A stretch of 64,000 bases of DNA from Candidatus Kapaibacterium thiocyanatum (GCA_001899175.1 MKVH01000003.1:144690-208689), one strand, 5' to 3'; positions 1 through 64,000 are shown, numbered from the stretch's first letter. Notes: generated by a model from the sequence alone, not told the origin. Program-made: numbers and translations.

Positions 1-2
1 CG

Positions 3-2330
3 CTGGCCCATCTGCTGTCGGGCGTCAACCGCATCGGTGGCATCGCCTACCTGGATGCACTCTGCAGCAAGACGTGGGGCTATGGCGTGTCTGGCCTGAA
101 CAGCAACATCGACTATCCCGCCGCAGGATATGCGTGGGATACCGATGTGACGTCGCACGAACTCGGACACAACGTAGGCTCGCCGCACACGCATTCGTGT
201 ACATGGAATCCGCCCATCGACTCGTGCGTGGCCGCCGAGAGCGGCAACTGCTATGCGGGTACGAAGCCGGTGCTCGGTACCATCATGAGCTATTGCCATC
301 TGACCAACAAGGGAACGTCGCTCGAATTCCATCCGCGCGTCGTGGCCCTGATGGATGGCAAACTGCGGAACGCGGTATGCGTCGGACTTTCGACGAACAT
401 GACGGTCGATGCCGGACGCGATACCGCGGTCTGCGGCAGTGCGGCCGTGACGCTGCGCGCGACGGTCACGGGTGGCACGGCACCGTATACGTACATCTGG
501 TCACCTGCAGCGGGTATGACGGGCTCGGCGACATCGATGCCGATCGTGAACCCGGTGGCGACGACGGTCTACATCGTCGAAGTACGCGATCAGTACAACG
601 CATCCGTGAAGGATACGGTCGTCGTTACGGTGAATCCCCCCGTCGACGTATCGCTCGGCGCGGACCAGATGCTGTGCGAAGGAAGTGCACTGCGCCTTTC
701 CGCATCGACGAATTCCGGCATGCCGCCCTTCACGTATCGGTGGTACGCGGGCGACGCCATGCAGGACAGCATCGGTGCGACCTTCACGACGGTACCTGCG
801 ATGAACGGGGACTACATCGTGCAGGCCACCGACGCCAACGGTTGTGTCGATGCGGATACGATGCATGTCATCATCAGACCCGCACCTGTCGTGACCATCA
901 ACGATCTGCCCGAAGCATGCAGGAGTGAGATGGTGAGGTTGAGGACGAGTGTGCTGTCTGGACTCGGTCCGCTCGCCTATGTGTGGTTCGAGAACGGACG
1001 GAAGCTCGTCACCAATACACCCTATCTCGACGTCGCTGCCGATGCGACCATGACGTACCGTGTGGTGGTGACGGACATCAGCGGCTGCGCGGATACGACC
1101 GAGTACACGATTCCCGTGCACGATATCCGATACACCGTCACACCATCCGCCCTCCCGATCCCCGCATTGTCTGCATGCGAGGACACCTTCCCCGGTACCA
1201 TCGTCATCAGGAACGACGGTGCGGATACGATGACGATCGCCATCGATACGACGAAGTCCAGGTATACCGTCATGACATCGTCGATGCTGCCTGCGACCAT
1301 CGTGCCGGGAGCGGCGCTGACCATGCCCGTCACGATCCGGTTGACGACGACCAGGCAGATTCGTGATACGGTCTGGTTCACCGATGCGGCGTGCGGACGT
1401 ACCGTTCCGGTTCTCGTTGCTGGTACGGCGGGTAGCGTGTCTCCTTCGGACGACGTCACCGACTTCGGTACGCACATAGAGTGCACAGGGCAATCCCCAC
1501 GGTCGGTCCATATCGGCGTGGCGAATACCTCTTCCGCCGACGCCGTCATCACCTCCGTCCGTGGCAGTCGACTGGGTACCTTCACGCTTCCCGACGGTCG
1601 TGTGAGAATCCCTGCACGCGCCGACGTGCGCTTCATCGCCCTCTTCCGTTCTGTCCTGCCCGCAGGTATCACGATGGATACGCTGGCGGTATCGTTCACG
1701 ACATCCTCATGCGAACGTAGGTTCGACATGCCGGTTCGCATTACCGCGATCACGGCCCCATATCGGCACGACGATGTCGTGGAGTTCGGAGAACTGACGT
1801 CGACGAGCGATGCCGACATCCGCAGAATGACGACGATCGCGACGGATACCGAAGTTCTTCCGGCCGGCGTGATCACAGGAGTCGATATCGAAGGCCCGTT
1901 CGTTACGAGTGTCCGCCCCGGACAGGATGTGCGGAGGACACGGCCGCTCGATATCGACATCATGCTGAAGCCATCCCTGGTGACGGGTACGGGAGATATC
2001 GAGGGAAGTCTGGATCTGTTCCTCGATTCCTGCGCGGTTCCCCTGCATATCGCCCTCCATGGCAGCATGAGGTCGGTTTCGGTATCGGAAGCCGGAGAGA
2101 CCGCCCGACCCATGTTCGTGGATATGGCCAATCACCGGCTCGTCGTCACCGCCGGTATGGGGGGTACGGTCAACATCGTGGACATCGTCGGTCGTACGGC
2201 CGGATTTGCCGACGTTCCGGCCGACATTCGGCGTGAAGTCGATCTAAGTCATTTGCCGTCAGGTGTATACATCGCCGTCCTCGCTTCACCGGACAGACGT
2301 TTCACCCTGCGTTTCATCATCGATCGATGA
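3..2330 (+). CDS. Secreted M12B/reprolysin-like metalloprotease, 5' partial, T9SS-type C-terminus
   Basis: The reading frame is open from the window edge, so the start and signal peptide lie upstream. The zinc motif HELGHNVGSPH is encoded at about 156-188 and a Met-turn-like TIMSYC follows at about 282-299, as in the M12B/reprolysin-like metzincins. Behind the protease domain come two or three PKD/Ig-like modules (VTGGTAPYTYIWSP and similar, about 400-1120) and then ASH/choice-of-anchor-like repeats. The last ~75 residues resemble a T9SS sorting domain (VNIVDIVGRT...LPSGVYIAV). Inference: a cell-surface or released protease acting on extracellular protein. Substrate unknown. Confidence 0.85.
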   Translation: MAHLLSGVNRIGGIAYLDALCSKTWGYGVSGLNSNIDYPAAGYAWDTDVTSHELGHNVGSPHTHSCTWNPPIDSCVAAESGNCYAGTKPVLGTIMSYCHLTNKGTSLEFHPRVVALMDGKLRNAVCVGLSTNMTVDAGRDTAVCGSAAVTLRATVTGGTAPYTYIWSPAAGMTGSATSMPIVNPVATTVYIVEVRDQYNASVKDTVVVTVNPPVDVSLGADQMLCEGSALRLSASTNSGMPPFTYRWYAGDAMQDSIGATFTTVPAMNGDYIVQATDANGCVDADTMHVIIRPAPVVTINDLPEACRSEMVRLRTSVLSGLGPLAYVWFENGRKLVTNTPYLDVAADATMTYRVVVTDISGCADTTEYTIPVHDIRYTVTPSALPIPALSACEDTFPGTIVIRNDGADTMTIAIDTTKSRYTVMTSSMLPATIVPGAALTMPVTIRLTTTRQIRDTVWFTDAACGRTVPVLVAGTAGSVSPSDDVTDFGTHIECTGQSPRSVHIGVANTSSADAVITSVRGSRLGTFTLPDGRVRIPARADVRFIALFRSVLPAGITMDTLAVSFTTSSCERRFDMPVRITAITAPYRHDDVVEFGELTSTSDADIRRMTTIATDTEVLPAGVITGVDIEGPFVTSVRPGQDVRRTRPLDIDIMLKPSLVTGTGDIEGSLDLFLDSCAVPLHIALHGSMRSVSVSEAGETARPMFVDMANHRLVVTAGMGGTVNIVDIVGRTAGFADVPADIRREVDLSHLPSGVYIAVLASPDRRFTLRFIIDR

Positions 2331-2373
2331 TCCTCGCCATCCGGCCCATAGGGACCGGGCGGACATATCTTCC

Positions 2374-2381
2374 TATGTTTG
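2374..2381 (+). promoter_or_regulatory. Putative -7 promoter element (TATGTTTG) for the TonB receptor
   Basis: TATGTTTG matches the Bacteroidota -7 consensus TAnnTTTG and lies 49 nt upstream of the receptor start codon, in the gap after the protease gene. No convincing -33 TTTG/TTG was seen at the expected spacing, so this is a motif-based call only. Confidence 0.4.
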
Positions 2382-2430
2382 CACCCCGACCGACTGGTCG
2401 GAATATTGCACACACGAGACAGGAAGATAT

Positions 2431-4863
2431 ATGCAACGTCTGGTACTATCGGTACTTGCACTGGTATGCTCTTCGGCAGCCCTGTTCGCACAAGGTACCG
2501 TATCGGGGAGAGTGATCGATGCGACGACCGGCCAGCCGATCTACGGCGTGAGAGCCAGGGTCAAGGCCCAGAAGCTGTCGGCATTCACGAACGACGATGG
2601 CTGGTTCCGTATTTCCAACGTGAAGGGCGACTCCGTCACCGTGACCATTTCCGGTATGGGATGGAATGACGTCGAACGCAGGATGGGTACGGCGGCACCC
2701 GACGAACGTCCGATCCCGGTGACGTCGACGGCGAAGAACGTGGGCGACATCATCGTCTACGGCGCCGCCCGCAGGGCGCAGAAGCTGACGGAAGCTCCGG
2801 CCGCCATCAGCACGGTTTCGCCGATGGAGCTCGAACGTGCGTCGTCGCACGGCTCCCTGGCGAAGACGATGGAAACGATGCCCGGCGTGGACGTCGTCCA
2901 GTCCGGATCGAACGACTTCAACGTCAATGCCCGTGGCTTCAACAATTCGATCAACCGCCGGACGCTCGTCCTGATCGACGGACGCGACCCCTCCACACCG
3001 CTCATCAACCTGAACGAGTGGAACTCGATGTCCAGCATCCTTTCCGACATCGCCTCCATCGAAGTGGTGCGGGGTCCGGGATCGGCACTCTACGGACAGA
3101 ACGCCTACAACGGCGTGGTCAACATCCGTACCACCGATCCGCGTGACGTACAGGGAACGCGCATCAGCCTGACCGGTGGCGAATGGGAAACGTATCGCGC
3201 ATCCATCCGCCATGCCGGCACGTTCGGAGACTTCGCGTACAAGATCAATCTCGGTGCATCGCATCAGTTGAACTATTCGCTGACGTCGCGCATGCGCGAT
3301 TCGTCGAAACCCAACCTCGGTCTCGAATATCCGGGACTGTCCTTCGACGTACGACCGCTCACCGACGAACAGCGTCGTCCGTTCCTCTACGTGGGGACGG
3401 CACGCCTGGACTACGACCTCGACCCCACCAGCCGTCTCGTTCTCGAAGGCGGATTCTCCGCCAGTGGTAACGAGATGTACGTCAACCAGACGGGACGCCT
3501 GCTCGTACAACGTGTCGAGAAGCCCTTCGCACGTCTGGCCTACAACTCCGAGCACATCAATGTCCAGGGTCTGTGGCAGCGCCGGAATACGCCGAACGCC
3601 CAACTGGTGTTCAATGCCGCTGCGACGTCGCTCGAACTTTCCGACGTTCTCGGTATCGATGCCCAGTACAACAACACGGCGATGGATGGTGATCTCCGTT
3701 ACATCTTCGGAGTGCAGGCGGAGCATCAGGACGTGAGCTCGCCGCTGCAGGGCGATGCCGTGTCGCTCATCAGCCCCGATCGCGTGAAGGCCGACTTCTA
3801 TGGCGCCTACGGTCAACTCGAATACCGCATCGTACCGACGCTTTCGGCCGTGGTCGCGGCGCGCGTCGATGGTTCGCAATTATTCTCCACGCAGTTCTCC
3901 CCGAAGGTCGGACTGGTGTGGGAGCCGATCGCGAAGCAGACGTTCCGTCTGACGCTGAACAGGTCCTTCCTGCGTCCGAGCTATACGGACCTCTATCGCC
4001 GTTCGCCCGCAGGTCTGCCCGTCAATCTCGCCCGCGTCGATTCGCTCGTGAACGCAGCCGTATCGCAGGCCGCTGGACGTGAAGTGGATGCCAACCTGAA
4101 TCTGGGTACGGCAGTGCGTCAGTTCAATCTCGGCAATGCCGATCTGAAGCCTGAGACGGCCCTGTCGCTCGAGCTCGGATACAAGGGCCAGGTGAACAAG
4201 GATATCTTCGTGACGGTGGATGCATATTATAACCAGCGCAAGAATCTCATCTCGGCACCGCTCGGCGGTCTCGCTCCGTCGGTCTATGCGCCCATCCGCT
4301 CCAACACCGGTGATGCCGGACTGAACCGTATCGGTGATTCTGTGCTGGCTGCGGAACTCGGCAAGATCAACCCCGCCTTCATGTCCCGTCTCGCGACGTA
4401 CGAAGGTGGTCCCGCACTGGTGATCGCGCCCACGAACATCGCCGTCGTCGACGAATACGGTGTGGAACTCGGAGTGAACTACTACGTCACCAACGAGTTG
4501 TTGCTGACCGGTAACTATTCATGGTTGGACATCAACGTCCGTGAAAACGACGTTCCCTCGCAGAAGATCCTGCCGAACACGTCGAAGAACCGCGTGAACA
4601 TCGGTCTCGAATACAGCCGTCCGAATCAGTTCGACGCCGGCATCATGGTTCGGTATGTCGAAGGCTTCCGCTGGATAGCCGGTCTGTTCGAAGGCAGCGT
4701 ACCATCCTATACCGTCGTCAACCTCAATGCCGGCGTCTACGTGATGAACGATCTGCGCGTGAGCGTCAACATCTTCAACCTGCTGGACAACTACCACTAC
4801 GAGATCTTCGGTGGTACGATGCTGCGTCGCCAGGCGACGGCGACGGTCACCTACAGCTTCTGA
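2431..4863 (+). CDS. TonB-dependent outer-membrane receptor
   Basis: An 810-residue outer-membrane receptor. The ATG at 2431 is chosen because an AGGAAG Shine-Dalgarno lies just before it and the protein then begins with a clean signal peptide (MQRLVLSVLALVCSSAALFA). Next come a carboxypeptidase-regulatory-like domain (about residues 23-100, VSGRVIDATTGQPIYGVRA), a plug domain (about 115-230, with VLIDGRDPS and EVVRGPGSALYGQNAYNGV), and a 22-strand-type barrel ending in an aromatic residue (VTYSF). Such receptors use TonB/ExbBD energy to import siderophores, vitamins or oligomers. The substrate cannot be read from the sequence. No SusD partner adjoins it, which argues against a classic glycan SusCD pair. 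Confidence 0.9.
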   Translation: MQRLVLSVLALVCSSAALFAQGTVSGRVIDATTGQPIYGVRARVKAQKLSAFTNDDGWFRISNVKGDSVTVTISGMGWNDVERRMGTAAPDERPIPVTSTAKNVGDIIVYGAARRAQKLTEAPAAISTVSPMELERASSHGSLAKTMETMPGVDVVQSGSNDFNVNARGFNNSINRRTLVLIDGRDPSTPLINLNEWNSMSSILSDIASIEVVRGPGSALYGQNAYNGVVNIRTTDPRDVQGTRISLTGGEWETYRASIRHAGTFGDFAYKINLGASHQLNYSLTSRMRDSSKPNLGLEYPGLSFDVRPLTDEQRRPFLYVGTARLDYDLDPTSRLVLEGGFSASGNEMYVNQTGRLLVQRVEKPFARLAYNSEHINVQGLWQRRNTPNAQLVFNAAATSLELSDVLGIDAQYNNTAMDGDLRYIFGVQAEHQDVSSPLQGDAVSLISPDRVKADFYGAYGQLEYRIVPTLSAVVAARVDGSQLFSTQFSPKVGLVWEPIAKQTFRLTLNRSFLRPSYTDLYRRSPAGLPVNLARVDSLVNAAVSQAAGREVDANLNLGTAVRQFNLGNADLKPETALSLELGYKGQVNKDIFVTVDAYYNQRKNLISAPLGGLAPSVYAPIRSNTGDAGLNRIGDSVLAAELGKINPAFMSRLATYEGGPALVIAPTNIAVVDEYGVELGVNYYVTNELLLTGNYSWLDINVRENDVPSQKILPNTSKNRVNIGLEYSRPNQFDAGIMVRYVEGFRWIAGLFEGSVPSYTVVNLNAGVYVMNDLRVSVNIFNLLDNYHYEIFGGTMLRRQATATVTYSF

Positions 4864-5909
4864 GCAGACAATCGCTGATACAGTTCGTTCAGCGATTCGT
4901 CACTCCTGATACGGTTCATGGCCCACGGTGGCAGCTTGTCGGCTGCCTCGCGGGCCATTTCCATTGCTTCCTCATGTCGTCCTGCGCGCCATAGCACTCC
5001 GCCTGCAGCGAAATGACCGAACAGGAAGTCGGCATTCGTGCGGGGAATCTCGCGGGCGATGGCCACGGCGTCGTCCACACGGCCCGTCCGTTCGTACAGT
5101 CGTGCGAGGCTGATGCGTGCGGACGAATACGTGTGCTTGGCTCCGATGGCACGAAGGAACCATTGTTCGGCGTGGACGTCGTCGCCGAGGCGAACGAACA
5201 GGTCGCCACGATTCCACATCATGGTTTCTTCGTCGGGCATGGCCGACAGGGCCACTTCCGTAACGCGGAGTGCGCCGTGCCAGTCCTCGAGCACGCGATA
5301 GTAGGTGATGGCGAGCGAATACGTGGCGAACTTCTCCGGATCGAGTCGTTGCAGTTGCGTCAGCAACGGCTCCACGTCCTGCTCGTCCAGATTCGCCTGG
5401 CCACTGCGATGCAGGGCGCACAGGGTGCCGATATAGGATGCCAGCGCTTCCGCATCTTCCACCGAGCCGATTTCCGTACGTGCTTCGCGGATGAGTTCCC
5501 AGGCGCGATCGTTCTCGCCCTGCCAGATCAGGCCGTTCGCCACGGACATCGTGATCTCGAAGGAAGCGTCCGCGAGGATCGCATCGAACAACGGTCTGGC
5601 TTCGTCCGGCGACGGACGCGTAGCGGCATGCCATGTGCGTACGAGCGGATCGTTCGTTCTGGCCAATGCTTCGTCGAGGATTGCCGCAGCTTCGTCTTCA
5701 CGCGGTGCATTACTGCGCTGCAGCGCCCATGCGAGGGCGATGTAGGCGCCGGGATTGCCGACGGGATCGAGCTCGATGCTCCTCCTCAGGAACAGTTCCG
5801 CCAGATCGACCCGTGCACGCTCCTCCAGCTCGAATCCGGCCTCGAACAATGCACGGGCATCGTTCCAGTGTTCATAGCCGGTGCGGATCAGACCGATGAT
5901 GGTCGTCAT
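4851..5909 (-). CDS. TPR-repeat protein
   Basis: A 352-residue all-helical protein with tetratricopeptide-like repeats (ARVDLAELFLRRSIELDPVG, GALRVTEVALSAMPDEETM, HAEQWFLRAIGAKHTYSSA). It has no signal peptide or membrane segment, so it is probably cytoplasmic and mediates protein-protein contacts. The ATG overlaps the stop of the upstream VOC gene by 4 bases (ATGA), which suggests translational coupling. The 3' end overlaps the convergent TonB receptor gene by 13 bases. It is the last gene of the minus-strand run that begins with sulP. The specific role is unknown. Confidence 0.75.
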   Translation of the reverse strand: MTTIIGLIRTGYEHWNDARALFEAGFELEERARVDLAELFLRRSIELDPVGNPGAYIALAWALQRSNAPREDEAAAILDEALARTNDPLVRTWHAATRPSPDEARPLFDAILADASFEITMSVANGLIWQGENDRAWELIREARTEIGSVEDAEALASYIGTLCALHRSGQANLDEQDVEPLLTQLQRLDPEKFATYSLAITYYRVLEDWHGALRVTEVALSAMPDEETMMWNRGDLFVRLGDDVHAEQWFLRAIGAKHTYSSARISLARLYERTGRVDDAVAIAREIPRTNADFLFGHFAAGGVLWRAGRHEEAMEMAREAADKLPPWAMNRIRSDESLNELYQRLSAQKL

Positions 5910-6262
5910 TGCTGGATGGGCTCCCAGATGCCGTGGACGTTGCCGTCCGGATCTGCGAAGTAGGCGAGATGGCCCATGTCGCCGACCGTCATCCTGGGGA
6001 CGACGATCTTGCAGCCGTTGGCTTCGATGGCGGCGATCGTTTCGTCGATGGAAGCGACGCCGATGGCATTCGTGACGCGCGAGGATTCCGGCGTGCGCTT
6101 CATCAGCGCACCGTCGATACCCATTTCGCCTTCCTTGCCTGTGGAAGCGAAGATATAGTCTTCACCGTAGGGCTGGAAGTTCCAGCCGAATACCTTCCGG
6201 TAGAAATCCATCGAGCGTTCGAAGTTCTCGACCGGAATTTCGAAATGGACAACGCGACCCAT
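5906..6262 (-). CDS. VOC (glyoxalase/bleomycin-resistance) superfamily protein
   Basis: A single-module VOC protein of 118 residues with paired betaalphabetabetabeta units. It begins GRVVHFEIPVENFERSMDFY and ends YFADPDGNVHGIWEP, the usual family ends, with H and E at metal-ligand positions. The start is placed at 6262 because AGGTCGG lies just before it; an in-frame ATG at 6274 sits too close to that site. VOC enzymes include glyoxalases, dioxygenases and drug-binding proteins, so the substrate cannot be assigned. A second, different VOC gene lies 750 bases upstream in the same run. Confidence 0.8.
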   Translation of the reverse strand: MGRVVHFEIPVENFERSMDFYRKVFGWNFQPYGEDYIFASTGKEGEMGIDGALMKRTPESSRVTNAIGVASIDETIAAIEANGCKIVVPRMTVGDMGHLAYFADPDGNVHGIWEPIQQ

Positions 6263-6343
6263 GACCGACCTCATAGAGTGAAATGGAAAAGGGTAATCGT
6301 CTTCGTCGTATCGGTGAGATGTATCGTCCGCATCGTCCAGGCG

Positions 6344-7003
6344 CTATTCGAATGCCTGCGCCAGATATTCCCGCAGAGGGCGAGCGGCATCGTAGTAGGC
6401 CATGAGGGCCTTCACCGCGTCCTTGCGCATGAATATCTCCGGCGACACCGGCGCCATATAGTAGAACTGCTTGTTGGCGACGAGCGGTTCGGCGGCGGCG
6501 GCTTCCTTGAATTCCGCCGGCACGATCTTGTTCCGCTCGCCCTTGATCGACTCGAAGTGCTTGACGAACGGCTTCGCCCCGATGAGCTTCCTGAAGGCCG
6601 CGGGATCGTCGGCGATCATTTCACGGATGATGGACAGCCGTTCCTTGTCCGGCATGTAGACCCCTCCGCCCACATAGCCACCCGTCGCTTCCGCATGGAT
6701 GTAGAAGCCGGGATATCCTTCGGACTTGCGGCCATACTTCGAGATGATGGCTCCCATGTGCGTCTTGTACGGCGACTTGTCCTTCGAGAACCGGATGTCC
6801 CTGTTGATCCGGAAGAGGGTATCCTTCGGCTCTATGTGGAGATCCGGTTCACGTTCACGGACGGCTTCGATCAGGGCGGCGACGAGGTCGCGGAACGGCA
6901 CCTTGACGTGGCGTTCGTACTCGGCCTTGTGTGCATCGAACCATTCCTTGGAGTTGTTGCGCTCGAGGCCAGCGAAGAAGTCGAAGTAGTGTTGCGAGAG
7001 CAT
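6344..7003 (-). CDS. DUF2461 domain protein
   Basis: A 219-residue protein that spans the whole DUF2461 family: an N-terminal FFAGLERNNSKEWFDAHK, a central LFRINRDIRFSKDKSPYKTH, and YPGFYIHAEATGGYVGGGVY. The biochemical function of the family is not established. No signal peptide is visible, so it is probably cytoplasmic. It starts 15 bases after the VOC stop codon without a clear Shine-Dalgarno, which suggests readthrough translation within the operon. Confidence 0.85.
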   Translation of the reverse strand: MLSQHYFDFFAGLERNNSKEWFDAHKAEYERHVKVPFRDLVAALIEAVREREPDLHIEPKDTLFRINRDIRFSKDKSPYKTHMGAIISKYGRKSEGYPGFYIHAEATGGYVGGGVYMPDKERLSIIREMIADDPAAFRKLIGAKPFVKHFESIKGERNKIVPAEFKEAAAAEPLVANKQFYYMAPVSPEIFMRKDAVKALMAYYDAARPLREYLAQAFE

Positions 7004-7018
7004 TGGGAGCCGGCCCGG

Positions 7019-7402
7019 TTACTTTTCGGAATGGAGCCCGATCTTGTTGCCTTCGGTATCGGTAATGAAGGCAATGTAGCCAATTTCGTTCACCTTGGTT
7101 TTCTTCATCAGCAGGGTGGCACCGGCCGCGATGGCACGGTCCAGCATGGGCTGAAGATTCTGTCCGGCGTTCAGATAGATCACCACGCCGAGCGTTCCGG
7201 GCGTGTTGTGGGAGTCGTTGGTGATGGCTCCGCCCACACCGTTCTGTCCGCGCGGCAGGAAGCACATGTCGTGGTCGCCGGCCTTGGATTCCATGCGGGA
7301 TGTATACAAGGGCTGGTCGTACATGGCGCTATAGAACTTGGTCGCCCGTTTGAAGTCCGTGCAGGGAATTTCGAACCAGCTCACTGCATGTGGATTATCC
7401 AT
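7019..7402 (-). CDS. VOC superfamily protein (glyoxalase-like)
   Basis: A 127-residue VOC protein (AVSWFEIPCTDFKRATKFY; C-terminal ITDTEGNKIGLHSEK). The start at 7402 (MDNPHAV) is chosen because the VOC fold begins there and because this ATG lies inside the last codons of the upstream DUF899 gene, giving an 8-base overlap in another frame (CATCATGGATAA). Translation of the two genes is therefore probably coupled. The substrate is unknown. It differs clearly in sequence from the other VOC protein at 5906-6262, so this is not a recent tandem copy. Confidence 0.82.
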   Translation of the reverse strand: MDNPHAVSWFEIPCTDFKRATKFYSAMYDQPLYTSRMESKAGDHDMCFLPRGQNGVGGAITNDSHNTPGTLGVVIYLNAGQNLQPMLDRAIAAGATLLMKKTKVNEIGYIAFITDTEGNKIGLHSEK

Positions 7403-7997
7403 GATGTTCCTCGTTATAAGTGTATTTGGGATGCCAGCCGGCTTGTCCGTCCTTGAGGAGATCGAACATCGGGAAGATGCCCATGTAGAAATCTCCCGGT
7501 CCGAATGCATCGGTACCGGCGCGTACGATGGTACCGTCGGCATTGCGGTGGAAGGTGGAAAACCCAGGCTGTAGCATACGTTTCTGATTGTCGAGAGTCG
7601 AAAAGCCCATATCCTCCGTGAATCGGCCTTCGGCGTCCGACACCATCCGGAAGGACCATCCCCTTGACGAAGCGAACTCGTTCTGAACGTCGGGGCTGTC
7701 GCCGTTCATGAGGACGATTGCTGCGCGGGATCTGATATGCGGCAGGATTCCGTTGAGGCCGTCGGCCCAGAGGGTACAATACGGACATCCACGTCCCATG
7801 TTGTGAACGACGATAAGATCGTTGCGTCCGTCGAACAGTTCGTCCAGCGTCACATCCGTCCGTTCGCCGGTGGCGAACCGGTAGGACTGGTCGATGGACA
7901 TGGCGGCACGCTCGCGGAGCAGCTCCGTCATCCGGTTGCGGCGTTCGTTGATTTCCTTGTACAGGCGTACGAGTTCGGAGTCTTCAAAGGGAGACAT
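7395..7997 (-). CDS. DUF899 thioredoxin-like protein
   Basis: A 200-residue protein of the DUF899 thioredoxin-fold family. It has the family's MGRGCPYCTLWADG motif, where a CPYC pair resembles a redox CxxC, followed by RGWSFRMVSDAEGRF and the C-terminal FPMFDLLKDG region. The family is thought to be redox-related, but its substrate is unknown. Its ATG overlaps the 3' end of the upstream methyltransferase gene by 14 bases, and its own 3' end contains the start of the next VOC gene. All three genes are therefore likely made together. Confidence 0.83.
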   Translation of the reverse strand: MSPFEDSELVRLYKEINERRNRMTELLRERAAMSIDQSYRFATGERTDVTLDELFDGRNDLIVVHNMGRGCPYCTLWADGLNGILPHIRSRAAIVLMNGDSPDVQNEFASSRGWSFRMVSDAEGRFTEDMGFSTLDNQKRMLQPGFSTFHRNADGTIVRAGTDAFGPGDFYMGIFPMFDLLKDGQAGWHPKYTYNEEHHG

Positions 7998-8817
7998 GGC
8001 TGTTTCCGGTGGTCGTGGGACGTCTTCCGTGGATCTGCATGACGGGTGCCATACTGACGGTGGAATCGGGGCTCTGCGTAAGAGCCTCCAGCTCGTCGTA
8101 AAGGCGAGCGTATGAACGATCGTCGGCGATATCTGTTACAAGTACCGACTGCCGAATGCGGTCGAGCGTGAGTAACGTCACGAATTTTTCCTCCCCAGTA
8201 CGAAATGATGGTATGAGCATCTGATGTCGGATATCGGTGAGCTCCGTTCCGGAGAACAGGGCAGGCAGCTTGATGCCGATGTCGGCGTCGGCACCGCGGG
8301 CCCGGGCCGCATGGCGGTACCAGTCTACGTAGGTCTCGAAGGCCGCGCTCGGTGGCCAGCAGAAATGGCCGGGAAACCATACGTCTTCGACGGCCAGGAT
8401 GCCGTCGGGTTGTAGAAGACCGTATAAATGTCGTAGTGTGGCTGCCGGATCCGGGACGTGCGACAGGAAGAAGCGGGCATAGATGACGTCGAAGCGACGT
8501 TCCGTCACGAAGCGGGTGGCGTCATCATGGACGAACCGGACGATGGAGGCGGCTTCGCCCGTCGTTTCGGATTCGGCGATGGCGAGGATGTCGGCATCGG
8601 CGTCGACGGCCGTGACGCTGCCCTCCATGCCGACGCGTTCGGCCAGGAGACGGCTCACGTCACCGCCTCCACAGCCGACGTCCAGGCAGTGGACGCCGGG
8701 GCGGATGTGCAGGCTGTCGAGGAATGTCAGGGTCAGGGGGCGCATCGTACCGGCCAGAAGCCGAAGGCGTTCGCGTCCGGAGCGTCCTCCCTCAAGGACG
8801 TACGTCGGTAATCGCAT
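7984..8817 (-). CDS. Class I SAM-dependent methyltransferase
   Basis: A 277-residue Rossmann-fold methyltransferase. Motif I is LDVGCGGGDVSRLLAERVG (about residues 44-62), then VTAVDADADIL with the acidic residue that binds the SAM ribose, FDVIYARFFLSHVPDP, and a post-motif LLQPDGILAVEDV. The acceptor could be a small molecule, a lipid or a protein; neighbours do not decide this. No Shine-Dalgarno is visible before the ATG. It follows the carbonic anhydrase gene by 57 bases on the same strand. Confidence 0.82.
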   Translation of the reverse strand: MRLPTYVLEGGRSGRERLRLLAGTMRPLTLTFLDSLHIRPGVHCLDVGCGGGDVSRLLAERVGMEGSVTAVDADADILAIAESETTGEAASIVRFVHDDATRFVTERRFDVIYARFFLSHVPDPAATLRHLYGLLQPDGILAVEDVWFPGHFCWPPSAAFETYVDWYRHAARARGADADIGIKLPALFSGTELTDIRHQMLIPSFRTGEEKFVTLLTLDRIRQSVLVTDIADDRSYARLYDELEALTQSPDSTVSMAPVMQIHGRRPTTTGNSHVSL

Positions 8818-8874
8818 GACACCGGTCCAGTGTGGTGATTGGGGCGGGGCGGTGAATCCCCGTTCCCGTCGTAC

Positions 8875-9513
8875 TTATTCGTCTTCGAAGTCGTAGATGT
8901 AGATGTCGTGCGGCATGTCCCCGGGGTTCAGCGTGACCAGATCCTTGAGATATCCCGTATGGATGTCGTAGGTCCAGCCGTGAACCATCGGCCGCTTCTT
9001 GTTCTTCCACGAGCGCTGGATGAAGGAAATCTCCGCCAGGTGCTGTACCTGTTCGATGACGTTGAGTTCCACGAGCCGCTCGTAGCGCATCTGTTCGTCG
9101 GTGATGCTCTCGAGTTCCGAGGCATGCAGCCGATAGACGTCCTTGATGTGGCGGAGCCACTTGTTGATCAGGCCCAGGTTCTTCCTGGACATGGCCGTAC
9201 GGATACCGCCACAGCCGTAGTGGCCGCAGACGATGATGTGGTTGACTTCCAGGACTTCGACGGCATACTGCAGGACGCTGAGCACGCTGAAGTCGGTATG
9301 GATGACGAGGTTGGCGATGTTGCGGTGGACGAAGATCTCGCCCGGCTCCACGCCGGTGATATCTTCGGCGGGGACGCGACTGTCCGAGCATCCGATCCAG
9401 AGGAAGTCGGGTTTCTGGTTCTCGCTCATACGCGTGAAGTAGTCCTCACGAAGATTGAGCTTGTCCTGCACCCAGGCCTTGTTGTTCAGCAGTAAGCGCT
9501 TGTAAGATTCCAT
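8875..9513 (-). CDS. can: Beta-class carbonic anhydrase
   Basis: A 212-residue beta-carbonic anhydrase catalysing CO2 + H2O <-> HCO3- + H+. Zinc ligands and the catalytic dyad are visible in GCSDSRV (Cys, Asp, Arg) and CGHYGCGG (His, Cys), with the conserved [12 protein letters not shown] between them. Length and order match the E. coli Can type. The Shine-Dalgarno AAGGA overlaps the stop codon of the preceding sulP gene, 3 bases upstream of this ATG. The enzyme is therefore translationally tied to a SulP anion carrier, which fits bicarbonate supply or pH control. Confidence 0.95.
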
Positions 9514-9516
9514 CCG

Positions 9517-11085
9517 TTATCCTTTGTTTCGCCACGGGCGTTCCTTCCCGTGAACGTGATGAAGTTCGATCGAGATGTTCCGGAACGTTGCGGAGAGTTC
9601 GTAGTCGTGCAGCGTTTCGTAGATGTCATGATCGATATACTGTGCCTTGGCACCGTCGATGATCAGGGACGATTCTGCGGGAACGGAACGCAGGTGCCGC
9701 TTCAGTGCCGTCTTGTTGACGAAGGAGATGTCCTTGTTGAAACGCAGCAGGAAGGAGTTCCCGTCGTTGACCATGGAGAATGCCGCGTGATGGTTCGACT
9801 TCATCACGAAGAAGATGCTCACGAGCAGGCCTGCTGCCACGCCGGCGAGGATGTCCGTAGCGACGACGACGACCGTGGTCACGATGAAGGGCAGGAACTG
9901 GCTCCATCCTTCGTGATAGGTGGTGCGGATCAGCTTGATGGACGACAGTTTGTAGCCCACGACCAGCAGGATGGCGGCCAGGCAGGCCAGGGGGATCATG
10001 TTCAGCAGGGCCGGGATGAGCAGGACACTGAGCAGCAGGAGGAGGCCATGGACCATCGACGACAGGCGCGTACGGCCTCCGGCATAGATGTTGGCCGAGG
10101 AACGCACGATGACCGACGTGATGGGAAGGCCGCCGATGAAGCCGCTGATCGTATTGCCGATACCCTGGGCCAGCAGCTCACGGTCGGAGTTGGAGATACG
10201 CTTCTCGGGGTCCATCTTGTCCGAAGCTTCGATGGACAGCAATGTTTCCACGCTGCCGATGGCCGTGATGGTCAGTGCCGTCTGCCAAACGAGAGGGTTG
10301 GTGACGGCCGAGAAATCGGGCATCGTGAACTGCCCGAAGAACCCCATCAGGCTGTCCGCCACGGGCAGATTCACCAGGTGGTCGTTCGAGCCGAGGAGCT
10401 GTATGCTGGGTGCCACGGAGCCGAAGACGGCATTGAGGGCGATGCCCAGGATGACGCAGATCAGGGCCGCCGGAACGATTCCGGTCCATTTCTGGCGCTT
10501 TATCGCCTTGAGTTCCCAGAGGACGAGGATGGCCAGGGAGCAGAGGGCGATGGTGACGGCACCGGGGTGGAAGGCCTGTACGGCGTGGAAGGGATCGGTG
10601 AAGATATGGACCCAGTCCGCACCGGCGAAGGCCTGTTCTTCGTCCGTGAAGCCTTTGTCGTAGCCGAGTGCGTGCGGAATCTGCTTCATGATGATCGTGA
10701 TGCCGATGGCCGCCAGCATGCCCTTGATCACGCCATGGGGAATGTAGTTGCCCAGTGAGCCTGCTCGCAGGAAGCTGATGAGCATCTGCAGGATACCGCT
10801 TAACATGACGGCCATGAGGAACGTCTCGAAGGTGCCGAACTTCCCTATCGCCGTAGCGACGATGACGGCCAGGCCGGCGGCCGGACCGCTGACGCTGAGT
10901 TCGGAGCCCGAGAAAAAGGAGATGACGAGGCCGCCGATGACTCCGGCGATGATCCCGGAAAAGGCCGGTGCACCCGATGCGAGAGCGATGCCCAGGCAAA
11001 GAGGAAGGGCAACGAGGAATACTACCAGACCAGCGGGAAGGTCGCGCTTGGCCGATGCGAATGTCGGGATAGAAAAGAATGCCAT
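9517..11085 (-). CDS. SulP-family inorganic anion (bicarbonate/sulfate) transporter
   Basis: A 522-residue integral membrane carrier of the SulP/SLC26 family. The first segment begins RDLPAGLVVFLVALPLCLGIALASG, the family's TM1, and many hydrophobic helices follow with the signature SVSGPAAGLAVIV. A C-terminal cytoplasmic STAS-like part (SFVNKTALKRHL...LIIDGAKAQYIDHDIYETL) closes the protein. The ATG at 11085 is preferred over an in-frame GTG at 11100. Immediate coupling to a beta-carbonic anhydrase suggests bicarbonate as the substrate, a known pairing in bacteria; sulfate or another anion is possible. Confidence 0.9.
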   Translation of the reverse strand: MAFFSIPTFASAKRDLPAGLVVFLVALPLCLGIALASGAPAFSGIIAGVIGGLVISFFSGSELSVSGPAAGLAVIVATAIGKFGTFETFLMAVMLSGILQMLISFLRAGSLGNYIPHGVIKGMLAAIGITIIMKQIPHALGYDKGFTDEEQAFAGADWVHIFTDPFHAVQAFHPGAVTIALCSLAILVLWELKAIKRQKWTGIVPAALICVILGIALNAVFGSVAPSIQLLGSNDHLVNLPVADSLMGFFGQFTMPDFSAVTNPLVWQTALTITAIGSVETLLSIEASDKMDPEKRISNSDRELLAQGIGNTISGFIGGLPITSVIVRSSANIYAGGRTRLSSMVHGLLLLLSVLLIPALLNMIPLACLAAILLVVGYKLSSIKLIRTTYHEGWSQFLPFIVTTVVVVATDILAGVAAGLLVSIFFVMKSNHHAAFSMVNDGNSFLLRFNKDISFVNKTALKRHLRSVPAESSLIIDGAKAQYIDHDIYETLHDYELSATFRNISIELHHVHGKERPWRNKG

Positions 11086-11144
11086 ACGGTCAAGATACAC
11101 AGGCAGGATTATTCAGCCGTATATAGTGTGATATGCCCTTTCAG

Positions 11145-11152
11145 TAACTTTG
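11145..11152 (+). promoter_or_regulatory. -7 promoter element (TAACTTTG), leaderless arrangement for yajQ
   Basis: TAACTTTG matches TAnnTTTG exactly and ends 7 nt before the yajQ ATG, which itself has no Shine-Dalgarno. By analogy with the tRNA-Leu promoter at 58091-58098, transcription should begin at or next to the start codon, giving a leaderless mRNA. Confidence 0.5.
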
Positions 11153-11159
11153 TCTCCCT

Positions 11160-11657
11160 ATGGCATCAAGCTATTCCTTCGACATCATCTGCGAAGTGGA
11201 CCTCCAGGAGGCCGACAACGCAGTGAACCAGGCTCGCAAGGAGATCGAACACCGTTACGATCTCCGTGGCTCCAACTGCACGATCGAGCTCATGAAAACA
11301 GAGCGTCAGATCATCCTGAAAGCCGATGGCGAGCATTTCATCACGGCCGCGGGCGAGATCATGCGTAGCAAGATGATCAAACGCGGCATCTCCGTTCTCG
11401 CCCTCGACGAGCAGAAACCGGAGCAGATGGGGGGCAAATCGGTCCGCCAGGTCGTCGGCCTCAAGAACGGTCTTTCAAAGGAAGATGCCAAGAAGATCAC
11501 CACGCTGATCAAGGACTCGAAACTGAAGGTGACGGCCCAGATCCAGGACGAAAAGGTCCGCGTCACCGGTAAGGACAAGGACGAACTGCAGGCTGTGATG
11601 ACCCTCGTCCGCGGCGCGGACCTGGGCTTCCCCGTCCAGTTCGAAAACATGCGCTGA
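11160..11657 (+). CDS. yajQ: YajQ family cyclic-di-GMP/nucleotide-binding protein
   Basis: A 165-residue YajQ protein (SYSFDIICEVDLQEADNAVNQ; EIEHRYDLRG; C-terminal DLGFPVQFENMR). Known homologs bind cyclic di-GMP or nucleic acid and act as regulators in the cytoplasm; some influence virulence genes or phage. Length and both ends match the family. A TAnnTTTG element directly upstream and the lack of a Shine-Dalgarno point to a leaderless transcript. The SPT-like gene starts 21 bases downstream on the same strand, so the two may share a transcript. Confidence 0.92.
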   Translation: MASSYSFDIICEVDLQEADNAVNQARKEIEHRYDLRGSNCTIELMKTERQIILKADGEHFITAAGEIMRSKMIKRGISVLALDEQKPEQMGGKSVRQVVGLKNGLSKEDAKKITTLIKDSKLKVTAQIQDEKVRVTGKDKDELQAVMTLVRGADLGFPVQFENMR

Positions 11658-11678
11658 CCATCCATCGGAGTATCAAAC

Positions 11679-12875
11679 GTGGACCTGTTCCAGAAGTGTA
11701 TCGAATTCACCCGTGCCGACGAAGTCAAGGCATCGGGTCTGTATCCCTATTTCCGCCCGATCGAGGAGAACGAAGGACCGGTGGTCATGATCGAAGGTCG
11801 CAAGACCATCATGGCCGGATCCAACAACTACCTCGGCCTCACCGCCGATCCGCGCGTGAAGCAGGCCGCGAAGGACGCCATCGACCGCTACGGTACTGGC
11901 TGCTCCGGCTCCCGCTACCTCACGGGAACGATCAACCTCCATATCGAACTCGAGAAAAAACTGGCCGCCTTCCTCGGATACGAAGACGTCCTGCTCTTCT
12001 CCACCGGCTACCAGACGGCCCTCGGCGTCATCTCCGGTCTGGTGCAGAAGGGTGACTACGTCATCTCCGACAAGGAAAACCACGCCTGCATCATCAACGG
12101 CTGCCTGCTCGCCAAGGGCGGTTTCGCCGAATTCGTCCGTTACAAGCACAACGACATGGAGGATCTCGAGCGTGTGCTGGCGCGCATTCCCGCCGATGCC
12201 GGGAAGTTCATCGTCACGGACGGTGTCTTCTCCGTGAGCGGTGAGCTCGTCAACCTGCCCGAGATGGTGCCGGTCGCCGAGAAGTACGGTGCCAGGATCA
12301 TGATCGACGATGCCCACGCCACGGGTGTGGTGGGCGTCGGCGGCCGCGGTACGGCCAGCCACTTCGGCATGGTGGGCAAGACGGACCTCACGATGGGTAC
12401 GTTCTCGAAGACCTTCGCCTCGCTGGGCGGCTTCGTGGCGGGTCCGGAGCGCGTCCTCAACTACCTCAAGCACCATTCGCCGGCCCTCATCTTCAGCGCG
12501 TCGCCGACGCCGGCCAGCGTCGCCTCGGCCCTTGCGGCCCTGGACATCCTGGAGAAGGAGCCCGAACGTATCACGAAGCTCATCTCCAATGCCGACAAGA
12601 TGCGGAAGGGCTTCAAGGAGCTCGGATTCACGGTCATCGACAGCAACACGGGTATCGTTCCCGTCGTGCTGGGCGACGTGGAACTGACGCTCCTCTTCTG
12701 GCGCAAGCTCTACGACAAGGGCGTCTTCGTGAATGCCTTCGTACCGCCGGGAGTACCGCCTACCCTGTCGATGCTCCGTACGAGCTACATGGCCACGCAC
12801 GAGAACGAGCATCTGGACGCCATCCTGAACATCTTCCAGGAAGTGGGCATCGAACTCGGTATCCTCCAGAAGTAA
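11679..12875 (+). CDS. spt: Serine palmitoyltransferase-like alpha-oxoamine synthase
   Basis: A 398-residue PLP-dependent enzyme of the alpha-oxoamine synthase family (with KBL, BioF, HemA and SPT). Visible features are the PLP aspartate in [12 protein letters not shown], the Schiff-base lysine in [14 protein letters not shown], and the substrate-side [19 protein letters not shown]. The N-terminus ([15 protein letters not shown]...GSNNYLGL) resembles bacterial serine palmitoyltransferases more than BioF or KBL. It would condense serine with a long acyl-CoA/ACP to 3-ketosphinganine. It starts at GTG with GGAG upstream. An SDR reductase follows 3 bases later, which fits the next sphingolipid step. 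KBL remains a possible alternative. Confidence 0.82.
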
Positions 12876-12878
12876 CAC

Positions 12879-13646
12879 ATGCAGATCAACAAGTTCGAGC
12901 GCGGCCTCAAGGACAAGGTAGCTCTCGTGACGGGCGCGGCCGTCGGTAACGGTCGCGCCTTCTGCGAACGCCTTGCCGAAGAAGGCGCCCGCATCGTCAT
13001 CGCCGACATCGCCGATGCCACCGCAACCGCCGACGCCGTCAAGGCCATCGGTGCCGAAGCCCTGTGCCTGCGTGCCGACGTCACGAGACCCAAGGATGTG
13101 GAGACGATGGTGGCCGCCGCCATCGAGCGCTTCGGCCGTATCGACATCCTCGTGCACAACGTCGGACACTATTCCGAAGAACCTTTCGATCTGCTGTCGT
13201 TCGAGGAGTGGAAACGCACGCTCGACGTGACGCTCAACTCGCTCTTCCTCACGATCCGTGCCGTACTGCCGCACATGAAGCGCGAAGGGTTCGGACGGAT
13301 CATCACCCTGTCGTCCGACACGGTGTGGCTCGGAACACCTTATCTGACACACTACGTCACGGCCAAGATGGGCGTCATCGGTCTGACGCGTTCCCTTGCC
13401 TCGGAGATAGGGAAGTACGGCATCACGATCAACACGATCTCCGTGGGCCTCACCGCCACGCAACGGTCGGCCGACAGTTCGGCGACGTCATCCACCATCC
13501 TCGAACACATCCTGCCGTCGCAGGCTGTACATCGCGCCGACGAGCCGGAAGACATCGCCAACGTCGTGGCCTTCCTGGCCCTGCCCGCCTCGGGCATCAT
13601 CACCGGACAGACCATCAACGTGGACGGCGGCGTCGCCCGTCACTGA
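12879..13646 (+). CDS. SDR-family oxidoreductase, candidate 3-ketosphinganine reductase
   Basis: A 255-residue classical short-chain dehydrogenase/reductase. It has a glycine-rich NAD(P) site with a variant spacing (VTGAAVGNGRAFCERL), the NVGH element (NNAG-like), catalytic Ser in ITLSSDTVW, and the YVTAK pair. The C-terminus GIITGQTINVDGGVA is typical of FabG-like reductases. The gene lies 3 bases after the SPT-like gene, so reduction of 3-ketosphinganine is a reasonable inference; sequence alone would only say FabG-like. 'HNVGH' replaces the usual NNAG, so cofactor and substrate details may differ. Confidence 0.8.
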   Translation: MQINKFERGLKDKVALVTGAAVGNGRAFCERLAEEGARIVIADIADATATADAVKAIGAEALCLRADVTRPKDVETMVAAAIERFGRIDILVHNVGHYSEEPFDLLSFEEWKRTLDVTLNSLFLTIRAVLPHMKREGFGRIITLSSDTVWLGTPYLTHYVTAKMGVIGLTRSLASEIGKYGITINTISVGLTATQRSADSSATSSTILEHILPSQAVHRADEPEDIANVVAFLALPASGIITGQTINVDGGVARH

Positions 13647-13722
13647 CGGATTGCATCTCCCGATAGGCGCAAGGCGTGATCAATTCGTAACTTCCACCAT
13701 CAACAGAGAGGGTGGAGGTATC

Positions 13723-16700
13723 ATGCGTCGTCTGCTACTGTTCCTGATCATATGCCTGTCGACAGCTCCGGCGATCCGGGCCGGAGATACGATCGTCGTC
13801 AAGACGCTCACGTTCAACGACATCACCAAACGAACCGGTACGTGGCTGTTCCCGCCCGCCCAGCGCTACGAGAAAGTGCTGATGTACTACACGCTGAAGT
13901 GCGACGAACGCACGACGCAGGACAGATTCCCCTGCGGCGAGTGGGACTACCTTACCTATACGACGCTGACGGATTCCACGGGACGATTCGATTCGACCCG
14001 CATGGCATGGCCATCCTTCCGCGTGAACAGGACGGCACCTCCGACCCTGACCTATGCCGGCGGACAGAGCGCCGCCGTGGAAGCCGACAAGCTGCTGCGC
14101 GTCACGGACATCACGACGGTCCGCACGGATTCGCAGAACGTGAAGAAATCCTTCGTCAAATCCGGTACCACCGTCATGTCGGGCCTCGCCGATCGCAGGC
14201 CCACACGGATACAGTACGTGTGGCGGGCATCCGAGCTCAAGGATGCCGGTATCGTTGCAGGTGCGATCACCGGCCTCGGTATCGACGTCGCCCTGCCTTC
14301 GGGCGTGGTGTCGGATCTGGTGATCCGGCTTCGCCAGGAGCGTAATGCCGTGCTCGATACGCTGCGTCCGGATGCCAGACCCTTCACGGCGGTATTCCGC
14401 GGTGCGACGGTCAATCTTGGGGTGGCGGGCAAGCGGTGGCTGCCCTTCCATACGTCCTTCACATGGGACGGGACATCGGACATCGTTCTCGACTGGTCCT
14501 GTGCGGGCTCCACACTCGATGGCCGGTTCAACGGCGAAAACGTACCTGCGGGCCTTGCCCGCATCATGACGGCATCGGTGGTGGCAGGTACGTTCGACGG
14601 TGTGGACGAAGTGGCGCTGCCGGGTGCCGTTGGACAGTCGTTATCGAATGCTGTTACCGTCGCGATGTGGTGCAGGGGCGACTCCCGCCGCCAGCCACGG
14701 GAATCGAATCTGTTCGAAGCCTACGATGTCCAGGGCCGTCGCGTGCTGAACGTCCATCTTCCCTGGAGCAACAGCCGCGTCTACTGGGATGCGGGTATCG
14801 ATCCGTCGACGGGTAACGTGGACCGGATCGAGAAGGATGCCGTGCCGTCGTCATGGTCCGGCACATGGAATCACTGGGCCTTCGTCAAGAATGCCACGAC
14901 GGGACAGATGTCGGTCTATCTGAACGGCTCGCTCTTCCATCAGGGACAATCGCTCACACGTTCGATGAGCGGTATCACGCGCATGATCGTCGGCAACGGA
15001 ACCAGTGGCGCCTTCCCGGGAGATCTCATGCAGATCGCCGTCTTCAACAAGGCACTCGACTCCGCCTCCATCCGTACGCTGATGAACGGCACACCGTCCC
15101 CCGCGGATACTGCGGCATTGCAGGCATGGTATCCGTCGTTCGGAGACAACGGTGATCGACGGCTCGTCGATCGCAGCGGCAAGCGCAACGATGCATCGGT
15201 CTTCGGTATGCCCGTGACGATGCCCGTCGATGCGACGTCGATCGTCATCGGTGGACGCGACCCCGGAAGCCGCGCCAACATCGGCTTCGAGCAGGGAACG
15301 TTCACCCGGCGTAACGACACGACACGCGTCCGAGTGAACCTTCCCCTCGACCAGACCGACGTGATCGTCTACGGCAATCCGACGAGTCCGCGCATCTATC
15401 CAGTCGACTCGCTGCAGTATCCCGTCGCCGCAACGGATACGTTGACGGTGATTCCAGCCGATGGATGGGTCCGCACCTTCGACGAAAACGGCAACGTCGT
15501 GGATTCCACACGCCGTACCGGACGTGTCGACACTCTCGTCAATGCACAGAAGATCTATTACAGTCCGGTCGTCACCTTCGAAATCGGCCGCTATATCACG
15601 CCTTACGGAATCGGTCTCGATCTCGGACCGCAAGGCTTCCGCTGGGTGTACGACGTCACCGACTATGCGCCCTTGCTGAGGGAGAACGTGACGTTGTCGG
15701 CCGGTAATCAGCAGGAGCTGATCGATCTCACCTTCATCTTCATCAAGGGAACGCCGCCACGCGACGTGGTGCAGATCGACCAGGTATGGGACCTCGGCGA
15801 CTACGGATATCGCGGAGTCGTGGAAGGTACGGCACTCACGCCCGTGGACGTAGCGCTGTCCTCCCAGGCCCAGACCTTCCGTATGAAGGCGCGTTCGTCC
15901 GGACACGGCTTCTCGAACTCGACGAACTGCGCGGAATTCTGTCCGCGCCATCATTCCATCACCGTCGATGGTACGAAGCGCGCCGAATGGGAACTGTGGA
16001 AGGAATGCGGTTCCAATCCCGTCTTCCCGCAGGGGGGCACGTGGCTGATCGATCGGACGGGATGGTGCCCCGGTGCTCCCGTCGACGAATACGACTTCGA
16101 GATGACGCCCTGGATGACTCCGGGACGTACCGTACGACTCGACTATGGCATCGAATCCGACACGACGGGCGGTGCCTGGGGCAACTGGATCGTCTGCGGC
16201 CAGCTCTTCGGATACGGTCGTGCGAATCATGAGAACGACGCTTCCGTCTACGACGTCATCGCACCGAATTCGTGGGAGTTCTACGGTCGGCTCAATCCCG
16301 TCTGCGGAGAGCCGGTCATCGTCATCCGCAATAACGGTCGCATGCCGCTCACGAAGTGCACCATCACCTACGGTACGAAGGGTGGTGCCGTGCAGACGTA
16401 CGAATGGCGCGGCGATCTCCCCTTCATGAGCATGGACACGGTGACGCTTCCCGTTCCCGTATGGCCGAAGGAAGTCGGTCCGCATCGTTTCGTGGCCGTC
16501 GTATCGTCGCCCAACGGAGTGGCTGACGACTATGCAGGAAACGATACGGCCACGACGTCGTTCTCCATGCCTCCGCTCTGGTATTCGGACTTCGAGATAC
16601 AACTGCGCACGAACAACTCGGCCAGCGAACAGTACGAATGGGAGCTGCGACGCATCGGTGGTACCGTGGTGGCGTCCGGCAGTAATCTCGAAAGTAACAA

Positions 16701-17532
16701 GCTTTACGATCTGAGCTATACGCTGGAAGACGGGTGCTACGAGTTCGAACTCGTGAACAAACTCGGATACGGGCTCGACTTCTGGTTCCTGCGCGATCAG
16801 CTCGGATCGGGTTCGCTGACGTTCCGTTCGCGGAACATCACGTTGAAGTCCTTCAACCCCGATTTCGGCAACAGTGCATGGATGCAGTTCCGCGTCGGTC
16901 CAAAGCCGACGATCGTGGCGACGGCGGATACGCTGAGGTTCGGTCCCGTTCCTGCCAACACGACCGTCGAGCGCGAGATGCGCGTCACGCCGCAGAACAG
17001 CGAAGGACTGCACATCGACAGCATCAACATCGCCAGCGTGCGCAACCACTTCGACATCGTGTCGGTGACGCCGGCCCTGCGCAACGTCGATCTGGCCTTC
17101 GGCGATACCATGACGATCAAGGTATCCTTCATGCGCCCGGATGACGGCACCACGTCCGGAAGTCTGCGCATCTATTCCAACGATCAGCGACTGCCCGTGA
17201 AGTCCGTGCGTCTCGTCGGTACGGCCGGCGATCCGACGAGCGTGGCGGGCGACGACATCGTCCGCATGCACGCCGAGGTCGGCGTCGTTCCGAATCCCGT
17301 CATCGGTACGGGTGAAGCCATCGTCGTACTCGACGAGCGTGCGGCTGGACATCGTGGCCGCGTCGTCGTGCGCGATGCCATGGGACGCGATGCCGCGACA
17401 CTGTTCGACGCCGTCGTGACGTCCCGCGAGTTCCATCTGCCGTTGCCGCCGACACTCGCGGCCGGCATGTATTATCTGACGTTCGAATCGATGGCCGTAA
17501 CCGTATCGACACCATTTTCAGTAGTTCACTAG
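13723..17532 (+). CDS. Secreted PNGase F-like protein with LamG insert and T9SS-type C-terminus
   Basis: A 1269-residue secreted protein. The ATG at 13723 has a strong GGTGGAGG site and opens a signal peptide (MRRLLLFLIICLSTAPAIRAG). Residues about 25-285 resemble the PNGase F N-terminal half (TGTWLFPPAQRYEKVLMYY, CGEWDYLTY). About 288-456 is a LamG/concanavalin-like domain (NHWAFVKNATTGQMSVYLNG). About 560-870 resembles the second PNGase F half (VWDLGDYGYRG, STNCAEFCPRHHSI, GAWGNWIVCGQLFGYG). ASH-like repeats and a T9SS-like tail (VPNPVIGTGEAIVVL...AGMYYLTF) follow. PNGase F removes N-glycans from glycoproteins. Activity here is inferred; the catalytic acids were not aligned. Confidence 0.78.
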   Translation: MRRLLLFLIICLSTAPAIRAGDTIVVKTLTFNDITKRTGTWLFPPAQRYEKVLMYYTLKCDERTTQDRFPCGEWDYLTYTTLTDSTGRFDSTRMAWPSFRVNRTAPPTLTYAGGQSAAVEADKLLRVTDITTVRTDSQNVKKSFVKSGTTVMSGLADRRPTRIQYVWRASELKDAGIVAGAITGLGIDVALPSGVVSDLVIRLRQERNAVLDTLRPDARPFTAVFRGATVNLGVAGKRWLPFHTSFTWDGTSDIVLDWSCAGSTLDGRFNGENVPAGLARIMTASVVAGTFDGVDEVALPGAVGQSLSNAVTVAMWCRGDSRRQPRESNLFEAYDVQGRRVLNVHLPWSNSRVYWDAGIDPSTGNVDRIEKDAVPSSWSGTWNHWAFVKNATTGQMSVYLNGSLFHQGQSLTRSMSGITRMIVGNGTSGAFPGDLMQIAVFNKALDSASIRTLMNGTPSPADTAALQAWYPSFGDNGDRRLVDRSGKRNDASVFGMPVTMPVDATSIVIGGRDPGSRANIGFEQGTFTRRNDTTRVRVNLPLDQTDVIVYGNPTSPRIYPVDSLQYPVAATDTLTVIPADGWVRTFDENGNVVDSTRRTGRVDTLVNAQKIYYSPVVTFEIGRYITPYGIGLDLGPQGFRWVYDVTDYAPLLRENVTLSAGNQQELIDLTFIFIKGTPPRDVVQIDQVWDLGDYGYRGVVEGTALTPVDVALSSQAQTFRMKARSSGHGFSNSTNCAEFCPRHHSITVDGTKRAEWELWKECGSNPVFPQGGTWLIDRTGWCPGAPVDEYDFEMTPWMTPGRTVRLDYGIESDTTGGAWGNWIVCGQLFGYGRANHENDASVYDVIAPNSWEFYGRLNPVCGEPVIVIRNNGRMPLTKCTITYGTKGGAVQTYEWRGDLPFMSMDTVTLPVPVWPKEVGPHRFVAVVSSPNGVADDYAGNDTATTSFSMPPLWYSDFEIQLRTNNSASEQYEWELRRIGGTVVASGSNLESNKLYDLSYTLEDGCYEFELVNKLGYGLDFWFLRDQLGSGSLTFRSRNITLKSFNPDFGNSAWMQFRVGPKPTIVATADTLRFGPVPANTTVEREMRVTPQNSEGLHIDSINIASVRNHFDIVSVTPALRNVDLAFGDTMTIKVSFMRPDDGTTSGSLRIYSNDQRLPVKSVRLVGTAGDPTSVAGDDIVRMHAEVGVVPNPVIGTGEAIVVLDERAAGHRGRVVVRDAMGRDAATLFDAVVTSREFHLPLPPTLAAGMYYLTFESMAVTVSTPFSVVH

Positions 17533-17536
17533 CATC

Positions 17537-18538
17537 ATGCCTTCAGCACGGACTCGACGCCTCCTGCTCCCTGTGGAGCAGGAGGCCATCTTTCGCAGCA
17601 ACGATGCCGACGATCCTCGCATCGGCGATCTCCTTACCCGATCCGACGCCGTTCCCGATACTGCGGCATGTGTAGCCGTCATCGTCGGCGTTCCCCAGCA
17701 TATCGGCGTGGAACGCAATGGGGGCCGTGCCGGTGCCGCCGCAGCGCCGCTCCATATCCGTCGTGCACTGACGCGTCTCGCCACGTCGGACATCGTCGAT
17801 GTGGTACGTAGCGGACAGCTCGTCATCACCGATGTCGGAGACATCGATACGGACGGAAAGACGCTCGAACAGATCCACGACGAACAGCACGACGTCGTGG
17901 CTCACCTGCTCCAGCGCGGCTACGTGCCGATCGTACTCGGGGGCGGACACGACACCGCCTGGCCTACCATCCATGCCCTCAATACCGTCGGCAAGCCGTA
18001 TGGCGTCATCAATGTCGACGCACACGCCGACGTACGTCCCCTCAAGGACGAGGCGCGTGCACATTCGGGTTCGCCTTTTCGTCAGATGCTCACGGCATCG
18101 CCCTCTGCGATCGTCGAGGGTGGCTTCGTCGAGTTCGGGCTGCAGCATCATGCCGTGGCGATGGCACACCGGGCCTTCGTGACGGATTGTGGGATGCACG
18201 TGATGATGCTCGACGACGTACGTCGCCAAGGATTCGGCGAAGCATGGGATCAGGCCCTTTCCAGGGCCGGAGCGGGAGAGTCGCTCTACGTTTCTCTCGA
18301 CATGGATGCGTTCGCCAGTGCCTTCGCGCCGGGCGTCAGCGCACCCGGAGCGGACGGGATGGTGCCCGCCGAACTGGGGGCATGTCTGCGCAGGGCTGCA
18401 GGCCTTCCGCAGTTCAGGGTCTTCGACGTGGTGGAGTGCAATCCGTCGTTCGACATCGATGGACGTACGGCCAAGCTCGCCGCCATCATGATCGCCGAGG
18501 TGCTTGCCGGTCTGTCGGACGGGCTCCGGCGATCGTAA
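17537..18538 (+). CDS. hutG: Formimidoylglutamase/arginase-family hydrolase (HutG-like)
   Basis: A 333-residue ureohydrolase-fold enzyme. The binuclear manganese site is visible as GGGHD, INVDAHADVRP and VSLDMDAF. Overall it fits formimidoylglutamase, which splits N-formimidoyl-glutamate to glutamate and formamide in histidine breakdown, better than arginase or agmatinase; hutU lies elsewhere in the window (26951-28615). It starts 4 bases after the PNGase-like gene without a Shine-Dalgarno. The last 53 bases overlap the convergent PAP2-like gene. The exact substrate remains an inference. Confidence 0.75.
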   Translation: MPSARTRRLLLPVEQEAIFRSNDADDPRIGDLLTRSDAVPDTAACVAVIVGVPQHIGVERNGGRAGAAAAPLHIRRALTRLATSDIVDVVRSGQLVITDVGDIDTDGKTLEQIHDEQHDVVAHLLQRGYVPIVLGGGHDTAWPTIHALNTVGKPYGVINVDAHADVRPLKDEARAHSGSPFRQMLTASPSAIVEGGFVEFGLQHHAVAMAHRAFVTDCGMHVMMLDDVRRQGFGEAWDQALSRAGAGESLYVSLDMDAFASAFAPGVSAPGADGMVPAELGACLRRAAGLPQFRVFDVVECNPSFDIDGRTAKLAAIMIAEVLAGLSDGLRRS

Positions 18539-19133
18539 CCGCCAGCCATGCCGCCATCGGAGCCACCAGCACGTCGACCGTATAGTGGACGTGCTGCAAG
18601 GTGACGGCCACGGCCATCACCGTCGCCAACGCACCGAAGACGATGCGGAGACGGCGCGTGCGGACGATGAGGGCCATCATCACGAGGATCGATGTATGAC
18701 CCGAGAAGAACAGATCGCGCGTCAGTGCCGCACTGCCCGGCGTGAACGTCTCCACGAAGGGATCGGCGAGCGTGATCATCGTCGGTGGTGGATCGAGCGG
18801 CAGGGACCACATGCAGGCCATCCGCATCACGATCAGGATGGTATACGTGCGCATGGCCGCCAGCAGGTCCAGGGGCCTGCGCGCAAGCACGGCGATGGCG
18901 AGGATGAGACCGCCGTACAGCACGAGGAAGATGGGCCAGGTAAGATCGATCGGACCCGCGAGGGCGTGGACCGGATCGATGAAGCTGACGCCCTGGCGGG
19001 CTTCCACTGCGCGGAGAAAACGGGTGTACGAAAACAGGGCGATGGCGATTCCCGCCAGCGTCGCGAACAGTGTCTGCCGTTCCTTGCCGTCCGCCAGCAC
19101 TTCTGACCAGGTCATGTGTCGTTGTTCTGTCAT
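18486..19133 (-). CDS. PAP2-related membrane protein with sphingomyelin-synthase-like motifs
   Basis: A 215-residue polytopic membrane protein with about six hydrophobic segments. It carries DLFFSGHTS and HYTVDVLVAP, which match the D3 (..D...SGHT) and D4 (HYTxDV) motifs of the sphingomyelin synthase/PAP2_C group with its His-His-Asp triad, rather than the classical KxxxxxxRP PAP2 pattern. The start at 19133 gives an exact ATGA overlap with the upstream DUF4260 gene; an upstream ATG at 19154 is less likely. Such enzymes move phospho-headgroups onto ceramide or diacylglycerol. An SPT-like gene 6 kb away makes a sphingolipid role plausible. Confidence 0.72.
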   Translation of the reverse strand: MTEQRHMTWSEVLADGKERQTLFATLAGIAIALFSYTRFLRAVEARQGVSFIDPVHALAGPIDLTWPIFLVLYGGLILAIAVLARRPLDLLAAMRTYTILIVMRMACMWSLPLDPPPTMITLADPFVETFTPGSAALTRDLFFSGHTSILVMMALIVRTRRLRIVFGALATVMAVAVTLQHVHYTVDVLVAPMAAWLAVTIAGARPTDRQAPRRS

Positions 19134-19489
19134 GATCGTCGTGGTTTCAGCCATCCGAGATGCGTGTGAGCGAAATCGTCATCGTATTTCAGTCCGTAGC
19201 CCATCGTCCTGTCCAGCGCCGCGTGGGCCACGACGATGAGCCCGGCCATCATCGGTGGCGTGGATTCCAGGAACCAGCCGACCGCTGCGAGGGCCACGCC
19301 GATCCCCTTGTGGTGCAGGAGGTTATAGGTCGCCGCCCCGATGCGTGGCGATGCCAGGTAGCCGATCATTCCCAGGTCCGGGGCGAGGATCAGCGCGGCA
19401 TACCACCATCCGGGACAGTCGAGCTGGAAGAACAGGAAGCTGGCGACGAGGAATTCGGCCAGTTCTTCGAGGCGCAGCAGGGTGTTCAT
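19130..19489 (-). CDS. DUF4260 membrane protein
   Basis: A 119-residue small membrane protein of the DUF4260 family: LRLEELAEFLVASFLFF, WWYAALILAPDLGMIGYL, GAATYNLLHHKG, and a C-terminal DRTMGYGLKYDDDFAHTHLG that is characteristic. Three or four hydrophobic helices. The start at 19489 matches the family N-terminus; earlier in-frame starts would add unrelated residues and run into the ettA promoter region. It overlaps the PAP2-like gene by 4 bases (ATGA), so the two are probably co-translated. Function unknown. Confidence 0.8.
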   Translation of the reverse strand: MNTLLRLEELAEFLVASFLFFQLDCPGWWYAALILAPDLGMIGYLASPRIGAATYNLLHHKGIGVALAAVGWFLESTPPMMAGLIVVAHAALDRTMGYGLKYDDDFAHTHLGWLKPRRS

Positions 19490-19549
19490 GCCGCAAGATA
19501 TGATGGTGGGGGCCGATGCCCTTCCGGAGCCAGGTGACGCCGTTGCTCG

Positions 19550-19557
19550 TATTTTTG
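19550..19557 (+). promoter_or_regulatory. Putative -7 promoter element (TATTTTTG) for ettA
   Basis: TATTTTTG matches TAnnTTTG and ends 29 nt upstream of the chosen ettA start codon, in the divergent gap with the DUF4260 gene. No -33 element was recognised at standard spacing. Confidence 0.4.
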
Positions 19558-19586
19558 TGTCTCTACATTCAGAAAGCATCGTCTAC

Positions 19587-21269
19587 ATGGCAGCAGTCGA
19601 ACCGAACAAGATCATTTTCTCGATGGTCGGAGTGGGCAAGGTCTACAAGCCCAACCGGCAGGTATTGCGTGATATCTACCTCAGTTTCTTCTACGGGGCC
19701 AAGATCGGTGTCCTCGGTCTCAACGGCGCCGGCAAGTCCACGCTGCTGAAAATCATCGCCGGTCTGGATGAAGACTATATGGGCCAGATCACGAAGAACA
19801 AGGATGTCTCCTTCGGCTATCTGCCGCAGGAGCCCGAGCTCGATCCCACCAAGACGGTCAAGGAAATCGTCGAGGAAGGCGCCGTCGAAGCCGTCGGCCT
19901 TCTCAAGGAATACAATGCGATCAGCGAGCAGTTCGCCGATCCCGATGCCGACTTCGATGCCCTGCTCGAGCGGCAGGCGAAGCTCCAGGACAAGATCGAA
20001 CACCTTGGGGCATGGGACATCGACAGCAAGCTGGAGTTCGCCATGGACGCCCTGCGCTGTCCGCCTGGCGACACACCCATCAGCGTATGTTCGGGTGGCG
20101 AGAAGCGTCGCGTGGCCATGGTTCGCCTCCTGCTCCAGAAGCCCGACGTCCTGCTGCTCGACGAACCCACGAACCACCTCGACGCCGAAAGCGTCTCGTG
20201 GCTCGAACAGCACCTCCACGCCTACGAAGGCACCGTCATCGCCGTGACGCACGACCGGTACTTCCTCGACAACGTCGCAGGCTGGATCCTCGAGCTGGAC
20301 AACGGCCACGGTATTCCGTTCGAAGGCAATTACTCGTCATGGCTCGACCAGAAGTCGGCCCGCCTTGCAGTGGAAGAGAAGCAGGAGAGCAAGCGCCAGA
20401 AGGCCCTGAAGGAAGAGCTCGAATGGGTACGCATGAATCCCAAGGGACGTCATGCGAAGAGCAAGGCCCGGATCTCGGCCTACGAGAAACTGCTCAGCGA
20501 GGAAACCGTCAAGCGCAACGAGGAGATGGAAATCTTCATTCCGGCAGGGCCGCGTCTCGGCGACCTCGTCATCGACGCCAACGGCATCGCGAAGAGCTTC
20601 GGCGACAAAATCCTGTACGAGAACCTCACGTTCTCGCTGCCTCCTGGCGGTATCATCGGTATCATCGGACCCAACGGTGCGGGCAAGACGACGCTGTTCA
20701 AGATGATCGTCGGCGAGCTGCAGCCGGACAAGGGCTCCTTCACCGTAGGCGATACCGTGAAACTCGGTTACATCGACCAGAACCGGCCGCTGGATCCGCA
20801 GAAGAGCATCTGGGAAGAGATTTCCGACGGTGCCGACATCATCACCCTGGGCAATCGCGAAATGTCGTCGCGCGCCTACGTCGCCCGGTTCAATTTCTCC
20901 GGCAGTGACCAGCAGAAGAAGGTCACCCAGCTTTCCGGTGGTGAACGCAACCGCGTCCACCTCGCCAAGATGCTGAAGGAAGGCGCCAACGTCCTGCTGC
21001 TCGACGAGCCCACGAACGATCTCGACGTCAATACCCTGCGTGCTCTCGAAGAAGCGCTGCAGAGCTTCGCCGGCTGTGCCGTCGTCATCAGCCACGACAG
21101 GTGGTTCCTCGACCGTATCGCGACGCATATCCTGGCCTTCGAAGGCAACAGCGACGTCGTCTGGTTCGAAGGCAACTACTCGCAATACGAAGAGGATCGT
21201 CATCGTCGTTTAGGCACCGATGCGGAACGTCCGCACCGGATCACGTACCGGAAGCTTACCCGCGAATGA
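19587..21269 (+). CDS. ettA: ABC-F ATPase EttA (energy-dependent translational throttle)
   Basis: A 560-residue soluble protein with two tandem ABC ATPase domains and no membrane part. First domain: Walker A GLNGAGKST, signature SGGEKRRVAM, Walker B DVLLLDEPTNHLD. The linker region contains the charged arm (EKQESKRQKALKEELEWVR). Second domain: GPNGAGKTT, LSGGERNRVHLAK, NVLLLDEPTNDLD. This is the EttA arrangement: it binds the ribosomal E site and gates the first elongation step according to ADP/ATP. The start at 19587 (MAAVEPNKIIFSM) matches the family; longer in-frame extensions would cross the promoter element. Confidence 0.93.
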   Translation: MAAVEPNKIIFSMVGVGKVYKPNRQVLRDIYLSFFYGAKIGVLGLNGAGKSTLLKIIAGLDEDYMGQITKNKDVSFGYLPQEPELDPTKTVKEIVEEGAVEAVGLLKEYNAISEQFADPDADFDALLERQAKLQDKIEHLGAWDIDSKLEFAMDALRCPPGDTPISVCSGGEKRRVAMVRLLLQKPDVLLLDEPTNHLDAESVSWLEQHLHAYEGTVIAVTHDRYFLDNVAGWILELDNGHGIPFEGNYSSWLDQKSARLAVEEKQESKRQKALKEELEWVRMNPKGRHAKSKARISAYEKLLSEETVKRNEEMEIFIPAGPRLGDLVIDANGIAKSFGDKILYENLTFSLPPGGIIGIIGPNGAGKTTLFKMIVGELQPDKGSFTVGDTVKLGYIDQNRPLDPQKSIWEEISDGADIITLGNREMSSRAYVARFNFSGSDQQKKVTQLSGGERNRVHLAKMLKEGANVLLLDEPTNDLDVNTLRALEEALQSFAGCAVVISHDRWFLDRIATHILAFEGNSDVVWFEGNYSQYEEDRHRRLGTDAERPHRITYRKLTRE

Positions 21270-21288
21270 GCGCAAGGAGAGTATCGTC

Positions 21289-21909
21289 ATGACCGTATCC
21301 ATATTGCTGACGGCCCTGATGCTTGCTGCGCCGCAACAGCAGCCGAGCCGCCTGACCCTGCCCAGCTTCAAGGCGCCTCCCGGATATACGACGAAGGTCA
21401 CCACGAAGACCACGCGGTACAACTTCAGCAACCTGCGTCGCGATATCCTCCTGCCGCTGGACAAGCTGCCGCTGACGGGGAGCGAGATTCCCAAGGGTGT
21501 GTCGATGAGCAAAGTCTTCTCGGCCGACGACAAGACCGTCACAGGTCTCTACAACGATCCGTCGTCCGTCGTTCCCGGCCTCGGCAAACCGTCGAAGAAA
21601 CTGTCTCAGGTCTATACAGGTGACAAGGGCGGTACGGTGGTGATGCTGGAGTTCTCCGAGACCTTGCCGCAGGACATCCGTACCAGGCTGAACACGCTGT
21701 TCTACAAGCAGGCAGCCATCGCGAATACCGAGAAGGAAAAGGTGGAGTATCTGGCCAACGACAGGCAGCTCATCATCTGGTGCTTCAAGACCACCGATGC
21801 CCCTGTCAAGCTGGCGAGCCAGCAGAAGACCTTCGAAATGGTGAACACGACGGCCGAGCAGATGGTACGTGACGGCAGGATCAAGCTCGACAAACCTGCA
21901 GGCAAGTAG
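21289..21909 (+). CDS. Conserved hypothetical exported protein
   Basis: A 206-residue protein I do not recognise. The ATG at 21289 has a good AAGGAGA site. It begins with a short hydrophobic stretch (MTVSILLTALMLAAP) that could be a signal peptide, then a Pro/Gln-rich linker and a mixed alpha/beta body (KVFSADDKTVTGLYNDPSS, GDKGGTVVMLEFSETLPQD). No cysteine pair or known catalytic motif stands out; a single Cys occurs in IIWCFKTTD. It follows ettA by 19 bases on the same strand and may be co-transcribed. Confidence 0.6.
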   Translation: MTVSILLTALMLAAPQQQPSRLTLPSFKAPPGYTTKVTTKTTRYNFSNLRRDILLPLDKLPLTGSEIPKGVSMSKVFSADDKTVTGLYNDPSSVVPGLGKPSKKLSQVYTGDKGGTVVMLEFSETLPQDIRTRLNTLFYKQAAIANTEKEKVEYLANDRQLIIWCFKTTDAPVKLASQQKTFEMVNTTAEQMVRDGRIKLDKPAGK

Positions 21910-21985
21910 ACTTTTTGACGGCCCGAAGTAACCGAATCGACCGTTTGGTGTTTTTGGCCTGTATCCTGAGAATCGGAGATCGACG

Positions 21986-22258
21986 ATGATATTGCTCGCA
22001 ACATTTGCCAATGACCTCGAAGCGCAGTTGCTGGCGTCACAACTGAAGGATGCCGGTATCGATCACCGTATCGTGCGTGACGACGGTGGCGGCCAGTTCC
22101 CGTCCATGCATGCCTCGGACGGCGTCCGCGTGATGGTGTTCGAAGACGACCTCGAATTCGCCCGCGAGATCATGGAAGCCCGTGCCCTCGACGACGACGA
22201 CTTCGGGACGCCCTTCGAGACGGACACGAACCTCGACGAGTTCGCGGACGACATCTGA
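21986..22258 (+). CDS. DUF2007 small protein
   Basis: A 90-residue protein with the DUF2007 (putative signal-transducing) pattern: ATFANDLEAQLLASQLKDAGID, then VRVMVFEDDLEFAREIM. The family is a small ferredoxin-like fold often found alone or fused to other domains, with no fixed biochemical role. The C-terminus is unusually acidic (DDDDFGTPFETDTNLDEFADD). CGGAGAT lies before the ATG. The gene ends just before a strong two-way terminator. Confidence 0.75.
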   Translation: MILLATFANDLEAQLLASQLKDAGIDHRIVRDDGGGQFPSMHASDGVRVMVFEDDLEFAREIMEARALDDDDFGTPFETDTNLDEFADDI

Positions 22259-22283
22259 GCCACCGGAGCATCAGACGAAGACA

Positions 22284-22323
22284 AAACGAAAAAAGCGATC
22301 CGACCGGATCGCTTTTTTCGTTT
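22284..22323. terminator. Bidirectional intrinsic terminator between the DUF2007 gene and pckA
   Basis: Two perfectly complementary 19-base arms (22284-22302 and 22305-22323) are separated by AC. The core GCGATCCG/CGGATCGC is flanked by an A-run on one side and a T-run on the other. It therefore reads as a GC-stem plus U-tract in both directions, and it sits exactly between two convergent genes. Confidence 0.9.
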
Positions 22324-22342
22324 GATTCGATGTCCTGCGCTA

Positions 22343-23935
22343 TCAGCCCATCGCCTTGCGTACGGCTTCCTCGACGCTGTCGGCGAACTGCTTGAAGTTC
22401 TCCTGGAACAACTGGACGAGGTGTGTGGCCTGCTTGTCGTAGGCTGCCTTGTCCGACCACGTATCGCGCGGGTTCAGCACTTCGGTCGGAACGTCCGGAC
22501 ATGCCGTCGGGATTTCCAGGCCGAAGAACGGGTCCTTGACGAAGGTCACGTTGTTGAGGCTGCCGTTGAGGGCGGCGCGCAGCATGGCACGCGTGTGCTT
22601 GATCTTCATGCGTGAACCGACGCCGTACGGACCGCCGCTCCAGCCGGTATTCACCAGCCATACGTGGGAACCGTGCTCCTTGATCTTGTCGCGGAGGAGG
22701 TTGGCATAGACGCTCGGGTGGTGGACCATGAACGGTGCGCCGAAGCACGTCGAGAACGTGGCCGACGGTTCCTTCACGCCGGCTTCCGTACCGGCCACCT
22801 TGGCCGTGTATCCGCTGAGGAAGTGGAACATGGCCTGTTCCGGCGACAGACGCGAGATCGGCGGCATGACGCCGAAGGCATCGGCCGTGAGGAAGACGAC
22901 GTTCTTGGGATGGCCGCCGCGGTTGTCGGGTACGATGTTGTCGATGATCTCGCGCGAATACGAGGCACGGGTATTCTCCGTGTATTCCTGCGATTCGAGA
23001 TCGATGACGCGAGTGTCCTCGTCCATCACGACGTTCTCGAGGATCGTACCGAAGGTACGCGTCGTCTTGAAGATGATGGGCTCGGCTTCAGCGCTCAGGT
23101 TGATCACCTTGGCATAGCAGCCGCCTTCGAAGTTGAAGACGCCATCGTTGCTCCAGCCATGCTCGTCGTCGCCGATGAGTGCGCGATCGGGATCGGTGGA
23201 GAGCGTGGTCTTGCCGGTGCCGGACAGACCGAAGAACAGGGCCGTGTCTCCGTCCTTGCCGATGTTGGCGGAACAGTGCATGCTCATCACCTTTTCCTTG
23301 GGGAGGAGGTAATTGAGCACGGTGAAGATGGCCTTCTTGTTCTCGCCCGCATAGGACGTACCACCGATGAGGACGAGCTTCTGCTTGAAGCTCAGGATGA
23401 CGAAGACTTCCGATGCCGTACCGTCGAGTTCCGGAATCGCCTTGAATTCGGGGACTGCGATGACGGTGAAACCCGGAACGAAGTCGGCGAGCTCCTTGGC
23501 GGTCGCCTCGATGAACATGTTCTTGACGAACAGGGAGTGGTAGGCGAATTCCTGGATGAATCGTACGGGAAGCTTGTACTTCGGGTCCGAGCCGGCGATG
23601 AGATCCTGGACGTAGACGTCGCGTCCTTGCAGATAGGCGTAGACCCTGGACTTCAGCGCGTTGAACTTTTCCTCGCTGAACGGGCGGTTGACCTTACCCC
23701 ACCACACGTCACCCTTGCTACCTTCCTCTTCAACCACGAACTTGTCGTTCGGGCGGCGTCCGGTATAGGGGGCCGATACTACCAGCAGGGCTCCGTGCTC
23801 CGTAATCTTGCCTTCATCGTATGACAAAGCATGTTCATACAGTTCGGGCGTCGAGAGGTTGTAATTGATATCGCCAACGTTTGCCAATCCTTGCGCTTCT
23901 AACGCAGAACGAACGGCTTCTGCACCGGTACTCAT
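22343..23935 (-). CDS. pckA: Phosphoenolpyruvate carboxykinase (ATP)
   Basis: A 530-residue ATP-type PEPCK catalysing oxaloacetate + ATP -> PEP + CO2 + ADP, the first committed step of gluconeogenesis. The P-loop is FFGLSGTGKTTLSTDP, followed by the metal/substrate motif LIGDDEHGW and the downstream NTGWSGGPYGVGSRMKI. Length and both ends match the family. It is transcribed alone, away from the THUMP-like methyltransferase gene, and ends at the two-way terminator at 22284-22323. Confidence 0.96.
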   Translation of the reverse strand: MSTGAEAVRSALEAQGLANVGDINYNLSTPELYEHALSYDEGKITEHGALLVVSAPYTGRRPNDKFVVEEEGSKGDVWWGKVNRPFSEEKFNALKSRVYAYLQGRDVYVQDLIAGSDPKYKLPVRFIQEFAYHSLFVKNMFIEATAKELADFVPGFTVIAVPEFKAIPELDGTASEVFVILSFKQKLVLIGGTSYAGENKKAIFTVLNYLLPKEKVMSMHCSANIGKDGDTALFFGLSGTGKTTLSTDPDRALIGDDEHGWSNDGVFNFEGGCYAKVINLSAEAEPIIFKTTRTFGTILENVVMDEDTRVIDLESQEYTENTRASYSREIIDNIVPDNRGGHPKNVVFLTADAFGVMPPISRLSPEQAMFHFLSGYTAKVAGTEAGVKEPSATFSTCFGAPFMVHHPSVYANLLRDKIKEHGSHVWLVNTGWSGGPYGVGSRMKIKHTRAMLRAALNGSLNNVTFVKDPFFGLEIPTACPDVPTEVLNPRDTWSDKAAYDKQATHLVQLFQENFKQFADSVEEAVRKAMG

Positions 23936-23985
23936 TGCGATCCGTCGATGAATGACACAATCAAGACACTAGTGGCACAAATATC

Positions 23986-25227
23986 GTGATTTTCTCGGAA
24001 GCATGGTGTGAACTCCTTCGTTCACAAGAACTTGCCGTTATCGTCGGAATGGCCTCCGAGGCCTTGTCCCGATATGGTCCGGTACCCGTTCCTGCCGGGA
24101 TAGAAGCCGTCCGCAAGGGACTGCCCGCAACGATGCAGACCTTCGTTCCGGGCATCGTCGACCTCGTTACGGGAACGCAACGGGCCATACGTCTGGGCAA
24201 GGCTGCGGACGGATGGTTCTTCACGTCGACGGGTGCCGAACAGGCCACTCATCCTCTCATCGCGGCCCATCATGCAGCGCGGTTCGCGGATTGCCGTCAT
24301 GTAGTGGAAGTATGCACGGGAGCGGGAATCGATGCCCGCGCCCTCGCGGCCGTCGTTCCGCACGTCACGACCTTCGAGGCCGACCCGACTCTGGCCGCGC
24401 TCGCCGAAGGGAACATGCGTCGTGCGGGCATCGGCAATGTGGACGTCGTTGCACAGGCCGTTCCCTCCGAGGTCTTCACGAACGCGTGGAGGCAGGCCGA
24501 TGGACTGTGGGCCGATCCGTCGCGCAGGGACGAACAGGGCCGCCGTACGCGTTCGGCCGTACATCATGACCCGCCGCTCGGCTTGCTGACCACCCTGCCC
24601 GTGGATGGCGGGGAATTCGTCATCGGTATCAAGCTGGGCCCCGGTGACGAGGTCGACAGCCAGATCACGTCGGGCTTCATGGACGAATACATCGGCCTCG
24701 GGCATGAAGCGCGCGAGCGGATCCTGTGGAAGGGAACCGGAATCACGCGACGGTGCGTTACGCTCGTGGACAAGGGGCTGACGTGGGTTTCGCCGCCGGA
24801 GCCAGGACTACCCGCGGAACGGCCACCGGAGGTAGGGGACATCATCGTCGAGCCGCATGCCGCCCTCATCGCGAGCGGTGATGTGGGGTCCTGGTTCGTC
24901 GAGCAGGGACTGGACGTGATCGACCGGCGTATCGCCTACGGGCTGGGCCGGATGCATGTCCCCGCATCGCCCTGGATGCAGTCCTTCATCGTCATCGACA
25001 TCGAAGAGGGGATCGACGTCAAGCGTATGCGCCGCAAGGTGCGTGAGCTCGACTGGAACAGCGGTACGGAAATTAAAAAGCGTGGCGTTTCCATGGATCC
25101 CATGGAAGTCCACCACGCTTTGGGTTTCCCCTCCTCCTCATCAAGTGCCGGCGTAATCGTGATGACACGCGCCGACAGCGTCAGATACACCCTATATGCC
25201 ATTCGAGTCAATAGCGTTACAGCCTGA
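23986..25227 (+). CDS. Class I SAM methyltransferase with THUMP-like C-terminal domain
   Basis: A 413-residue protein with a helical N-terminal part, a Rossmann methyltransferase core (VVEVCTGAGIDARALA, then a DPSRR element in ADGLWADPSRRDEQGRR), and a C-terminal THUMP-like domain (about residues 320-400) ending in a basic KKRGVSMDPMEV region. Homologs are widespread in Bacteroidota and are thought to modify RNA, but the target is not established. It begins at GTG, in a 50-base divergent gap with pckA. It ends 8 bases from mscL, which is convergent. Confidence 0.8.
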   Translation: MIFSEAWCELLRSQELAVIVGMASEALSRYGPVPVPAGIEAVRKGLPATMQTFVPGIVDLVTGTQRAIRLGKAADGWFFTSTGAEQATHPLIAAHHAARFADCRHVVEVCTGAGIDARALAAVVPHVTTFEADPTLAALAEGNMRRAGIGNVDVVAQAVPSEVFTNAWRQADGLWADPSRRDEQGRRTRSAVHHDPPLGLLTTLPVDGGEFVIGIKLGPGDEVDSQITSGFMDEYIGLGHEARERILWKGTGITRRCVTLVDKGLTWVSPPEPGLPAERPPEVGDIIVEPHAALIASGDVGSWFVEQGLDVIDRRIAYGLGRMHVPASPWMQSFIVIDIEEGIDVKRMRRKVRELDWNSGTEIKKRGVSMDPMEVHHALGFPSSSSSAGVIVMTRADSVRYTLYAIRVNSVTA

Positions 25228-25235
25228 CCGGGTGC

Positions 25236-25652
25236 TTATTTCTTCAGAAGGTCACGGATTTCCGCGAGCAGTTGTTCTTCGTTACTCGGTGCCGGCGGTG
25301 CGGCAGGCGCAGCTTCGGCCGGTTTCTTCTTCATCGAGTTGACGGCCTTGACGACCAGGAATATCGCGAATGCGATGATGAGGAAGTCGATCGTCGCGTT
25401 GATGAACAATCCGATGTTGATGGAAACGGCGGCCTCCTTGACCTTGTCGCCTTCCATCACCGCTGCCTTCAGCGGAATCTTCACGTCCTTGAAGTCCATA
25501 CCACCCATCAGCATGCCGATCGGTGGCATCAGGACGTCGTTGACGAAGGAACTCACAATCTTCCCGAATGCACCGCCGATGATGACGCCTACTGCAAGAT
25601 CCAGGACGTTACCCTTGGCGGCAAACTCTTTGAATTCGGAGATCATCCCCAT
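25236..25652 (-). CDS. mscL: Large-conductance mechanosensitive channel MscL
   Basis: A 138-residue MscL. The N-terminal amphipathic helix and TM1 ([38 protein letters not shown]) carry the glycine-rich pore constriction. TM2 is [18 protein letters not shown], followed by a proline/alanine linker and the C-terminal bundle helix ([15 protein letters not shown]). The channel opens under membrane tension and releases solutes on osmotic downshock. GAGAGGGA precedes the ATG. A promoter with -33 TTTG and -7 TAGATTG lies at 25685-25713. Confidence 0.96.
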
Positions 25653-25684
25653 GTGTCCCTCTCATGGTTGTATTGTACGAGGTC

Positions 25685-25713
25685 CAATCTAAACATTCCG
25701 GCCAATGTGCAAA
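25685..25713 (-). promoter_or_regulatory. Putative Bacteroidota-type promoter for mscL
   Basis: On the minus strand, TTTG (25713-25710) is followed after 18 bases by TAGATTG (25691-25685), close to the Bacteroidota TTTG-N19-21-TAnnTTTG arrangement. It lies about 30 nt upstream of the mscL ATG. A small hairpin (25705-25720, arms ATGTGC/GCACAT) overlaps the -33 part. Confidence 0.45.
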
Positions 25714-25762
25714 GGCACATCCAAAGGAATTTTACGGTACTCGTAAAGGAGAGGTTGGGGGA

Positions 25763-26179
25763 TCAGCGCATGTTCGGCTGTTTGGCAATGTCCTTGCAGC
25801 CGCAGTTCGAGATCAGCTCACGTTTCAGCTCGGCGCGTTGTTCGGCCGACAATTTGGAGCAGAGATCATTGAGGGTGGGGTCGGGTGAGGAAGGTTGTTC
25901 CGACCGGCAGGGAGAGGATTCGGCGGGGGAGCGTTGCATGGAAGTCCGGGCCGGCTGACTTGCCGATCGTATACCGTAGCGAATCGAATACACTACGACG
26001 TAGGCGAAGGCTGTAAGGCCGGCCCCTTCCAGAAAGGTGAGTTCTTGGGAGTCCGGGGCCATGTCGTGAAGGGCATGGTTCCACAGGAAGCTTACGAGGA
26101 ACGCGTTGCAAACCAGCAGCCCGCCGATGCAGCAGAGATAGATGATCGAGCGGGCTGTTCTTGATTGCAAAGCCGGCAT
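25763..26179 (-). CDS. Small two-TM membrane protein downstream of the ECF sigma gene
   Basis: A 138-residue protein that I cannot assign to a family. It has two hydrophobic segments (IIYLCCIGGLLVCNAFLVSFLW and LTFLEGAGLTAFAYVVVYSI), a Ser/Pro-rich linker, and a helical C-terminus with three cysteines (LCSKLSAEQRAELKRELISNCGCKD). It starts 11 bases after the ECF sigma factor stop codon on the same strand. Position and topology would suit a membrane-bound sigma regulator, but no anti-sigma motif is recognisable, so this is only a hypothesis. Confidence 0.6.
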   Translation of the reverse strand: MPALQSRTARSIIYLCCIGGLLVCNAFLVSFLWNHALHDMAPDSQELTFLEGAGLTAFAYVVVYSIRYGIRSASQPARTSMQRSPAESSPCRSEQPSSPDPTLNDLCSKLSAEQRAELKRELISNCGCKDIAKQPNMR

Positions 26180-26190
26180 GTCAGGAGATG

Positions 26191-26844
26191 CTAGTTCTCG
26201 TTGACCGTGTCGTACAACTCCTGCAGTTTCTTGCGGAGGTGCAGCACGGCATATCGTTTACGCGCCAGAAGAGTGTTGATGTTGACACCCGACTCTTCGG
26301 ACATCTCTCTAAACGATACACCTTCGAATTCATTTTTGACGAACACTTCCTTCTGTTCGACAGGCAGCTCATCGAGACCCTTCAGAACGGCTTCCCAGAT
26401 GGTCTTGCGGACGAGGTCCTGTTCCGGGTTGTAGGAGAAGTCGCCGAGGAATCGCTCCACGTTCTCGAGGCCTTCGTCGCGGTCCGACGGGCTGGAGAGA
26501 TCGGAGAAACTGTCGGTCTTCTTCTTCCGGTAGGAGTCGATGATGCGGTTGCGGACGCTGGTGAACACCCAGGAGGCGATGTTCTCGATAGGTTTCTGTA
26601 CATCCTGGGAGGCTGCCAGTACATTGGCGAATACATCCTGGAGGATGTCTTCCGCTTCTTCCTGGCTACGCACGCGCTGACGGATGAAGCCGAGGTACTT
26701 TTTCCGGTCGTTGCGGAAAAGTTGTTCGATTTGCAGGGCGAGGTCCATAGAATCTCTACCTTCTGACAGTGAATGGCGTTGTTTGCGCATCGCTGCCGAC
26801 ATCGGGGTGTACCCCGTACGCCGACGGAATTCTTCGACCTTCAT
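26191..26844 (-). CDS. ECF-type RNA polymerase sigma factor
   Basis: A 217-residue sigma-70 family ECF factor. Region 2 is visible as DRKKYLGFIRQRVRSQEEAEDILQDVF and IASWVFTSVRNRIIDSYRKKK; region 4 as GLDELPVEQKEVFVKNEFEGVSFREMSEESGVNINTLLARKRYAVLHLRKKL. The start at 26844 has a good AGGAG site 7 bases upstream and gives a 32-residue N-terminal extension before the usual region 2; a start at 26748 would remove it. ECF factors direct polymerase to stress or envelope genes; regulon unknown. Confidence 0.9.
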   Translation of the reverse strand: MKVEEFRRRTGYTPMSAAMRKQRHSLSEGRDSMDLALQIEQLFRNDRKKYLGFIRQRVRSQEEAEDILQDVFANVLAASQDVQKPIENIASWVFTSVRNRIIDSYRKKKTDSFSDLSSPSDRDEGLENVERFLGDFSYNPEQDLVRKTIWEAVLKGLDELPVEQKEVFVKNEFEGVSFREMSEESGVNINTLLARKRYAVLHLRKKLQELYDTVNEN

Positions 26845-26950
26845 GGCCAACTCCTGCTACAGTTAATACGAAAACACACGTTTTGTCAGTCACGCATGTA
26901 AAAATGACGTAGCAGTTATGCCATTTTGTCCGAAATATGTGGCGAATCGC

Positions 26951-28615
26951 TTAAACAGAAGGTAGTGGTATTTCTATGCCAAATTTCCTTGCATTGTTGG
27001 TAGCTCGTTCATAACCGGCGTCGGTATGACGTAATATACCCATCAGAGGGTCATATGTCAATACTCGTGCCAACTTCTGCTCTGCGAGGTCGGTTCCGTC
27101 CGCGACGACGACCATTCCCGCATGGAGACTCAGTCCCATTCCGACACCGCCGCCGTGATGAAGGGACACCCACGTGGCCCCGCCTACGGCATTGAGGGCG
27201 AAATTCAGATACACCCAGTCGGCTATCGCATCTGACCCGTCTTTCATGCTTTCGGTTTCACGATGCGGAGAAGCGACCGATCCGCAGTCCAGATGATCCC
27301 GTCCGATGACGATCGGTGCAGATACCCTCCCACTACGGACGAGGTCGTTGAAAAGTTTCCCGGCCTTGGCGCGCTCGCCGTAGCCGAGCCAGCAGATGCG
27401 GGCAGGAAGCCCCTGATAGCCGATGTGCTTACGGGCTTCCCTGATCCACATGTGCAGGTGGTCGTTCTCCGGGAAAAGACCCATGATGGCCTCATCGGTT
27501 ACACGGATATCTTCCGGATCGCCGCTGAGTGCCACCCAGCGGAAGGGTCCTTTTCCGTCGCAGAACAGTTCGCGGACGAAGGCCGGCACGAAGCCGGGGA
27601 AGTCGAAGGCATTCCCGACGCCGGCCTGATCCCGTGCCACGCCGCGGATATTGTTGCCGTAGTCGAAGGTGATGGCGCCGCGTTTCTGGAATTCGAGCAT
27701 GGCCTGGACATGCTCGCCGATGGAACGATAGGTGCGCTCCAGGTAGGTGGCGGGGTCGGTCATGCGCAGATCATCGGCCTCGGCCTTCGTCAGCCCTGCG
27801 GGATAGTAGCCGTTCAGCGGGTCGTGGGCCGACGTCTGGTCCGTGACCACGTCGGGCGTGATGCCGCGGCGCACGAGCTCGGGAAGGATTTCGGCGGCAT
27901 TGCCGACCAGTCCGATGGAGATCGGTTCCTTGCGCTCCTGGTATTCGCGGATGACTGCGAGGGCCTCGTCGAGGTCGTCCATTCTCCGGTTGCAGTAGCC
28001 ATCGTGAATGCGCTTGTCGATCCGTGCGGCGTCGATTTCGATACAGAGGGCTGCAGCACCGGCGATGGTCGCGGCCAGCGGCTGAGCTCCACCCATGCCG
28101 CCGAGGCCGGCGGTGAGCAGGAAACGTCCGTGCAGCGTCCCGCCGAAGTGCTGGCGCGCACATTCTGCGAACGTTTCGTAGGTGCCCTGGACGATGCCCT
28201 GGGTTCCGATGTAGATCCATGAACCGGCCGTCATCTGACCGTACATCATGAGTCCCATCGCATCCAGCCGACGGAATTCCTCCCAGGTGGCCCATTTCGG
28301 AACGAGGTTCGAGTTGGCGATGATGACGCGCGGCGCAAGGTCGTGGGTGCGGACGACGCCGACGGGTTTGCCGCTCTGGACGAGCAGCGTGTCGTCGGCT
28401 TCCATCTCGCGCAGGCAGCGCAGGATGGCATCGAAGGACTCCCAGTTGCGTGCGGCCTTGCCCAGGCCGCCGTAGACGATCAGTTGATCGGGCTTCTCGG
28501 CATTCTCGGGATCCAGGTTGTTCTGGATCATGCGATAGGCCGCCTCGATCTGCCATGTCTTGCAGGTGAGTTGCGGACCTCGTGGTGCTCGTACGATGCG
28601 CGTCGTTGCCGTCAT
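26951..28615 (-). CDS. hutU: Urocanate hydratase
   Basis: A 554-residue urocanase converting urocanate to imidazolone propionate with tightly bound NAD+, the second step of histidine degradation. Family motifs are [32 protein letters not shown], and near the C-terminus [20 protein letters not shown]. Length is normal. No hutH or hutI is next to it; the HutG-like hydrolase is 8.4 kb away at 17537-18538. It lies 31 bases downstream of the DUF971 gene, same strand. Confidence 0.96.
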
Positions 28616-28646
28616 GCCTCGATTCCTGATTGATGATTGTTGTCTC

Positions 28647-28997
28647 TCACCCGATCTGCCGCTCGATCTCGGCCAGCGTCTCCTCGCTCAGGCGCTTGCC
28701 CTCGAAGATGGACCGGAGGAGCTCCCACGTATAGATGCCCGTGTCGTGACCATCCTTCCAGCGCGCCTGCACCCCGTAGTTCCCCACGGGTGTCAGCGAT
28801 TCCAGTTCGTTCATTCCGGGAGAGAAGGTCTTGATACCGGCGAAGACCTTCTGCCCCATGATTTCCTCTCCGGTGCAGAAAGCGCACGGACAGGCATCAC
28901 GAAGATCGCTCAGGAGGATTGCCGAAACGAAGCCGTCCGTCCATGTACTTTCCAGTACGACGGGATTGCGGCGTTTGAGGGAGGTGGGACGTTCCAT
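28647..28997 (-). CDS. DUF971 (GBBH-like N-terminal) protein
   Basis: A 116-residue single-domain protein of the DUF971 group ([58 protein letters not shown]). The CPCAFCTGE cluster may bind a metal. In other bacteria the domain occurs alone, fused to Mrp-like iron-sulfur carriers, or at the start of gamma-butyrobetaine hydroxylases. The start at 28997 is chosen because the family begins there and a TATCTTTG promoter element ends 4 nt upstream, which also suggests a leaderless mRNA. Confidence 0.83.
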
Positions 28998-29001
28998 GCG
29001 A

Positions 29002-29009
29002 CAAAGATA
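29002..29009 (-). promoter_or_regulatory. -7 promoter element (TATCTTTG), leaderless arrangement for the DUF971 gene
   Basis: On the minus strand TATCTTTG is followed by TCGC and then the ATG. This is the same octamer as that before tRNA-Leu (58091-58098). With only 4 nt between the element and the start codon, a leaderless transcript is expected. Confidence 0.5.
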
Positions 29010-29074
29010 CGGCGTCCACCCAAGCTGCCCCAGGCCGTGGTCGCAGGCGGTAGTAACGGTTTCCCATCTCGTAG

Positions 29075-29082
29075 TACATTTG
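29075..29082 (+). promoter_or_regulatory. Putative -7 promoter element (TACATTTG) upstream of asnS
   Basis: TACATTTG matches TAnnTTTG on the plus strand, 150 nt upstream of the asnS start, facing away from the DUF971 promoter. It would give asnS a 5' leader of about 140 nt. In that leader I see no tRNA-like or terminator structure. Confidence 0.35.
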
Positions 29083-29232
29083 CGGTTCGCCCCGGGCGTG
29101 CGGATCCGCATGCCATCAGGGACGGCCGCCCGGTCGCGGCGCACATGAGGGCCCGTCCTGAAACGTCCTATCGCCTTCATGCGCGGCCATCCAGCACCAG
29201 CAACAGATTTTCGGTTCATTCCAGTCCATCCC

Positions 29233-30585
29233 ATGACATCCCGCTACAAAAGCTTCGTCTCCATCGAACATCTCGATCAGCACATCGGCCAGCAGGTGAC
29301 GCTGAACGGTTGGGTCTACGACAAGACGGAAAAAGGCAAACTCGTCTTCATCAAGCTGCGCGACGGCAGCGGCATCGTCCAGTGCGTTCTGTTCAAGCCC
29401 AACGTGGACGAGCAGACGGCGGCCGATGCCCAGGCACTGACGCAGGAGACCAGCATTTCCATCACCGGTACGGTCCGTGCCGAACAACGCGCTCCGAGCG
29501 GTGTGGAACTCGACGTCCAGAGCATCAAGGTATGGCAGACGTCGAAGGACTATCCCATCACGCCGAAGGAACATGGCGTCGAATTCCTCATGGAGCATCG
29601 CCACCTCTGGCTGCGTTCCACGCGGCAGCACGCTATCATGCGCGTACGCTCGGCCGTGGTGAAGGCCATCCGCGACTTCTTCGACGGTAACGGCTTCCGT
29701 CTCATGGACTCGCCGATCTTCACGCCGAATGCCTGCGAAGGCACGTCGACGCTGTTCGAGACCGACTACTTCGATCTGGGCAAGGCCTATCTCACGCAGT
29801 CCGGTCAGCTCTACGCTGAGGCGAGTGCCATGGCACTCGGCAAGGTCTATACCTTCGGTCCCACCTTCCGTGCCGAGAAATCGAAGACGCGGCGCCACCT
29901 CACGGAATTCTGGATGGTCGAGCCGGAAATGGCATACTTCGACCTCAACGACGACATGGACCTCGCCGAGGACCTTGTCGAATACATCGTCCAGTACTGC
30001 CTCAAGACCTGCCAGCGCGAGCTGGCGGCACTCGGCCGCGACATCTCGAAGCTCGAGGCCGTGCGTCGTCCGTTCCACCGCATGTCGTATTCGGAAGCGG
30101 TGGAATGGCTCAACAGGAACAACGTCAAGCTCAACCGCAAGCAGGCCGACGGAAGCGAGATACAGGTCGACTTCCCATGGGGAGAGGACTTCGGTGCGCC
30201 GCAGGAAGAAGCCATCATGCAGCAGTTCGACAAACCCTGCATCATCCATCGCTATCCGACCGAGGTGAAGGCCTTCTACATGAAGCGCGATCCGGACGAT
30301 GCGAAGGTCGTGCTGGCCATGGACATGCTCGCACCCGAAGGTGCCGGCGAGATCATCGGCGGCTCGCAGCGCGAGGACGATCATGATGCATTGCTGCACC
30401 GTCTTCGCCACGAGAACCTCCCGGAAGAAGCCTTCCAGTGGTATCTGGACCTGCGTAAGTACGGTTCGGTACCGCACAGCGGCTTCGGGCTCGGCGTGGA
30501 GCGTACGGTGAAGTGGATCACCGGCGCCGAACATATCCGCGAAGTCATTCCGTTCCCGCGGATGATCTACCGCATCATGCCCTGA
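29233..30585 (+). CDS. asnS: Asparaginyl-tRNA synthetase
   Basis: A 450-residue class IIb aminoacyl-tRNA synthetase charging tRNA-Asn. The N-terminal OB-fold anticodon-binding domain (about residues 15-100; [26 protein letters not shown]) is followed by the catalytic core. Motif 2 is [24 protein letters not shown]; motif 3 is [16 protein letters not shown]. AsnRS is preferred over AspRS because of the [14 protein letters not shown] form and the length. The start at 29233 (MTSRYKSF) matches the usual N-terminus; a Shine-Dalgarno is not obvious. Confidence 0.96.
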
Positions 30586-30679
30586 TCATCGCAATGCACC
30601 TTCGCACTCTCGGCATAGCCGGATTCGCGAAGTTCGCCGTACGCAGATTATCACATGTACACTTACTTTTCGATCGATC

Positions 30680-32464
30680 ATGACGACACAACAGACCGGA
30701 GCTGAAGAAGTACTGTGGGATCTTTCCGATCTCTACAAGTCACCTGCCGACCCCGCCCTTGAACACGACCTCACGACGATCGTCGCACGCGCCGATGCAT
30801 TCCGTACGGAATGGAGAGGCAGGATCGCGACGGCGTCGGACCAGGACATCGACGCCCTCCTGCGTACGTACGAGGAGCTGACAGAACTTCTCGACAAGAT
30901 GGGATCGTATACCCATCTCCTGTGGTCGACGGATACGGAGAATCCGGAGAACGGCCGCCTGCTCCAACGCGTACGTGAAATCGGGACGTCGGCGAGCCAG
31001 CTCCTGTTCTTCGTTCCCATCGACTTCGCAGCGCTGCCCACCGAGCGGCTCCAGGCTCTCGCCTCGTCACCGCTGCATGCGTCGCGCGCGCACTGGTTCG
31101 AGCGCACCCGGAAGTACGGCCCGCACATGCTCGACGAGCGGCTGGAACAGGTGCTGGGCGAGAAGGCTCTGACGGCGCGCTACGCGTGGGTGCGTCTGTA
31201 CGACGAACTGCAGAATGCCAAGGTCATCGAACTGAACGGACGTGAGTACACGGAGTCGGCGATCCTCAAGCTGCTGTACGAATCCGACCGTTCCACACGG
31301 AAGGCCGCAGCAGAAGCCTTTTCGAAGGGACTCGCCGACGGTGTGAAGACGCACGCCTTCATCTTCAACACGGTGCTGGCCGATTGCGCATCCAACGATC
31401 GTATGCGCAACTATCCGACGTGGGTTTCCTCCCGCAACCTCGATAACGAAGTGAGCGATGCCACCGTCGAAACGCTGGTATCCGCCGTTGTGGATCGCTA
31501 TGACCTCGTCCATCGCTTCTTCGCACTGAAGAAGCGTCTGCTCGGTATCGAGGAGATGCAGGACTATGACCGCTATGCGCCGGTCGGAGGCGATCAGACG
31601 TTCTGGTCGTGGGAAGATGCGCGGAACATCGTCGTCAAGGCCTATACCGACTTCCATCCGGAAGCGGGCGAGATCGCCGCGATGTTCTTCGACAAGTCGT
31701 GGATCCACGCTCCTGTCTACAAGGGCAAGAGCGGTGGCGCCTACAGTGCGGGTACCGTTCCGTCCGCCCACCCCTATGTCTTCATGAACTACATGGGGAC
31801 CAACCGTGACGTCATGACCCTCGCCCATGAACTCGGTCACGGTATCCATCAGTATCTGTCGCGTCGCCAGGGAATCCTGCTCGCCGATACGCCGCTGACC
31901 ATCGCCGAAACGGCATCGGTCTTCGGTGAAATGGTCGTTTTCTCCATGCTGATGGAGCGTACGACGGATCCGCAGGCACGCCTGGCGCTTCTCGTCGGAA
32001 AGATCGACGATATCCTCGCGACCGTCTTCCGTCAGATCGGCCTCAACCGCTTCGAGAACGCCATCCACAGGGCACGCCGTTCGGAAGGCGAGCTCACGGT
32101 GGACAGGCTCAACGAGCTGTGGATGGAAACGCAGCGTGCACAGTTCGGCACGTCCGTCACCCTCACGGAGAACTACCGGCACTGGTGGTCCTATATCTCG
32201 CACTTCATGCATACGCCGGGCTACGTCTATGCCTATGCCTTCGGCGAACTGCTCGTGCTCGCCCTCTACGAGATCTACAAACGCGACGGCGGCACCTTCC
32301 CGGAACAATACATGGACCTGTTGCGTAGCGGTGGTTCGAAGAGTCCCGAAGACCTGCTTTCACCGCTCGGTCTCGACATCAACGACCCGGCCTTCTGGAA
32401 CATCGGTCTGTCCGCGATCGAACGCCTGATCTCGGAAGCGGAAGCGCTGGCGGCAACCCAATAA
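30680..32464 (+). CDS. pepF: M3-family oligoendopeptidase F
   Basis: A 594-residue zinc metallopeptidase of family M3. The active site HELGHGIHQYLS (His, Glu, His) is followed by the third ligand glutamate in AETASVFGEM. An N-terminal helical lobe (about residues 20-200) limits access to short peptides. No signal peptide, so cytoplasmic peptide turnover is expected. The length and opening (EEVLWDLSDLYKSPADP) match clostridial/Bacteroidota PepF. TACTTTTC, a degenerate -7-like element, ends 8 nt before the ATG. Confidence 0.94.
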   Translation: MTTQQTGAEEVLWDLSDLYKSPADPALEHDLTTIVARADAFRTEWRGRIATASDQDIDALLRTYEELTELLDKMGSYTHLLWSTDTENPENGRLLQRVREIGTSASQLLFFVPIDFAALPTERLQALASSPLHASRAHWFERTRKYGPHMLDERLEQVLGEKALTARYAWVRLYDELQNAKVIELNGREYTESAILKLLYESDRSTRKAAAEAFSKGLADGVKTHAFIFNTVLADCASNDRMRNYPTWVSSRNLDNEVSDATVETLVSAVVDRYDLVHRFFALKKRLLGIEEMQDYDRYAPVGGDQTFWSWEDARNIVVKAYTDFHPEAGEIAAMFFDKSWIHAPVYKGKSGGAYSAGTVPSAHPYVFMNYMGTNRDVMTLAHELGHGIHQYLSRRQGILLADTPLTIAETASVFGEMVVFSMLMERTTDPQARLALLVGKIDDILATVFRQIGLNRFENAIHRARRSEGELTVDRLNELWMETQRAQFGTSVTLTENYRHWWSYISHFMHTPGYVYAYAFGELLVLALYEIYKRDGGTFPEQYMDLLRSGGSKSPEDLLSPLGLDINDPAFWNIGLSAIERLISEAEALAATQ

Positions 32465-32482
32465 GAATCAGAGGAGACGACG

Positions 32483-32800
32483 ATGGAACGATACGAAACA
32501 CTCGTACAGGCGCTCAACGACCTGAAGGCACGCGGCTTCACCAGTGACTTCAACCTTGCCGGTGACTGTATCGAATGCACGCAGCTCGCTCTGCGCCTGC
32601 ATCCCGATCAGTTCGAGATCGTGGAAGTCCATCGCTTCGAGGGAATGACGAATCCTGACGACAGTACGGTACTGTATGCCATCATGTCGCCCGACGGAGT
32701 GCGGGGAACGTTCGTGATGGCATACGGTTCCTATGCCGACGGGGTGCATGCCGACTTCATCCGCAAGCTGCAGATACATCCCGGTACGGGACAGAACTGA
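32483..32800 (+). CDS. Small conserved Bacteroidota protein (often mislabelled phosphoribosylpyrophosphate synthetase)
   Basis: A 105-residue cytoplasmic protein (ETLVQALNDLKARGFTSDF; GDCIECTQLALRLHPDQFEI; FEGMTNPDDSTVLYAI). Homologs are common in Bacteroidota and are sometimes called phosphoribosylpyrophosphate synthetase, but it is far too short and lacks PRPP-synthetase motifs, so that name should not be used. A CxxC-like pair (GDCIECTQ) is not clearly metal-binding. AGGAGAC precedes the ATG. It follows pepF by 18 bases, and its stop abuts the stop of the convergent transglycosylase gene. Confidence 0.8.
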   Translation: MERYETLVQALNDLKARGFTSDFNLAGDCIECTQLALRLHPDQFEIVEVHRFEGMTNPDDSTVLYAIMSPDGVRGTFVMAYGSYADGVHADFIRKLQIHPGTGQN

Positions 32801-33721
32801 TCAGCGTACCTTCGCCGCGAGCGTCAGCACGGCATCCACGTAGGCAGTACTGTTGTTGTAGTGAAAGATGGCGCTCCTGTGCGAGGCCGGCGTCGTACCC
32901 CAGCCATTGCTGCGCAGGTAATTGGCTACGCTGTGTACGGCATCCTGGATCGCATAGAGATCGATCGTGCCGTCTCCATCGCCATCCTGTGCCCATCGCT
33001 GATAGCTCGAGGGCAGAAACTGCGTCAGACCGAACGCACCCGCCCAGCTTCCGTAGAGTTTATGGACGTTGATGACGCCACGACGCTGCATGTCGGACAG
33101 TGAGCGGAGCTGGTCAATGGCCCAGCGTACCTTGCGGTCGGCCTTCTGGCGTATGAGGCGTCGTACACTGTCCACACCGGCCGTATCCAGCGGTTCACCG
33201 GCGATGACCTTCTCGACGTTGCGCTCGATGAATTCCGGTTCGCGGCACAGCACGACGCTGAGGAAGACACTGGGCACGTGATGCTTGCCCAGGATCCGAC
33301 CGTACTTGGTCTCCACCCAGAGGATGGCCGCCACGACTTCGCGCTGCACACCATAGGTGTGTTCGCATACCGTGAGGATGGAGTCGTTGTTCGAGATGAA
33401 TTCCTTCACGCGTCGTATGGATGGCGCATTGTAATTATGCGAATAGTCCACTTTCACCGCGTAGTTCGTGACGTTGATCCGCGCGAAGTCTTCGTTGAAG
33501 GACGTTTCCGGCTGGGCCAGCAGATCTTCGATGAAGGCCGAATCGACACCGCTCGCGCGTACGATCTGTGCTGCCCTCCGCAGCATGCTCGTGGTATCCT
33601 TCGCGCCATCCTGCTGCACGGTTGGTGCAGGGCCACCCTGCACGAGCATGACCGTACCGAAGACGATGCCGAGAACGAGCACCGCAGCACCGAGGGATAT
33701 GATGACAGGTCGACGGATCAT
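32801..33721 (-). CDS. MltB-like lytic murein transglycosylase
   Basis: A 306-residue envelope enzyme with an N-terminal membrane anchor (VIISLGAAVLVLGIVFGTVMLV). The SLT_2/MltB fold is seen in VVAAILWVETKYGRILGKH, with the likely catalytic glutamate in VETKYG, and in the C-terminal GSWAGAFGLTQFLPSSYQRWAQDGDGDGTIDLY, AVHSVANYLRSNGW. It cleaves peptidoglycan between MurNAc and GlcNAc with formation of 1,6-anhydro-MurNAc. The ATG overlaps the stop of the upstream methyltransferase gene (ATGA), so the two are probably co-translated. Confidence 0.88.
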   Translation of the reverse strand: MIRRPVIISLGAAVLVLGIVFGTVMLVQGGPAPTVQQDGAKDTTSMLRRAAQIVRASGVDSAFIEDLLAQPETSFNEDFARINVTNYAVKVDYSHNYNAPSIRRVKEFISNNDSILTVCEHTYGVQREVVAAILWVETKYGRILGKHHVPSVFLSVVLCREPEFIERNVEKVIAGEPLDTAGVDSVRRLIRQKADRKVRWAIDQLRSLSDMQRRGVINVHKLYGSWAGAFGLTQFLPSSYQRWAQDGDGDGTIDLYAIQDAVHSVANYLRSNGWGTTPASHRSAIFHYNNSTAYVDAVLTLAAKVR

Positions 33722-34557
33722 GATGATGTCTGACGTTTTCGAGCCACGATGAATATCTCCGCGCCGGTAACATCCTGATAGAGCCGTGCGATACGATCTC
33801 TCGACGAAGGAGAGGGGAGAGACGCGTACCGGCGGAAGACGGTCGTCGACAATCCATACGAACGACGCGTGAGAAGCGTATTCGGATGCTGCCGGCGCAC
33901 CAGTTCCACAGTCAGCCCAGACGATTCAACGAGTTGTCGTAGTGCACGGTCGGTATAGTGGACGAGATGGACACCGGGCTGATACCAGATCCATCGCGCA
34001 CCGAATACATGACGCCATGCCGATGCGAAATCGGGAACGCGGATGCACAAGATACCACCCGGCTCGAGGAGTTCAATGCAACGGTCGATCATCGCACGCG
34101 GTTCTCCGATATGCTCGAGAACATGCCACATCGAAATGACGGACCAACGTCCCTGGACGTTCGCGACGTCCGCTTCGACATCCAGTCCGATATGCCGTGC
34201 ATATGCGCGTGCACGTTGTGACGGCTCGACGCCGGCGACATCGTACCCGTTACGACGTACTTCGTCGATGAAGAAACCGTGATCGCAACCGATGTCCAGC
34301 CATCTGCCCGGTGGCGGCTGCAAGGCCGACAATTCCCCAAGCAGTTTGTAATATTCGGGATAGCGGAAATAGCGATGTCGTTCCGTCGATGACCGGACCG
34401 TCTGCGTCAGCGTGTAGTCCTTTGCGTAGAACGAAGCATCGTCGCCGCGTCGCAGCGACGGATGCGTTACATGAGCCGTGCAGGACGGACAGTAGAGGAT
34501 CGGAGAGGAGCCGATGCGGCGTTCTTCGAGGGCCGCAGAACATACGGGACAGGTCAT
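33718..34557 (-). CDS. Class I SAM methyltransferase with N-terminal zinc ribbon
   Basis: A 279-residue protein. It begins with a four-cysteine ribbon (MTCPVCSAALEE...LYCPSC) and continues into a methyltransferase core (RWLDIGCDHGFFIDEVRRNGYDVAGVEPS; VISMWHVLEHI; LLEPGGILCIRVPD). This arrangement is common in surface-polysaccharide and O-antigen loci, where such enzymes methylate sugars. The start at 34557 is preferred because the zinc ribbon starts there and a TAGCTTG element lies 4 nt upstream; an ATG at 34611 would add 18 residues. Target not known. Confidence 0.8.
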   Translation of the reverse strand: MTCPVCSAALEERRIGSSPILYCPSCTAHVTHPSLRRGDDASFYAKDYTLTQTVRSSTERHRYFRYPEYYKLLGELSALQPPPGRWLDIGCDHGFFIDEVRRNGYDVAGVEPSQRARAYARHIGLDVEADVANVQGRWSVISMWHVLEHIGEPRAMIDRCIELLEPGGILCIRVPDFASAWRHVFGARWIWYQPGVHLVHYTDRALRQLVESSGLTVELVRRQHPNTLLTRRSYGLSTTVFRRYASLPSPSSRDRIARLYQDVTGAEIFIVARKRQTSS

Positions 34558-34640
34558 GCGGCAAGCTACAGCGAAATCAGGTATTTTATCGTCAGATCGA
34601 TTCCGCGCCATCCGGCGTCATATAGCGGGAGAGTATACCA

Positions 34641-35378
34641 ATGAAGTACGTCGTCATCGCCATTGCCATGATCATCGCTTCCACAGCGACATTCGCACAG
34701 CCGAAGCTGAAGATGGAAGAAACATATGACTGGGGACGTGTGACTCCGGTCGAGACGAAGGGCGAAGCCCACAAGCTCAAGGCCAGGATCATACTGAAGA
34801 ACGAAGGCGACAAGCTCTTGCGCATCACGAGCGTACGTCCGAGTTGCGGCTGTACCTCGGCGCCTCTCGAAAAGGATTCGCTCGAACCCGGAGAGGAAAC
34901 GGCACTGAACATCACGCTGAACACACCGAGCAACAACGGTCCTATCACGAAGTACGTGACGATCCAGACGAACGAGATCCAGCACAGCACGAAGACGCTG
35001 ACGCTGAAGGCCGACATCCAGCGGCCGCTGCAGTTGTCGTCCAGCTTCATCCCGTTCAATCAGGGTGTCGTCGGCCAGGCGATCGAAGGCGCGATGTCCA
35101 TCACGTCCTATGCCGAGGAGCCCGTCTCGATCAACGTATCGGCGATCACGCCCGGGCTGACGATCAAGTCACCGGCATCCGTCGTGCTGAAGAAGGGAGA
35201 ATCGTACGGTCTGACATGTTCGTATACGCCGGAAAAGACGGGACCGTTCACGGTCGAAGTGAAGCTCGTCACGACGCTCGCGGACTATACGGATCTGTCC
35301 ATCACGGGCTACGGTATGGCTGCCAGCGCCGATGCCATGCCGCAGAAGGTCATGGGAGTGACGCCTGCCGCGAAGTGA
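34641..35378 (+). CDS. Exported DUF1573 protein
   Basis: A 245-residue protein with a signal peptide (MKYVVIAIAMIIASTATFAQ) and a DUF1573/ASH-like beta-sandwich: YDWGRVTPVE, the hallmark SVRPSCGCTSAPLEKDSLEPGE, then FIPFNQGVVGQ in a second beta-domain. The family is widespread in Bacteroidota envelopes with unclear function; the CGCT cysteines may bind metal or form a disulfide. Expected location periplasm or surface. It is divergent from the methyltransferase gene. Confidence 0.87.
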   Translation: MKYVVIAIAMIIASTATFAQPKLKMEETYDWGRVTPVETKGEAHKLKARIILKNEGDKLLRITSVRPSCGCTSAPLEKDSLEPGEETALNITLNTPSNNGPITKYVTIQTNEIQHSTKTLTLKADIQRPLQLSSSFIPFNQGVVGQAIEGAMSITSYAEEPVSINVSAITPGLTIKSPASVVLKKGESYGLTCSYTPEKTGPFTVEVKLVTTLADYTDLSITGYGMAASADAMPQKVMGVTPAAK

Positions 35379-35386
35379 TCGGCCGG

Positions 35387-37003
35387 TCAGCGTATACGCT
35401 CGAAGACGACGATGCCGCCCCATTCCTTCACGATGCGCAGCCGCGGATCGCTGCGCCACCGTTCCGCGTCGTTGACCTTGCAGACGAAGTAGGCAGGCTT
35501 GTCGATGTCGCCATCGAGGAGCCACGGCTCCCATGCATCCTGTTCCATGCCGTGTGCCGCAGCGCTCAGGGCATAGGGCTTGTCCGTATAGAACAGATGC
35601 GCATAGGACTTCATCACCAGCGGTTTGACGTAGACGTCCTTGCCTCGTAGCGATTCGTACGTATCGAGTGCAGCACCCTGTGTATAGCGTTCGACCTTCG
35701 GCGTGACGGTCGGCAGGAAGACGAAGATGAAGAGTGCCACGCTCGACAGCAGTGCGCCCAGTGCACGCAGGGGATACATGCGCTTCCAGACGAAGAAGAG
35801 GATCAGACCGGCGGGGAGGAGCAGAGCCACGAAGGGCTCGTATCCTTGCCACGGAACGGGCTGCTGCATCGCGGCGCGAAGGTATTCGTCGCGGAACGTC
35901 GGCAGCGCCATCAACGTGTCAACGTACAATCCTGCCAGGGGAACGGCCGCACCGAGCGTCGTCAGGACGAGGCATACGGCGACCAGTCCCGCCGACGTCC
36001 ACCAGCGCCACCGCAGGCGTCCGCTCAGCCATCGCTCCACCGACAGTGCTGCGAGGAAGGTCAGCGGCAGATACGTCATCGAAGAGTAGTGGACGATCTT
36101 CGTCTTGACGACCGAGAAGACGACGAGGACGACCGTCATGAGAACGATCATCCATATCCGCGTATCGTTCTGTTCGTCCGTTTCGTCGTGATTGCGTCGT
36201 AACGCTCCGAAGAACAGCAACGATGCGGGATAACAGCCGATGAGGACGACGACGGGATGGTACCAGAAGGGTTGTTCGTGTCCGGCATCGCCCGTCGTGA
36301 GCAGTCGAACCTGATAGGCCAGATTCTCCATGATGAATCGGGGTCCGTTCTGGAGGTAGTCGATACCGAACCAGGTCGCTGTCACGGCGATCGTCAGTGC
36401 CGTGGCGATCATGACGTTCTTCCACGGCAGCGGCATCCGCTTTCTCAGCACGAACCACGATATTCCCGTCGTGAGCATCACGAGACCGAAGCCGACGGGA
36501 CCCTTGGTGAGGACGGCGAGGCCGCTGAAGATGCCGGCGGAGACGGGATGCCGGCGCATCATGCCTACGACGCTGAGGAAGATGAGGAGATTGAACAGGG
36601 GATCGATGATGCCGGAGCGGAAATAGAAGTGAGGGAGCAAGGAACCCGCATAGAGTGCGGTCCAGAGCAGTCCGGTGCGACGTGAGAACCAGCGCTCGCC
36701 GAAGGTGAAGAGGAGGACGAGGGTGATGACGCCGATGATGGCGTTCGGCAGTCTGGCCGCGAATTCATTGATGCCGAAGACCTTCATGCTGAGCACCTGG
36801 AGCCAGATGAAGACCGGCGGCTTCTCGTAGAACGGCTGATAATCGATGTGGACGTGCAGGTAGTCACCCGTCACGATCATCTCCCGTGCGCATTCGGCGA
36901 AATTGATCTCGTCCCAATCGAACAGACGTACCGAGCCGAGGAACGGGACGAACAGCAGCAGAGCGCCGATGACTATCAGGAGGCGGATGGAACGGGATGA
37001 CAC
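35387..37003 (-). CDS. GT39/ArnT-like membrane glycosyltransferase
   Basis: A 538-residue polytopic membrane protein with 10-12 hydrophobic segments. The first loop carries LFDWDEINFAECAREM, the Asp/Glu-containing motif of PMT/ArnT-type (GT-C, PF13231/PF02366) glycosyltransferases, followed by YEKPPVFIWLQVLSMKVFGINEFAARLPNA. Such enzymes move sugars from polyprenyl-phosphate carriers to lipids or proteins on the outer face of the inner membrane. The start at 37003 is a GTG just before the first TM helix; no ATG lies nearby, so the exact start is uncertain. Convergent with the DUF1573 gene. Confidence 0.82.
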   Translation of the reverse strand: MSSRSIRLLIVIGALLLFVPFLGSVRLFDWDEINFAECAREMIVTGDYLHVHIDYQPFYEKPPVFIWLQVLSMKVFGINEFAARLPNAIIGVITLVLLFTFGERWFSRRTGLLWTALYAGSLLPHFYFRSGIIDPLFNLLIFLSVVGMMRRHPVSAGIFSGLAVLTKGPVGFGLVMLTTGISWFVLRKRMPLPWKNVMIATALTIAVTATWFGIDYLQNGPRFIMENLAYQVRLLTTGDAGHEQPFWYHPVVVLIGCYPASLLFFGALRRNHDETDEQNDTRIWMIVLMTVVLVVFSVVKTKIVHYSSMTYLPLTFLAALSVERWLSGRLRWRWWTSAGLVAVCLVLTTLGAAVPLAGLYVDTLMALPTFRDEYLRAAMQQPVPWQGYEPFVALLLPAGLILFFVWKRMYPLRALGALLSSVALFIFVFLPTVTPKVERYTQGAALDTYESLRGKDVYVKPLVMKSYAHLFYTDKPYALSAAAHGMEQDAWEPWLLDGDIDKPAYFVCKVNDAERWRSDPRLRIVKEWGGIVVFERIR

Positions 37004-37112
37004 GGTCTGCTCACGATGGTGTTGAAGCCTGCCGCACAAAAATAGGATGCCGATTAAACCTATCGTCCGAGGGGAGCAACAAAGGCGGCATACATTCCGG
37101 AGGGAGAGGACT

Positions 37113-38660
37113 ATGGCAATGCTTGACCCGTACGTCGGGCCATGGACGAGGCGAGAGGCGGCACACCTGCTTCGACGCTCATGTTTCGGAGCGACATCCG
37201 CCGAGATCGACAGGGCTGTGACGGATGGTCTGCCGGCCACGCTCGCCACGATGATCGCGCCGCTGCCGGCGCCGGTTCCGCCTGTCGACCCGAGAACCGG
37301 CCAGACCTACGTGACAGGGACCTACGACCAGATGATGTCCGCCTATTACAATCGCGTCACCAAGGCCTGGTGGATCGAGCGTATGCTCCTGCAGCCCGTT
37401 TCGTTGCAGGAGAAGCTCGTGCTCTTCTGGATGAACCACTTCGTGACGGAGATGGAGGCGGTCCAGAACCCGCAGTACTGCTATGCCATCCAGGACTATC
37501 TCCGCATCAACGCATTCGGCAATTTCAAGCACATGGTGAGGGACATCACGCTGATGCCTGCCATGCTTCGCTACCTGAACGGAAACACGAACACCGTCGG
37601 CAACCCTAACGAGAACTATGCCCGTGAGCTGCAGGAGCTGTTCACGATCGGCAAGGGGGCCGAAGTCGGTCCGGGAGATTACACGAACTACACCGAGCAG
37701 GACGTTCGCGAAGCTGCCCGCGTTCTCACGGGCTGGCGGGACGCACGGCTCACCGGTGAGACGACGTTCAACTTCCGTCAGCACGATACTGGGGACAAAC
37801 GGTTCTCCGGAGCTTACGGAAACCGGACGATTGCAGGCCGTTCCGGCGCCGATGCGGGAACGGCGGAGCTGAACGACCTCGTCGACATGATCTTCGACCA
37901 GGACGAGACGTCACGCTACGTGATCAGGCGCCTGTATCGCTGGTTCGTAAACTCCGATATCGATGACGATATCGAACGTGAGGTGATACGTCCGCTCGCA
38001 CTGACGTTCCGTCAGAACGGCTTCGTCGTCGGACCGATTCTACGGACGCTGTTCGCGAGCACGCACTTCCACGACGATGCCATGCATGGCTGTGCGCTCA
38101 AGAGTCCTGCCGATTTCATCATCGGCCTCCTGAGATCTATCGGATCCTACGCATTGCCGACGGATGCACTCCAGCGGTACCAGTTCTGCAACAACATCGT
38201 CACGGCGCTCGCCGCACAGCAGATGGATCCGGGCAGCCCGCCGAACGTCGCCGGGTGGCCGGCCTACTATCAGGTGCCGGACTACTACCGCATATGGCTG
38301 AATACGGCGACGCTTCCGCTCCGCAATGGATACACCGATCAACTCATCATCGGCAGAAGGGGCGGGCTGGGGCTGTTCGACAGCATCGCCTATGTCAGGT
38401 CCATTCCCGATGCGAACGATCCATACCTTCTCGTCGATGAAGTCAACATGCGGCTGTTCGCCGTCGAGTTTACGGACGAACGTCGTACGGCACTCGTCAA
38501 GGACGTGCTGCAGAACGGTGCCCCGGACTATGAGTGGACGACGGAATGGGAGGGCTTCCTTGCCGATCCCGACAATGCGATGATGCGCAGCAGGATGAAG
38601 ACGAAGCTCGACGGCCTGTTCCGCTATCTCTTCCGTATGGCCGAATTCCAGTTGCTCTGA
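37113..38660 (+). CDS. DUF1800 protein
   Basis: A 515-residue DUF1800 family protein. It begins WTRREAAHLLRRSCFGAT, the family opening, and contains FWMNHFVTE, NENYARELQELFTIG, VREAARVLTGWRDA and FLADPDNAM. Function unestablished, although DUF1800 genes are regularly followed by a DUF1501 gene, as here (20-base gap). No signal peptide is visible. The ATG at 37113 has a strong GGAGGGAGAGG site. The pair may form one export- or surface-related unit. Confidence 0.9.
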   Translation: MAMLDPYVGPWTRREAAHLLRRSCFGATSAEIDRAVTDGLPATLATMIAPLPAPVPPVDPRTGQTYVTGTYDQMMSAYYNRVTKAWWIERMLLQPVSLQEKLVLFWMNHFVTEMEAVQNPQYCYAIQDYLRINAFGNFKHMVRDITLMPAMLRYLNGNTNTVGNPNENYARELQELFTIGKGAEVGPGDYTNYTEQDVREAARVLTGWRDARLTGETTFNFRQHDTGDKRFSGAYGNRTIAGRSGADAGTAELNDLVDMIFDQDETSRYVIRRLYRWFVNSDIDDDIEREVIRPLALTFRQNGFVVGPILRTLFASTHFHDDAMHGCALKSPADFIIGLLRSIGSYALPTDALQRYQFCNNIVTALAAQQMDPGSPPNVAGWPAYYQVPDYYRIWLNTATLPLRNGYTDQLIIGRRGGLGLFDSIAYVRSIPDANDPYLLVDEVNMRLFAVEFTDERRTALVKDVLQNGAPDYEWTTEWEGFLADPDNAMMRSRMKTKLDGLFRYLFRMAEFQLL

Positions 38661-38680
38661 TGTACTACAAGGAAACGAAC

Positions 38681-40255
38681 ATGAATCGCAGAACCTTCCT
38701 TGCACGTTCCACCGGAGCGATGGCGCTTCCGATGCTGCTCAACGGCCTGCCGGTCAAGGCCTTCGATGGACCGGTCCTGCATCGGTTACTGAACGGCGGT
38801 GAGGAAACGGACCACGTCCTCGTGCTCGTACAGCTCATCGGCGGCAACGACGGACTGAATACCGTGCTTCCGCTGGATCAATATGATGCGTACACGAGAC
38901 TGCGTTCCAACATCGCCATTCCCGAATCGGCGGCACTCAAGCTTACCGATACGACGGCTCTTCATCCCGTGATGACGGGACTGCGGGACCTTTTCCAGGA
39001 GAAGAAGGTCGCCCTCGTCCAGGGAGTGGGATATCCCAATCCGAATCTCTCGCACTTCCGTTCGACGGACATCTGGATGTCGGGCAGCGACGCCGACAAG
39101 GTCGTCGCCAACGGCTGGCTCGGCCGGTATCTCGGTGGATCCTATCCCGACTATCCTGCAGGCTATCCGAATGCGTCGACGCCGGATCCCCTGGCCATCC
39201 AGATATCGGCAGTCGTGTCGCTGGCACTGACCGGACTCAACCAGCAGTCCATGGGCATCGCGCTGCAGGATCCGCAGACATTCTACCAGCTCGTGAGCGG
39301 TACCGAGGCGCCGGGCAGTGATCTCCCCTCCGAGCCGTATGCACGCACGAACGTGGAATACGTACGCCAGGTACAATCCCAGTCCATGGCCTACTCCACC
39401 GTCATCAAGGCCGCTGCGGACAAGGCGCAGAACAAGGTCGAATATCCGTCGCAGAATCAGCTCGCGAGCCAGTTGCAGATCGTCGCACGCATGATCGCCG
39501 GAGGGTTGAAGACGCGTGTGTACGTGGTGACGCTCGGCGGCTTCGATACCCATGCCGCACAGGTGGTGGATGGAGCGACGACCACGGGCACGCATGCGAC
39601 GCTGCTTACCACCGTCTCCGACGCCATGACGGCATTCCAGCGCGACATCGAAGCGCTCGGTGTCCAGGATCGTGTCGTGTCGATGACCTTCAGTGAATTC
39701 GGCCGCCGCGTGGCATCCAACCTCAGTCTCGGAACGGATCACGGAACGGCGGCACCGATGTTCGTCGTGGGCGCGCCGGTGCAGGACGGTATCGTCGGTG
39801 TCAATCCGGATCTCGGCGATCTCGACAACGACAATCTCAAGATGCAGATCGACTTCCGGCAGGTCTACGCCTCCGTACTGGAGCAATGGTTCGGCGCCGA
39901 TCCTGCTGCGGTGCGGTCCATTCTCTTCCACGATTTCGCGACGGTGCCCATCATCCGCCGCATGCCGACGTCCGTCGACGACGTATCGTCATCCGCCTTC
40001 GGTATCAATGCCATCGCCCCCAATCCCGTCCGTGGCACGGCGAACATCCGCTATCTCGTCAACGAGGCGATGGACATGCATCTCGCCGTCTACGACAATC
40101 TCGGCTTCCACGTGGCAACGCTCGTGAAGGGATATGTGGCGCCGGGATCGTACACCGTTCCTTTCCATGCTGAGGGTCTTCCCTCGGGCAGCTATCTCGT
40201 CCGGATGGGCTATGGTGACAGATACAGGACATGGCCGCTCGTCGTCGTGAAGTGA
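38681..40255 (+). CDS. DUF1501 protein with Tat-like signal and T9SS-type C-terminus
   Basis: A 524-residue DUF1501 (sulfatase-like alkaline-phosphatase-superfamily) protein. The N-terminus MNRRTFLARSTGAMALPML has a twin-arginine RRTFL motif and a hydrophobic stretch, so folded export is likely. Core motifs: VQLIGGNDGLNTVLPLDQYDAY, VALVQGVGYPNPNLSHFRSTDIWMSG, VVTLGGFDTHAAQ, and GTDHGTAAPMFVVG. The last ~80 residues (NAIAPNPVRGTANIRY...LPSGSYLVRM) resemble a T9SS sorting domain. It starts 20 bases after DUF1800 with AAGGAAAC upstream. Enzymatic activity has not been shown for the family. Confidence 0.9.
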   Translation: MNRRTFLARSTGAMALPMLLNGLPVKAFDGPVLHRLLNGGEETDHVLVLVQLIGGNDGLNTVLPLDQYDAYTRLRSNIAIPESAALKLTDTTALHPVMTGLRDLFQEKKVALVQGVGYPNPNLSHFRSTDIWMSGSDADKVVANGWLGRYLGGSYPDYPAGYPNASTPDPLAIQISAVVSLALTGLNQQSMGIALQDPQTFYQLVSGTEAPGSDLPSEPYARTNVEYVRQVQSQSMAYSTVIKAAADKAQNKVEYPSQNQLASQLQIVARMIAGGLKTRVYVVTLGGFDTHAAQVVDGATTTGTHATLLTTVSDAMTAFQRDIEALGVQDRVVSMTFSEFGRRVASNLSLGTDHGTAAPMFVVGAPVQDGIVGVNPDLGDLDNDNLKMQIDFRQVYASVLEQWFGADPAAVRSILFHDFATVPIIRRMPTSVDDVSSSAFGINAIAPNPVRGTANIRYLVNEAMDMHLAVYDNLGFHVATLVKGYVAPGSYTVPFHAEGLPSGSYLVRMGYGDRYRTWPLVVVK

Positions 40256-40401
40256 CGGCATCGGTCATGGAACGGAAGTCCGGCCAGGGAAGACGATCTG
40301 CCGGGCCGTGAACGCCGATCGATGTTCCGGATCGGGCATCGCCGTCCCACGTGCGTGTGCAAGCGGGATGGATCGTCATGCATCCATAACGTCGGTCGGC
40401 C

Positions 40402-40845
40402 TCATGCCGTTTCCACCAGCTTTCTGAGCAGTTCGAGCGAATTGACCCAGGCCCCCTTGCTGATCTCGAAATTATCGCGCTTCTCCACTTCCGACATCAG
40501 CAGCTCATGATAGCCACGTTCGCTGAGAGCCAGCAGCGTCTTTCCGTTGCGTTGGGATAACTGGAAGCTCACGATGACCGAGTTGCCCTGCCCGGGTACC
40601 GTATCGGCCTCGAACGGCGCGTATCGGAACGAGAATCGTGAGGGGCGCCTGGCCTCCTCGACGATACCGTGGTAGACGCCGTGTTCATCCCAGCGGAAGC
40701 GGATCCTGCCGCCGGGCTGCGGGTCGATATCGGCTCCGCCGAAGGCGTACCACGCCGTCACGTCTTCCGGCGTCGTGATCATCGTCCATATCCGCTCCGC
40801 CGGTGCCGGGAGCAGGACTTCCAGTTCTATGGTGTTGTCGGTCAT
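40402..40845 (-). CDS. SRPBCC/AHSA1-like protein
   Basis: A 147-residue START-like (SRPBCC) protein: IELEVLLPAPAERIWTMITTPEDVTAWYAFG, RFRWDEHGVYHGIVEEA, and a C-terminal helix KGAWVNSLELLRKLVETA. The AHSA1 subgroup binds hydrophobic ligands or acts near Hsp90; in bacteria the role is usually unknown. Cytoplasmic, transcribed alone, convergent with the DUF1501 gene across a 146-base gap in which I see no clear terminator. Confidence 0.85.
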   Translation of the reverse strand: MTDNTIELEVLLPAPAERIWTMITTPEDVTAWYAFGGADIDPQPGGRIRFRWDEHGVYHGIVEEARRPSRFSFRYAPFEADTVPGQGNSVIVSFQLSQRNGKTLLALSERGYHELLMSEVEKRDNFEISKGAWVNSLELLRKLVETA

Positions 40846-41148
40846 GAGGTGGTCTCCGGTTGTAGCGTCCGTAGGGATCGTAGTCCGTACCTCATAGGGT
40901 ACGGATGTGGTGTGGATCGGATTGTGGTCGATAAGGATGCTTTTTCCGTTGATAGGTTACCGGAAATCATTGACGAACCGTTCCGCATCGTCCGGGAACC
41001 GGTCCGTCCTCCATGTCCGGAAGCATGATGACGGCAGGTGGCGATGTCGAGTGTCGTACTCGTGCGGTAGGGTTATCGTGTCGAGGATAATAACTTCGCA
41101 GGCTTGGAAACAGTTTAGAGCCGGTATATCCATTCCGTTCGGTAGTTC
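40846..41148. other. Intergenic region upstream of the TraB/GumN gene, with a hairpin
   Basis: No gene is seen in this 303-base divergent gap. It holds a perfect 7-bp inverted repeat CCGTACC/GGTACGG with a 6-base loop (40885-40904) and no T-run, closer to an operator or mRNA hairpin than a terminator. TAACTTCG (41091-41098), one base off TAnnTTTG, is a possible -7 element for the TraB gene. Confidence 0.5.
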
Positions 41149-44100
41149 ATGACACGTCGTTCCGTCATCGTATCGATTGTTCTTCTCACAGCCTTCATCC
41201 TCGCCGATAGCGTCGGTCTCGGGCAGGAACGGAAGGATCCTTCGCGTCATCGCCTGCTCTGGCGGATCACCGGACCGGGCGCGGTCGGCACCTCGTATCT
41301 CTTCGGTACCATGCACGTGCGTGACGAACGGGCCTTCGCCTTCGGCGATTCCGTGCTTCCCGCCCTGCGCAGGTGCAGTGCCTTCGCGATGGAAGTGGAT
41401 ATGGATTCAGTGCAGAACGCTATGATGGAGGGGCAGTTCGAGGGCACAGATGACAGTTCGGCTACCAGCGTGAAGGAGAGAATACGCGCGTGGGCACGCG
41501 ATGCCATTCTGATGACACCGCAGGACAAACGTATCGAGACGGTCTTCGATAACATCACGATCGGCCGGAAGCCGATGCCGTTGCATCGTGATGACTATCT
41601 CCTGCATCTGGATCTCTATCTGGAGCGAATGGCGAAGGCGGAAGGGAAAGCGTGCCACGGTCTGGAGAACGTTGCTACCGTGCGTTCCTACCTGTCGGTC
41701 CTGTTTGAAGGCCCAAGCGCGGACTCTACGTTTACCGTCACGAACAATAGGGAAATGGCGGATCGGCAACTGCGCACGCTGGCACTGTACGAGCAAGGTG
41801 ATGTCGAAGGACTGTATGTCAACATGGGGATCGCTACATCCTCTGCATATATGGACGCCATCATCCATCGGCGCAACGAAGGAATGATCGGTCGCATTAC
41901 CGGACTGTTGAAGGAGGAATCGACGTTCATCGCAGTCGGGGCCGCGCATCTGTGGGGGGAACGGGGACTCGTTGCACTGCTTCGCAAACGGGGATTCACG
42001 GTCGAGCCGGTTGTGCAGACGTTCCAGGATTCCCTACCACCAAGAAATCCTCCGTTCATGCCATATGGGACGCACGTCTTCAGGACGACGGACTCCATTC
42101 TCTCCTTCATATCGCCGATTCCATTGCAACAGGCGCCGGCGCTGGTCAGGGAGGCCACACTTTCCCAATTGCCGATGGACGGTGAGATGTTCGTCGGTGC
42201 AGATGCAGCCAGACAGGAATCCGTATCGATCATACACCTTACTGGCCTGATGCATCAGGCGAACAGCGACAATACGAGCATGTTCGGCGACATCGTCGAA
42301 GGACTATCGACCGATGTCGATACTGTACTATCCGCCCAAGAGAGGATCATCGCTGGCAAGGGCGTATTTCTTGTCAATGCCATCAGGAAGAAGATCCAGT
42401 TGACGATGCTGGTCGTCAAGACCGAGTCCACGATGTCCCTCATCATTCTCACGCAACGGGACAGGGATACATCCCTGCTGGACTATATCGAGCAATCGTT
42501 GACGATAGGCGAATCGATGCGGATCGATGAAACCTGGGAGGTATACACTGACGATACCCTCGGATTCTCGGTCGACATGCCGAAGGCGGCCGTCACTCGG
42601 GAATCGAAGGATTCCGAGGCGAACATCCGCAAGCTATGGCAGCGAATGTATACGGAAGGCAGCGGTGCAAGTACTCTCATGGTCCAGATCATGGATCTCA
42701 TGCCGGGCTACGTCTGGTCGAACGAACCGTTCAGGACCATTCCTGACATCATGGCTACGGCCATGGGTGCGGAGGTCACGGATACGGTGTATGACGAGCT
42801 GCAAGGCTATCCACATTGCATGGCGACATTGACCAAGAAAGGAGAGGTGGCCTGCATTCTCCACCTCGTCGTTCGGGATGGAAGGATGTATCTATTGCTC
42901 GGTAACTGGATGGCCGAACATGGGAAGGCATCGGTCGACCGGTTCGTCGCATCGTTCAAACTCCGTCCATTTCGGCGAGTTCAACACTGGCCGATCACGG
43001 CATGCATGGATTCGACCTTGATGCTTCCGTTGCCGACGCATACGTCGGGTCCGGAGGCCGAGCATCGTGAAGTTATTGGCCGAACGATCGGTATATATCG
43101 TCAGGACACCATTTCGAACGTCATGTGGTTCGTCGGACGGGTGATACTTCCGGAGTATCAGACGTTCGATGGATCCACCGATGCAGCGATGGATACGATC
43201 CTTGCAAGAGCCGGTCTGATCGATTCGATGACGGTGGTCGACACGACGATCGTGGACGGTGTCGTTCGTATTCGGGAAATACACAGGCGCCTGGATCGGG
43301 GATTCGGCATGTCCGTGCAGAGGACGTTCTTCTGCGGAACGGAGCTGTACGTGCTGTCGTCGCTGATCACCATGCCAACGTACCGCGATAGGCGACTCTG
43401 GTCGGCCCCGTTCGACGAAATGACATGTCGGTGCTCGATCGATACCACCACGCGATTCACATCGATGGCCGATCGATTATTCGCCGACGTAGTGTCGGAT
43501 GACAGCATTCGCAAGGATCGTGCGATGGAATACCTGCGGATGTCGAGAATGAATCCATCCGACTACGATATCTACATGGCACGGTATCGGTCGTGGATGA
43601 AGGATCGGAGGGATTCATATGTCGATGCGAAGGACTATGTACTCACCGATCTCTTTCGTCATGATGACGTTCGTACGAGAAGACTGCTACTCGCACTGGC
43701 CGATAGTACGAACGACGCACAGACGCGGGCCGATATTCACAATGATGTCATCTCGTATCGTGATATCGCGTCAACCGAACTGCTCGATTCGTTGGTCGGC
43801 AGCGGCACGGTACCGGATACGACGTGGTCGCTCGACCTCTTCAGGTGGATGCTGATGGATTCCATCTTGATCGACCCGCTCGCCAGGGTTGCGGATCGAT
43901 ACTATCTGCGGCCGAAACTCCGGGATCTGTATCTCATGACGAAGGGAATTCAGTATGAGACGGAGAGGGTGTTACCCGACAGGGACAAGGCGTGTATCAA
44001 CAAGGTCGAACGTATTCTGACGACGGTCATGCAGGAAATGGACAAACCGCCTGTCATGACGTCGATGCGGGAGATGCGCCGACAGTACAGCACAATGGTC

Positions 44101-44751
44101 AACAGTCTTTCTCTTCTTTGGTATCATCGTCATGATAAGAAGGTCATTGGGCTCATGAGATCGTTGATCATGAACCCGCATCAGGATGTGGGACTGGAAG
44201 CGATACGGAATCTCGCGACGGCAGGACAACGCCTCGACACACGCAGCATCCGGCGGTTCTTCGCCGATGCCGGTAGAAGGATGTCCATGCTGCGTTTGTG
44301 CGACAGTACCCGCAGCATATCCGCCGTTCCGAAATCGGTCCTTACCGATACATCATTGATGGAAGCGCTCATCGTCGAGGAAGTGCAGCGTGTATCGCAA
44401 GAGCCATACGGTGAAGATACCTACGATGAGACGGTGCCACTTTTCGGCGAGAAAGGCTACCGCCAGCCATCATCCATCGTCGTCAAGGACTATCAGGAAG
44501 AGAATCCGGACTATCGTGGCCGCTGGATACTCGTGAAGTTCAGAACGAATCTGCCGTACGGACCCGACGTCTGGTACGCTGGTATCGCCGGTCCGTTCTT
44601 TCCGGATATGCGCGGCCATATCGGAAAACTGTCGTTCGTGACGAAGTACGATGTATTCGACGACTACGATGCCGACGAACATGCCAGACTGCTGATGGAA
44701 TGGAAGGTGGAACAGGACTCGTATGAGTATGAAGATGCCGCCGATGAGTGA
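41149..44751 (+). CDS. Giant TraB/GumN-domain protein with long C-terminal extension
   Basis: A 1200-residue protein with an N-terminal signal-like segment (VIVSIVLLTAFILADSVG). Residues about 35-285 form a TraB/GumN (TIKI-like) domain with both GxxH motifs: LFGTMHVRDERAF (53-56) and VGAAHLWGERG (about 264). Known relatives include secreted metalloproteases and pheromone-shutdown proteins. The remaining ~900 residues match nothing I recognise. They contain two related modules beginning DDTLGFSVDMPKAAV and a similar unit near residue 640, then a helical Asp/Arg-rich part that may be HEAT-like. Normal family length is about 300, so this is an unusual extension. Confidence 0.75.
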   Translation: MTRRSVIVSIVLLTAFILADSVGLGQERKDPSRHRLLWRITGPGAVGTSYLFGTMHVRDERAFAFGDSVLPALRRCSAFAMEVDMDSVQNAMMEGQFEGTDDSSATSVKERIRAWARDAILMTPQDKRIETVFDNITIGRKPMPLHRDDYLLHLDLYLERMAKAEGKACHGLENVATVRSYLSVLFEGPSADSTFTVTNNREMADRQLRTLALYEQGDVEGLYVNMGIATSSAYMDAIIHRRNEGMIGRITGLLKEESTFIAVGAAHLWGERGLVALLRKRGFTVEPVVQTFQDSLPPRNPPFMPYGTHVFRTTDSILSFISPIPLQQAPALVREATLSQLPMDGEMFVGADAARQESVSIIHLTGLMHQANSDNTSMFGDIVEGLSTDVDTVLSAQERIIAGKGVFLVNAIRKKIQLTMLVVKTESTMSLIILTQRDRDTSLLDYIEQSLTIGESMRIDETWEVYTDDTLGFSVDMPKAAVTRESKDSEANIRKLWQRMYTEGSGASTLMVQIMDLMPGYVWSNEPFRTIPDIMATAMGAEVTDTVYDELQGYPHCMATLTKKGEVACILHLVVRDGRMYLLLGNWMAEHGKASVDRFVASFKLRPFRRVQHWPITACMDSTLMLPLPTHTSGPEAEHREVIGRTIGIYRQDTISNVMWFVGRVILPEYQTFDGSTDAAMDTILARAGLIDSMTVVDTTIVDGVVRIREIHRRLDRGFGMSVQRTFFCGTELYVLSSLITMPTYRDRRLWSAPFDEMTCRCSIDTTTRFTSMADRLFADVVSDDSIRKDRAMEYLRMSRMNPSDYDIYMARYRSWMKDRRDSYVDAKDYVLTDLFRHDDVRTRRLLLALADSTNDAQTRADIHNDVISYRDIASTELLDSLVGSGTVPDTTWSLDLFRWMLMDSILIDPLARVADRYYLRPKLRDLYLMTKGIQYETERVLPDRDKACINKVERILTTVMQEMDKPPVMTSMREMRRQYSTMVNSLSLLWYHRHDKKVIGLMRSLIMNPHQDVGLEAIRNLATAGQRLDTRSIRRFFADAGRRMSMLRLCDSTRSISAVPKSVLTDTSLMEALIVEEVQRVSQEPYGEDTYDETVPLFGEKGYRQPSSIVVKDYQEENPDYRGRWILVKFRTNLPYGPDVWYAGIAGPFFPDMRGHIGKLSFVTKYDVFDDYDADEHARLLMEWKVEQDSYEYEDAADE

Positions 44752-44825
44752 CACCACGTTGTAACCGCCCCGCCATCCTGCGTGTCCGAGGGAATGAACA
44801 TCCATCCTTCACCTCGGAGGTCGTC

Positions 44826-45608
44826 ATGGGCGCACGTTCTCACTACGCTGCCGGACGCTGGCATGCGAACGATCGTCTTGCGGGCAGGGCATATTCGATG
44901 ACACTCGGTCTGGTGGGTACTGCCGCCATCGTCGTCTACACTGCCGCGATGCTGTTCCACGAAGAGATCGTCGGAGTCATCGTACCGATGCTGCCGAGTA
45001 CGATCGATGCACGGACCTACTACATCTCCCTGCCGATGCCACCCGATCCGGTTGCGAGTGCAGGAGCACGGACTGCAGAATCCATCCCGGCGAAGACGAC
45101 GAACGGTAGTCGCCCGGTACCTGTCGCTGATCCGGACGTGACGATCACGAAGACCCTGATTCCGCCCAGGACACCCGGAACCATCATCGACAACGGCAGT
45201 AGCTCCACAGTGGGAAATGGAAACGGCAGTGGTAACGGTAACGGAGCCGGTAATGGTACCGGAAATGGTGGCGGTGGCGGAACGACGCAGACCGTGACGC
45301 CGACGATCCCCGACGATGGAGAAATATCGTTCGCGGAGGAAGAGCCGGTCTTCGACTATGATGTTCTGAGACGGTCCGTGGTCTATCCGGAAATGGCACG
45401 CAGGAATGGTGTCGAAGGAACGGTCGTCGTCAAGGTCTATGTCGACGAACAGGGACATGTGCGAGACGTCAGGGTCCATCAATCGGACCATGCGCTGCTC
45501 AACGACGCCGCCCTGCGGGGAGTTCGGGGCATCACGTTCAAGCCCGGGCGTCAGAACGGTCAGGCCGTCGGGTGCTGGCTCTACATTCCGGTACGATTCA
45601 CGTTGTGA
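44826..45608 (+). CDS. TonB-domain energy-transducer protein with Gly/Asn-rich linker
   Basis: A 260-residue inner-membrane protein. The ATG at 44826 follows CTCGGAGG. After a short basic N-terminus one TM helix occurs (about residues 24-46), then a Pro/Thr-rich periplasmic linker with a Gly-Asn repeat block (45213-45283), and a C-terminal TonB domain (YPEMARRNGVEGTVVVKVYVDEQGHVRDV...GITFKPGRQNGQAVGCWLYIPVRF). It would carry proton-motive energy to outer-membrane receptors such as the one at 2431-4863. No exbB/exbD genes are adjacent. Confidence 0.85.
   Translation: MGARSHYAAGRWHANDRLAGRAYSMTLGLVGTAAIVVYTAAMLFHEEIVGVIVPMLPSTIDARTYYISLPMPPDPVASAGARTAESIPAKTTNGSRPVPVADPDVTITKTLIPPRTPGTIIDNGSSSTVGNGNGSGNGNGAGNGTGNGGGGGTTQTVTPTIPDDGEISFAEEEPVFDYDVLRRSVVYPEMARRNGVEGTVVVKVYVDEQGHVRDVRVHQSDHALLNDAALRGVRGITFKPGRQNGQAVGCWLYIPVRFTL
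45213..45283 (+). repeat. Low-complexity Gly/Asn codon repeat in the TonB linker
   Basis: A run of GGN-AAY-type codons encodes GNGNGSGNGNGAGNGTGNGG. It is an imprecise coding repeat forming a flexible periplasmic linker, prone to length variation by slippage. Confidence 0.7.
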
Positions 45609-45923
45609 TCGTTCGGGCGGTCCCTCATGTCGCTGCATATCACGAACGGATAGCGATGCGGTATCGTATGGTGTCTCGAATGCCGTTCCATGCGGAAGTG
45701 AATGCGGTGGTTCATCCTGCGCGACCGACAGTCGAAACCGGAATGCCGGTAGATTGTCGTTCATGATGTGCAACCCGGCGGTGCCGTCATGCGTATCTCG
45801 CCGTTTTCCTGCGCCGACTACCGGCGAAAAACCCGGAATAGTTTCCATCGCGGAACGGACATCGTCCCGTCCGGAATAGGATAGACTACCAGTAGATTGC
45901 GCGCTGAATGCGCGGAGTGGAGA
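45609..45923 (+). other. Intergenic region between the TonB gene and the kelch/ASH gene
   Basis: I see no credible gene in this 315-base stretch. TAGATTGC at 45893-45900, a degenerate -7-like element, lies 23 nt before the kelch/ASH start and could mark that operon's promoter. A small CGCGC/GCGCG inverted repeat overlaps the region just after it. No strong terminator was found for the TonB gene. Confidence 0.4.
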
Positions 45924-48900
45924 ATGCGTCGTCTCGTACTTGCTGTTACATTTCTCGTCTGTGCCGTCGGGATGTCCGGACAGGTCCGTCCGGACTGGGC
46001 CCTGGGCACACCATTGCCGGAAGCGCTGTCAGGACATGGTGCCGTCATGGTCCATACCGGCGACGTCCTCGTCGTAGGTGGTCTGCGTGCCGATGGTTCG
46101 ACGAGCGATCGCTCATACGTCATCGATGGCAGGACGGGTGCCGTACGGCTCACGGCCAACACGATGGCGACGTCCCGCTGCCTTGCTGCCGTCCTGGAAC
46201 TGCGTCGTCCGGACGGCAGTAGCGAAGTCTACGCCATCGGCGGATATACGGGTGGCGGCGGATCGTATTCGAGTACGGCGACGATCGAACGTTGTACCTA
46301 CATTCCGGCCATCGATCAATGGCGCTGGTCCGCGGTCGGCTCGCTTCCCGTGGCCCTTGCGGAGCCCCGCGCCGTATTCAACGGCGGTGATCACATCATC
46401 GTCTGCGGCGGCCGCGTACAGACCGCTGCCGCACTCGGTACGGGTACGGTCTCCGCCACCACCGCACGGATACACAGGCAGACGGGGGCGGTCGACAGAT
46501 TGTCGGATATGAGCGTCGCGCGCGTCGGTCACGCACTGATGCGTCAGATCAACGCCGTCGGAGCCCTCGAAGTCATCGTCGCCGGAGGCGAGGCGTCCGG
46601 CGTGCCCACGACGGAGCTTCTTGCCGGAACGTCATGGGATGGACGGGCCAACCCGCCGCGCGAATTGCGCTCGTATGCCGTCGCGATGGGCGATCCTGCC
46701 GGTATCGCGCGCATGAGTGGCGGACGGAATGCGACGACGACACTGTCGACGGCGGAGTGGTACGACGTGAAGAGTGGATGGCGCGGTATGCCGCGTCCCC
46801 TCGTCGCGCGCAGTCATGCCGCCTCCACCCTCATCGCCGGTCCCCGCGATACGGCCATGGCCTATCTCGTCGCCGGTGGCCGCGCATCGGATCCCGTATC
46901 CGATGTCGAAGTCTTCACATTACCTACGAGCTCCGATCCTGCGGGATTCTGGGAGGCCATCGCCTCGACGCCGTTGCGTGTGGATGCGACGGGCCTCGCC
47001 ATCACCGACAACAATCTGCCCGTCGTAGTCGCGGGCCGTGAACGTACGGCGCCGACGAAGGCGACGATGTGGCTGCGTCCGGTGAGATGGACCGCACCCG
47101 CCTATGATCCTACGGAAGTGGGCGCGCGGAGCGACAGCGTCCTGATCGTTCTGGAAAACACATGGCTCCTTCCCCTCACGGTGACGATCAGACAGGAACA
47201 GGGCAGTGCCGAGTTCCTCGTGACGGCCGATACGGCCGCCCTCGTACTGCCGGCGGGATCGAAGAGAATCATCACATCATGGTTCCGTCCGTCGGTTCCC
47301 GGCCAGCGCGCATCGGCCATCGTCATCGACTATGGTCCGATCCAGGATACGATACCCTTGCGAGGTACCGGGCTTTCGTCGACGGTTCGCGTACTCGCCG
47401 CATCGATCGATGCGGGTGACGTCGCCGTAGGAACGTCGGATACCGTATGTGCCGATGTGCTCGTCAACGACGGTTCCGATACGTTGCGTCTCGACTCTCT
47501 CGTCATGACGCCTCCCGACCGGTTCACGGTGCTGTCGCCGAAAGGTGTCGTACGTGTAGCTCCGGGCGATACGCTTCATGCCTGTATCGTCTTCGCACCC
47601 CAGGTCCGTGGTGCCGAAGGTGCCACGCTCGAATGTCATTATGGAGCCCGGCATATTCCCGTGGCGACGGTCGGCAAGGGTATCCGTACGTATGCCATCG
47701 CGACCGGCTCGACGACGTGCGATACGGTGATGGCGACGCGGGGTACGGATGTGCCGACGTTCGTGACCATACGTAATCCGGGAGACGGACCCATCGTCGT
47801 GAATGCTGTGAACGTCATCGCAGCGCGACAGGATCTGTTCTCCGTCGGTACGTCACAACCCATTCCCTTCACGCTCGCTCCCGGAGCGACGGTCGTCGTC
47901 GACATCATCCTGCACGTCCAGCGTGAAGCCAGGGAGCAGGCTGTCGTGCGCTTCGTCTCCAACAGCGATACGGCAGTCGAAGCTCCGGTCTGCATCGTGA
48001 TCCGTTCCCGTACCATCCAGGCATCGCGCGACAGCATCGAGATCGGTCCGCTTTGTGCGGGCGACAGCGTCGATATCTCCGTGGATCTGACGAATGCAGG
48101 TGCATTCGATGTCATCCGCATCGACAGCGTCATCGTGACGGGCGATCCTGCCATCACGATCGATCCGGTCAACGGCGTCGAATTGCAGCCGCGTTCGTCG
48201 CTGCCCATCGTATGTACCCTGCGATCATCGGTATCGGGCGACGTGCGCGGGACGATTTCCGCGCGTGGGCCGTTCGGTTCCATCGACATACCTGTCCATG
48301 CTCTCGTACGTCCGTCGATCGGCGCGGCCATCGCCGATCGTTCGACGAGCGTCGGACTCGTCGACACGGTGAGCATCACGTTCGCCGATCCGGCGATGAG
48401 AGAAGCCCGATTCCGCATCGAACTGCCGTACCGGGCACTGGATGCACGCCGTGTCGTCGGCCGTTCCGCCGACGACGGAATCGACGAAGCCGCATCGTCA
48501 CTCGTTCATGAAGGTAACGGAACGTACAGTCTTCGTGCGGCATGGACGAAGGACGCTTCCGTCGAACGATCCCTCGGTATCGAGGTGGAGGTCCTCCGTA
48601 GCGACCTGTCCGCAGCGACGGTCCATGCATTGTCCGATCCGCTCATCGATGTCTGTCTCGACGTGAACGAAGCGACGGTGTTCATCGCCGGTGCATGCGG
48701 CCCGGATGCCGGTGTCGTTGCCGGACGACAGACGCTCGTGGCGCGATATGCCGGAGCGGGCCGTGACGAAATCGACATCGTCGTCGACGATGTCCTGAAC
48801 GCCCCTGCCCATGTCGAGCTCTATGACATCCGCGGCATCCTTCTGCATTCACTTCCTCTTCCGTCGTCTCCCGCCGGTGCTGCCGCTTCCATGCCGGCCG

Positions 48901-48986
48901 CCGGTATTCCCGACGGTGTCTGCGTCGTGCGGCTTCGCCGTACCGATGCGGGCGACGTCGTAACCCTCCTGCACGTTCTTCGGTGA
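45924..48986 (+). CDS. Secreted kelch-repeat/ASH-repeat protein with T9SS-type C-terminus
   Basis: A 1020-residue secreted protein. The ATG at 45924 follows GCGGAGTGG and opens a signal peptide (MRRLVLAVTFLVCAVGMSG). About residues 30-380 are kelch-like blades (HGAVMVHTGDVLVVGG, SEVYAIGGYTGGGG, NGGDHIIVCGGR). About 400-800 are repeated choice-of-anchor/ASH beta-sandwich modules (SIDAGDVAVGTSDTVCADVLVNDGSDTLRLDS; SIEIGPLCAGDSVDIS). A T9SS-like tail follows (AHVELYDIRGILLHSLPL). The stop overlaps the next gene's start region. Likely a surface adhesin or scaffold; function unknown. Confidence 0.83.
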   Translation: MRRLVLAVTFLVCAVGMSGQVRPDWALGTPLPEALSGHGAVMVHTGDVLVVGGLRADGSTSDRSYVIDGRTGAVRLTANTMATSRCLAAVLELRRPDGSSEVYAIGGYTGGGGSYSSTATIERCTYIPAIDQWRWSAVGSLPVALAEPRAVFNGGDHIIVCGGRVQTAAALGTGTVSATTARIHRQTGAVDRLSDMSVARVGHALMRQINAVGALEVIVAGGEASGVPTTELLAGTSWDGRANPPRELRSYAVAMGDPAGIARMSGGRNATTTLSTAEWYDVKSGWRGMPRPLVARSHAASTLIAGPRDTAMAYLVAGGRASDPVSDVEVFTLPTSSDPAGFWEAIASTPLRVDATGLAITDNNLPVVVAGRERTAPTKATMWLRPVRWTAPAYDPTEVGARSDSVLIVLENTWLLPLTVTIRQEQGSAEFLVTADTAALVLPAGSKRIITSWFRPSVPGQRASAIVIDYGPIQDTIPLRGTGLSSTVRVLAASIDAGDVAVGTSDTVCADVLVNDGSDTLRLDSLVMTPPDRFTVLSPKGVVRVAPGDTLHACIVFAPQVRGAEGATLECHYGARHIPVATVGKGIRTYAIATGSTTCDTVMATRGTDVPTFVTIRNPGDGPIVVNAVNVIAARQDLFSVGTSQPIPFTLAPGATVVVDIILHVQREAREQAVVRFVSNSDTAVEAPVCIVIRSRTIQASRDSIEIGPLCAGDSVDISVDLTNAGAFDVIRIDSVIVTGDPAITIDPVNGVELQPRSSLPIVCTLRSSVSGDVRGTISARGPFGSIDIPVHALVRPSIGAAIADRSTSVGLVDTVSITFADPAMREARFRIELPYRALDARRVVGRSADDGIDEAASSLVHEGNGTYSLRAAWTKDASVERSLGIEVEVLRSDLSAATVHALSDPLIDVCLDVNEATVFIAGACGPDAGVVAGRQTLVARYAGAGRDEIDIVVDDVLNAPAHVELYDIRGILLHSLPLPSSPAGAAASMPAAGIPDGVCVVRLRRTDAGDVVTLLHVLR

Positions 48987-48994
48987 GATCATTG

Positions 48995-50980
48995 ATGAAG
49001 CAATCTCTTCTTGTTGTAATGCTGTGTTGCGTCGTTCCATTGCAGGCGCAGTTCCACGACCTGGAAATCGGTGTGATGGGAGCTGCCACGCTGAACATGC
49101 ATCGCGGATCGTTCTCCACGTCGAGCGGCCTTGACGAATGCGGGACGTTCAGCGATGCACTGACACCAGGTCTGATGATCGGTAACGACGTCCTTGCCCG
49201 TATCGGCGATCGATGGGGATTGTCGGGACGACTGTTCTACTATCGTGCCGATGGTTCCTTCACGTCGCCGACGGGAACGACGCCGCGTGTACGGCTCGCC
49301 GACGGAACGCTCGTACCGCTGGTATCCGAATACGCCCTGACGACGGATCTCGACTACATCGGACTCGAAGCGCTCGGCAAGTACTTCGTCGTGCCCGATG
49401 TCTACGTCGCTGCCGGACCGCAGGTGGGCTATGCGATGCGAACGGCGTTCGAGCAGCGCGAAGACATTCTCTCGCCCTCCAATCTGAAGTTCTCCAACGG
49501 ATCGTCGTCCCGCGTCATCCTGGCCGGATCGTTCGAACGGACGTCGGTAGACGTCAACCGCCAGCTTCGTCTCGGCATCACGGCAGCCGTGGGTATGGAC
49601 CTGACCCTATCGGGCAACTGGCGCCTGCATCCCGAAGTAGGCTTCACGTATGGTCTGACGAACGTCCTCTCGACCTTCGACTGGAAGGTCCATACCATCC
49701 GCGCAGGAGTGACGCTCGGCTATGTACTGAACGCGCCTGCAGCGGTGATCGTCACCGAAGCCGCACCTCCACCTCCGCCTCCACCGCCCGTTCCTTCCAT
49801 GCCCGCCAACCTCGCGTTGAACATCGAAGGTGCATCGTCGATCACGATCACGGAAACGCGTCGCAGCGATCTGTTCCCGCTGTTGCCCTACGTCTTCTTC
49901 GATCATGCGAGTTCCGTCATTCCTGCGCGATATCGTGACCGGAAGGGAGAAACGGAATCGTTCGATCCGCTGACGGCAGCGGACAGTGGCCTCGCATCCT
50001 ATCACGACATGCTCAACATCGTCGGTCAACGGTTGCGCGAGCGGCCGAGTGCACGGATCACGTTGACGGGACACCGGGAACCCGCCGACGGCGAAGCATC
50101 GTCTTCGCTCTCGATGGAACGTGCCGTCGCTGTACGTGACTATCTCCAGCGCATATGGAATATCGAACCGTCGCGCATGGACGTCGCAGCGCGTGAACTG
50201 CCCTCCGTCGTCTCCAACCGGAACACCGACGACGGTCGTGCCGAGAACCGACGCGTGGAAATCACGACGAACGATCCGGCCATCGTAGCTCCCATACAAC
50301 GCCGGACCATCCGCCGCGAAACAGACCCCGACATCGTCCGGTTGATTCCTCTCACGCAGCCCGTTTCGGCATTCACGGATGCCGCCACGATCCGCATCAT
50401 GGCACCGAACGGACGTGTGCTCATGGACAAGCCGTACCACGTAGCATCGCAGGAAACCGTCGCATGGACGCTGAACGCCGACGACATCGCTTCCGTGCTG
50501 GGAACAGCCCAACGCGTCGACCTCGTCGCAGAACTCACGGCGACGGAGAACGATGGAACGTCGCGCAAGGCCACACGAACGATCCCCGTACGCTCGATGA
50601 TCCGCTCGGCCCGATACGACGATGAAATCGTCAACGACTCCACCGTGGAACGCTTCAGTCTCATCTTCTTCGACTACGACACGCCGACCATCAGCACGTT
50701 CAACACGACGGTGATGGACCTCATCCGGGCCCGCTGCCGTACGACGTCGACGGTGCGTATCACCGGTCTCACGGACCGTACCGGTAATCCGACGTACAAC
50801 GAAGACCTGTCCCGTCGCCGTGCGGCTTCGGTCGCCGACGCAATCAAGGCACGGATCATTCCGAATGCCATCGAGTCCCGGGGGCTCGGACCCAATCTTC
50901 TTTTCGACAACGATCTGCCCGAAGGCCGGTTCTACAATCGTACCGTGCTGGTCGAAGTCGTGACACCACTCGACAGATGA
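48995..50980 (+). CDS. Porin-like outer-membrane protein with two OmpA-type domains
   Basis: A 661-residue protein: signal peptide (MKQSLLVVMLCCVVPLQAQ), an outer-membrane beta-barrel-like part (about 25-250), a polyproline hinge (about 257-268), an OmpA-like domain (about 300-428, ARITLTGHREPADGEAS, GRAENRRVEI), a beta-rich spacer, and a second OmpA-like domain (about 553-658, SLIFFDYDTPTIS, TGLTDRTGNPTYNEDLSRRRA). OmpA domains bind peptidoglycan; two in one chain is unusual. The ATG at 48995 is preferred over a GTG at 48983. Gene ends overlap both neighbours, indicating one operon. Confidence 0.85.
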   Translation: MKQSLLVVMLCCVVPLQAQFHDLEIGVMGAATLNMHRGSFSTSSGLDECGTFSDALTPGLMIGNDVLARIGDRWGLSGRLFYYRADGSFTSPTGTTPRVRLADGTLVPLVSEYALTTDLDYIGLEALGKYFVVPDVYVAAGPQVGYAMRTAFEQREDILSPSNLKFSNGSSSRVILAGSFERTSVDVNRQLRLGITAAVGMDLTLSGNWRLHPEVGFTYGLTNVLSTFDWKVHTIRAGVTLGYVLNAPAAVIVTEAAPPPPPPPPVPSMPANLALNIEGASSITITETRRSDLFPLLPYVFFDHASSVIPARYRDRKGETESFDPLTAADSGLASYHDMLNIVGQRLRERPSARITLTGHREPADGEASSSLSMERAVAVRDYLQRIWNIEPSRMDVAARELPSVVSNRNTDDGRAENRRVEITTNDPAIVAPIQRRTIRRETDPDIVRLIPLTQPVSAFTDAATIRIMAPNGRVLMDKPYHVASQETVAWTLNADDIASVLGTAQRVDLVAELTATENDGTSRKATRTIPVRSMIRSARYDDEIVNDSTVERFSLIFFDYDTPTISTFNTTVMDLIRARCRTTSTVRITGLTDRTGNPTYNEDLSRRRAASVADAIKARIIPNAIESRGLGPNLLFDNDLPEGRFYNRTVLVEVVTPLDR

Positions 50981-50991
50981 GGACGGAATCC

Positions 50992-53900
50992 ATGAACCAT
51001 CTCGTCCGCTCTGTTCTCATCGTTTCTCTCGTCGCACTCGCCGGCATCCAGGCCTCTGCGCAGTCGAGCCTGTCGATCGTCGATGCACTGCCGCCGTATC
51101 TCCTGTCGTGCCGATTCACCAATAACGGTCACTTCTCGATCTCGACGAAGTACACGGGTACGCCGACGACGATCATCTATCGTGAGGACGGTACGGGGAA
51201 TCGTCCGGTGAACTATACGTCGCACGTCCACCTCTACGTCGACGGTGTGGTCTATCAGATGGCCTACGAAGAAGACACGACGACGCGTACCGCACCACCA
51301 CCGCATCCTCTCGCCGTGAAGCGGATGTATCCCGATACCGTTGCCGGCCGTCCGCGCATCAACGTCGACGTCCAGGCGCTGACCGTCGCCGAGAAGGACA
51401 CGATCAGGGCCACACTGACGATGGAGCCCGTGCTCCGCTCGGGTGGTGCCTTCATCAGATTCACGATCACCGTCGACAACCGTGGTACGCGTCCGCACGA
51501 TATCGGTGCGCTGCTGCTGGTGGACACGAAGATCGGGGCCAACGACCGTGCTCCCATCGCGACGGCCTATGGCTACTCGGGGGTGGAAACGAAGTACGAA
51601 CGGAAGGTGGCTCCTGGTCTTCCCGCGTTCTGGCTCGCACTGGAGGGTACGCCGACGGCACCGGGACTCGTCGCACGCGGTAACCTGCGCGGTACGGAGC
51701 TGATCGAACCCGATGAGATCATCTTCGGTAACTGGACGGACGACCCGACGCGCGGCATACCCGGATTGTATCGAACGTTATGGAAGGGACGTCCGATCTC
51801 GCCGGCAGGATATACCGACAGCGCCATCCTGCTGTTGTGGGATTCGGAGGACCAGCCTGCGGGGCTTCGCCGTATCGTGGCTGCGACGGAAATCGGTATC
51901 GCCGATTCACTCAGCGTGCTCACGGGTGGTGGAAGCGGAGGCGGTAATCCCGGCGGTGATGGCGGCCTGGCATTGGCGGGGCAAGGCGGATGTCTCGAAG
52001 TGGAGGCGATCACCGAGCGTCCGTGCGGCGACCCGTCATGGAGCGTCTATGCACCCGATACCGTCCAGACGATCTATCTGGTCACGAACCTCGATACGGT
52101 GCGTGCGGCATCGGTTCGCCTCGTCGTCGGTGCACAGCCACGTGGTGTCCAGGCCATCGATACCGATGTATCCGTCATCCAGGACCCGCTCGCGGCCAGA
52201 GCGACGGGTGTGGGTCTTCTTTCCTTCGCTGTCGCGCCGCGTCTCGCCGACCACACGTACGAGATTCCCGTTACCGTCGTCCGCAACGGTGCGGATACCG
52301 TACTGAAGGACTCCGTCTGCATCATCGTACCTGGTGTGGCGGCCCGCATCAAGGCGAGAGACCATCTCACCGTGCCTGTCTGCCCCGGTGAGACGGATAC
52401 CGTGGACGTCACCGTCGACCTCGATGGTCCCCGCTGTCGTCAGGTCGTCGGTGCCACGATCATCGATACCCCATCGCCGACGCTCGCACAGGTTCTTCAG
52501 CCCTTGCCGATGCTCGCAGCGAACGGAAGCGGCAGGATCCGCGTGGCCGTATCGCCTGCGACGGAAGGTCAGCAGCAGGTACGCATCGCAGTACACGTAC
52601 GTGATGAAGAAGTGCTCGCCCCGGGAGATACGACGTGGGTGGAACTGCGCGATACGCTGACGCTGACGATCGTCGGACGTCCGGCGGAGTTCGCTTTCGT
52701 ACCGGCCATCGACAGTATCGATCTCGGTGACGTATGTATCGGCGATTCGGTCGACGACGACCTGATCGTCCAGAATCTTGGTGGATGCGATGTAGAACTG
52801 ACGGCCGCTCTATGGATCGACGATGCGGGCGGGACGTTCAAGGCCATCCCCGATTCGATCGTGGCGCGCAGGATCGGCCGCGCATCGCGCAACGAACTAC
52901 CCCTCGTGGCATTCGGTCGTCGTCCGGGTGTCGCCGTCGGCAAGCTACGCATCACGAGTCCGGCCCGGCCGCAACAGCGTGACGTGACCGTTCGCGTCAA
53001 CGTCGTACGTCCAGCCTATACCATCGCCGTCGATACCGTCGAGTTCGATACCGTATGCCCCAATGAGCGCACTGTGCGGATGCTCGGCATCTACAATCCC
53101 ACGCCATGTTCCGTATCGATCGATTCCGTGACGGTAACGGATCCGGGTGGACGTATCCGTATGACGTCGAGCGATGGCTTCACGATCTCGGCGCGGGGCA
53201 GGGTGACGATTCCCGTCGTCGTCGAAGCTGTCCAGGCCTCGGATATCGTCGTGCCTCTCACCATCCACTCCGTCGAGGCGGGCGACCAGCAACGTACGGT
53301 GCATGTCGTGGTCCGAACACGGCAGCTCGCACCGTCCACGCCGTCGCTGGAGCTCGGTGATGTACGGAAGGGAACGACGGTCGTTGATACCGTCGAAGTA
53401 ACGAACGTCGGCGATGCGCCGATGACGGTCACCTCGTTGCGTCTTGCCGGAACATCAGCGGCGGATTATGCCGCCGTACCTGCCGATGGAAGGGCCTTCC
53501 CCTTCGTCCTCCAGCCGTCGGAGCGATTCGACGTGCGCGTGACCTTCACGCCGAGCGATATCGAGACGAGGCGTGCGACGTTGATCGTGGCTACGACTGC
53601 CGCTCCGTGTGCAGTTCTGCAGCCCATCGTCCTTACCGGACGCGGGGTGGTGCCGATCATGGACATCGCCACCTCGCGTATCGGTGCCGGTGCAGTTTGT
53701 ATCGGTACAGCCGTCGATACGACGATCACCATACGCAATGCCGGAAACTCGACGTTGCGGCTGACGTCCATCACGATACCCGTGAACGAAGCATCGTTGT
53801 CGACGACAGCGTCATTGCCCATCGCCATCGACTCCGGTATGAGCGTATCGTTGCCGCTGCAGATCGCACCGCGCGTTCTGGGCACGCGTACGCTGAACAT

Positions 53901-54660
53901 CCATCTCGAACATGACGGTGAATGGCTGTCGCCCGTCGATACGACCATCGACGTTTCCCTTCGCGGAGTGCTGTGTGCCGATGTCTCCATCGATACGATC
54001 CGTGCCGACGTCGGTACCCGTATCGACATTCCGGTGCGGCTCCGACCGAGGTATGCTCTCGCTCCCGATTCCGTGACGTCGCTGCTCGTCGGTTCGGCGG
54101 CGCCATTGCATGTCCAGGTGCGTACGGACAGGGCCCAGGTCGATGTCTCGAACGCCGATGAAGGGCTTGCCGGTGCATCGGTGGCCGGCACGACCATCGT
54201 ACCGGGACTCGTCGATATCGAACGTCTGGACGTCGTTCCCACGGCGATGGGCGATGTCGTCACGATCCTTCGCGCGGAGGTCCTGCTTGGTCCCCAACGG
54301 ACGAGCCCCCTTCTGCCTGCGGTCGTGAGCATGGCCAACGGCGACGTCGAACTGCGTATCCTTCCCGGTCTGCTCCAGGCCGACCGGTGCGCTTTCGACA
54401 ATCGAACGGTCGAGGAGCGGCCGATTCCGGCGGTGTGGAATGCAGGCAGTGGAATCGTCGTCTACCTGCCCGATGGCAGGAGTGGGGAGCTGCGCATGAC
54501 GACGCTCGCCGGAGCCGTCGTCCATACGGTATCGTTGCCGCAGAGCGGCGGTGGTACGATGTCGCTGCCGATTCCCGACGGAGTGGCACACGGATGGTAT
54601 GGCCTCGTCCTTACGACCGACGATGGCCAGATCGTACGTACGGCCATGCTGCTGCCGTAG
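50992..54660 (+). CDS. Giant secreted choice-of-anchor/ASH-repeat protein with T9SS-type C-terminus
   Basis: A 1222-residue secreted protein with a signal peptide (MNHLVRSVLIVSLVALAGIQASAQ). The ATG at 50992 has GAGGACGG upstream; an ATG at 50977 overlaps the previous stop (ATGA). Residues about 25-303 form a domain I do not recognise (FTNNGHFSISTKYTG; FIRFTITVDNRGTRPHDIGALLLVDTKIGAN). A Gly-rich hinge (about 309-333) leads to ASH/choice-of-anchor repeats (about 336-986, SLELGDVRKGTTVVDTVEVTNVGDAPMTV). The tail (GIVVYLPDGRSGELRMTTLAG...GWYGLVL) resembles a T9SS sorting domain. Function unknown; clearly part of the preceding operon. Confidence 0.82.
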   Translation: MNHLVRSVLIVSLVALAGIQASAQSSLSIVDALPPYLLSCRFTNNGHFSISTKYTGTPTTIIYREDGTGNRPVNYTSHVHLYVDGVVYQMAYEEDTTTRTAPPPHPLAVKRMYPDTVAGRPRINVDVQALTVAEKDTIRATLTMEPVLRSGGAFIRFTITVDNRGTRPHDIGALLLVDTKIGANDRAPIATAYGYSGVETKYERKVAPGLPAFWLALEGTPTAPGLVARGNLRGTELIEPDEIIFGNWTDDPTRGIPGLYRTLWKGRPISPAGYTDSAILLLWDSEDQPAGLRRIVAATEIGIADSLSVLTGGGSGGGNPGGDGGLALAGQGGCLEVEAITERPCGDPSWSVYAPDTVQTIYLVTNLDTVRAASVRLVVGAQPRGVQAIDTDVSVIQDPLAARATGVGLLSFAVAPRLADHTYEIPVTVVRNGADTVLKDSVCIIVPGVAARIKARDHLTVPVCPGETDTVDVTVDLDGPRCRQVVGATIIDTPSPTLAQVLQPLPMLAANGSGRIRVAVSPATEGQQQVRIAVHVRDEEVLAPGDTTWVELRDTLTLTIVGRPAEFAFVPAIDSIDLGDVCIGDSVDDDLIVQNLGGCDVELTAALWIDDAGGTFKAIPDSIVARRIGRASRNELPLVAFGRRPGVAVGKLRITSPARPQQRDVTVRVNVVRPAYTIAVDTVEFDTVCPNERTVRMLGIYNPTPCSVSIDSVTVTDPGGRIRMTSSDGFTISARGRVTIPVVVEAVQASDIVVPLTIHSVEAGDQQRTVHVVVRTRQLAPSTPSLELGDVRKGTTVVDTVEVTNVGDAPMTVTSLRLAGTSAADYAAVPADGRAFPFVLQPSERFDVRVTFTPSDIETRRATLIVATTAAPCAVLQPIVLTGRGVVPIMDIATSRIGAGAVCIGTAVDTTITIRNAGNSTLRLTSITIPVNEASLSTTASLPIAIDSGMSVSLPLQIAPRVLGTRTLNIHLEHDGEWLSPVDTTIDVSLRGVLCADVSIDTIRADVGTRIDIPVRLRPRYALAPDSVTSLLVGSAAPLHVQVRTDRAQVDVSNADEGLAGASVAGTTIVPGLVDIERLDVVPTAMGDVVTILRAEVLLGPQRTSPLLPAVVSMANGDVELRILPGLLQADRCAFDNRTVEERPIPAVWNAGSGIVVYLPDGRSGELRMTTLAGAVVHTVSLPQSGGGTMSLPIPDGVAHGWYGLVLTTDDGQIVRTAMLLP

Positions 54661-54708
54661 CACGGCATGAGCGGACGGTCTTCCCCTATGTATGCCCGTA
54701 AATGAAGA

Positions 54709-54736
54709 ACGCCGGTCCGAACGAACGGACCGGCGT
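54709..54736 (-). terminator. Probable intrinsic terminator of the tig-clpP-clpX operon
   Basis: A perfect 11-bp inverted repeat (ACGCCGGTCCG / CGGACCGGCGT) with a 6-base loop lies between two convergent genes. On the minus strand it is followed by TCTTCATTTA, a modest T-rich tail, so it most likely ends the clpX transcript. It may also slow transcripts coming from the other side. Confidence 0.7.
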
Positions 54737-54767
54737 CGGCATGTGATGTCTGATGGTGTGTCTGGCC

Positions 54768-56051
54768 TTACTGGGCCTTGGACTTCGTCGAGCGCTTCTG
54801 CGGTTCGTCCGACAGCTCGAAGAGCGGCGGTGCGCCGCGTTCCACGACGTCGCGCGTGATGATGCACTTGCGGACGTTGCGCTGATCGGGCAGGCCGTAC
54901 ATGATGGGATTCATCATCTCTTCCATCACACCGCGGAGTGCGCGGGCGCCCGTGCGGCGCAGTTTGGCGCGATGCACGAGTGCGATCAGCGCTTCGGCTT
55001 CGAATTCGAGCTGGACGCCTTCGAGCAGCAGCAGCTTCTGATACTGCTTCACGAGGGCATTGCGCGGATTCGTCAGGATGTCGAGCATGGCTTCGTCGCT
55101 CAAGGGATCGAGCGACGTGATGACGGGCAGGCGGCCGATGAATTCGGGGATGAAGCCGAACTTCATGAGGTCATCGGGTTCCACGAACTTCAGCAGTGCC
55201 GGAGTGTCTTCCGCGGCGGCTGCGAGGGTGGCCGTGAAGCCCATCGTCGACGTGCGCCTGCGACGGGAGATGATCTTCTCGAGTCCTTCGAAGGCTCCAC
55301 CGCAGATGAACAGGATGTTGCGCGTGTTCACGTAGATCAGCGGCTGTTCCGGATGCTTGCGTCCGCCCTTCGGGGGGATGCCTGCCACCGTGCCTTCGAG
55401 AATCTTCAGGAGGCCCTGCTGGACGCCTTCGCCGGAGACATCGCGGGTGATACTGGCGGAGTCGCTCTTGCGCGTGATCTTGTCGATCTCATCCACGTAG
55501 ACGATGCCGCGTTCGGCACGCTCGACGTTGTAGTCGGCATTCTGCAGCAGGTTCACGATGATGGATTCGACGTCGTCACCCACGTAACCGGCTTCGGTCA
55601 GCGTCGTGGCATCGGCGATGGCGAACGGAACGTCGAGGATGCGGGCGAGGGTCTGGGCGAGCAGCGTCTTGCCGGTACCTGTCGGCCCCAGCAGGAGGAT
55701 GTTGCTCTTCTCGATCTCGACGTCGTCGAACGGGCTCACCATGTCCTCGGCCTGGATCCGCTTGTAGTGATTGTACACTGCAACGGAAAGGACTTCCTTG
55801 GACTTGTCCTGCCCGATCACGTAGGAGTCGAGCTGGCGCTTTATTTCCGATGGGCGCGGGAGTGACTTGAGATCCGTGCGCAGCGTCGTTGCCGGCTGAT
55901 TCTTGCGTAGGATCTCGACGGAGTTCTGTACGCAGATGTCGCAGATATAGACGCCTTTACCTGCGATCAGGCTCGTGACTTCCCGTGAGCTGCGTCCGCA
56001 GAACGAACAATGCAGCTCCTCGGGTTGTCCAGTGTTATCGGTTGTCGACAT
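54768..56051 (-). CDS. clpX: ATP-dependent protease ATPase subunit ClpX
   Basis: A 427-residue AAA+ unfoldase that feeds substrates to ClpP. The N-terminal zinc finger ([13 protein letters not shown]...GVYICDIC) is intact. Walker A is [18 protein letters not shown], Walker [14 protein letters not shown]; the pore loop [10 protein letters not shown] and sensor regions follow. Length and C-terminus are normal. GGGGGATA precedes the ATG, 27 bases after clpP. This tig-clpP-clpX order is conserved across many bacteria. Confidence 0.97.
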
Positions 56052-56078
56052 TAATATCCCCCAGGAATCGACGTCAAC

Positions 56079-56684
56079 TTACGCTGAAATTTCCGTTGTC
56101 GGACGCTCCAGCACCTTGTCGATGATTCCATAGTTCATGGCCTCTTCGGCCGACATGTAGTTGTCCCGGTCGGCATCCTTCTTGATCATCTCGTAGTCCT
56201 TGCCCGTATGCTTCGAGATCACGCCGTACAGCGTATCGCGAATGCGGAGCATTTCCTTCGTGTAGATCTCGATGTCGGCGGCCTGGCCTTGCGTACCGCC
56301 CAGGGGCTGGTGCATCATGATGCGCGAATTGGGCAGGGCGAAGCGCTTGCCGTGGGCGCCGGCGCAGAGCAGGACCTGGGCCATCGACGCGGCCATGCCG
56401 ACGCAGATGGTCGAGACGTCCGGCTTGACGAACTGCATGGTATCGTAGATGGCCATGCCGGCCGATACGCTGCCACCGGGTGAGTTGATGTAGAGCGAGA
56501 TGTCCTTGCCCGGATCCTCGCTCTGCAGGAAGAGCAACTGGGCGATCGTCAGGCTGGCCACATAGTCATCGATCGGCGTGCCGATGAAGATGATACGTTC
56601 CTTGAGGAGACGCGAATAGATGTCGTAGGCACGTTCGCCACGGCTTGTCTGCTCCACGACCATCGGGACGAGCTGGTTATGCAT
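56079..56684 (-). CDS. clpP: ATP-dependent Clp protease proteolytic subunit ClpP
   Basis: A 201-residue serine protease subunit forming a tetradecameric chamber. The catalytic serine is in [15 protein letters not shown], the histidine in [14 protein letters not shown], and the aspartate near [13 protein letters not shown]. 'GMAASMAQ' is a slight variant of the common GQAASMGA. GAGGACAC precedes the ATG, 21 bases after tig. Works with ClpX and possibly ClpA/ClpC elsewhere. Confidence 0.97.
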
Positions 56685-56705
56685 GTGTCCTCAGCAACAG
56701 GTTCA

Positions 56706-57971
56706 TTAGACAAGTGATTGTTCCGAGTCCACGTTGACGTCGTTGATGATCGCATAGTCTACCAGCGTGTGCAGCGCCTTCTCGGCGAGAAGTTGGTCGC
56801 CGACGCCGCGGTTCTGGCGCATGAGCATGCGCATCTGGTCCTCCGGCATGCCGTACTTGACGGCGGCCGAGGCGATATCCTCGTCGGTTATCTGCAGGGA
56901 TTCGGCGTCGATGATCTTGTTACGGATGATTTCCCACCGTACGATACGCTCGGCCGTGGGCTTGAGCTGCGGCTCCAGGTCGTGCGCCGTGAGCTGTTCG
57001 AGGCCGGGTGCACCTTCATTCCTCTTCTTGAAATCGTCGAAGAGCTGATGGATGACGCCATGGACGAGGGAGCCGGGAATCTCGAAGCTGTGGGCCTGGA
57101 CGAGCTGGTCGACGATCTGGTTCTCCACTTGGTCGCGGGCAGCGTCCTCGTAGTAGTGCTGGAGCTGGTGCTCGATGTCGTGGCGCACTTCCTCCGTCGT
57201 GGTGAAGCGTCCACCCGTGACCTGCTCGGCGAATTCGTTGGTGAATTCGGCGGGCACGACCTTCTGGATGTCGGTGACGGTCACACGGAAGCTCGGAGGC
57301 GTCTGGTTTTCGTCGGACGTCTCGGCAACGTAGGAGAAGTTGTCGCCCACCTTGAGGTTCATGAGCGAGTTGCGCAGATGCATGTCCAGGTTCTCGTCGT
57401 CGAGGAAGACACGTTCTTCGCGGGCTTCCTTGCCGAGGAGCGGCGTGGACGTTTCGCGGTCGAGTTCGTGCATGGTGATCGTGGCTACGTACATGTAGTC
57501 CGTGATCTGCTCCGCAGGCTCGAAGCTGGCGGCGCGGAGTGCGATGCGGGCGATCTCCTCATCGACATCGGCATCGGTGACGGCCTTGACAGGACGATTG
57601 ACGACGAGGCCGCGATAGTTGCCGAGTTCGAATTCGGGGAGAACTTCGAAGCGGATCGTGAAGGTCACGTTGCCCTGTTCCTTCTGGATATCCGTAAGGG
57701 CGGGCTGACCGACGACGTTGATCTTCTCGGCGGCGACGAAGGAGCGGAATTCGGCATCGGCAATCGAGTCGAGTGCTTCGTTCTCGATGCCGCGGCCGAA
57801 CTGCTGTTTGATGATGTTGAGGGGGACCTTGCCCTTGCGGAATCCCTTGACGGCGATGCCGGCCTGGGCCTGGACGTAGGCTTGATCGTAATGTGGACGC
57901 AATTCAGCATCCGACAGCGTGATACGAACCTCCCGGCGACAACCGTCGAGGTCGATGAGATTGCGTTCCAA
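56706..57971 (-). CDS. tig: Trigger factor
   Basis: A 421-residue ribosome-associated chaperone and peptidyl-prolyl isomerase. The ribosome-binding motif GFRKGKVP lies near residue 45; a central FKBP-like domain and a helical C-terminal domain follow. I place the start at a TTG (57971) because GGGAG lies 7 bases upstream and the protein then begins ERNLIDLDGCRREVRITLS, aligned with family N-termini. The in-frame ATG at 57998 is only 2 bases from the tRNA-Leu end and has no Shine-Dalgarno. First gene of the tig-clpP-clpX operon. Confidence 0.9.
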   Translation of the reverse strand: MERNLIDLDGCRREVRITLSDAELRPHYDQAYVQAQAGIAVKGFRKGKVPLNIIKQQFGRGIENEALDSIADAEFRSFVAAEKINVVGQPALTDIQKEQGNVTFTIRFEVLPEFELGNYRGLVVNRPVKAVTDADVDEEIARIALRAASFEPAEQITDYMYVATITMHELDRETSTPLLGKEAREERVFLDDENLDMHLRNSLMNLKVGDNFSYVAETSDENQTPPSFRVTVTDIQKVVPAEFTNEFAEQVTGGRFTTTEEVRHDIEHQLQHYYEDAARDQVENQIVDQLVQAHSFEIPGSLVHGVIHQLFDDFKKRNEGAPGLEQLTAHDLEPQLKPTAERIVRWEIIRNKIIDAESLQITDEDIASAAVKYGMPEDQMRMLMRQNRGVGDQLLAEKALHTLVDYAIINDVNVDSEQSLV

Positions 57972-58000
57972 CGAAAGACTCCCTGTAGAAATACACATCG

Positions 58001-58082
58001 TGCGGAAGGAGAGACTCGAACTCTCACGGTGTGAACCGCCAGATCCTAAGTCTGGTGCGTCTGCCAATTCCGCCACTTCCGC
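58001..58082 (-). tRNA. tRNA-Leu (UAG anticodon)
   Basis: An 82-base tRNA gene. The acceptor arms GCGGAAG (5') and CTTCCGC (3') pair perfectly, the anticodon stem CCAGA/TCTGG encloses CTTAGGA with anticodon TAG, a long variable arm typical of tRNA-Leu is present, and the T-loop reads GTTCGAGTC. The 3' CCA is not encoded. It ends just before the trigger factor gene and probably shares its transcript. Confidence 0.95.
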
Positions 58083-58090
58083 GAAGACAG

Positions 58091-58098
58091 CAAAGATA
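58091..58098 (-). promoter_or_regulatory. -7 promoter element (TATCTTTG) of tRNA-Leu
   Basis: On the minus strand TATCTTTG ends 8 nt before the tRNA 5' end. It is an exact TAnnTTTG match, and the position relative to a stable RNA gives the best anchor in the window for where transcription starts. Confidence 0.6.
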
Positions 58099-58167
58099 CG
58101 GCGTTCTGTTCTAGCCCACCATAGCAAAAACGAGGCCGATCTTCGTGCAGAATCAGGCACATGGCCC

Positions 58168-58497
58168 CTATCGCAGGAGCGTACCGTTCGGGACGGAAGC
58201 GTCGGGAACGGCGAGCACGACAGCACCGTCTTCCCGGTGAAACCCGGTGACGAGCACCTCGCTCACGACAGGGCCGATCTGCTTGGGCGGAAAATTGGAC
58301 ACACAGACAACCTGTTTTCCGATAAGGGTTTCCGGAGAATAGAGGTCGGTGATCTGGGCGCTGGAGCGCCGTACGTCGCCTCCGCCGAGGTCCACCCATA
58401 GCTTGTAGGCCGGTTTCCGGGCCTCGGGAAAGGGTTCGACCTTGACGATGGTGCCGACCCGTATTTCGACCTTTTCGAAGTCCTGCCAGGTAATCAT
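58168..58497 (-). CDS. csaA: CsaA-like tRNA-binding-domain protein
   Basis: A 109-residue OB-fold tRNA-binding domain protein: [65 protein letters not shown]. The pattern is that of CsaA, a small dimeric protein with export-chaperone-like activity in Bacillus and tRNA binding related to MetRS/EMAP domains. Length is normal. It lies upstream of tRNA-Leu on the same strand but has its own start 49 bases from the divergent hpnE gene. Confidence 0.93.
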
Positions 58498-58534
58498 GGT
58501 GATCGGAGGTCATGAGTGTTGTTGCGGATAGCCA

Positions 58535-58542
58535 TAAATTTA
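58535..58542 (+). promoter_or_regulatory. Putative -7-like element (TAAATTTA), leaderless arrangement for hpnE
   Basis: TAAATTTA, one base off TAnnTTTG, is followed by CGCC and the hpnE ATG, the same 4-nt spacing as at the DUF971 gene. No Shine-Dalgarno is present. Confidence 0.35.
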
Positions 58543-58546
58543 CGCC

Positions 58547-59863
58547 ATGCCTGATATCCTCATCGTCGGTGGCGGGCTCGCCGGTATCGCCGCCGCCGCC
58601 GAAGCGGCGCGCGAGGGATGGACCGTGACGCTGGTCGAAGGGCACCCCTACCTCGGCGGACGTGCCCGCTCCTTCATGGACCGCACCACGAACGAAGTCA
58701 TCGACAACGGACAGCATGCCATGATGGGATGCTATCACGCCATGCTGGGTACGCTACGCATCCTGGGAACGGACCATCTGATCCACAGGCAGCCGGCACT
58801 GAAGGTGGCCTTCGCCGATGCTGCAGGCCGTACCGACATGCTCGATGCGTCGAAGGCTCCCGGCAAGTTCGGCGTGGCGCTCGGCATCTGGCGTCTGAAG
58901 CACCTGCCGCTGCGTTCCCGCATCGCGGCCCTGTGGTTCGCCGCACGCATGCAGTATGGCGGGATCCGCACCGACGGTATGACCTGCCTCGATCTCCTCC
59001 GTGCCGAAGGCCAGCCTTACGACGTCATCCATCGTCTCTGGGAACCCATCATCCTGGCCACGCTCAATGCTCCGATGGACAAGGCGGCGGCCAGCCTTCT
59101 TCTCACCGTCCTGCGCCGGGCCTTCTTCGGCGATGCCGAGAACTCCTGTCTCTACCTGCCGTCGGCAGGTCTCTCCGCCTTCGTCGAACCATTGGAAGAT
59201 CTTCTCACCGCAGGCGGGGGACGGGTACTGACCAGCACGTCCGTCGAGGCCTGTACCACGTCGGACGGGCGCATCGCGGACGCCCTGTTGACGACGGGCG
59301 AAGTCATCGTGGTGGATCGCATCGTCTTCGCCGTGCCGGCACGGTCCCTTCACCGCATCACGGTCGACGGCAATACCTTTCCCCTGGGTTCCGTGCCCGA
59401 GCCCAGCCCCATCGTCAGCGTCTATCTGTGGTATGACCAGCAATGGCTGGAGCACGACTTCGTGGCGACGCTGGACACGACGATCCAGTGGGTGTTCAAC
59501 AGGCGGCTGCTGACGAAGGCCGATCCGAACGTCGTGACGTCCTATCCCGGACACGTGGCCGTGACCGTCAGTGCCGGATCGGAGCTTGCAGGACGTTCGT
59601 CGGAAGAGATCGTGACGGTCTGCGACCAGGAGTTGCGCAGCCTGTTCCCGTCGGCCCGGAATGCCGTGTTGCTCCATGGCGTCGTTCTCAAGGAACGGAT
59701 GGCGACCTTCCTGGCCACGCCTGAGGTCGAGCCATTGCGTCCGTCCGCCGCGCTACCGTGGCCGAATGCCGCATTGGCGGGGGACTGGACGGCGACCGGT
59801 CTGCCGGCGACGATGGAGGGGGCGTGTCAGAGCGGCGTCGATGCCGTCAGGCTGCTGGCGTGA
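58547..59863 (+). CDS. hpnE: Hydroxysqualene dehydroxylase HpnE-like FAD amine oxidoreductase
   Basis: A 438-residue FAD-dependent enzyme. N-terminal dinucleotide site ILIVGGGLAGIAAAAEAAREGWTVTLVEGHPYLGGRARSF; family features VIDNGQHAMMGCYH, a central YLPSAGLSAFVEPLEDLL, and the C-terminal FAD motif LAGDWTATGLPATMEGACQSG. This fits HpnE, which reduces hydroxysqualene to squalene in hopanoid/sterol precursor synthesis. The partner genes hpnC and hpnD are not adjacent; a carotenoid-desaturase-like role is possible. Confidence 0.82.
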   Translation: MPDILIVGGGLAGIAAAAEAAREGWTVTLVEGHPYLGGRARSFMDRTTNEVIDNGQHAMMGCYHAMLGTLRILGTDHLIHRQPALKVAFADAAGRTDMLDASKAPGKFGVALGIWRLKHLPLRSRIAALWFAARMQYGGIRTDGMTCLDLLRAEGQPYDVIHRLWEPIILATLNAPMDKAAASLLLTVLRRAFFGDAENSCLYLPSAGLSAFVEPLEDLLTAGGGRVLTSTSVEACTTSDGRIADALLTTGEVIVVDRIVFAVPARSLHRITVDGNTFPLGSVPEPSPIVSVYLWYDQQWLEHDFVATLDTTIQWVFNRRLLTKADPNVVTSYPGHVAVTVSAGSELAGRSSEEIVTVCDQELRSLFPSARNAVLLHGVVLKERMATFLATPEVEPLRPSAALPWPNAALAGDWTATGLPATMEGACQSGVDAVRLLA

Positions 59864-60413
59864 ATCTGAGCCGTTCGGGAACGGTGGTATTGACGCGGCG
59901 TACGATGGCGATCATGACCCAGCCTGCCAGCATTCCCATCACGAAGCCGCCGAGCACGTCGCTCGGATAGTGTACGCCCACGTAGACGCGCGATAGCGCG
60001 ATGATCACGGCGATGCTCCACCACAGGATGCGCCGGTGCGGATAGAACCAGGCAAGGATCATGGCTGCCGCGGCATTGTTCAACGCGTGGTTGGAGGGGA
60101 ACGAGCCGCCGCCACTGCCAGCCAGTTGATGGACATCGCCGAGCGCGAGGTAGGGACGCAGCCGCTGTATCGGTTCCTTCAGGAGATGGTGGCTGGCGGG
60201 GTCGACGATGGCTACCGTCACCAGAAGCGCCGCCGCGCACCAGCGCCCGCGCGCACCGCCCCATATGAGCAGGGCGAGGATGCCGGCGACGTATACCGGA
60301 CGCCAGTAGGTACTGGATGTGACGATGGGCATCAGTGTGTCGAACACGCCGTTGGACCAGCCATGGTTGATGGCGTAGAACAACCATACATCGACGGTGT
60401 ACAATGAATCCAT
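59847..60413 (-). CDS. PAP2-family membrane phosphatase
   Basis: A 188-residue membrane protein with about five helices and all three PAP2 motifs: KEPIQRLRP (KxxxxxxRP), GGSFPSNHAL (PSxH), and SRVYVGVHYPSDVLGG (SRxxxxxHxxxD). It would remove phosphate from a lipid pyro/phosphate such as undecaprenyl pyrophosphate, phosphatidate or an isoprenoid phosphate. The 3' end overlaps the convergent hpnE gene by 17 bases. It is distinct from the sphingomyelin-synthase-like PAP2 at 18486-19133. Confidence 0.88.
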   Translation of the reverse strand: MDSLYTVDVWLFYAINHGWSNGVFDTLMPIVTSSTYWRPVYVAGILALLIWGGARGRWCAAALLVTVAIVDPASHHLLKEPIQRLRPYLALGDVHQLAGSGGGSFPSNHALNNAAAAMILAWFYPHRRILWWSIAVIIALSRVYVGVHYPSDVLGGFVMGMLAGWVMIAIVRRVNTTVPERLRFTPAA

Positions 60414-60921
60414 AACATTCCCGTGATAGCGGTCCGAAACTACGGAGAAGCACCGTCTTTCGAGGTCTGGAGCGGCTTCCGCCGGTGTGGAGAACTATTC
60501 GCCACGACATGGTCGGAAACATTTTATCCACACGGACCTTGGATGCATTGATCGGACAGAACGGGCACCCTATTTTGCCACCCGTCGCAACCGGACAGAC
60601 TCGCAGCATAAAGAGGAAAATCCACACGCGGCGGCCAAGACCTTTCTAGCACGTTTCGTCAACACCGCGCAGTATCCCCGGTACTGCACGTCGGGAACAA
60701 AGACGGTACGATACATTGGTCCTCTGAGTCTTGCTGCCTCACAGTCCGGTCACGACGCTCGCCTTCGTCGGTATCAACACATTGTTCCCTGTTATCAGTT
60801 GGTGGCCTTTCGCCTCATGGCGGAGTCGTCGCCAGGACGCTGTGTCTGTCGCCATCATTGCGTGAAGCTGGGGGGGAGAACCCAACGCCGCAGAACAAAC
60901 AAAGCTCACACGGAGGATTGA
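60414..60921. other. Intergenic region upstream of the ribonucleotide reductase gene
   Basis: A 508-base divergent gap without a credible gene. It contains three DnaA-box-like sites (60486-60494, 60524-60532, 60618-60626) and a small CAGTA/TACTG inverted repeat. No cobalamin riboswitch (B12 box) or NrdR box pair was recognised. A -7-like TATTTTG occurs at 60571-60577 on the plus strand, far from the start codon. Confidence 0.6.
60486..60626. promoter_or_regulatory. Cluster of DnaA-box-like sites
   Basis: 60524-60532 reads TTATCCACA, a perfect consensus DnaA box on the plus strand. 60486-60494 is TGTGGAGAA, i.e. TTCTCCACA on the minus strand (one mismatch). 60618-60626 is AAATCCACA (two mismatches). 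All lie upstream of a ribonucleotide reductase gene, a class known to be controlled by DnaA in E. coli. Confidence 0.45.
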
Positions 60922-63900
60922 ATGAAGATCACGCGACGCTTTACGTCGTCGACTGCCAGCCCGTACGATCTGGTCCAGTACACGCGCCGTTCGTCCATCC
61001 TGCGCAATCCCGACGGATCCGAAGTCTTCAAGATGGAGGACATCGAGGTTCCGGCGCAATGGTCGCAGGTTGCCACGGACATCCTGGCGCAGAAGTATTT
61101 CCGCAAGGCCGGTGTTCCGCAGGTGGATATCGCCGGTAATCCGGTCGTCGACGAGAAGGGCAGCCCCGTTCTCGGTCCCGAGACGTCCATCCGCCAGGTC
61201 GTACACCGTATGGCCGGTTGCTGGCGCTGGTGGGGCGAGAAGTACGGCTATTTCGATACGGCGGAAGATGCCCAGGTCTTCTACGACGAGATCGCCTACA
61301 TGCTGTTGCGTCAGATGGCGGCGCCGAACTCGCCGCAATGGTTCAATACGGGTCTCAACTTCGCCTACGGCATCACCGGGCGTCCGCAGGGCCACTACTA
61401 CGTCGATCCCGATACGAAGAAGCTCACGAAGTCGACGGATTCTTATACGCATCCTCAGCCTCATGCCTGCTTCATCCAGTCCGTGGAAGACGATCTGGTG
61501 AACGATGGCGGCATCTTCGATCTGGTGACGCGCGAAGCGCGCATCTTCAAGTTCGGTTCGGGTACGGGTTCGAACTTCTCCAATCTCCGTGGCGAGCGCG
61601 AGTCCCTCTCGGGTGGTGGCGTATCGTCCGGCCTCATGTCCTTCCTCAAGATCTTCGACCGTGCAGCCGGTGCCATCAAGAGCGGTGGTACGACGCGTCG
61701 TGCAGCGAAGATGGTCATCCTGAACATCGACCATCCGGATATCGAGAAGTTCATCGAGTGGAAGGCCCGTGAAGAGGAGAAGGTGGCGGCCCTGGTGTCG
61801 GGTTCCAAGATCTGCTCGACCTTCCTGGAAGCCATCATGAACGAGGCATCGGCCAATGGCGCCGATCCCGAAACGAATGCCAACCTCGACCTGCTCATCC
61901 GCCGAGCCACGCATCGCGGTGTGCCCGTCAGCTACATCATGCGTACGCTGTCGCTGGTGGAGCAGGGCTTCACGAACCTGAACTTCCAGAGCTTCGACAC
62001 CCATTACGAGTCGGAAGCCTACGTCACGGTGAGCGGACAGAACTCCAACAACTCCGTCCGCGTGACCAACGAATTCATGGAAGCCGTCATGAACGACGGC
62101 ACGTGGGATCTCGTATGGCGTACCGACAGCACGAAGCGCCGCACCGTACGTGCACGCGACCTGTGGAACAAGATCAACATGAGCGCCTGGAAGAGTGCCG
62201 ATCCCGGTCTGCAGTTCGACACGACCATCAACGAATGGCATACGTGTCCGGAAGACGGTCGTATCAACGGATCCAATCCGTGCTCGGAATACATGTTCCT
62301 CGATGACACGGCCTGCAACCTCGCTTCGTTGAACCTCGCCCATTTCGTGGACGAGGAGACCGGCCTGTTTCGCGTGGACGACTTCCGTCACGCCACGAGG
62401 CTGTGGACCATCGTTCTCGAAGTGTCCGTGCTGATGGCCCAGTTCCCGTCCAAGGAAGTGGCCCGCAAGAGCTTCGAGTTCCGGACGCTCGGCCTCGGCT
62501 ATGCCAACCTCGGCACCATCCTCATGGTGGCGGGTATTCCCTATGATTCCCCGAAGGCACTCGCCGTCGCCGGCGCCATCACGTCCCTGCTGACGGGTGA
62601 GTCCTATGCCACGTCGGCCGAAATGGCCCGCGACGTGGAGCCGTTCCCCAAGTATGAACGTAACCGCGAACACATGCTTCGCGTGATCCGTAACCACAGG
62701 CGTGCAGCATACGATGTGGAGGAAGGACAGTACGAGGGGCTGACCATCACGCCGAAGGGCATTCGGGAGGATCTCGCTCCTGCCGAACTGCTTGGTGCAG
62801 CACGGGAGTCATGGGACCGTGCTCTGGCGCTCGGTGAGCAGTATGGGTATCGCAATGCGCAGTCCACCGTCATCGCACCCACGGGTACGATCGGTCTTGT
62901 CATGGACTGCGATACGACGGGGATCGAGCCGGACTTCGCCATCGTGAAGTTCAAGAAGCTGGCCGGCGGGGGATACTTCAAGATCGTCAATCAGTCCGTG
63001 CACAAGGCGCTCAAAACCCTTGGCTATACGGACAAGCAGATCGACGACATCGAGAAGTACTGCAAGGGTCACGGAACGCTCGTCGGTTGCCCCGTCATCA
63101 ACCGTCAGTCCCTCAAGGAGCGCGGGTTCACGGACGAGACCATCGAGACCATCGAGAAGAACCTCGATGCCGCCTTCGACATCGCCTTCGTCTTCAACCG
63201 CTATACGATCGGTGATGCCGCCCTGGCCAAGCTCAACCTCAACGGTTGGGATCCCGAGGAGCCGTCCTTCGACCTCCTCCGCGCCTTGGGCTATTCGGAA
63301 CAGGACATCGCCGCCGCCAACGACTACATCTGCGGTACGATGATGATCGAAGGTGCTCCCCACATCAAGGACGAACACCTACCCGTCTTCGACTGCGCCA
63401 ACAAGTGCGGCAAGCGCGGACAACGCTACATCGGATACATGGCTCACGTCAACATGATGGCTGCGGCCCAGCCCTTCATCAGCGGTGCCATCTCCAAGAC
63501 GATCAACATGCCGTCCGAAGCCACCGTCGAGCAGGTCGGCCACGTCCATACGGAATCGTGGAAGATGATGCTCAAGGCCATCGCCCTGTATCGCGACGGT
63601 TCCAAGCTGTCGCAGCCCCTCAACACCAGCAACGTGCAGTACGACGAAATCGTCATGCTCGGCGACGAGGACACGCTGGACGAGACCAAGGGACCGAAGG
63701 AAGTCCATACGCAGATCGTCGAGCGCGTCTACCATCGCGCCGAACGCCGTCATCTTCCCAAGCGCCGTCATGGCTTCCTCCGCGAAGCGTCCGTGGGCGG
63801 TCACAAGATCTATCTGCGTACGGGTGAGTTCGAAGACGGAACGCTCGGCGAGATCTTCATCGACATGTACAAGGAAGGCGCTTCGTTCAAGGGACTCATG

Positions 63901-64000
63901 AACTGCTTCGCAGTGCTCGCATCGAAGGCCCTTCAGTACGGCATCCCCCTCGAGGAACTGGTGGATACGTTCACGTTCACGCGATTCGAACCCGCCGGCT
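60922..64000 (+). CDS. nrdJ: Vitamin B12-dependent (class II) ribonucleotide reductase, 3' partial
   Basis: The first 1026 codons of a class II ribonucleotide reductase, cut by the window end. CGGAGGATTGA gives a strong ribosome-binding site. Key motifs: [12 protein letters not shown] (redox cysteine, near residue 182), [15 protein letters not shown], the thiyl-radical NPCSE (near 450), and [12 protein letters not shown] with the partner cysteine. The enzyme reduces nucleoside di/triphosphates to deoxy forms using adenosylcobalamin, needing no O2 and no metal-radical subunit. The N-terminus lacks an obvious ATP-cone. The C-terminal zinc/TSCPD part would lie beyond the window. Confidence 0.94.

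Follow-up and report, generated by a model that had tools for sequence, protein, structure and literature searches.

A conserved operon joining two putative type IX secretion cargo proteins to a double-OmpA barrel protein in Candidatus Kapaibacterium thiocyanatum and its relatives

Known systems for holding type IX cargo

Surface holding of type IX secretion system (T9SS) cargo is known for a few model Bacteroidota, i.e., through A-LPS for type A cargo and through PorP/SprF plus PorE for type B cargo. Cargo with a type A C-terminal domain is anchored to A-LPS by PorU/PorV (PMC9143113). In the PG1035–PorP–PorE system of Porphyromonas gingivalis, the cargo binds a barrel and the barrel binds a peptidoglycan-linked OmpA protein (PMC9143113); PorE is an outer-membrane lipoprotein with TPR, beta-propeller, CRD and OmpA domains. 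In the SprB–SprF pair of Flavobacterium johnsoniae, cysteines of the partner matter, the periplasmic Cys-X-Cys of SprF being bonded to GldK (PMC9143113, PMC12635249). In the OmpA–TPR–fibroslime complexes of Fibrobacter succinogenes, too, OmpA proteins have been suggested as the peptidoglycan attachment of T9SS-linked complexes on the surface (PMC6851124).

The operon described here encodes a kelch/ASH protein (gene 1), an OmpA-type barrel protein (gene 2) and an ASH giant (gene 3). We propose that it resembles PG1035–PorP–PorE in that T9SS cargo would be held via an outer-membrane barrel linked to an OmpA-type peptidoglycan-binding domain. However, P. gingivalis has a 14-strand FadL-type barrel and places the OmpA domain on a second protein, the lipoprotein PorE, for cargo with a type B tail, whereas here one polypeptide combines a predicted 8-strand barrel with two OmpA domains, and the putative cargo has type-A-like tails. 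Given these differences in barrel family, domain arrangement and tail type, the operon does not belong to that system. With SprB–SprF it shares a giant T9SS protein encoded beside an outer-membrane partner (PMC9143113, PMC12635249), but SprF belongs to the PorP barrel family and has its Cys-X-Cys in the periplasm, whereas gene 2 encodes an OmpA-type barrel with a conserved cysteine in a predicted extracellular loop. The type-A-like tails and the PorV-family genes of this genome recall the A-LPS route, which, however, needs no dedicated barrel gene, while here one is fixed beside the cargo. The gene 2 protein also resembles the OmpA/OprF family, where an 8-strand barrel is followed by an OmpA peptidoglycan-binding domain, but it has two OmpA domains split by a beta-sandwich, and constant operon partners. 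The Fibrobacter complexes have TPR and fibroslime partners instead, and no kelch/ASH operon is described there (PMC6851124). A literature search returned no description of this operon. The initial annotation knew of no described system with this composition, which stands for the exact parts within the searches made; the general scheme of cargo, barrel and OmpA–peptidoglycan link, however, is already known.

Gene layout, conservation and secretion tails

The window, i.e., the whole 64,000-nucleotide stretch of DNA analysed, comes from a genome of 3.27 Mb in 28 contigs (G000). Gene 1 (45924..48986, plus strand) encodes 1020 residues with a signal peptide-like start, a kelch beta-propeller, an ASH/choice-of-anchor-D region and a diverged T9SS C-terminal domain, as judged from Pfam/NCBIfam matches to kelch repeats and ASH/choice-of-anchor-D and from the orthologues L057–L064 and L115–L123. 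Gene 2 (P0002; 48995..50980, plus strand) encodes 661 residues comprising an OmpA-type 8-strand barrel, OmpA domain 1, a beta-sandwich and OmpA domain 2, based on Pfam/NCBIfam matches (OMP_b-brl_2 and two OmpA stretches), an AlphaFold2 (AF2) model and Foldseek. Gene 3 (50977..54660, plus strand) encodes 1227 residues, or 1222 from the ATG at 50992, with an N-terminal domain, a Gly-rich linker, an ASH/choice-of-anchor-D array (ASH/HYDIN/choice-of-anchor-D matches in Pfam/NCBIfam) and a diverged T9SS C-terminal domain.

The frames, strands and ends of these three tightly packed plus-strand genes agree with the initial annotation, which had also described stop/start overlaps at both junctions. 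At the first junction, a GTG start at 48983 (giving 665 residues) overlapping the gene 1 stop is possible, but the ATG at 48995 is at least as likely; it lies 8 nt past that stop and opens a signal peptide (MKQSLLVV...). In most orthologous loci gene 2 starts at −4 to about +11 nt relative to the gene 1 stop, L059 and L118 having larger or ambiguous gaps. At the second junction, the overlap at 50977 is borne out by orthologues, with an overlap of −4 or −1 in 11 of 18 loci and a spacing of ≤7 nt in 6 more, L117 being without a near start. Downstream, an inverted repeat with a 12-bp stem (54708..54737, no strand assigned), flanked by gene 3 and the convergent clpX, is probably a terminator. A promoter-type scan of the locus gave nothing useful.

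Within the host family, gene 1 occurs in 10 of 23 genomes and gene 3 in exactly the same 10, neither ever being found alone. A clear gene 2 orthologue (42–46% identity) is present in nine of those genomes, and the order is kept in all eight relatives that have one. In the tenth genome, G002, the set is broken by contig ends, with a gene 2 fragment directly upstream of gene 3 (L125). A class-wide search of 391 genomes with the gene 3 N-terminal domain gives 20 strong matches; these are spread over six families, of which one lies outside the order. An OmpA gene lies directly upstream of the giant in 20/20, and the full gene 1–2–3 order is found in all 20 except where the contig stops. Because this order persists at roughly 30–43% protein identity while the flanking genes vary, its conservation in these sequences evidently goes beyond chance. 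The set adjoins tig-clpP-clpX in five genomes and occupies other sites elsewhere, showing that it is not carried by housekeeping synteny. The evolutionary distances of the three proteins correlate at 0.95–0.99, which, as expected, is what joint inheritance of the genes predicts. The fixed coupling claimed by the initial annotation is thus strongly supported, being all-or-none in the family and showing one and the same gene order wherever a class locus is complete, and the search for gene order in relatives found the homologues adjacent rather than scattered.

The best-conserved part of the operon is the N-terminal domain of gene 3 (51064..51921, plus strand; 54–61% identity to orthologues), which matches no NCBIfam model and no named family. 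Its AF2 model is poor (pLDDT 52) and unfit for structure search. Weak relatives of the domain exist outside the set, so that it is older or wider than the operon. One such relative belongs to a 1192-residue T9SS-tailed protein at L126:7638-11216, which stands without an OmpA neighbour.

The tails of genes 1 and 3 are less easily recognised, and in the window neither protein gives a Pfam/NCBIfam sorting-domain match at E ≤ 1 in a single-sequence HMM search (Por_Secre_tail/TIGR04183). Against a profile of canonical tails, drawn mostly from the same genome and the orthologous operons, the orthologue tail alignments nevertheless score 97.3% for gene 1 (type-A-like domain at 48720..48983, plus strand) and 96.4% for gene 3 (54439..54657, plus strand) in profile–profile comparison, vs. 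<1% for ten control segments of the same proteins. The Pfam Por_Secre_tail is found in gene 1 of 3/9 near orthologues and passes the Pfam cut-off in gene 1 of L119 (42.1 bits), L123 and L116 and in gene 3 of L119 (37.5 bits). The T9SS-like tails noted earlier are therefore real but diverged. The genome holds an SprA_N (SprA/Sov) match and three PorV-family genes over the cut-off, as well as 102 Por_Secre_tail matches. The orthologue tails, along with SprA, PorV and the roughly 100 sorting tails that this genome encodes, support T9SS export as the predicted route for both proteins.

The PorP/SprF model (TIGR03519) has no match in this genome, no match above the cut-off in 15 sampled genomes of the class, and no place among the 25 of 27 NCBIfam family matches listed for gene 2; elsewhere in the phylum the same model finds many copies, with matches in 13 of 61 genomes. 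No type B tails were found in the genome with a type B model that was also silent on its control.

The barrel protein, its paralogues and their cysteines

The AF2 model of the gene 2 protein, built on nine orthologues (mean pLDDT 77, pTM 0.50), runs from eight long barrel strands through an OmpA domain and a beta-sandwich to a second OmpA domain, and Foldseek matches it to the barrels of Ail, OmpA, OmpX and NspA and to OmpA C-terminal domains. The barrel spans residues 21–244 (49055..49726, plus strand; AF2 strands, Foldseek and OMP_b-brl_2), and from this topology the protein would sit in the outer membrane. The term porin in the initial annotation is doubtful and was dropped, as the AF2 strands and Foldseek indicate an 8-strand OmpA/Ail-type barrel rather than a large porin. 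Two further assignments were rejected. The protein does not belong to the PorP/SprF carrier family, since it has no TIGR03519 match and eight strands rather than the 14 of the FadL type, and it is not a PorE, having neither TPR nor propeller domain and no lipobox at the orthologue starts; it scores 18 bits against the PorE model NF052230, whose cut-off is 600 bits.

The two OmpA domains are not equivalent. In domain 1 (49880..50278, plus strand) Arg376 is kept, and Glu362 occupies the canonical Asp position in most orthologues. The beta-sandwich that follows (50294..50614, plus strand; AF2 secondary structure) is the least conserved part of the protein. Domain 2 (50639..50968, plus strand) has Asp594 and Arg609 in all orthologues and paralogues compared, and it is through this domain that the protein has the Asp and Arg pair by which OmpA-family peptidoglycan binding is recognised. 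Of the earlier suggestion that the protein can grip peptidoglycan twice, the part concerning domain 2 is supported, whereas domain 1 keeps only the Arg and has Glu for Asp.

OmpA proteins are common in this genome (36 matches), and about a dozen of its genes are P0002-like. Five of the 12 inspected, gene 2 included, directly follow a T9SS-tailed gene, the chance of which is about 3e-5 if the genes are independent. Across the family, the barrel lies directly behind a T9SS-tailed gene in 18 of 31 paralogue loci, and the two genes frequently overlap by 1 or 4 bases; the partners include WD40-ASH, ASH-array and other giants. At L065:8937-18157 in the same genome, two double-OmpA barrel genes flank a T9SS-tailed WD40-ASH giant of 1434 residues. 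Some barrel-only proteins, which lack OmpA domains, are likewise found behind T9SS-tailed giants, so that the barrel is the common element. At L166:1948-2793 and L164:1192-2004, such barrel-only proteins keep the cysteine of loop 1 (TCCSGY and LCPDF). Several of the paralogous OmpA barrels are LysE-linked or solitary, with no T9SS gene beside them; the barrel family therefore does more than serve adjoining cargo.

Cys49 of the gene 2 protein (codon 49139..49141, plus strand), which the AF2 strands place in the predicted extracellular loop 1, is the sole cysteine common to the orthologues in their alignment (18/18), several of the mature proteins having no other cysteine. Almost every full-length paralogue has a loop-1 cysteine (C or CC), usually as a consecutive pair where the gene follows a T9SS-tailed giant. 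On the cargo side, orthologues of gene 1 have seven invariant cysteines and those of gene 3 have thirteen conserved ones, while in the WD40-ASH giants an invariant cysteine (12/12) immediately precedes the sorting domain, at 99 to 101 residues from the end. A juxta-tail cysteine is present in 6/7 T9SS proteins with an adjacent barrel vs. 10/38 without (p about 0.005, though the paralogues are not independent). The 10/38 control weakens this cysteine as a clear hallmark of barrel-linked cargo, and in the kelch protein the juxta-tail Cys925 may simply pair with Cys911. We infer a role for the invariant loop-1 cysteine in cargo attachment. A bolder version, which we regard as improbable, is that OmpA-type barrels with a loop-1 C or CC replace PorP/SprF throughout the class and form an intermolecular disulfide with the cysteine preceding the cargo's sorting domain. 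Given the control and the non-independent paralogues, such a tether is a hypothesis rather than a result; if true, it would provide a covalent link from a surface giant to a peptidoglycan-bound protein.

A surface-display proposal and its alternatives

We lean, by a modest degree, towards the operon being a T9SS surface-display unit, composed of two exported cargo proteins and a peptidoglycan-linked OmpA barrel that acts as anchor or receptor. The proteins of genes 1 and 3 would reach the periplasm via Sec and then cross the outer membrane by the type IX secretion system, using their type-A-like C-terminal domains. The gene 2 protein would sit in the outer membrane through its 8-strand barrel, bind peptidoglycan chiefly via the second OmpA domain, and serve as a cell-wall-linked anchor or receptor for both secreted proteins, thereby taking the role that PorP (or SprF) plus PorE have elsewhere. 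By analogy, anchoring of the cargo by the gene 2 protein is a reasonable reading, and it is strengthened by the paralogous barrels that also lie directly behind T9SS-tailed giants. The sequence evidence for the operon is, however, evidence of linkage and not of binding, and physical contact between the gene 2 protein and its presumed cargo is our inference. Even in a conserved operon the products may never come into contact, and since PorV is present, type A cargo may need no other carrier.

The main rival holds that the gene 2 protein is a cargo-specific export carrier, as SprF is for SprB, which collects both proteins at the Sov/SprA translocon; its OmpA domains would merely hold the carrier in place, and later anchoring would follow another route, e.g., LPS attachment. 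SprB export indeed needs SprF, encoded beside it (PMC9143113, PMC12635249), and the shared part of the loci with T9SS-tailed giants is the barrel, with or without OmpA domains; the lack of PorP/SprF in the class sample also fits. PorP, SprF and PorV, however, are of the 14-strand FadL type (PMC9143113), whereas gene 2 models with eight strands and matches OmpA/Ail, and PorV-family carriers for type A cargo are already in the genome. We consider an export carrier unlikely, if worth keeping in mind. That the genes are merely co-expressed, with an envelope-stabilising OmpA protein and two secreted proteins of related physiological use that make no contact, is in our view rather unlikely: the abundance of OmpA proteins and the several paralogues without a T9SS neighbour are in keeping with it, but the order is kept class-wide while the flanks vary, the overlaps are conserved, and the pairing of cargo with barrel arose or persisted in several other paralogue groups. 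Large T9SS cargo next to an outer-membrane barrel also recalls sprB–sprF (PMC12635249), and thus a gliding-type system in which the giant would be a mobile adhesin propelled over the surface. We judge this highly improbable, since a protein with two OmpA domains in tandem, at least one of which has an intact peptidoglycan-binding pair, suits a fixed anchor better than a moving one, and neither SprF nor a type B tail was found (the type B control being silent).

The display unit matters because about 100 T9SS tails occur here with no recognisable PorP/SprF in the class sample, so that something else may hold the cargo. A cargo–barrel–cargo operon, together with paralogous cargo-linked barrels that have a common surface cysteine, provides a concrete and testable candidate for such holding.

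The surroundings of the operon show several further features. A fourth gene upstream of gene 1 is homologous in nine loci (L058, L059, L060, L061, L064, L115, L116, L123 and L124); its product is about 1080–1420 residues long where complete, with a T9SS tail and a cysteine about 95–109 residues from the end. This gene is missing at the window and in several other loci. At 41149-45608 of the window, a TonB-like gene overlaps that of a 1200-residue TraB/GumN-domain protein; L057 and L064 instead have a TonB-like gene between the operon and clpX. At 37113-40255 lies a gene pair, the last member of which encodes a DUF1501 protein whose T9SS tail is weak, and this pair is kept beside the operon in L057 and L064. 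Finally, the whole three-gene set is present at L083 (JAGFIZ010000062.1) in a record labelled Bradyrhizobiaceae, which is probably a mislabelled MAG.
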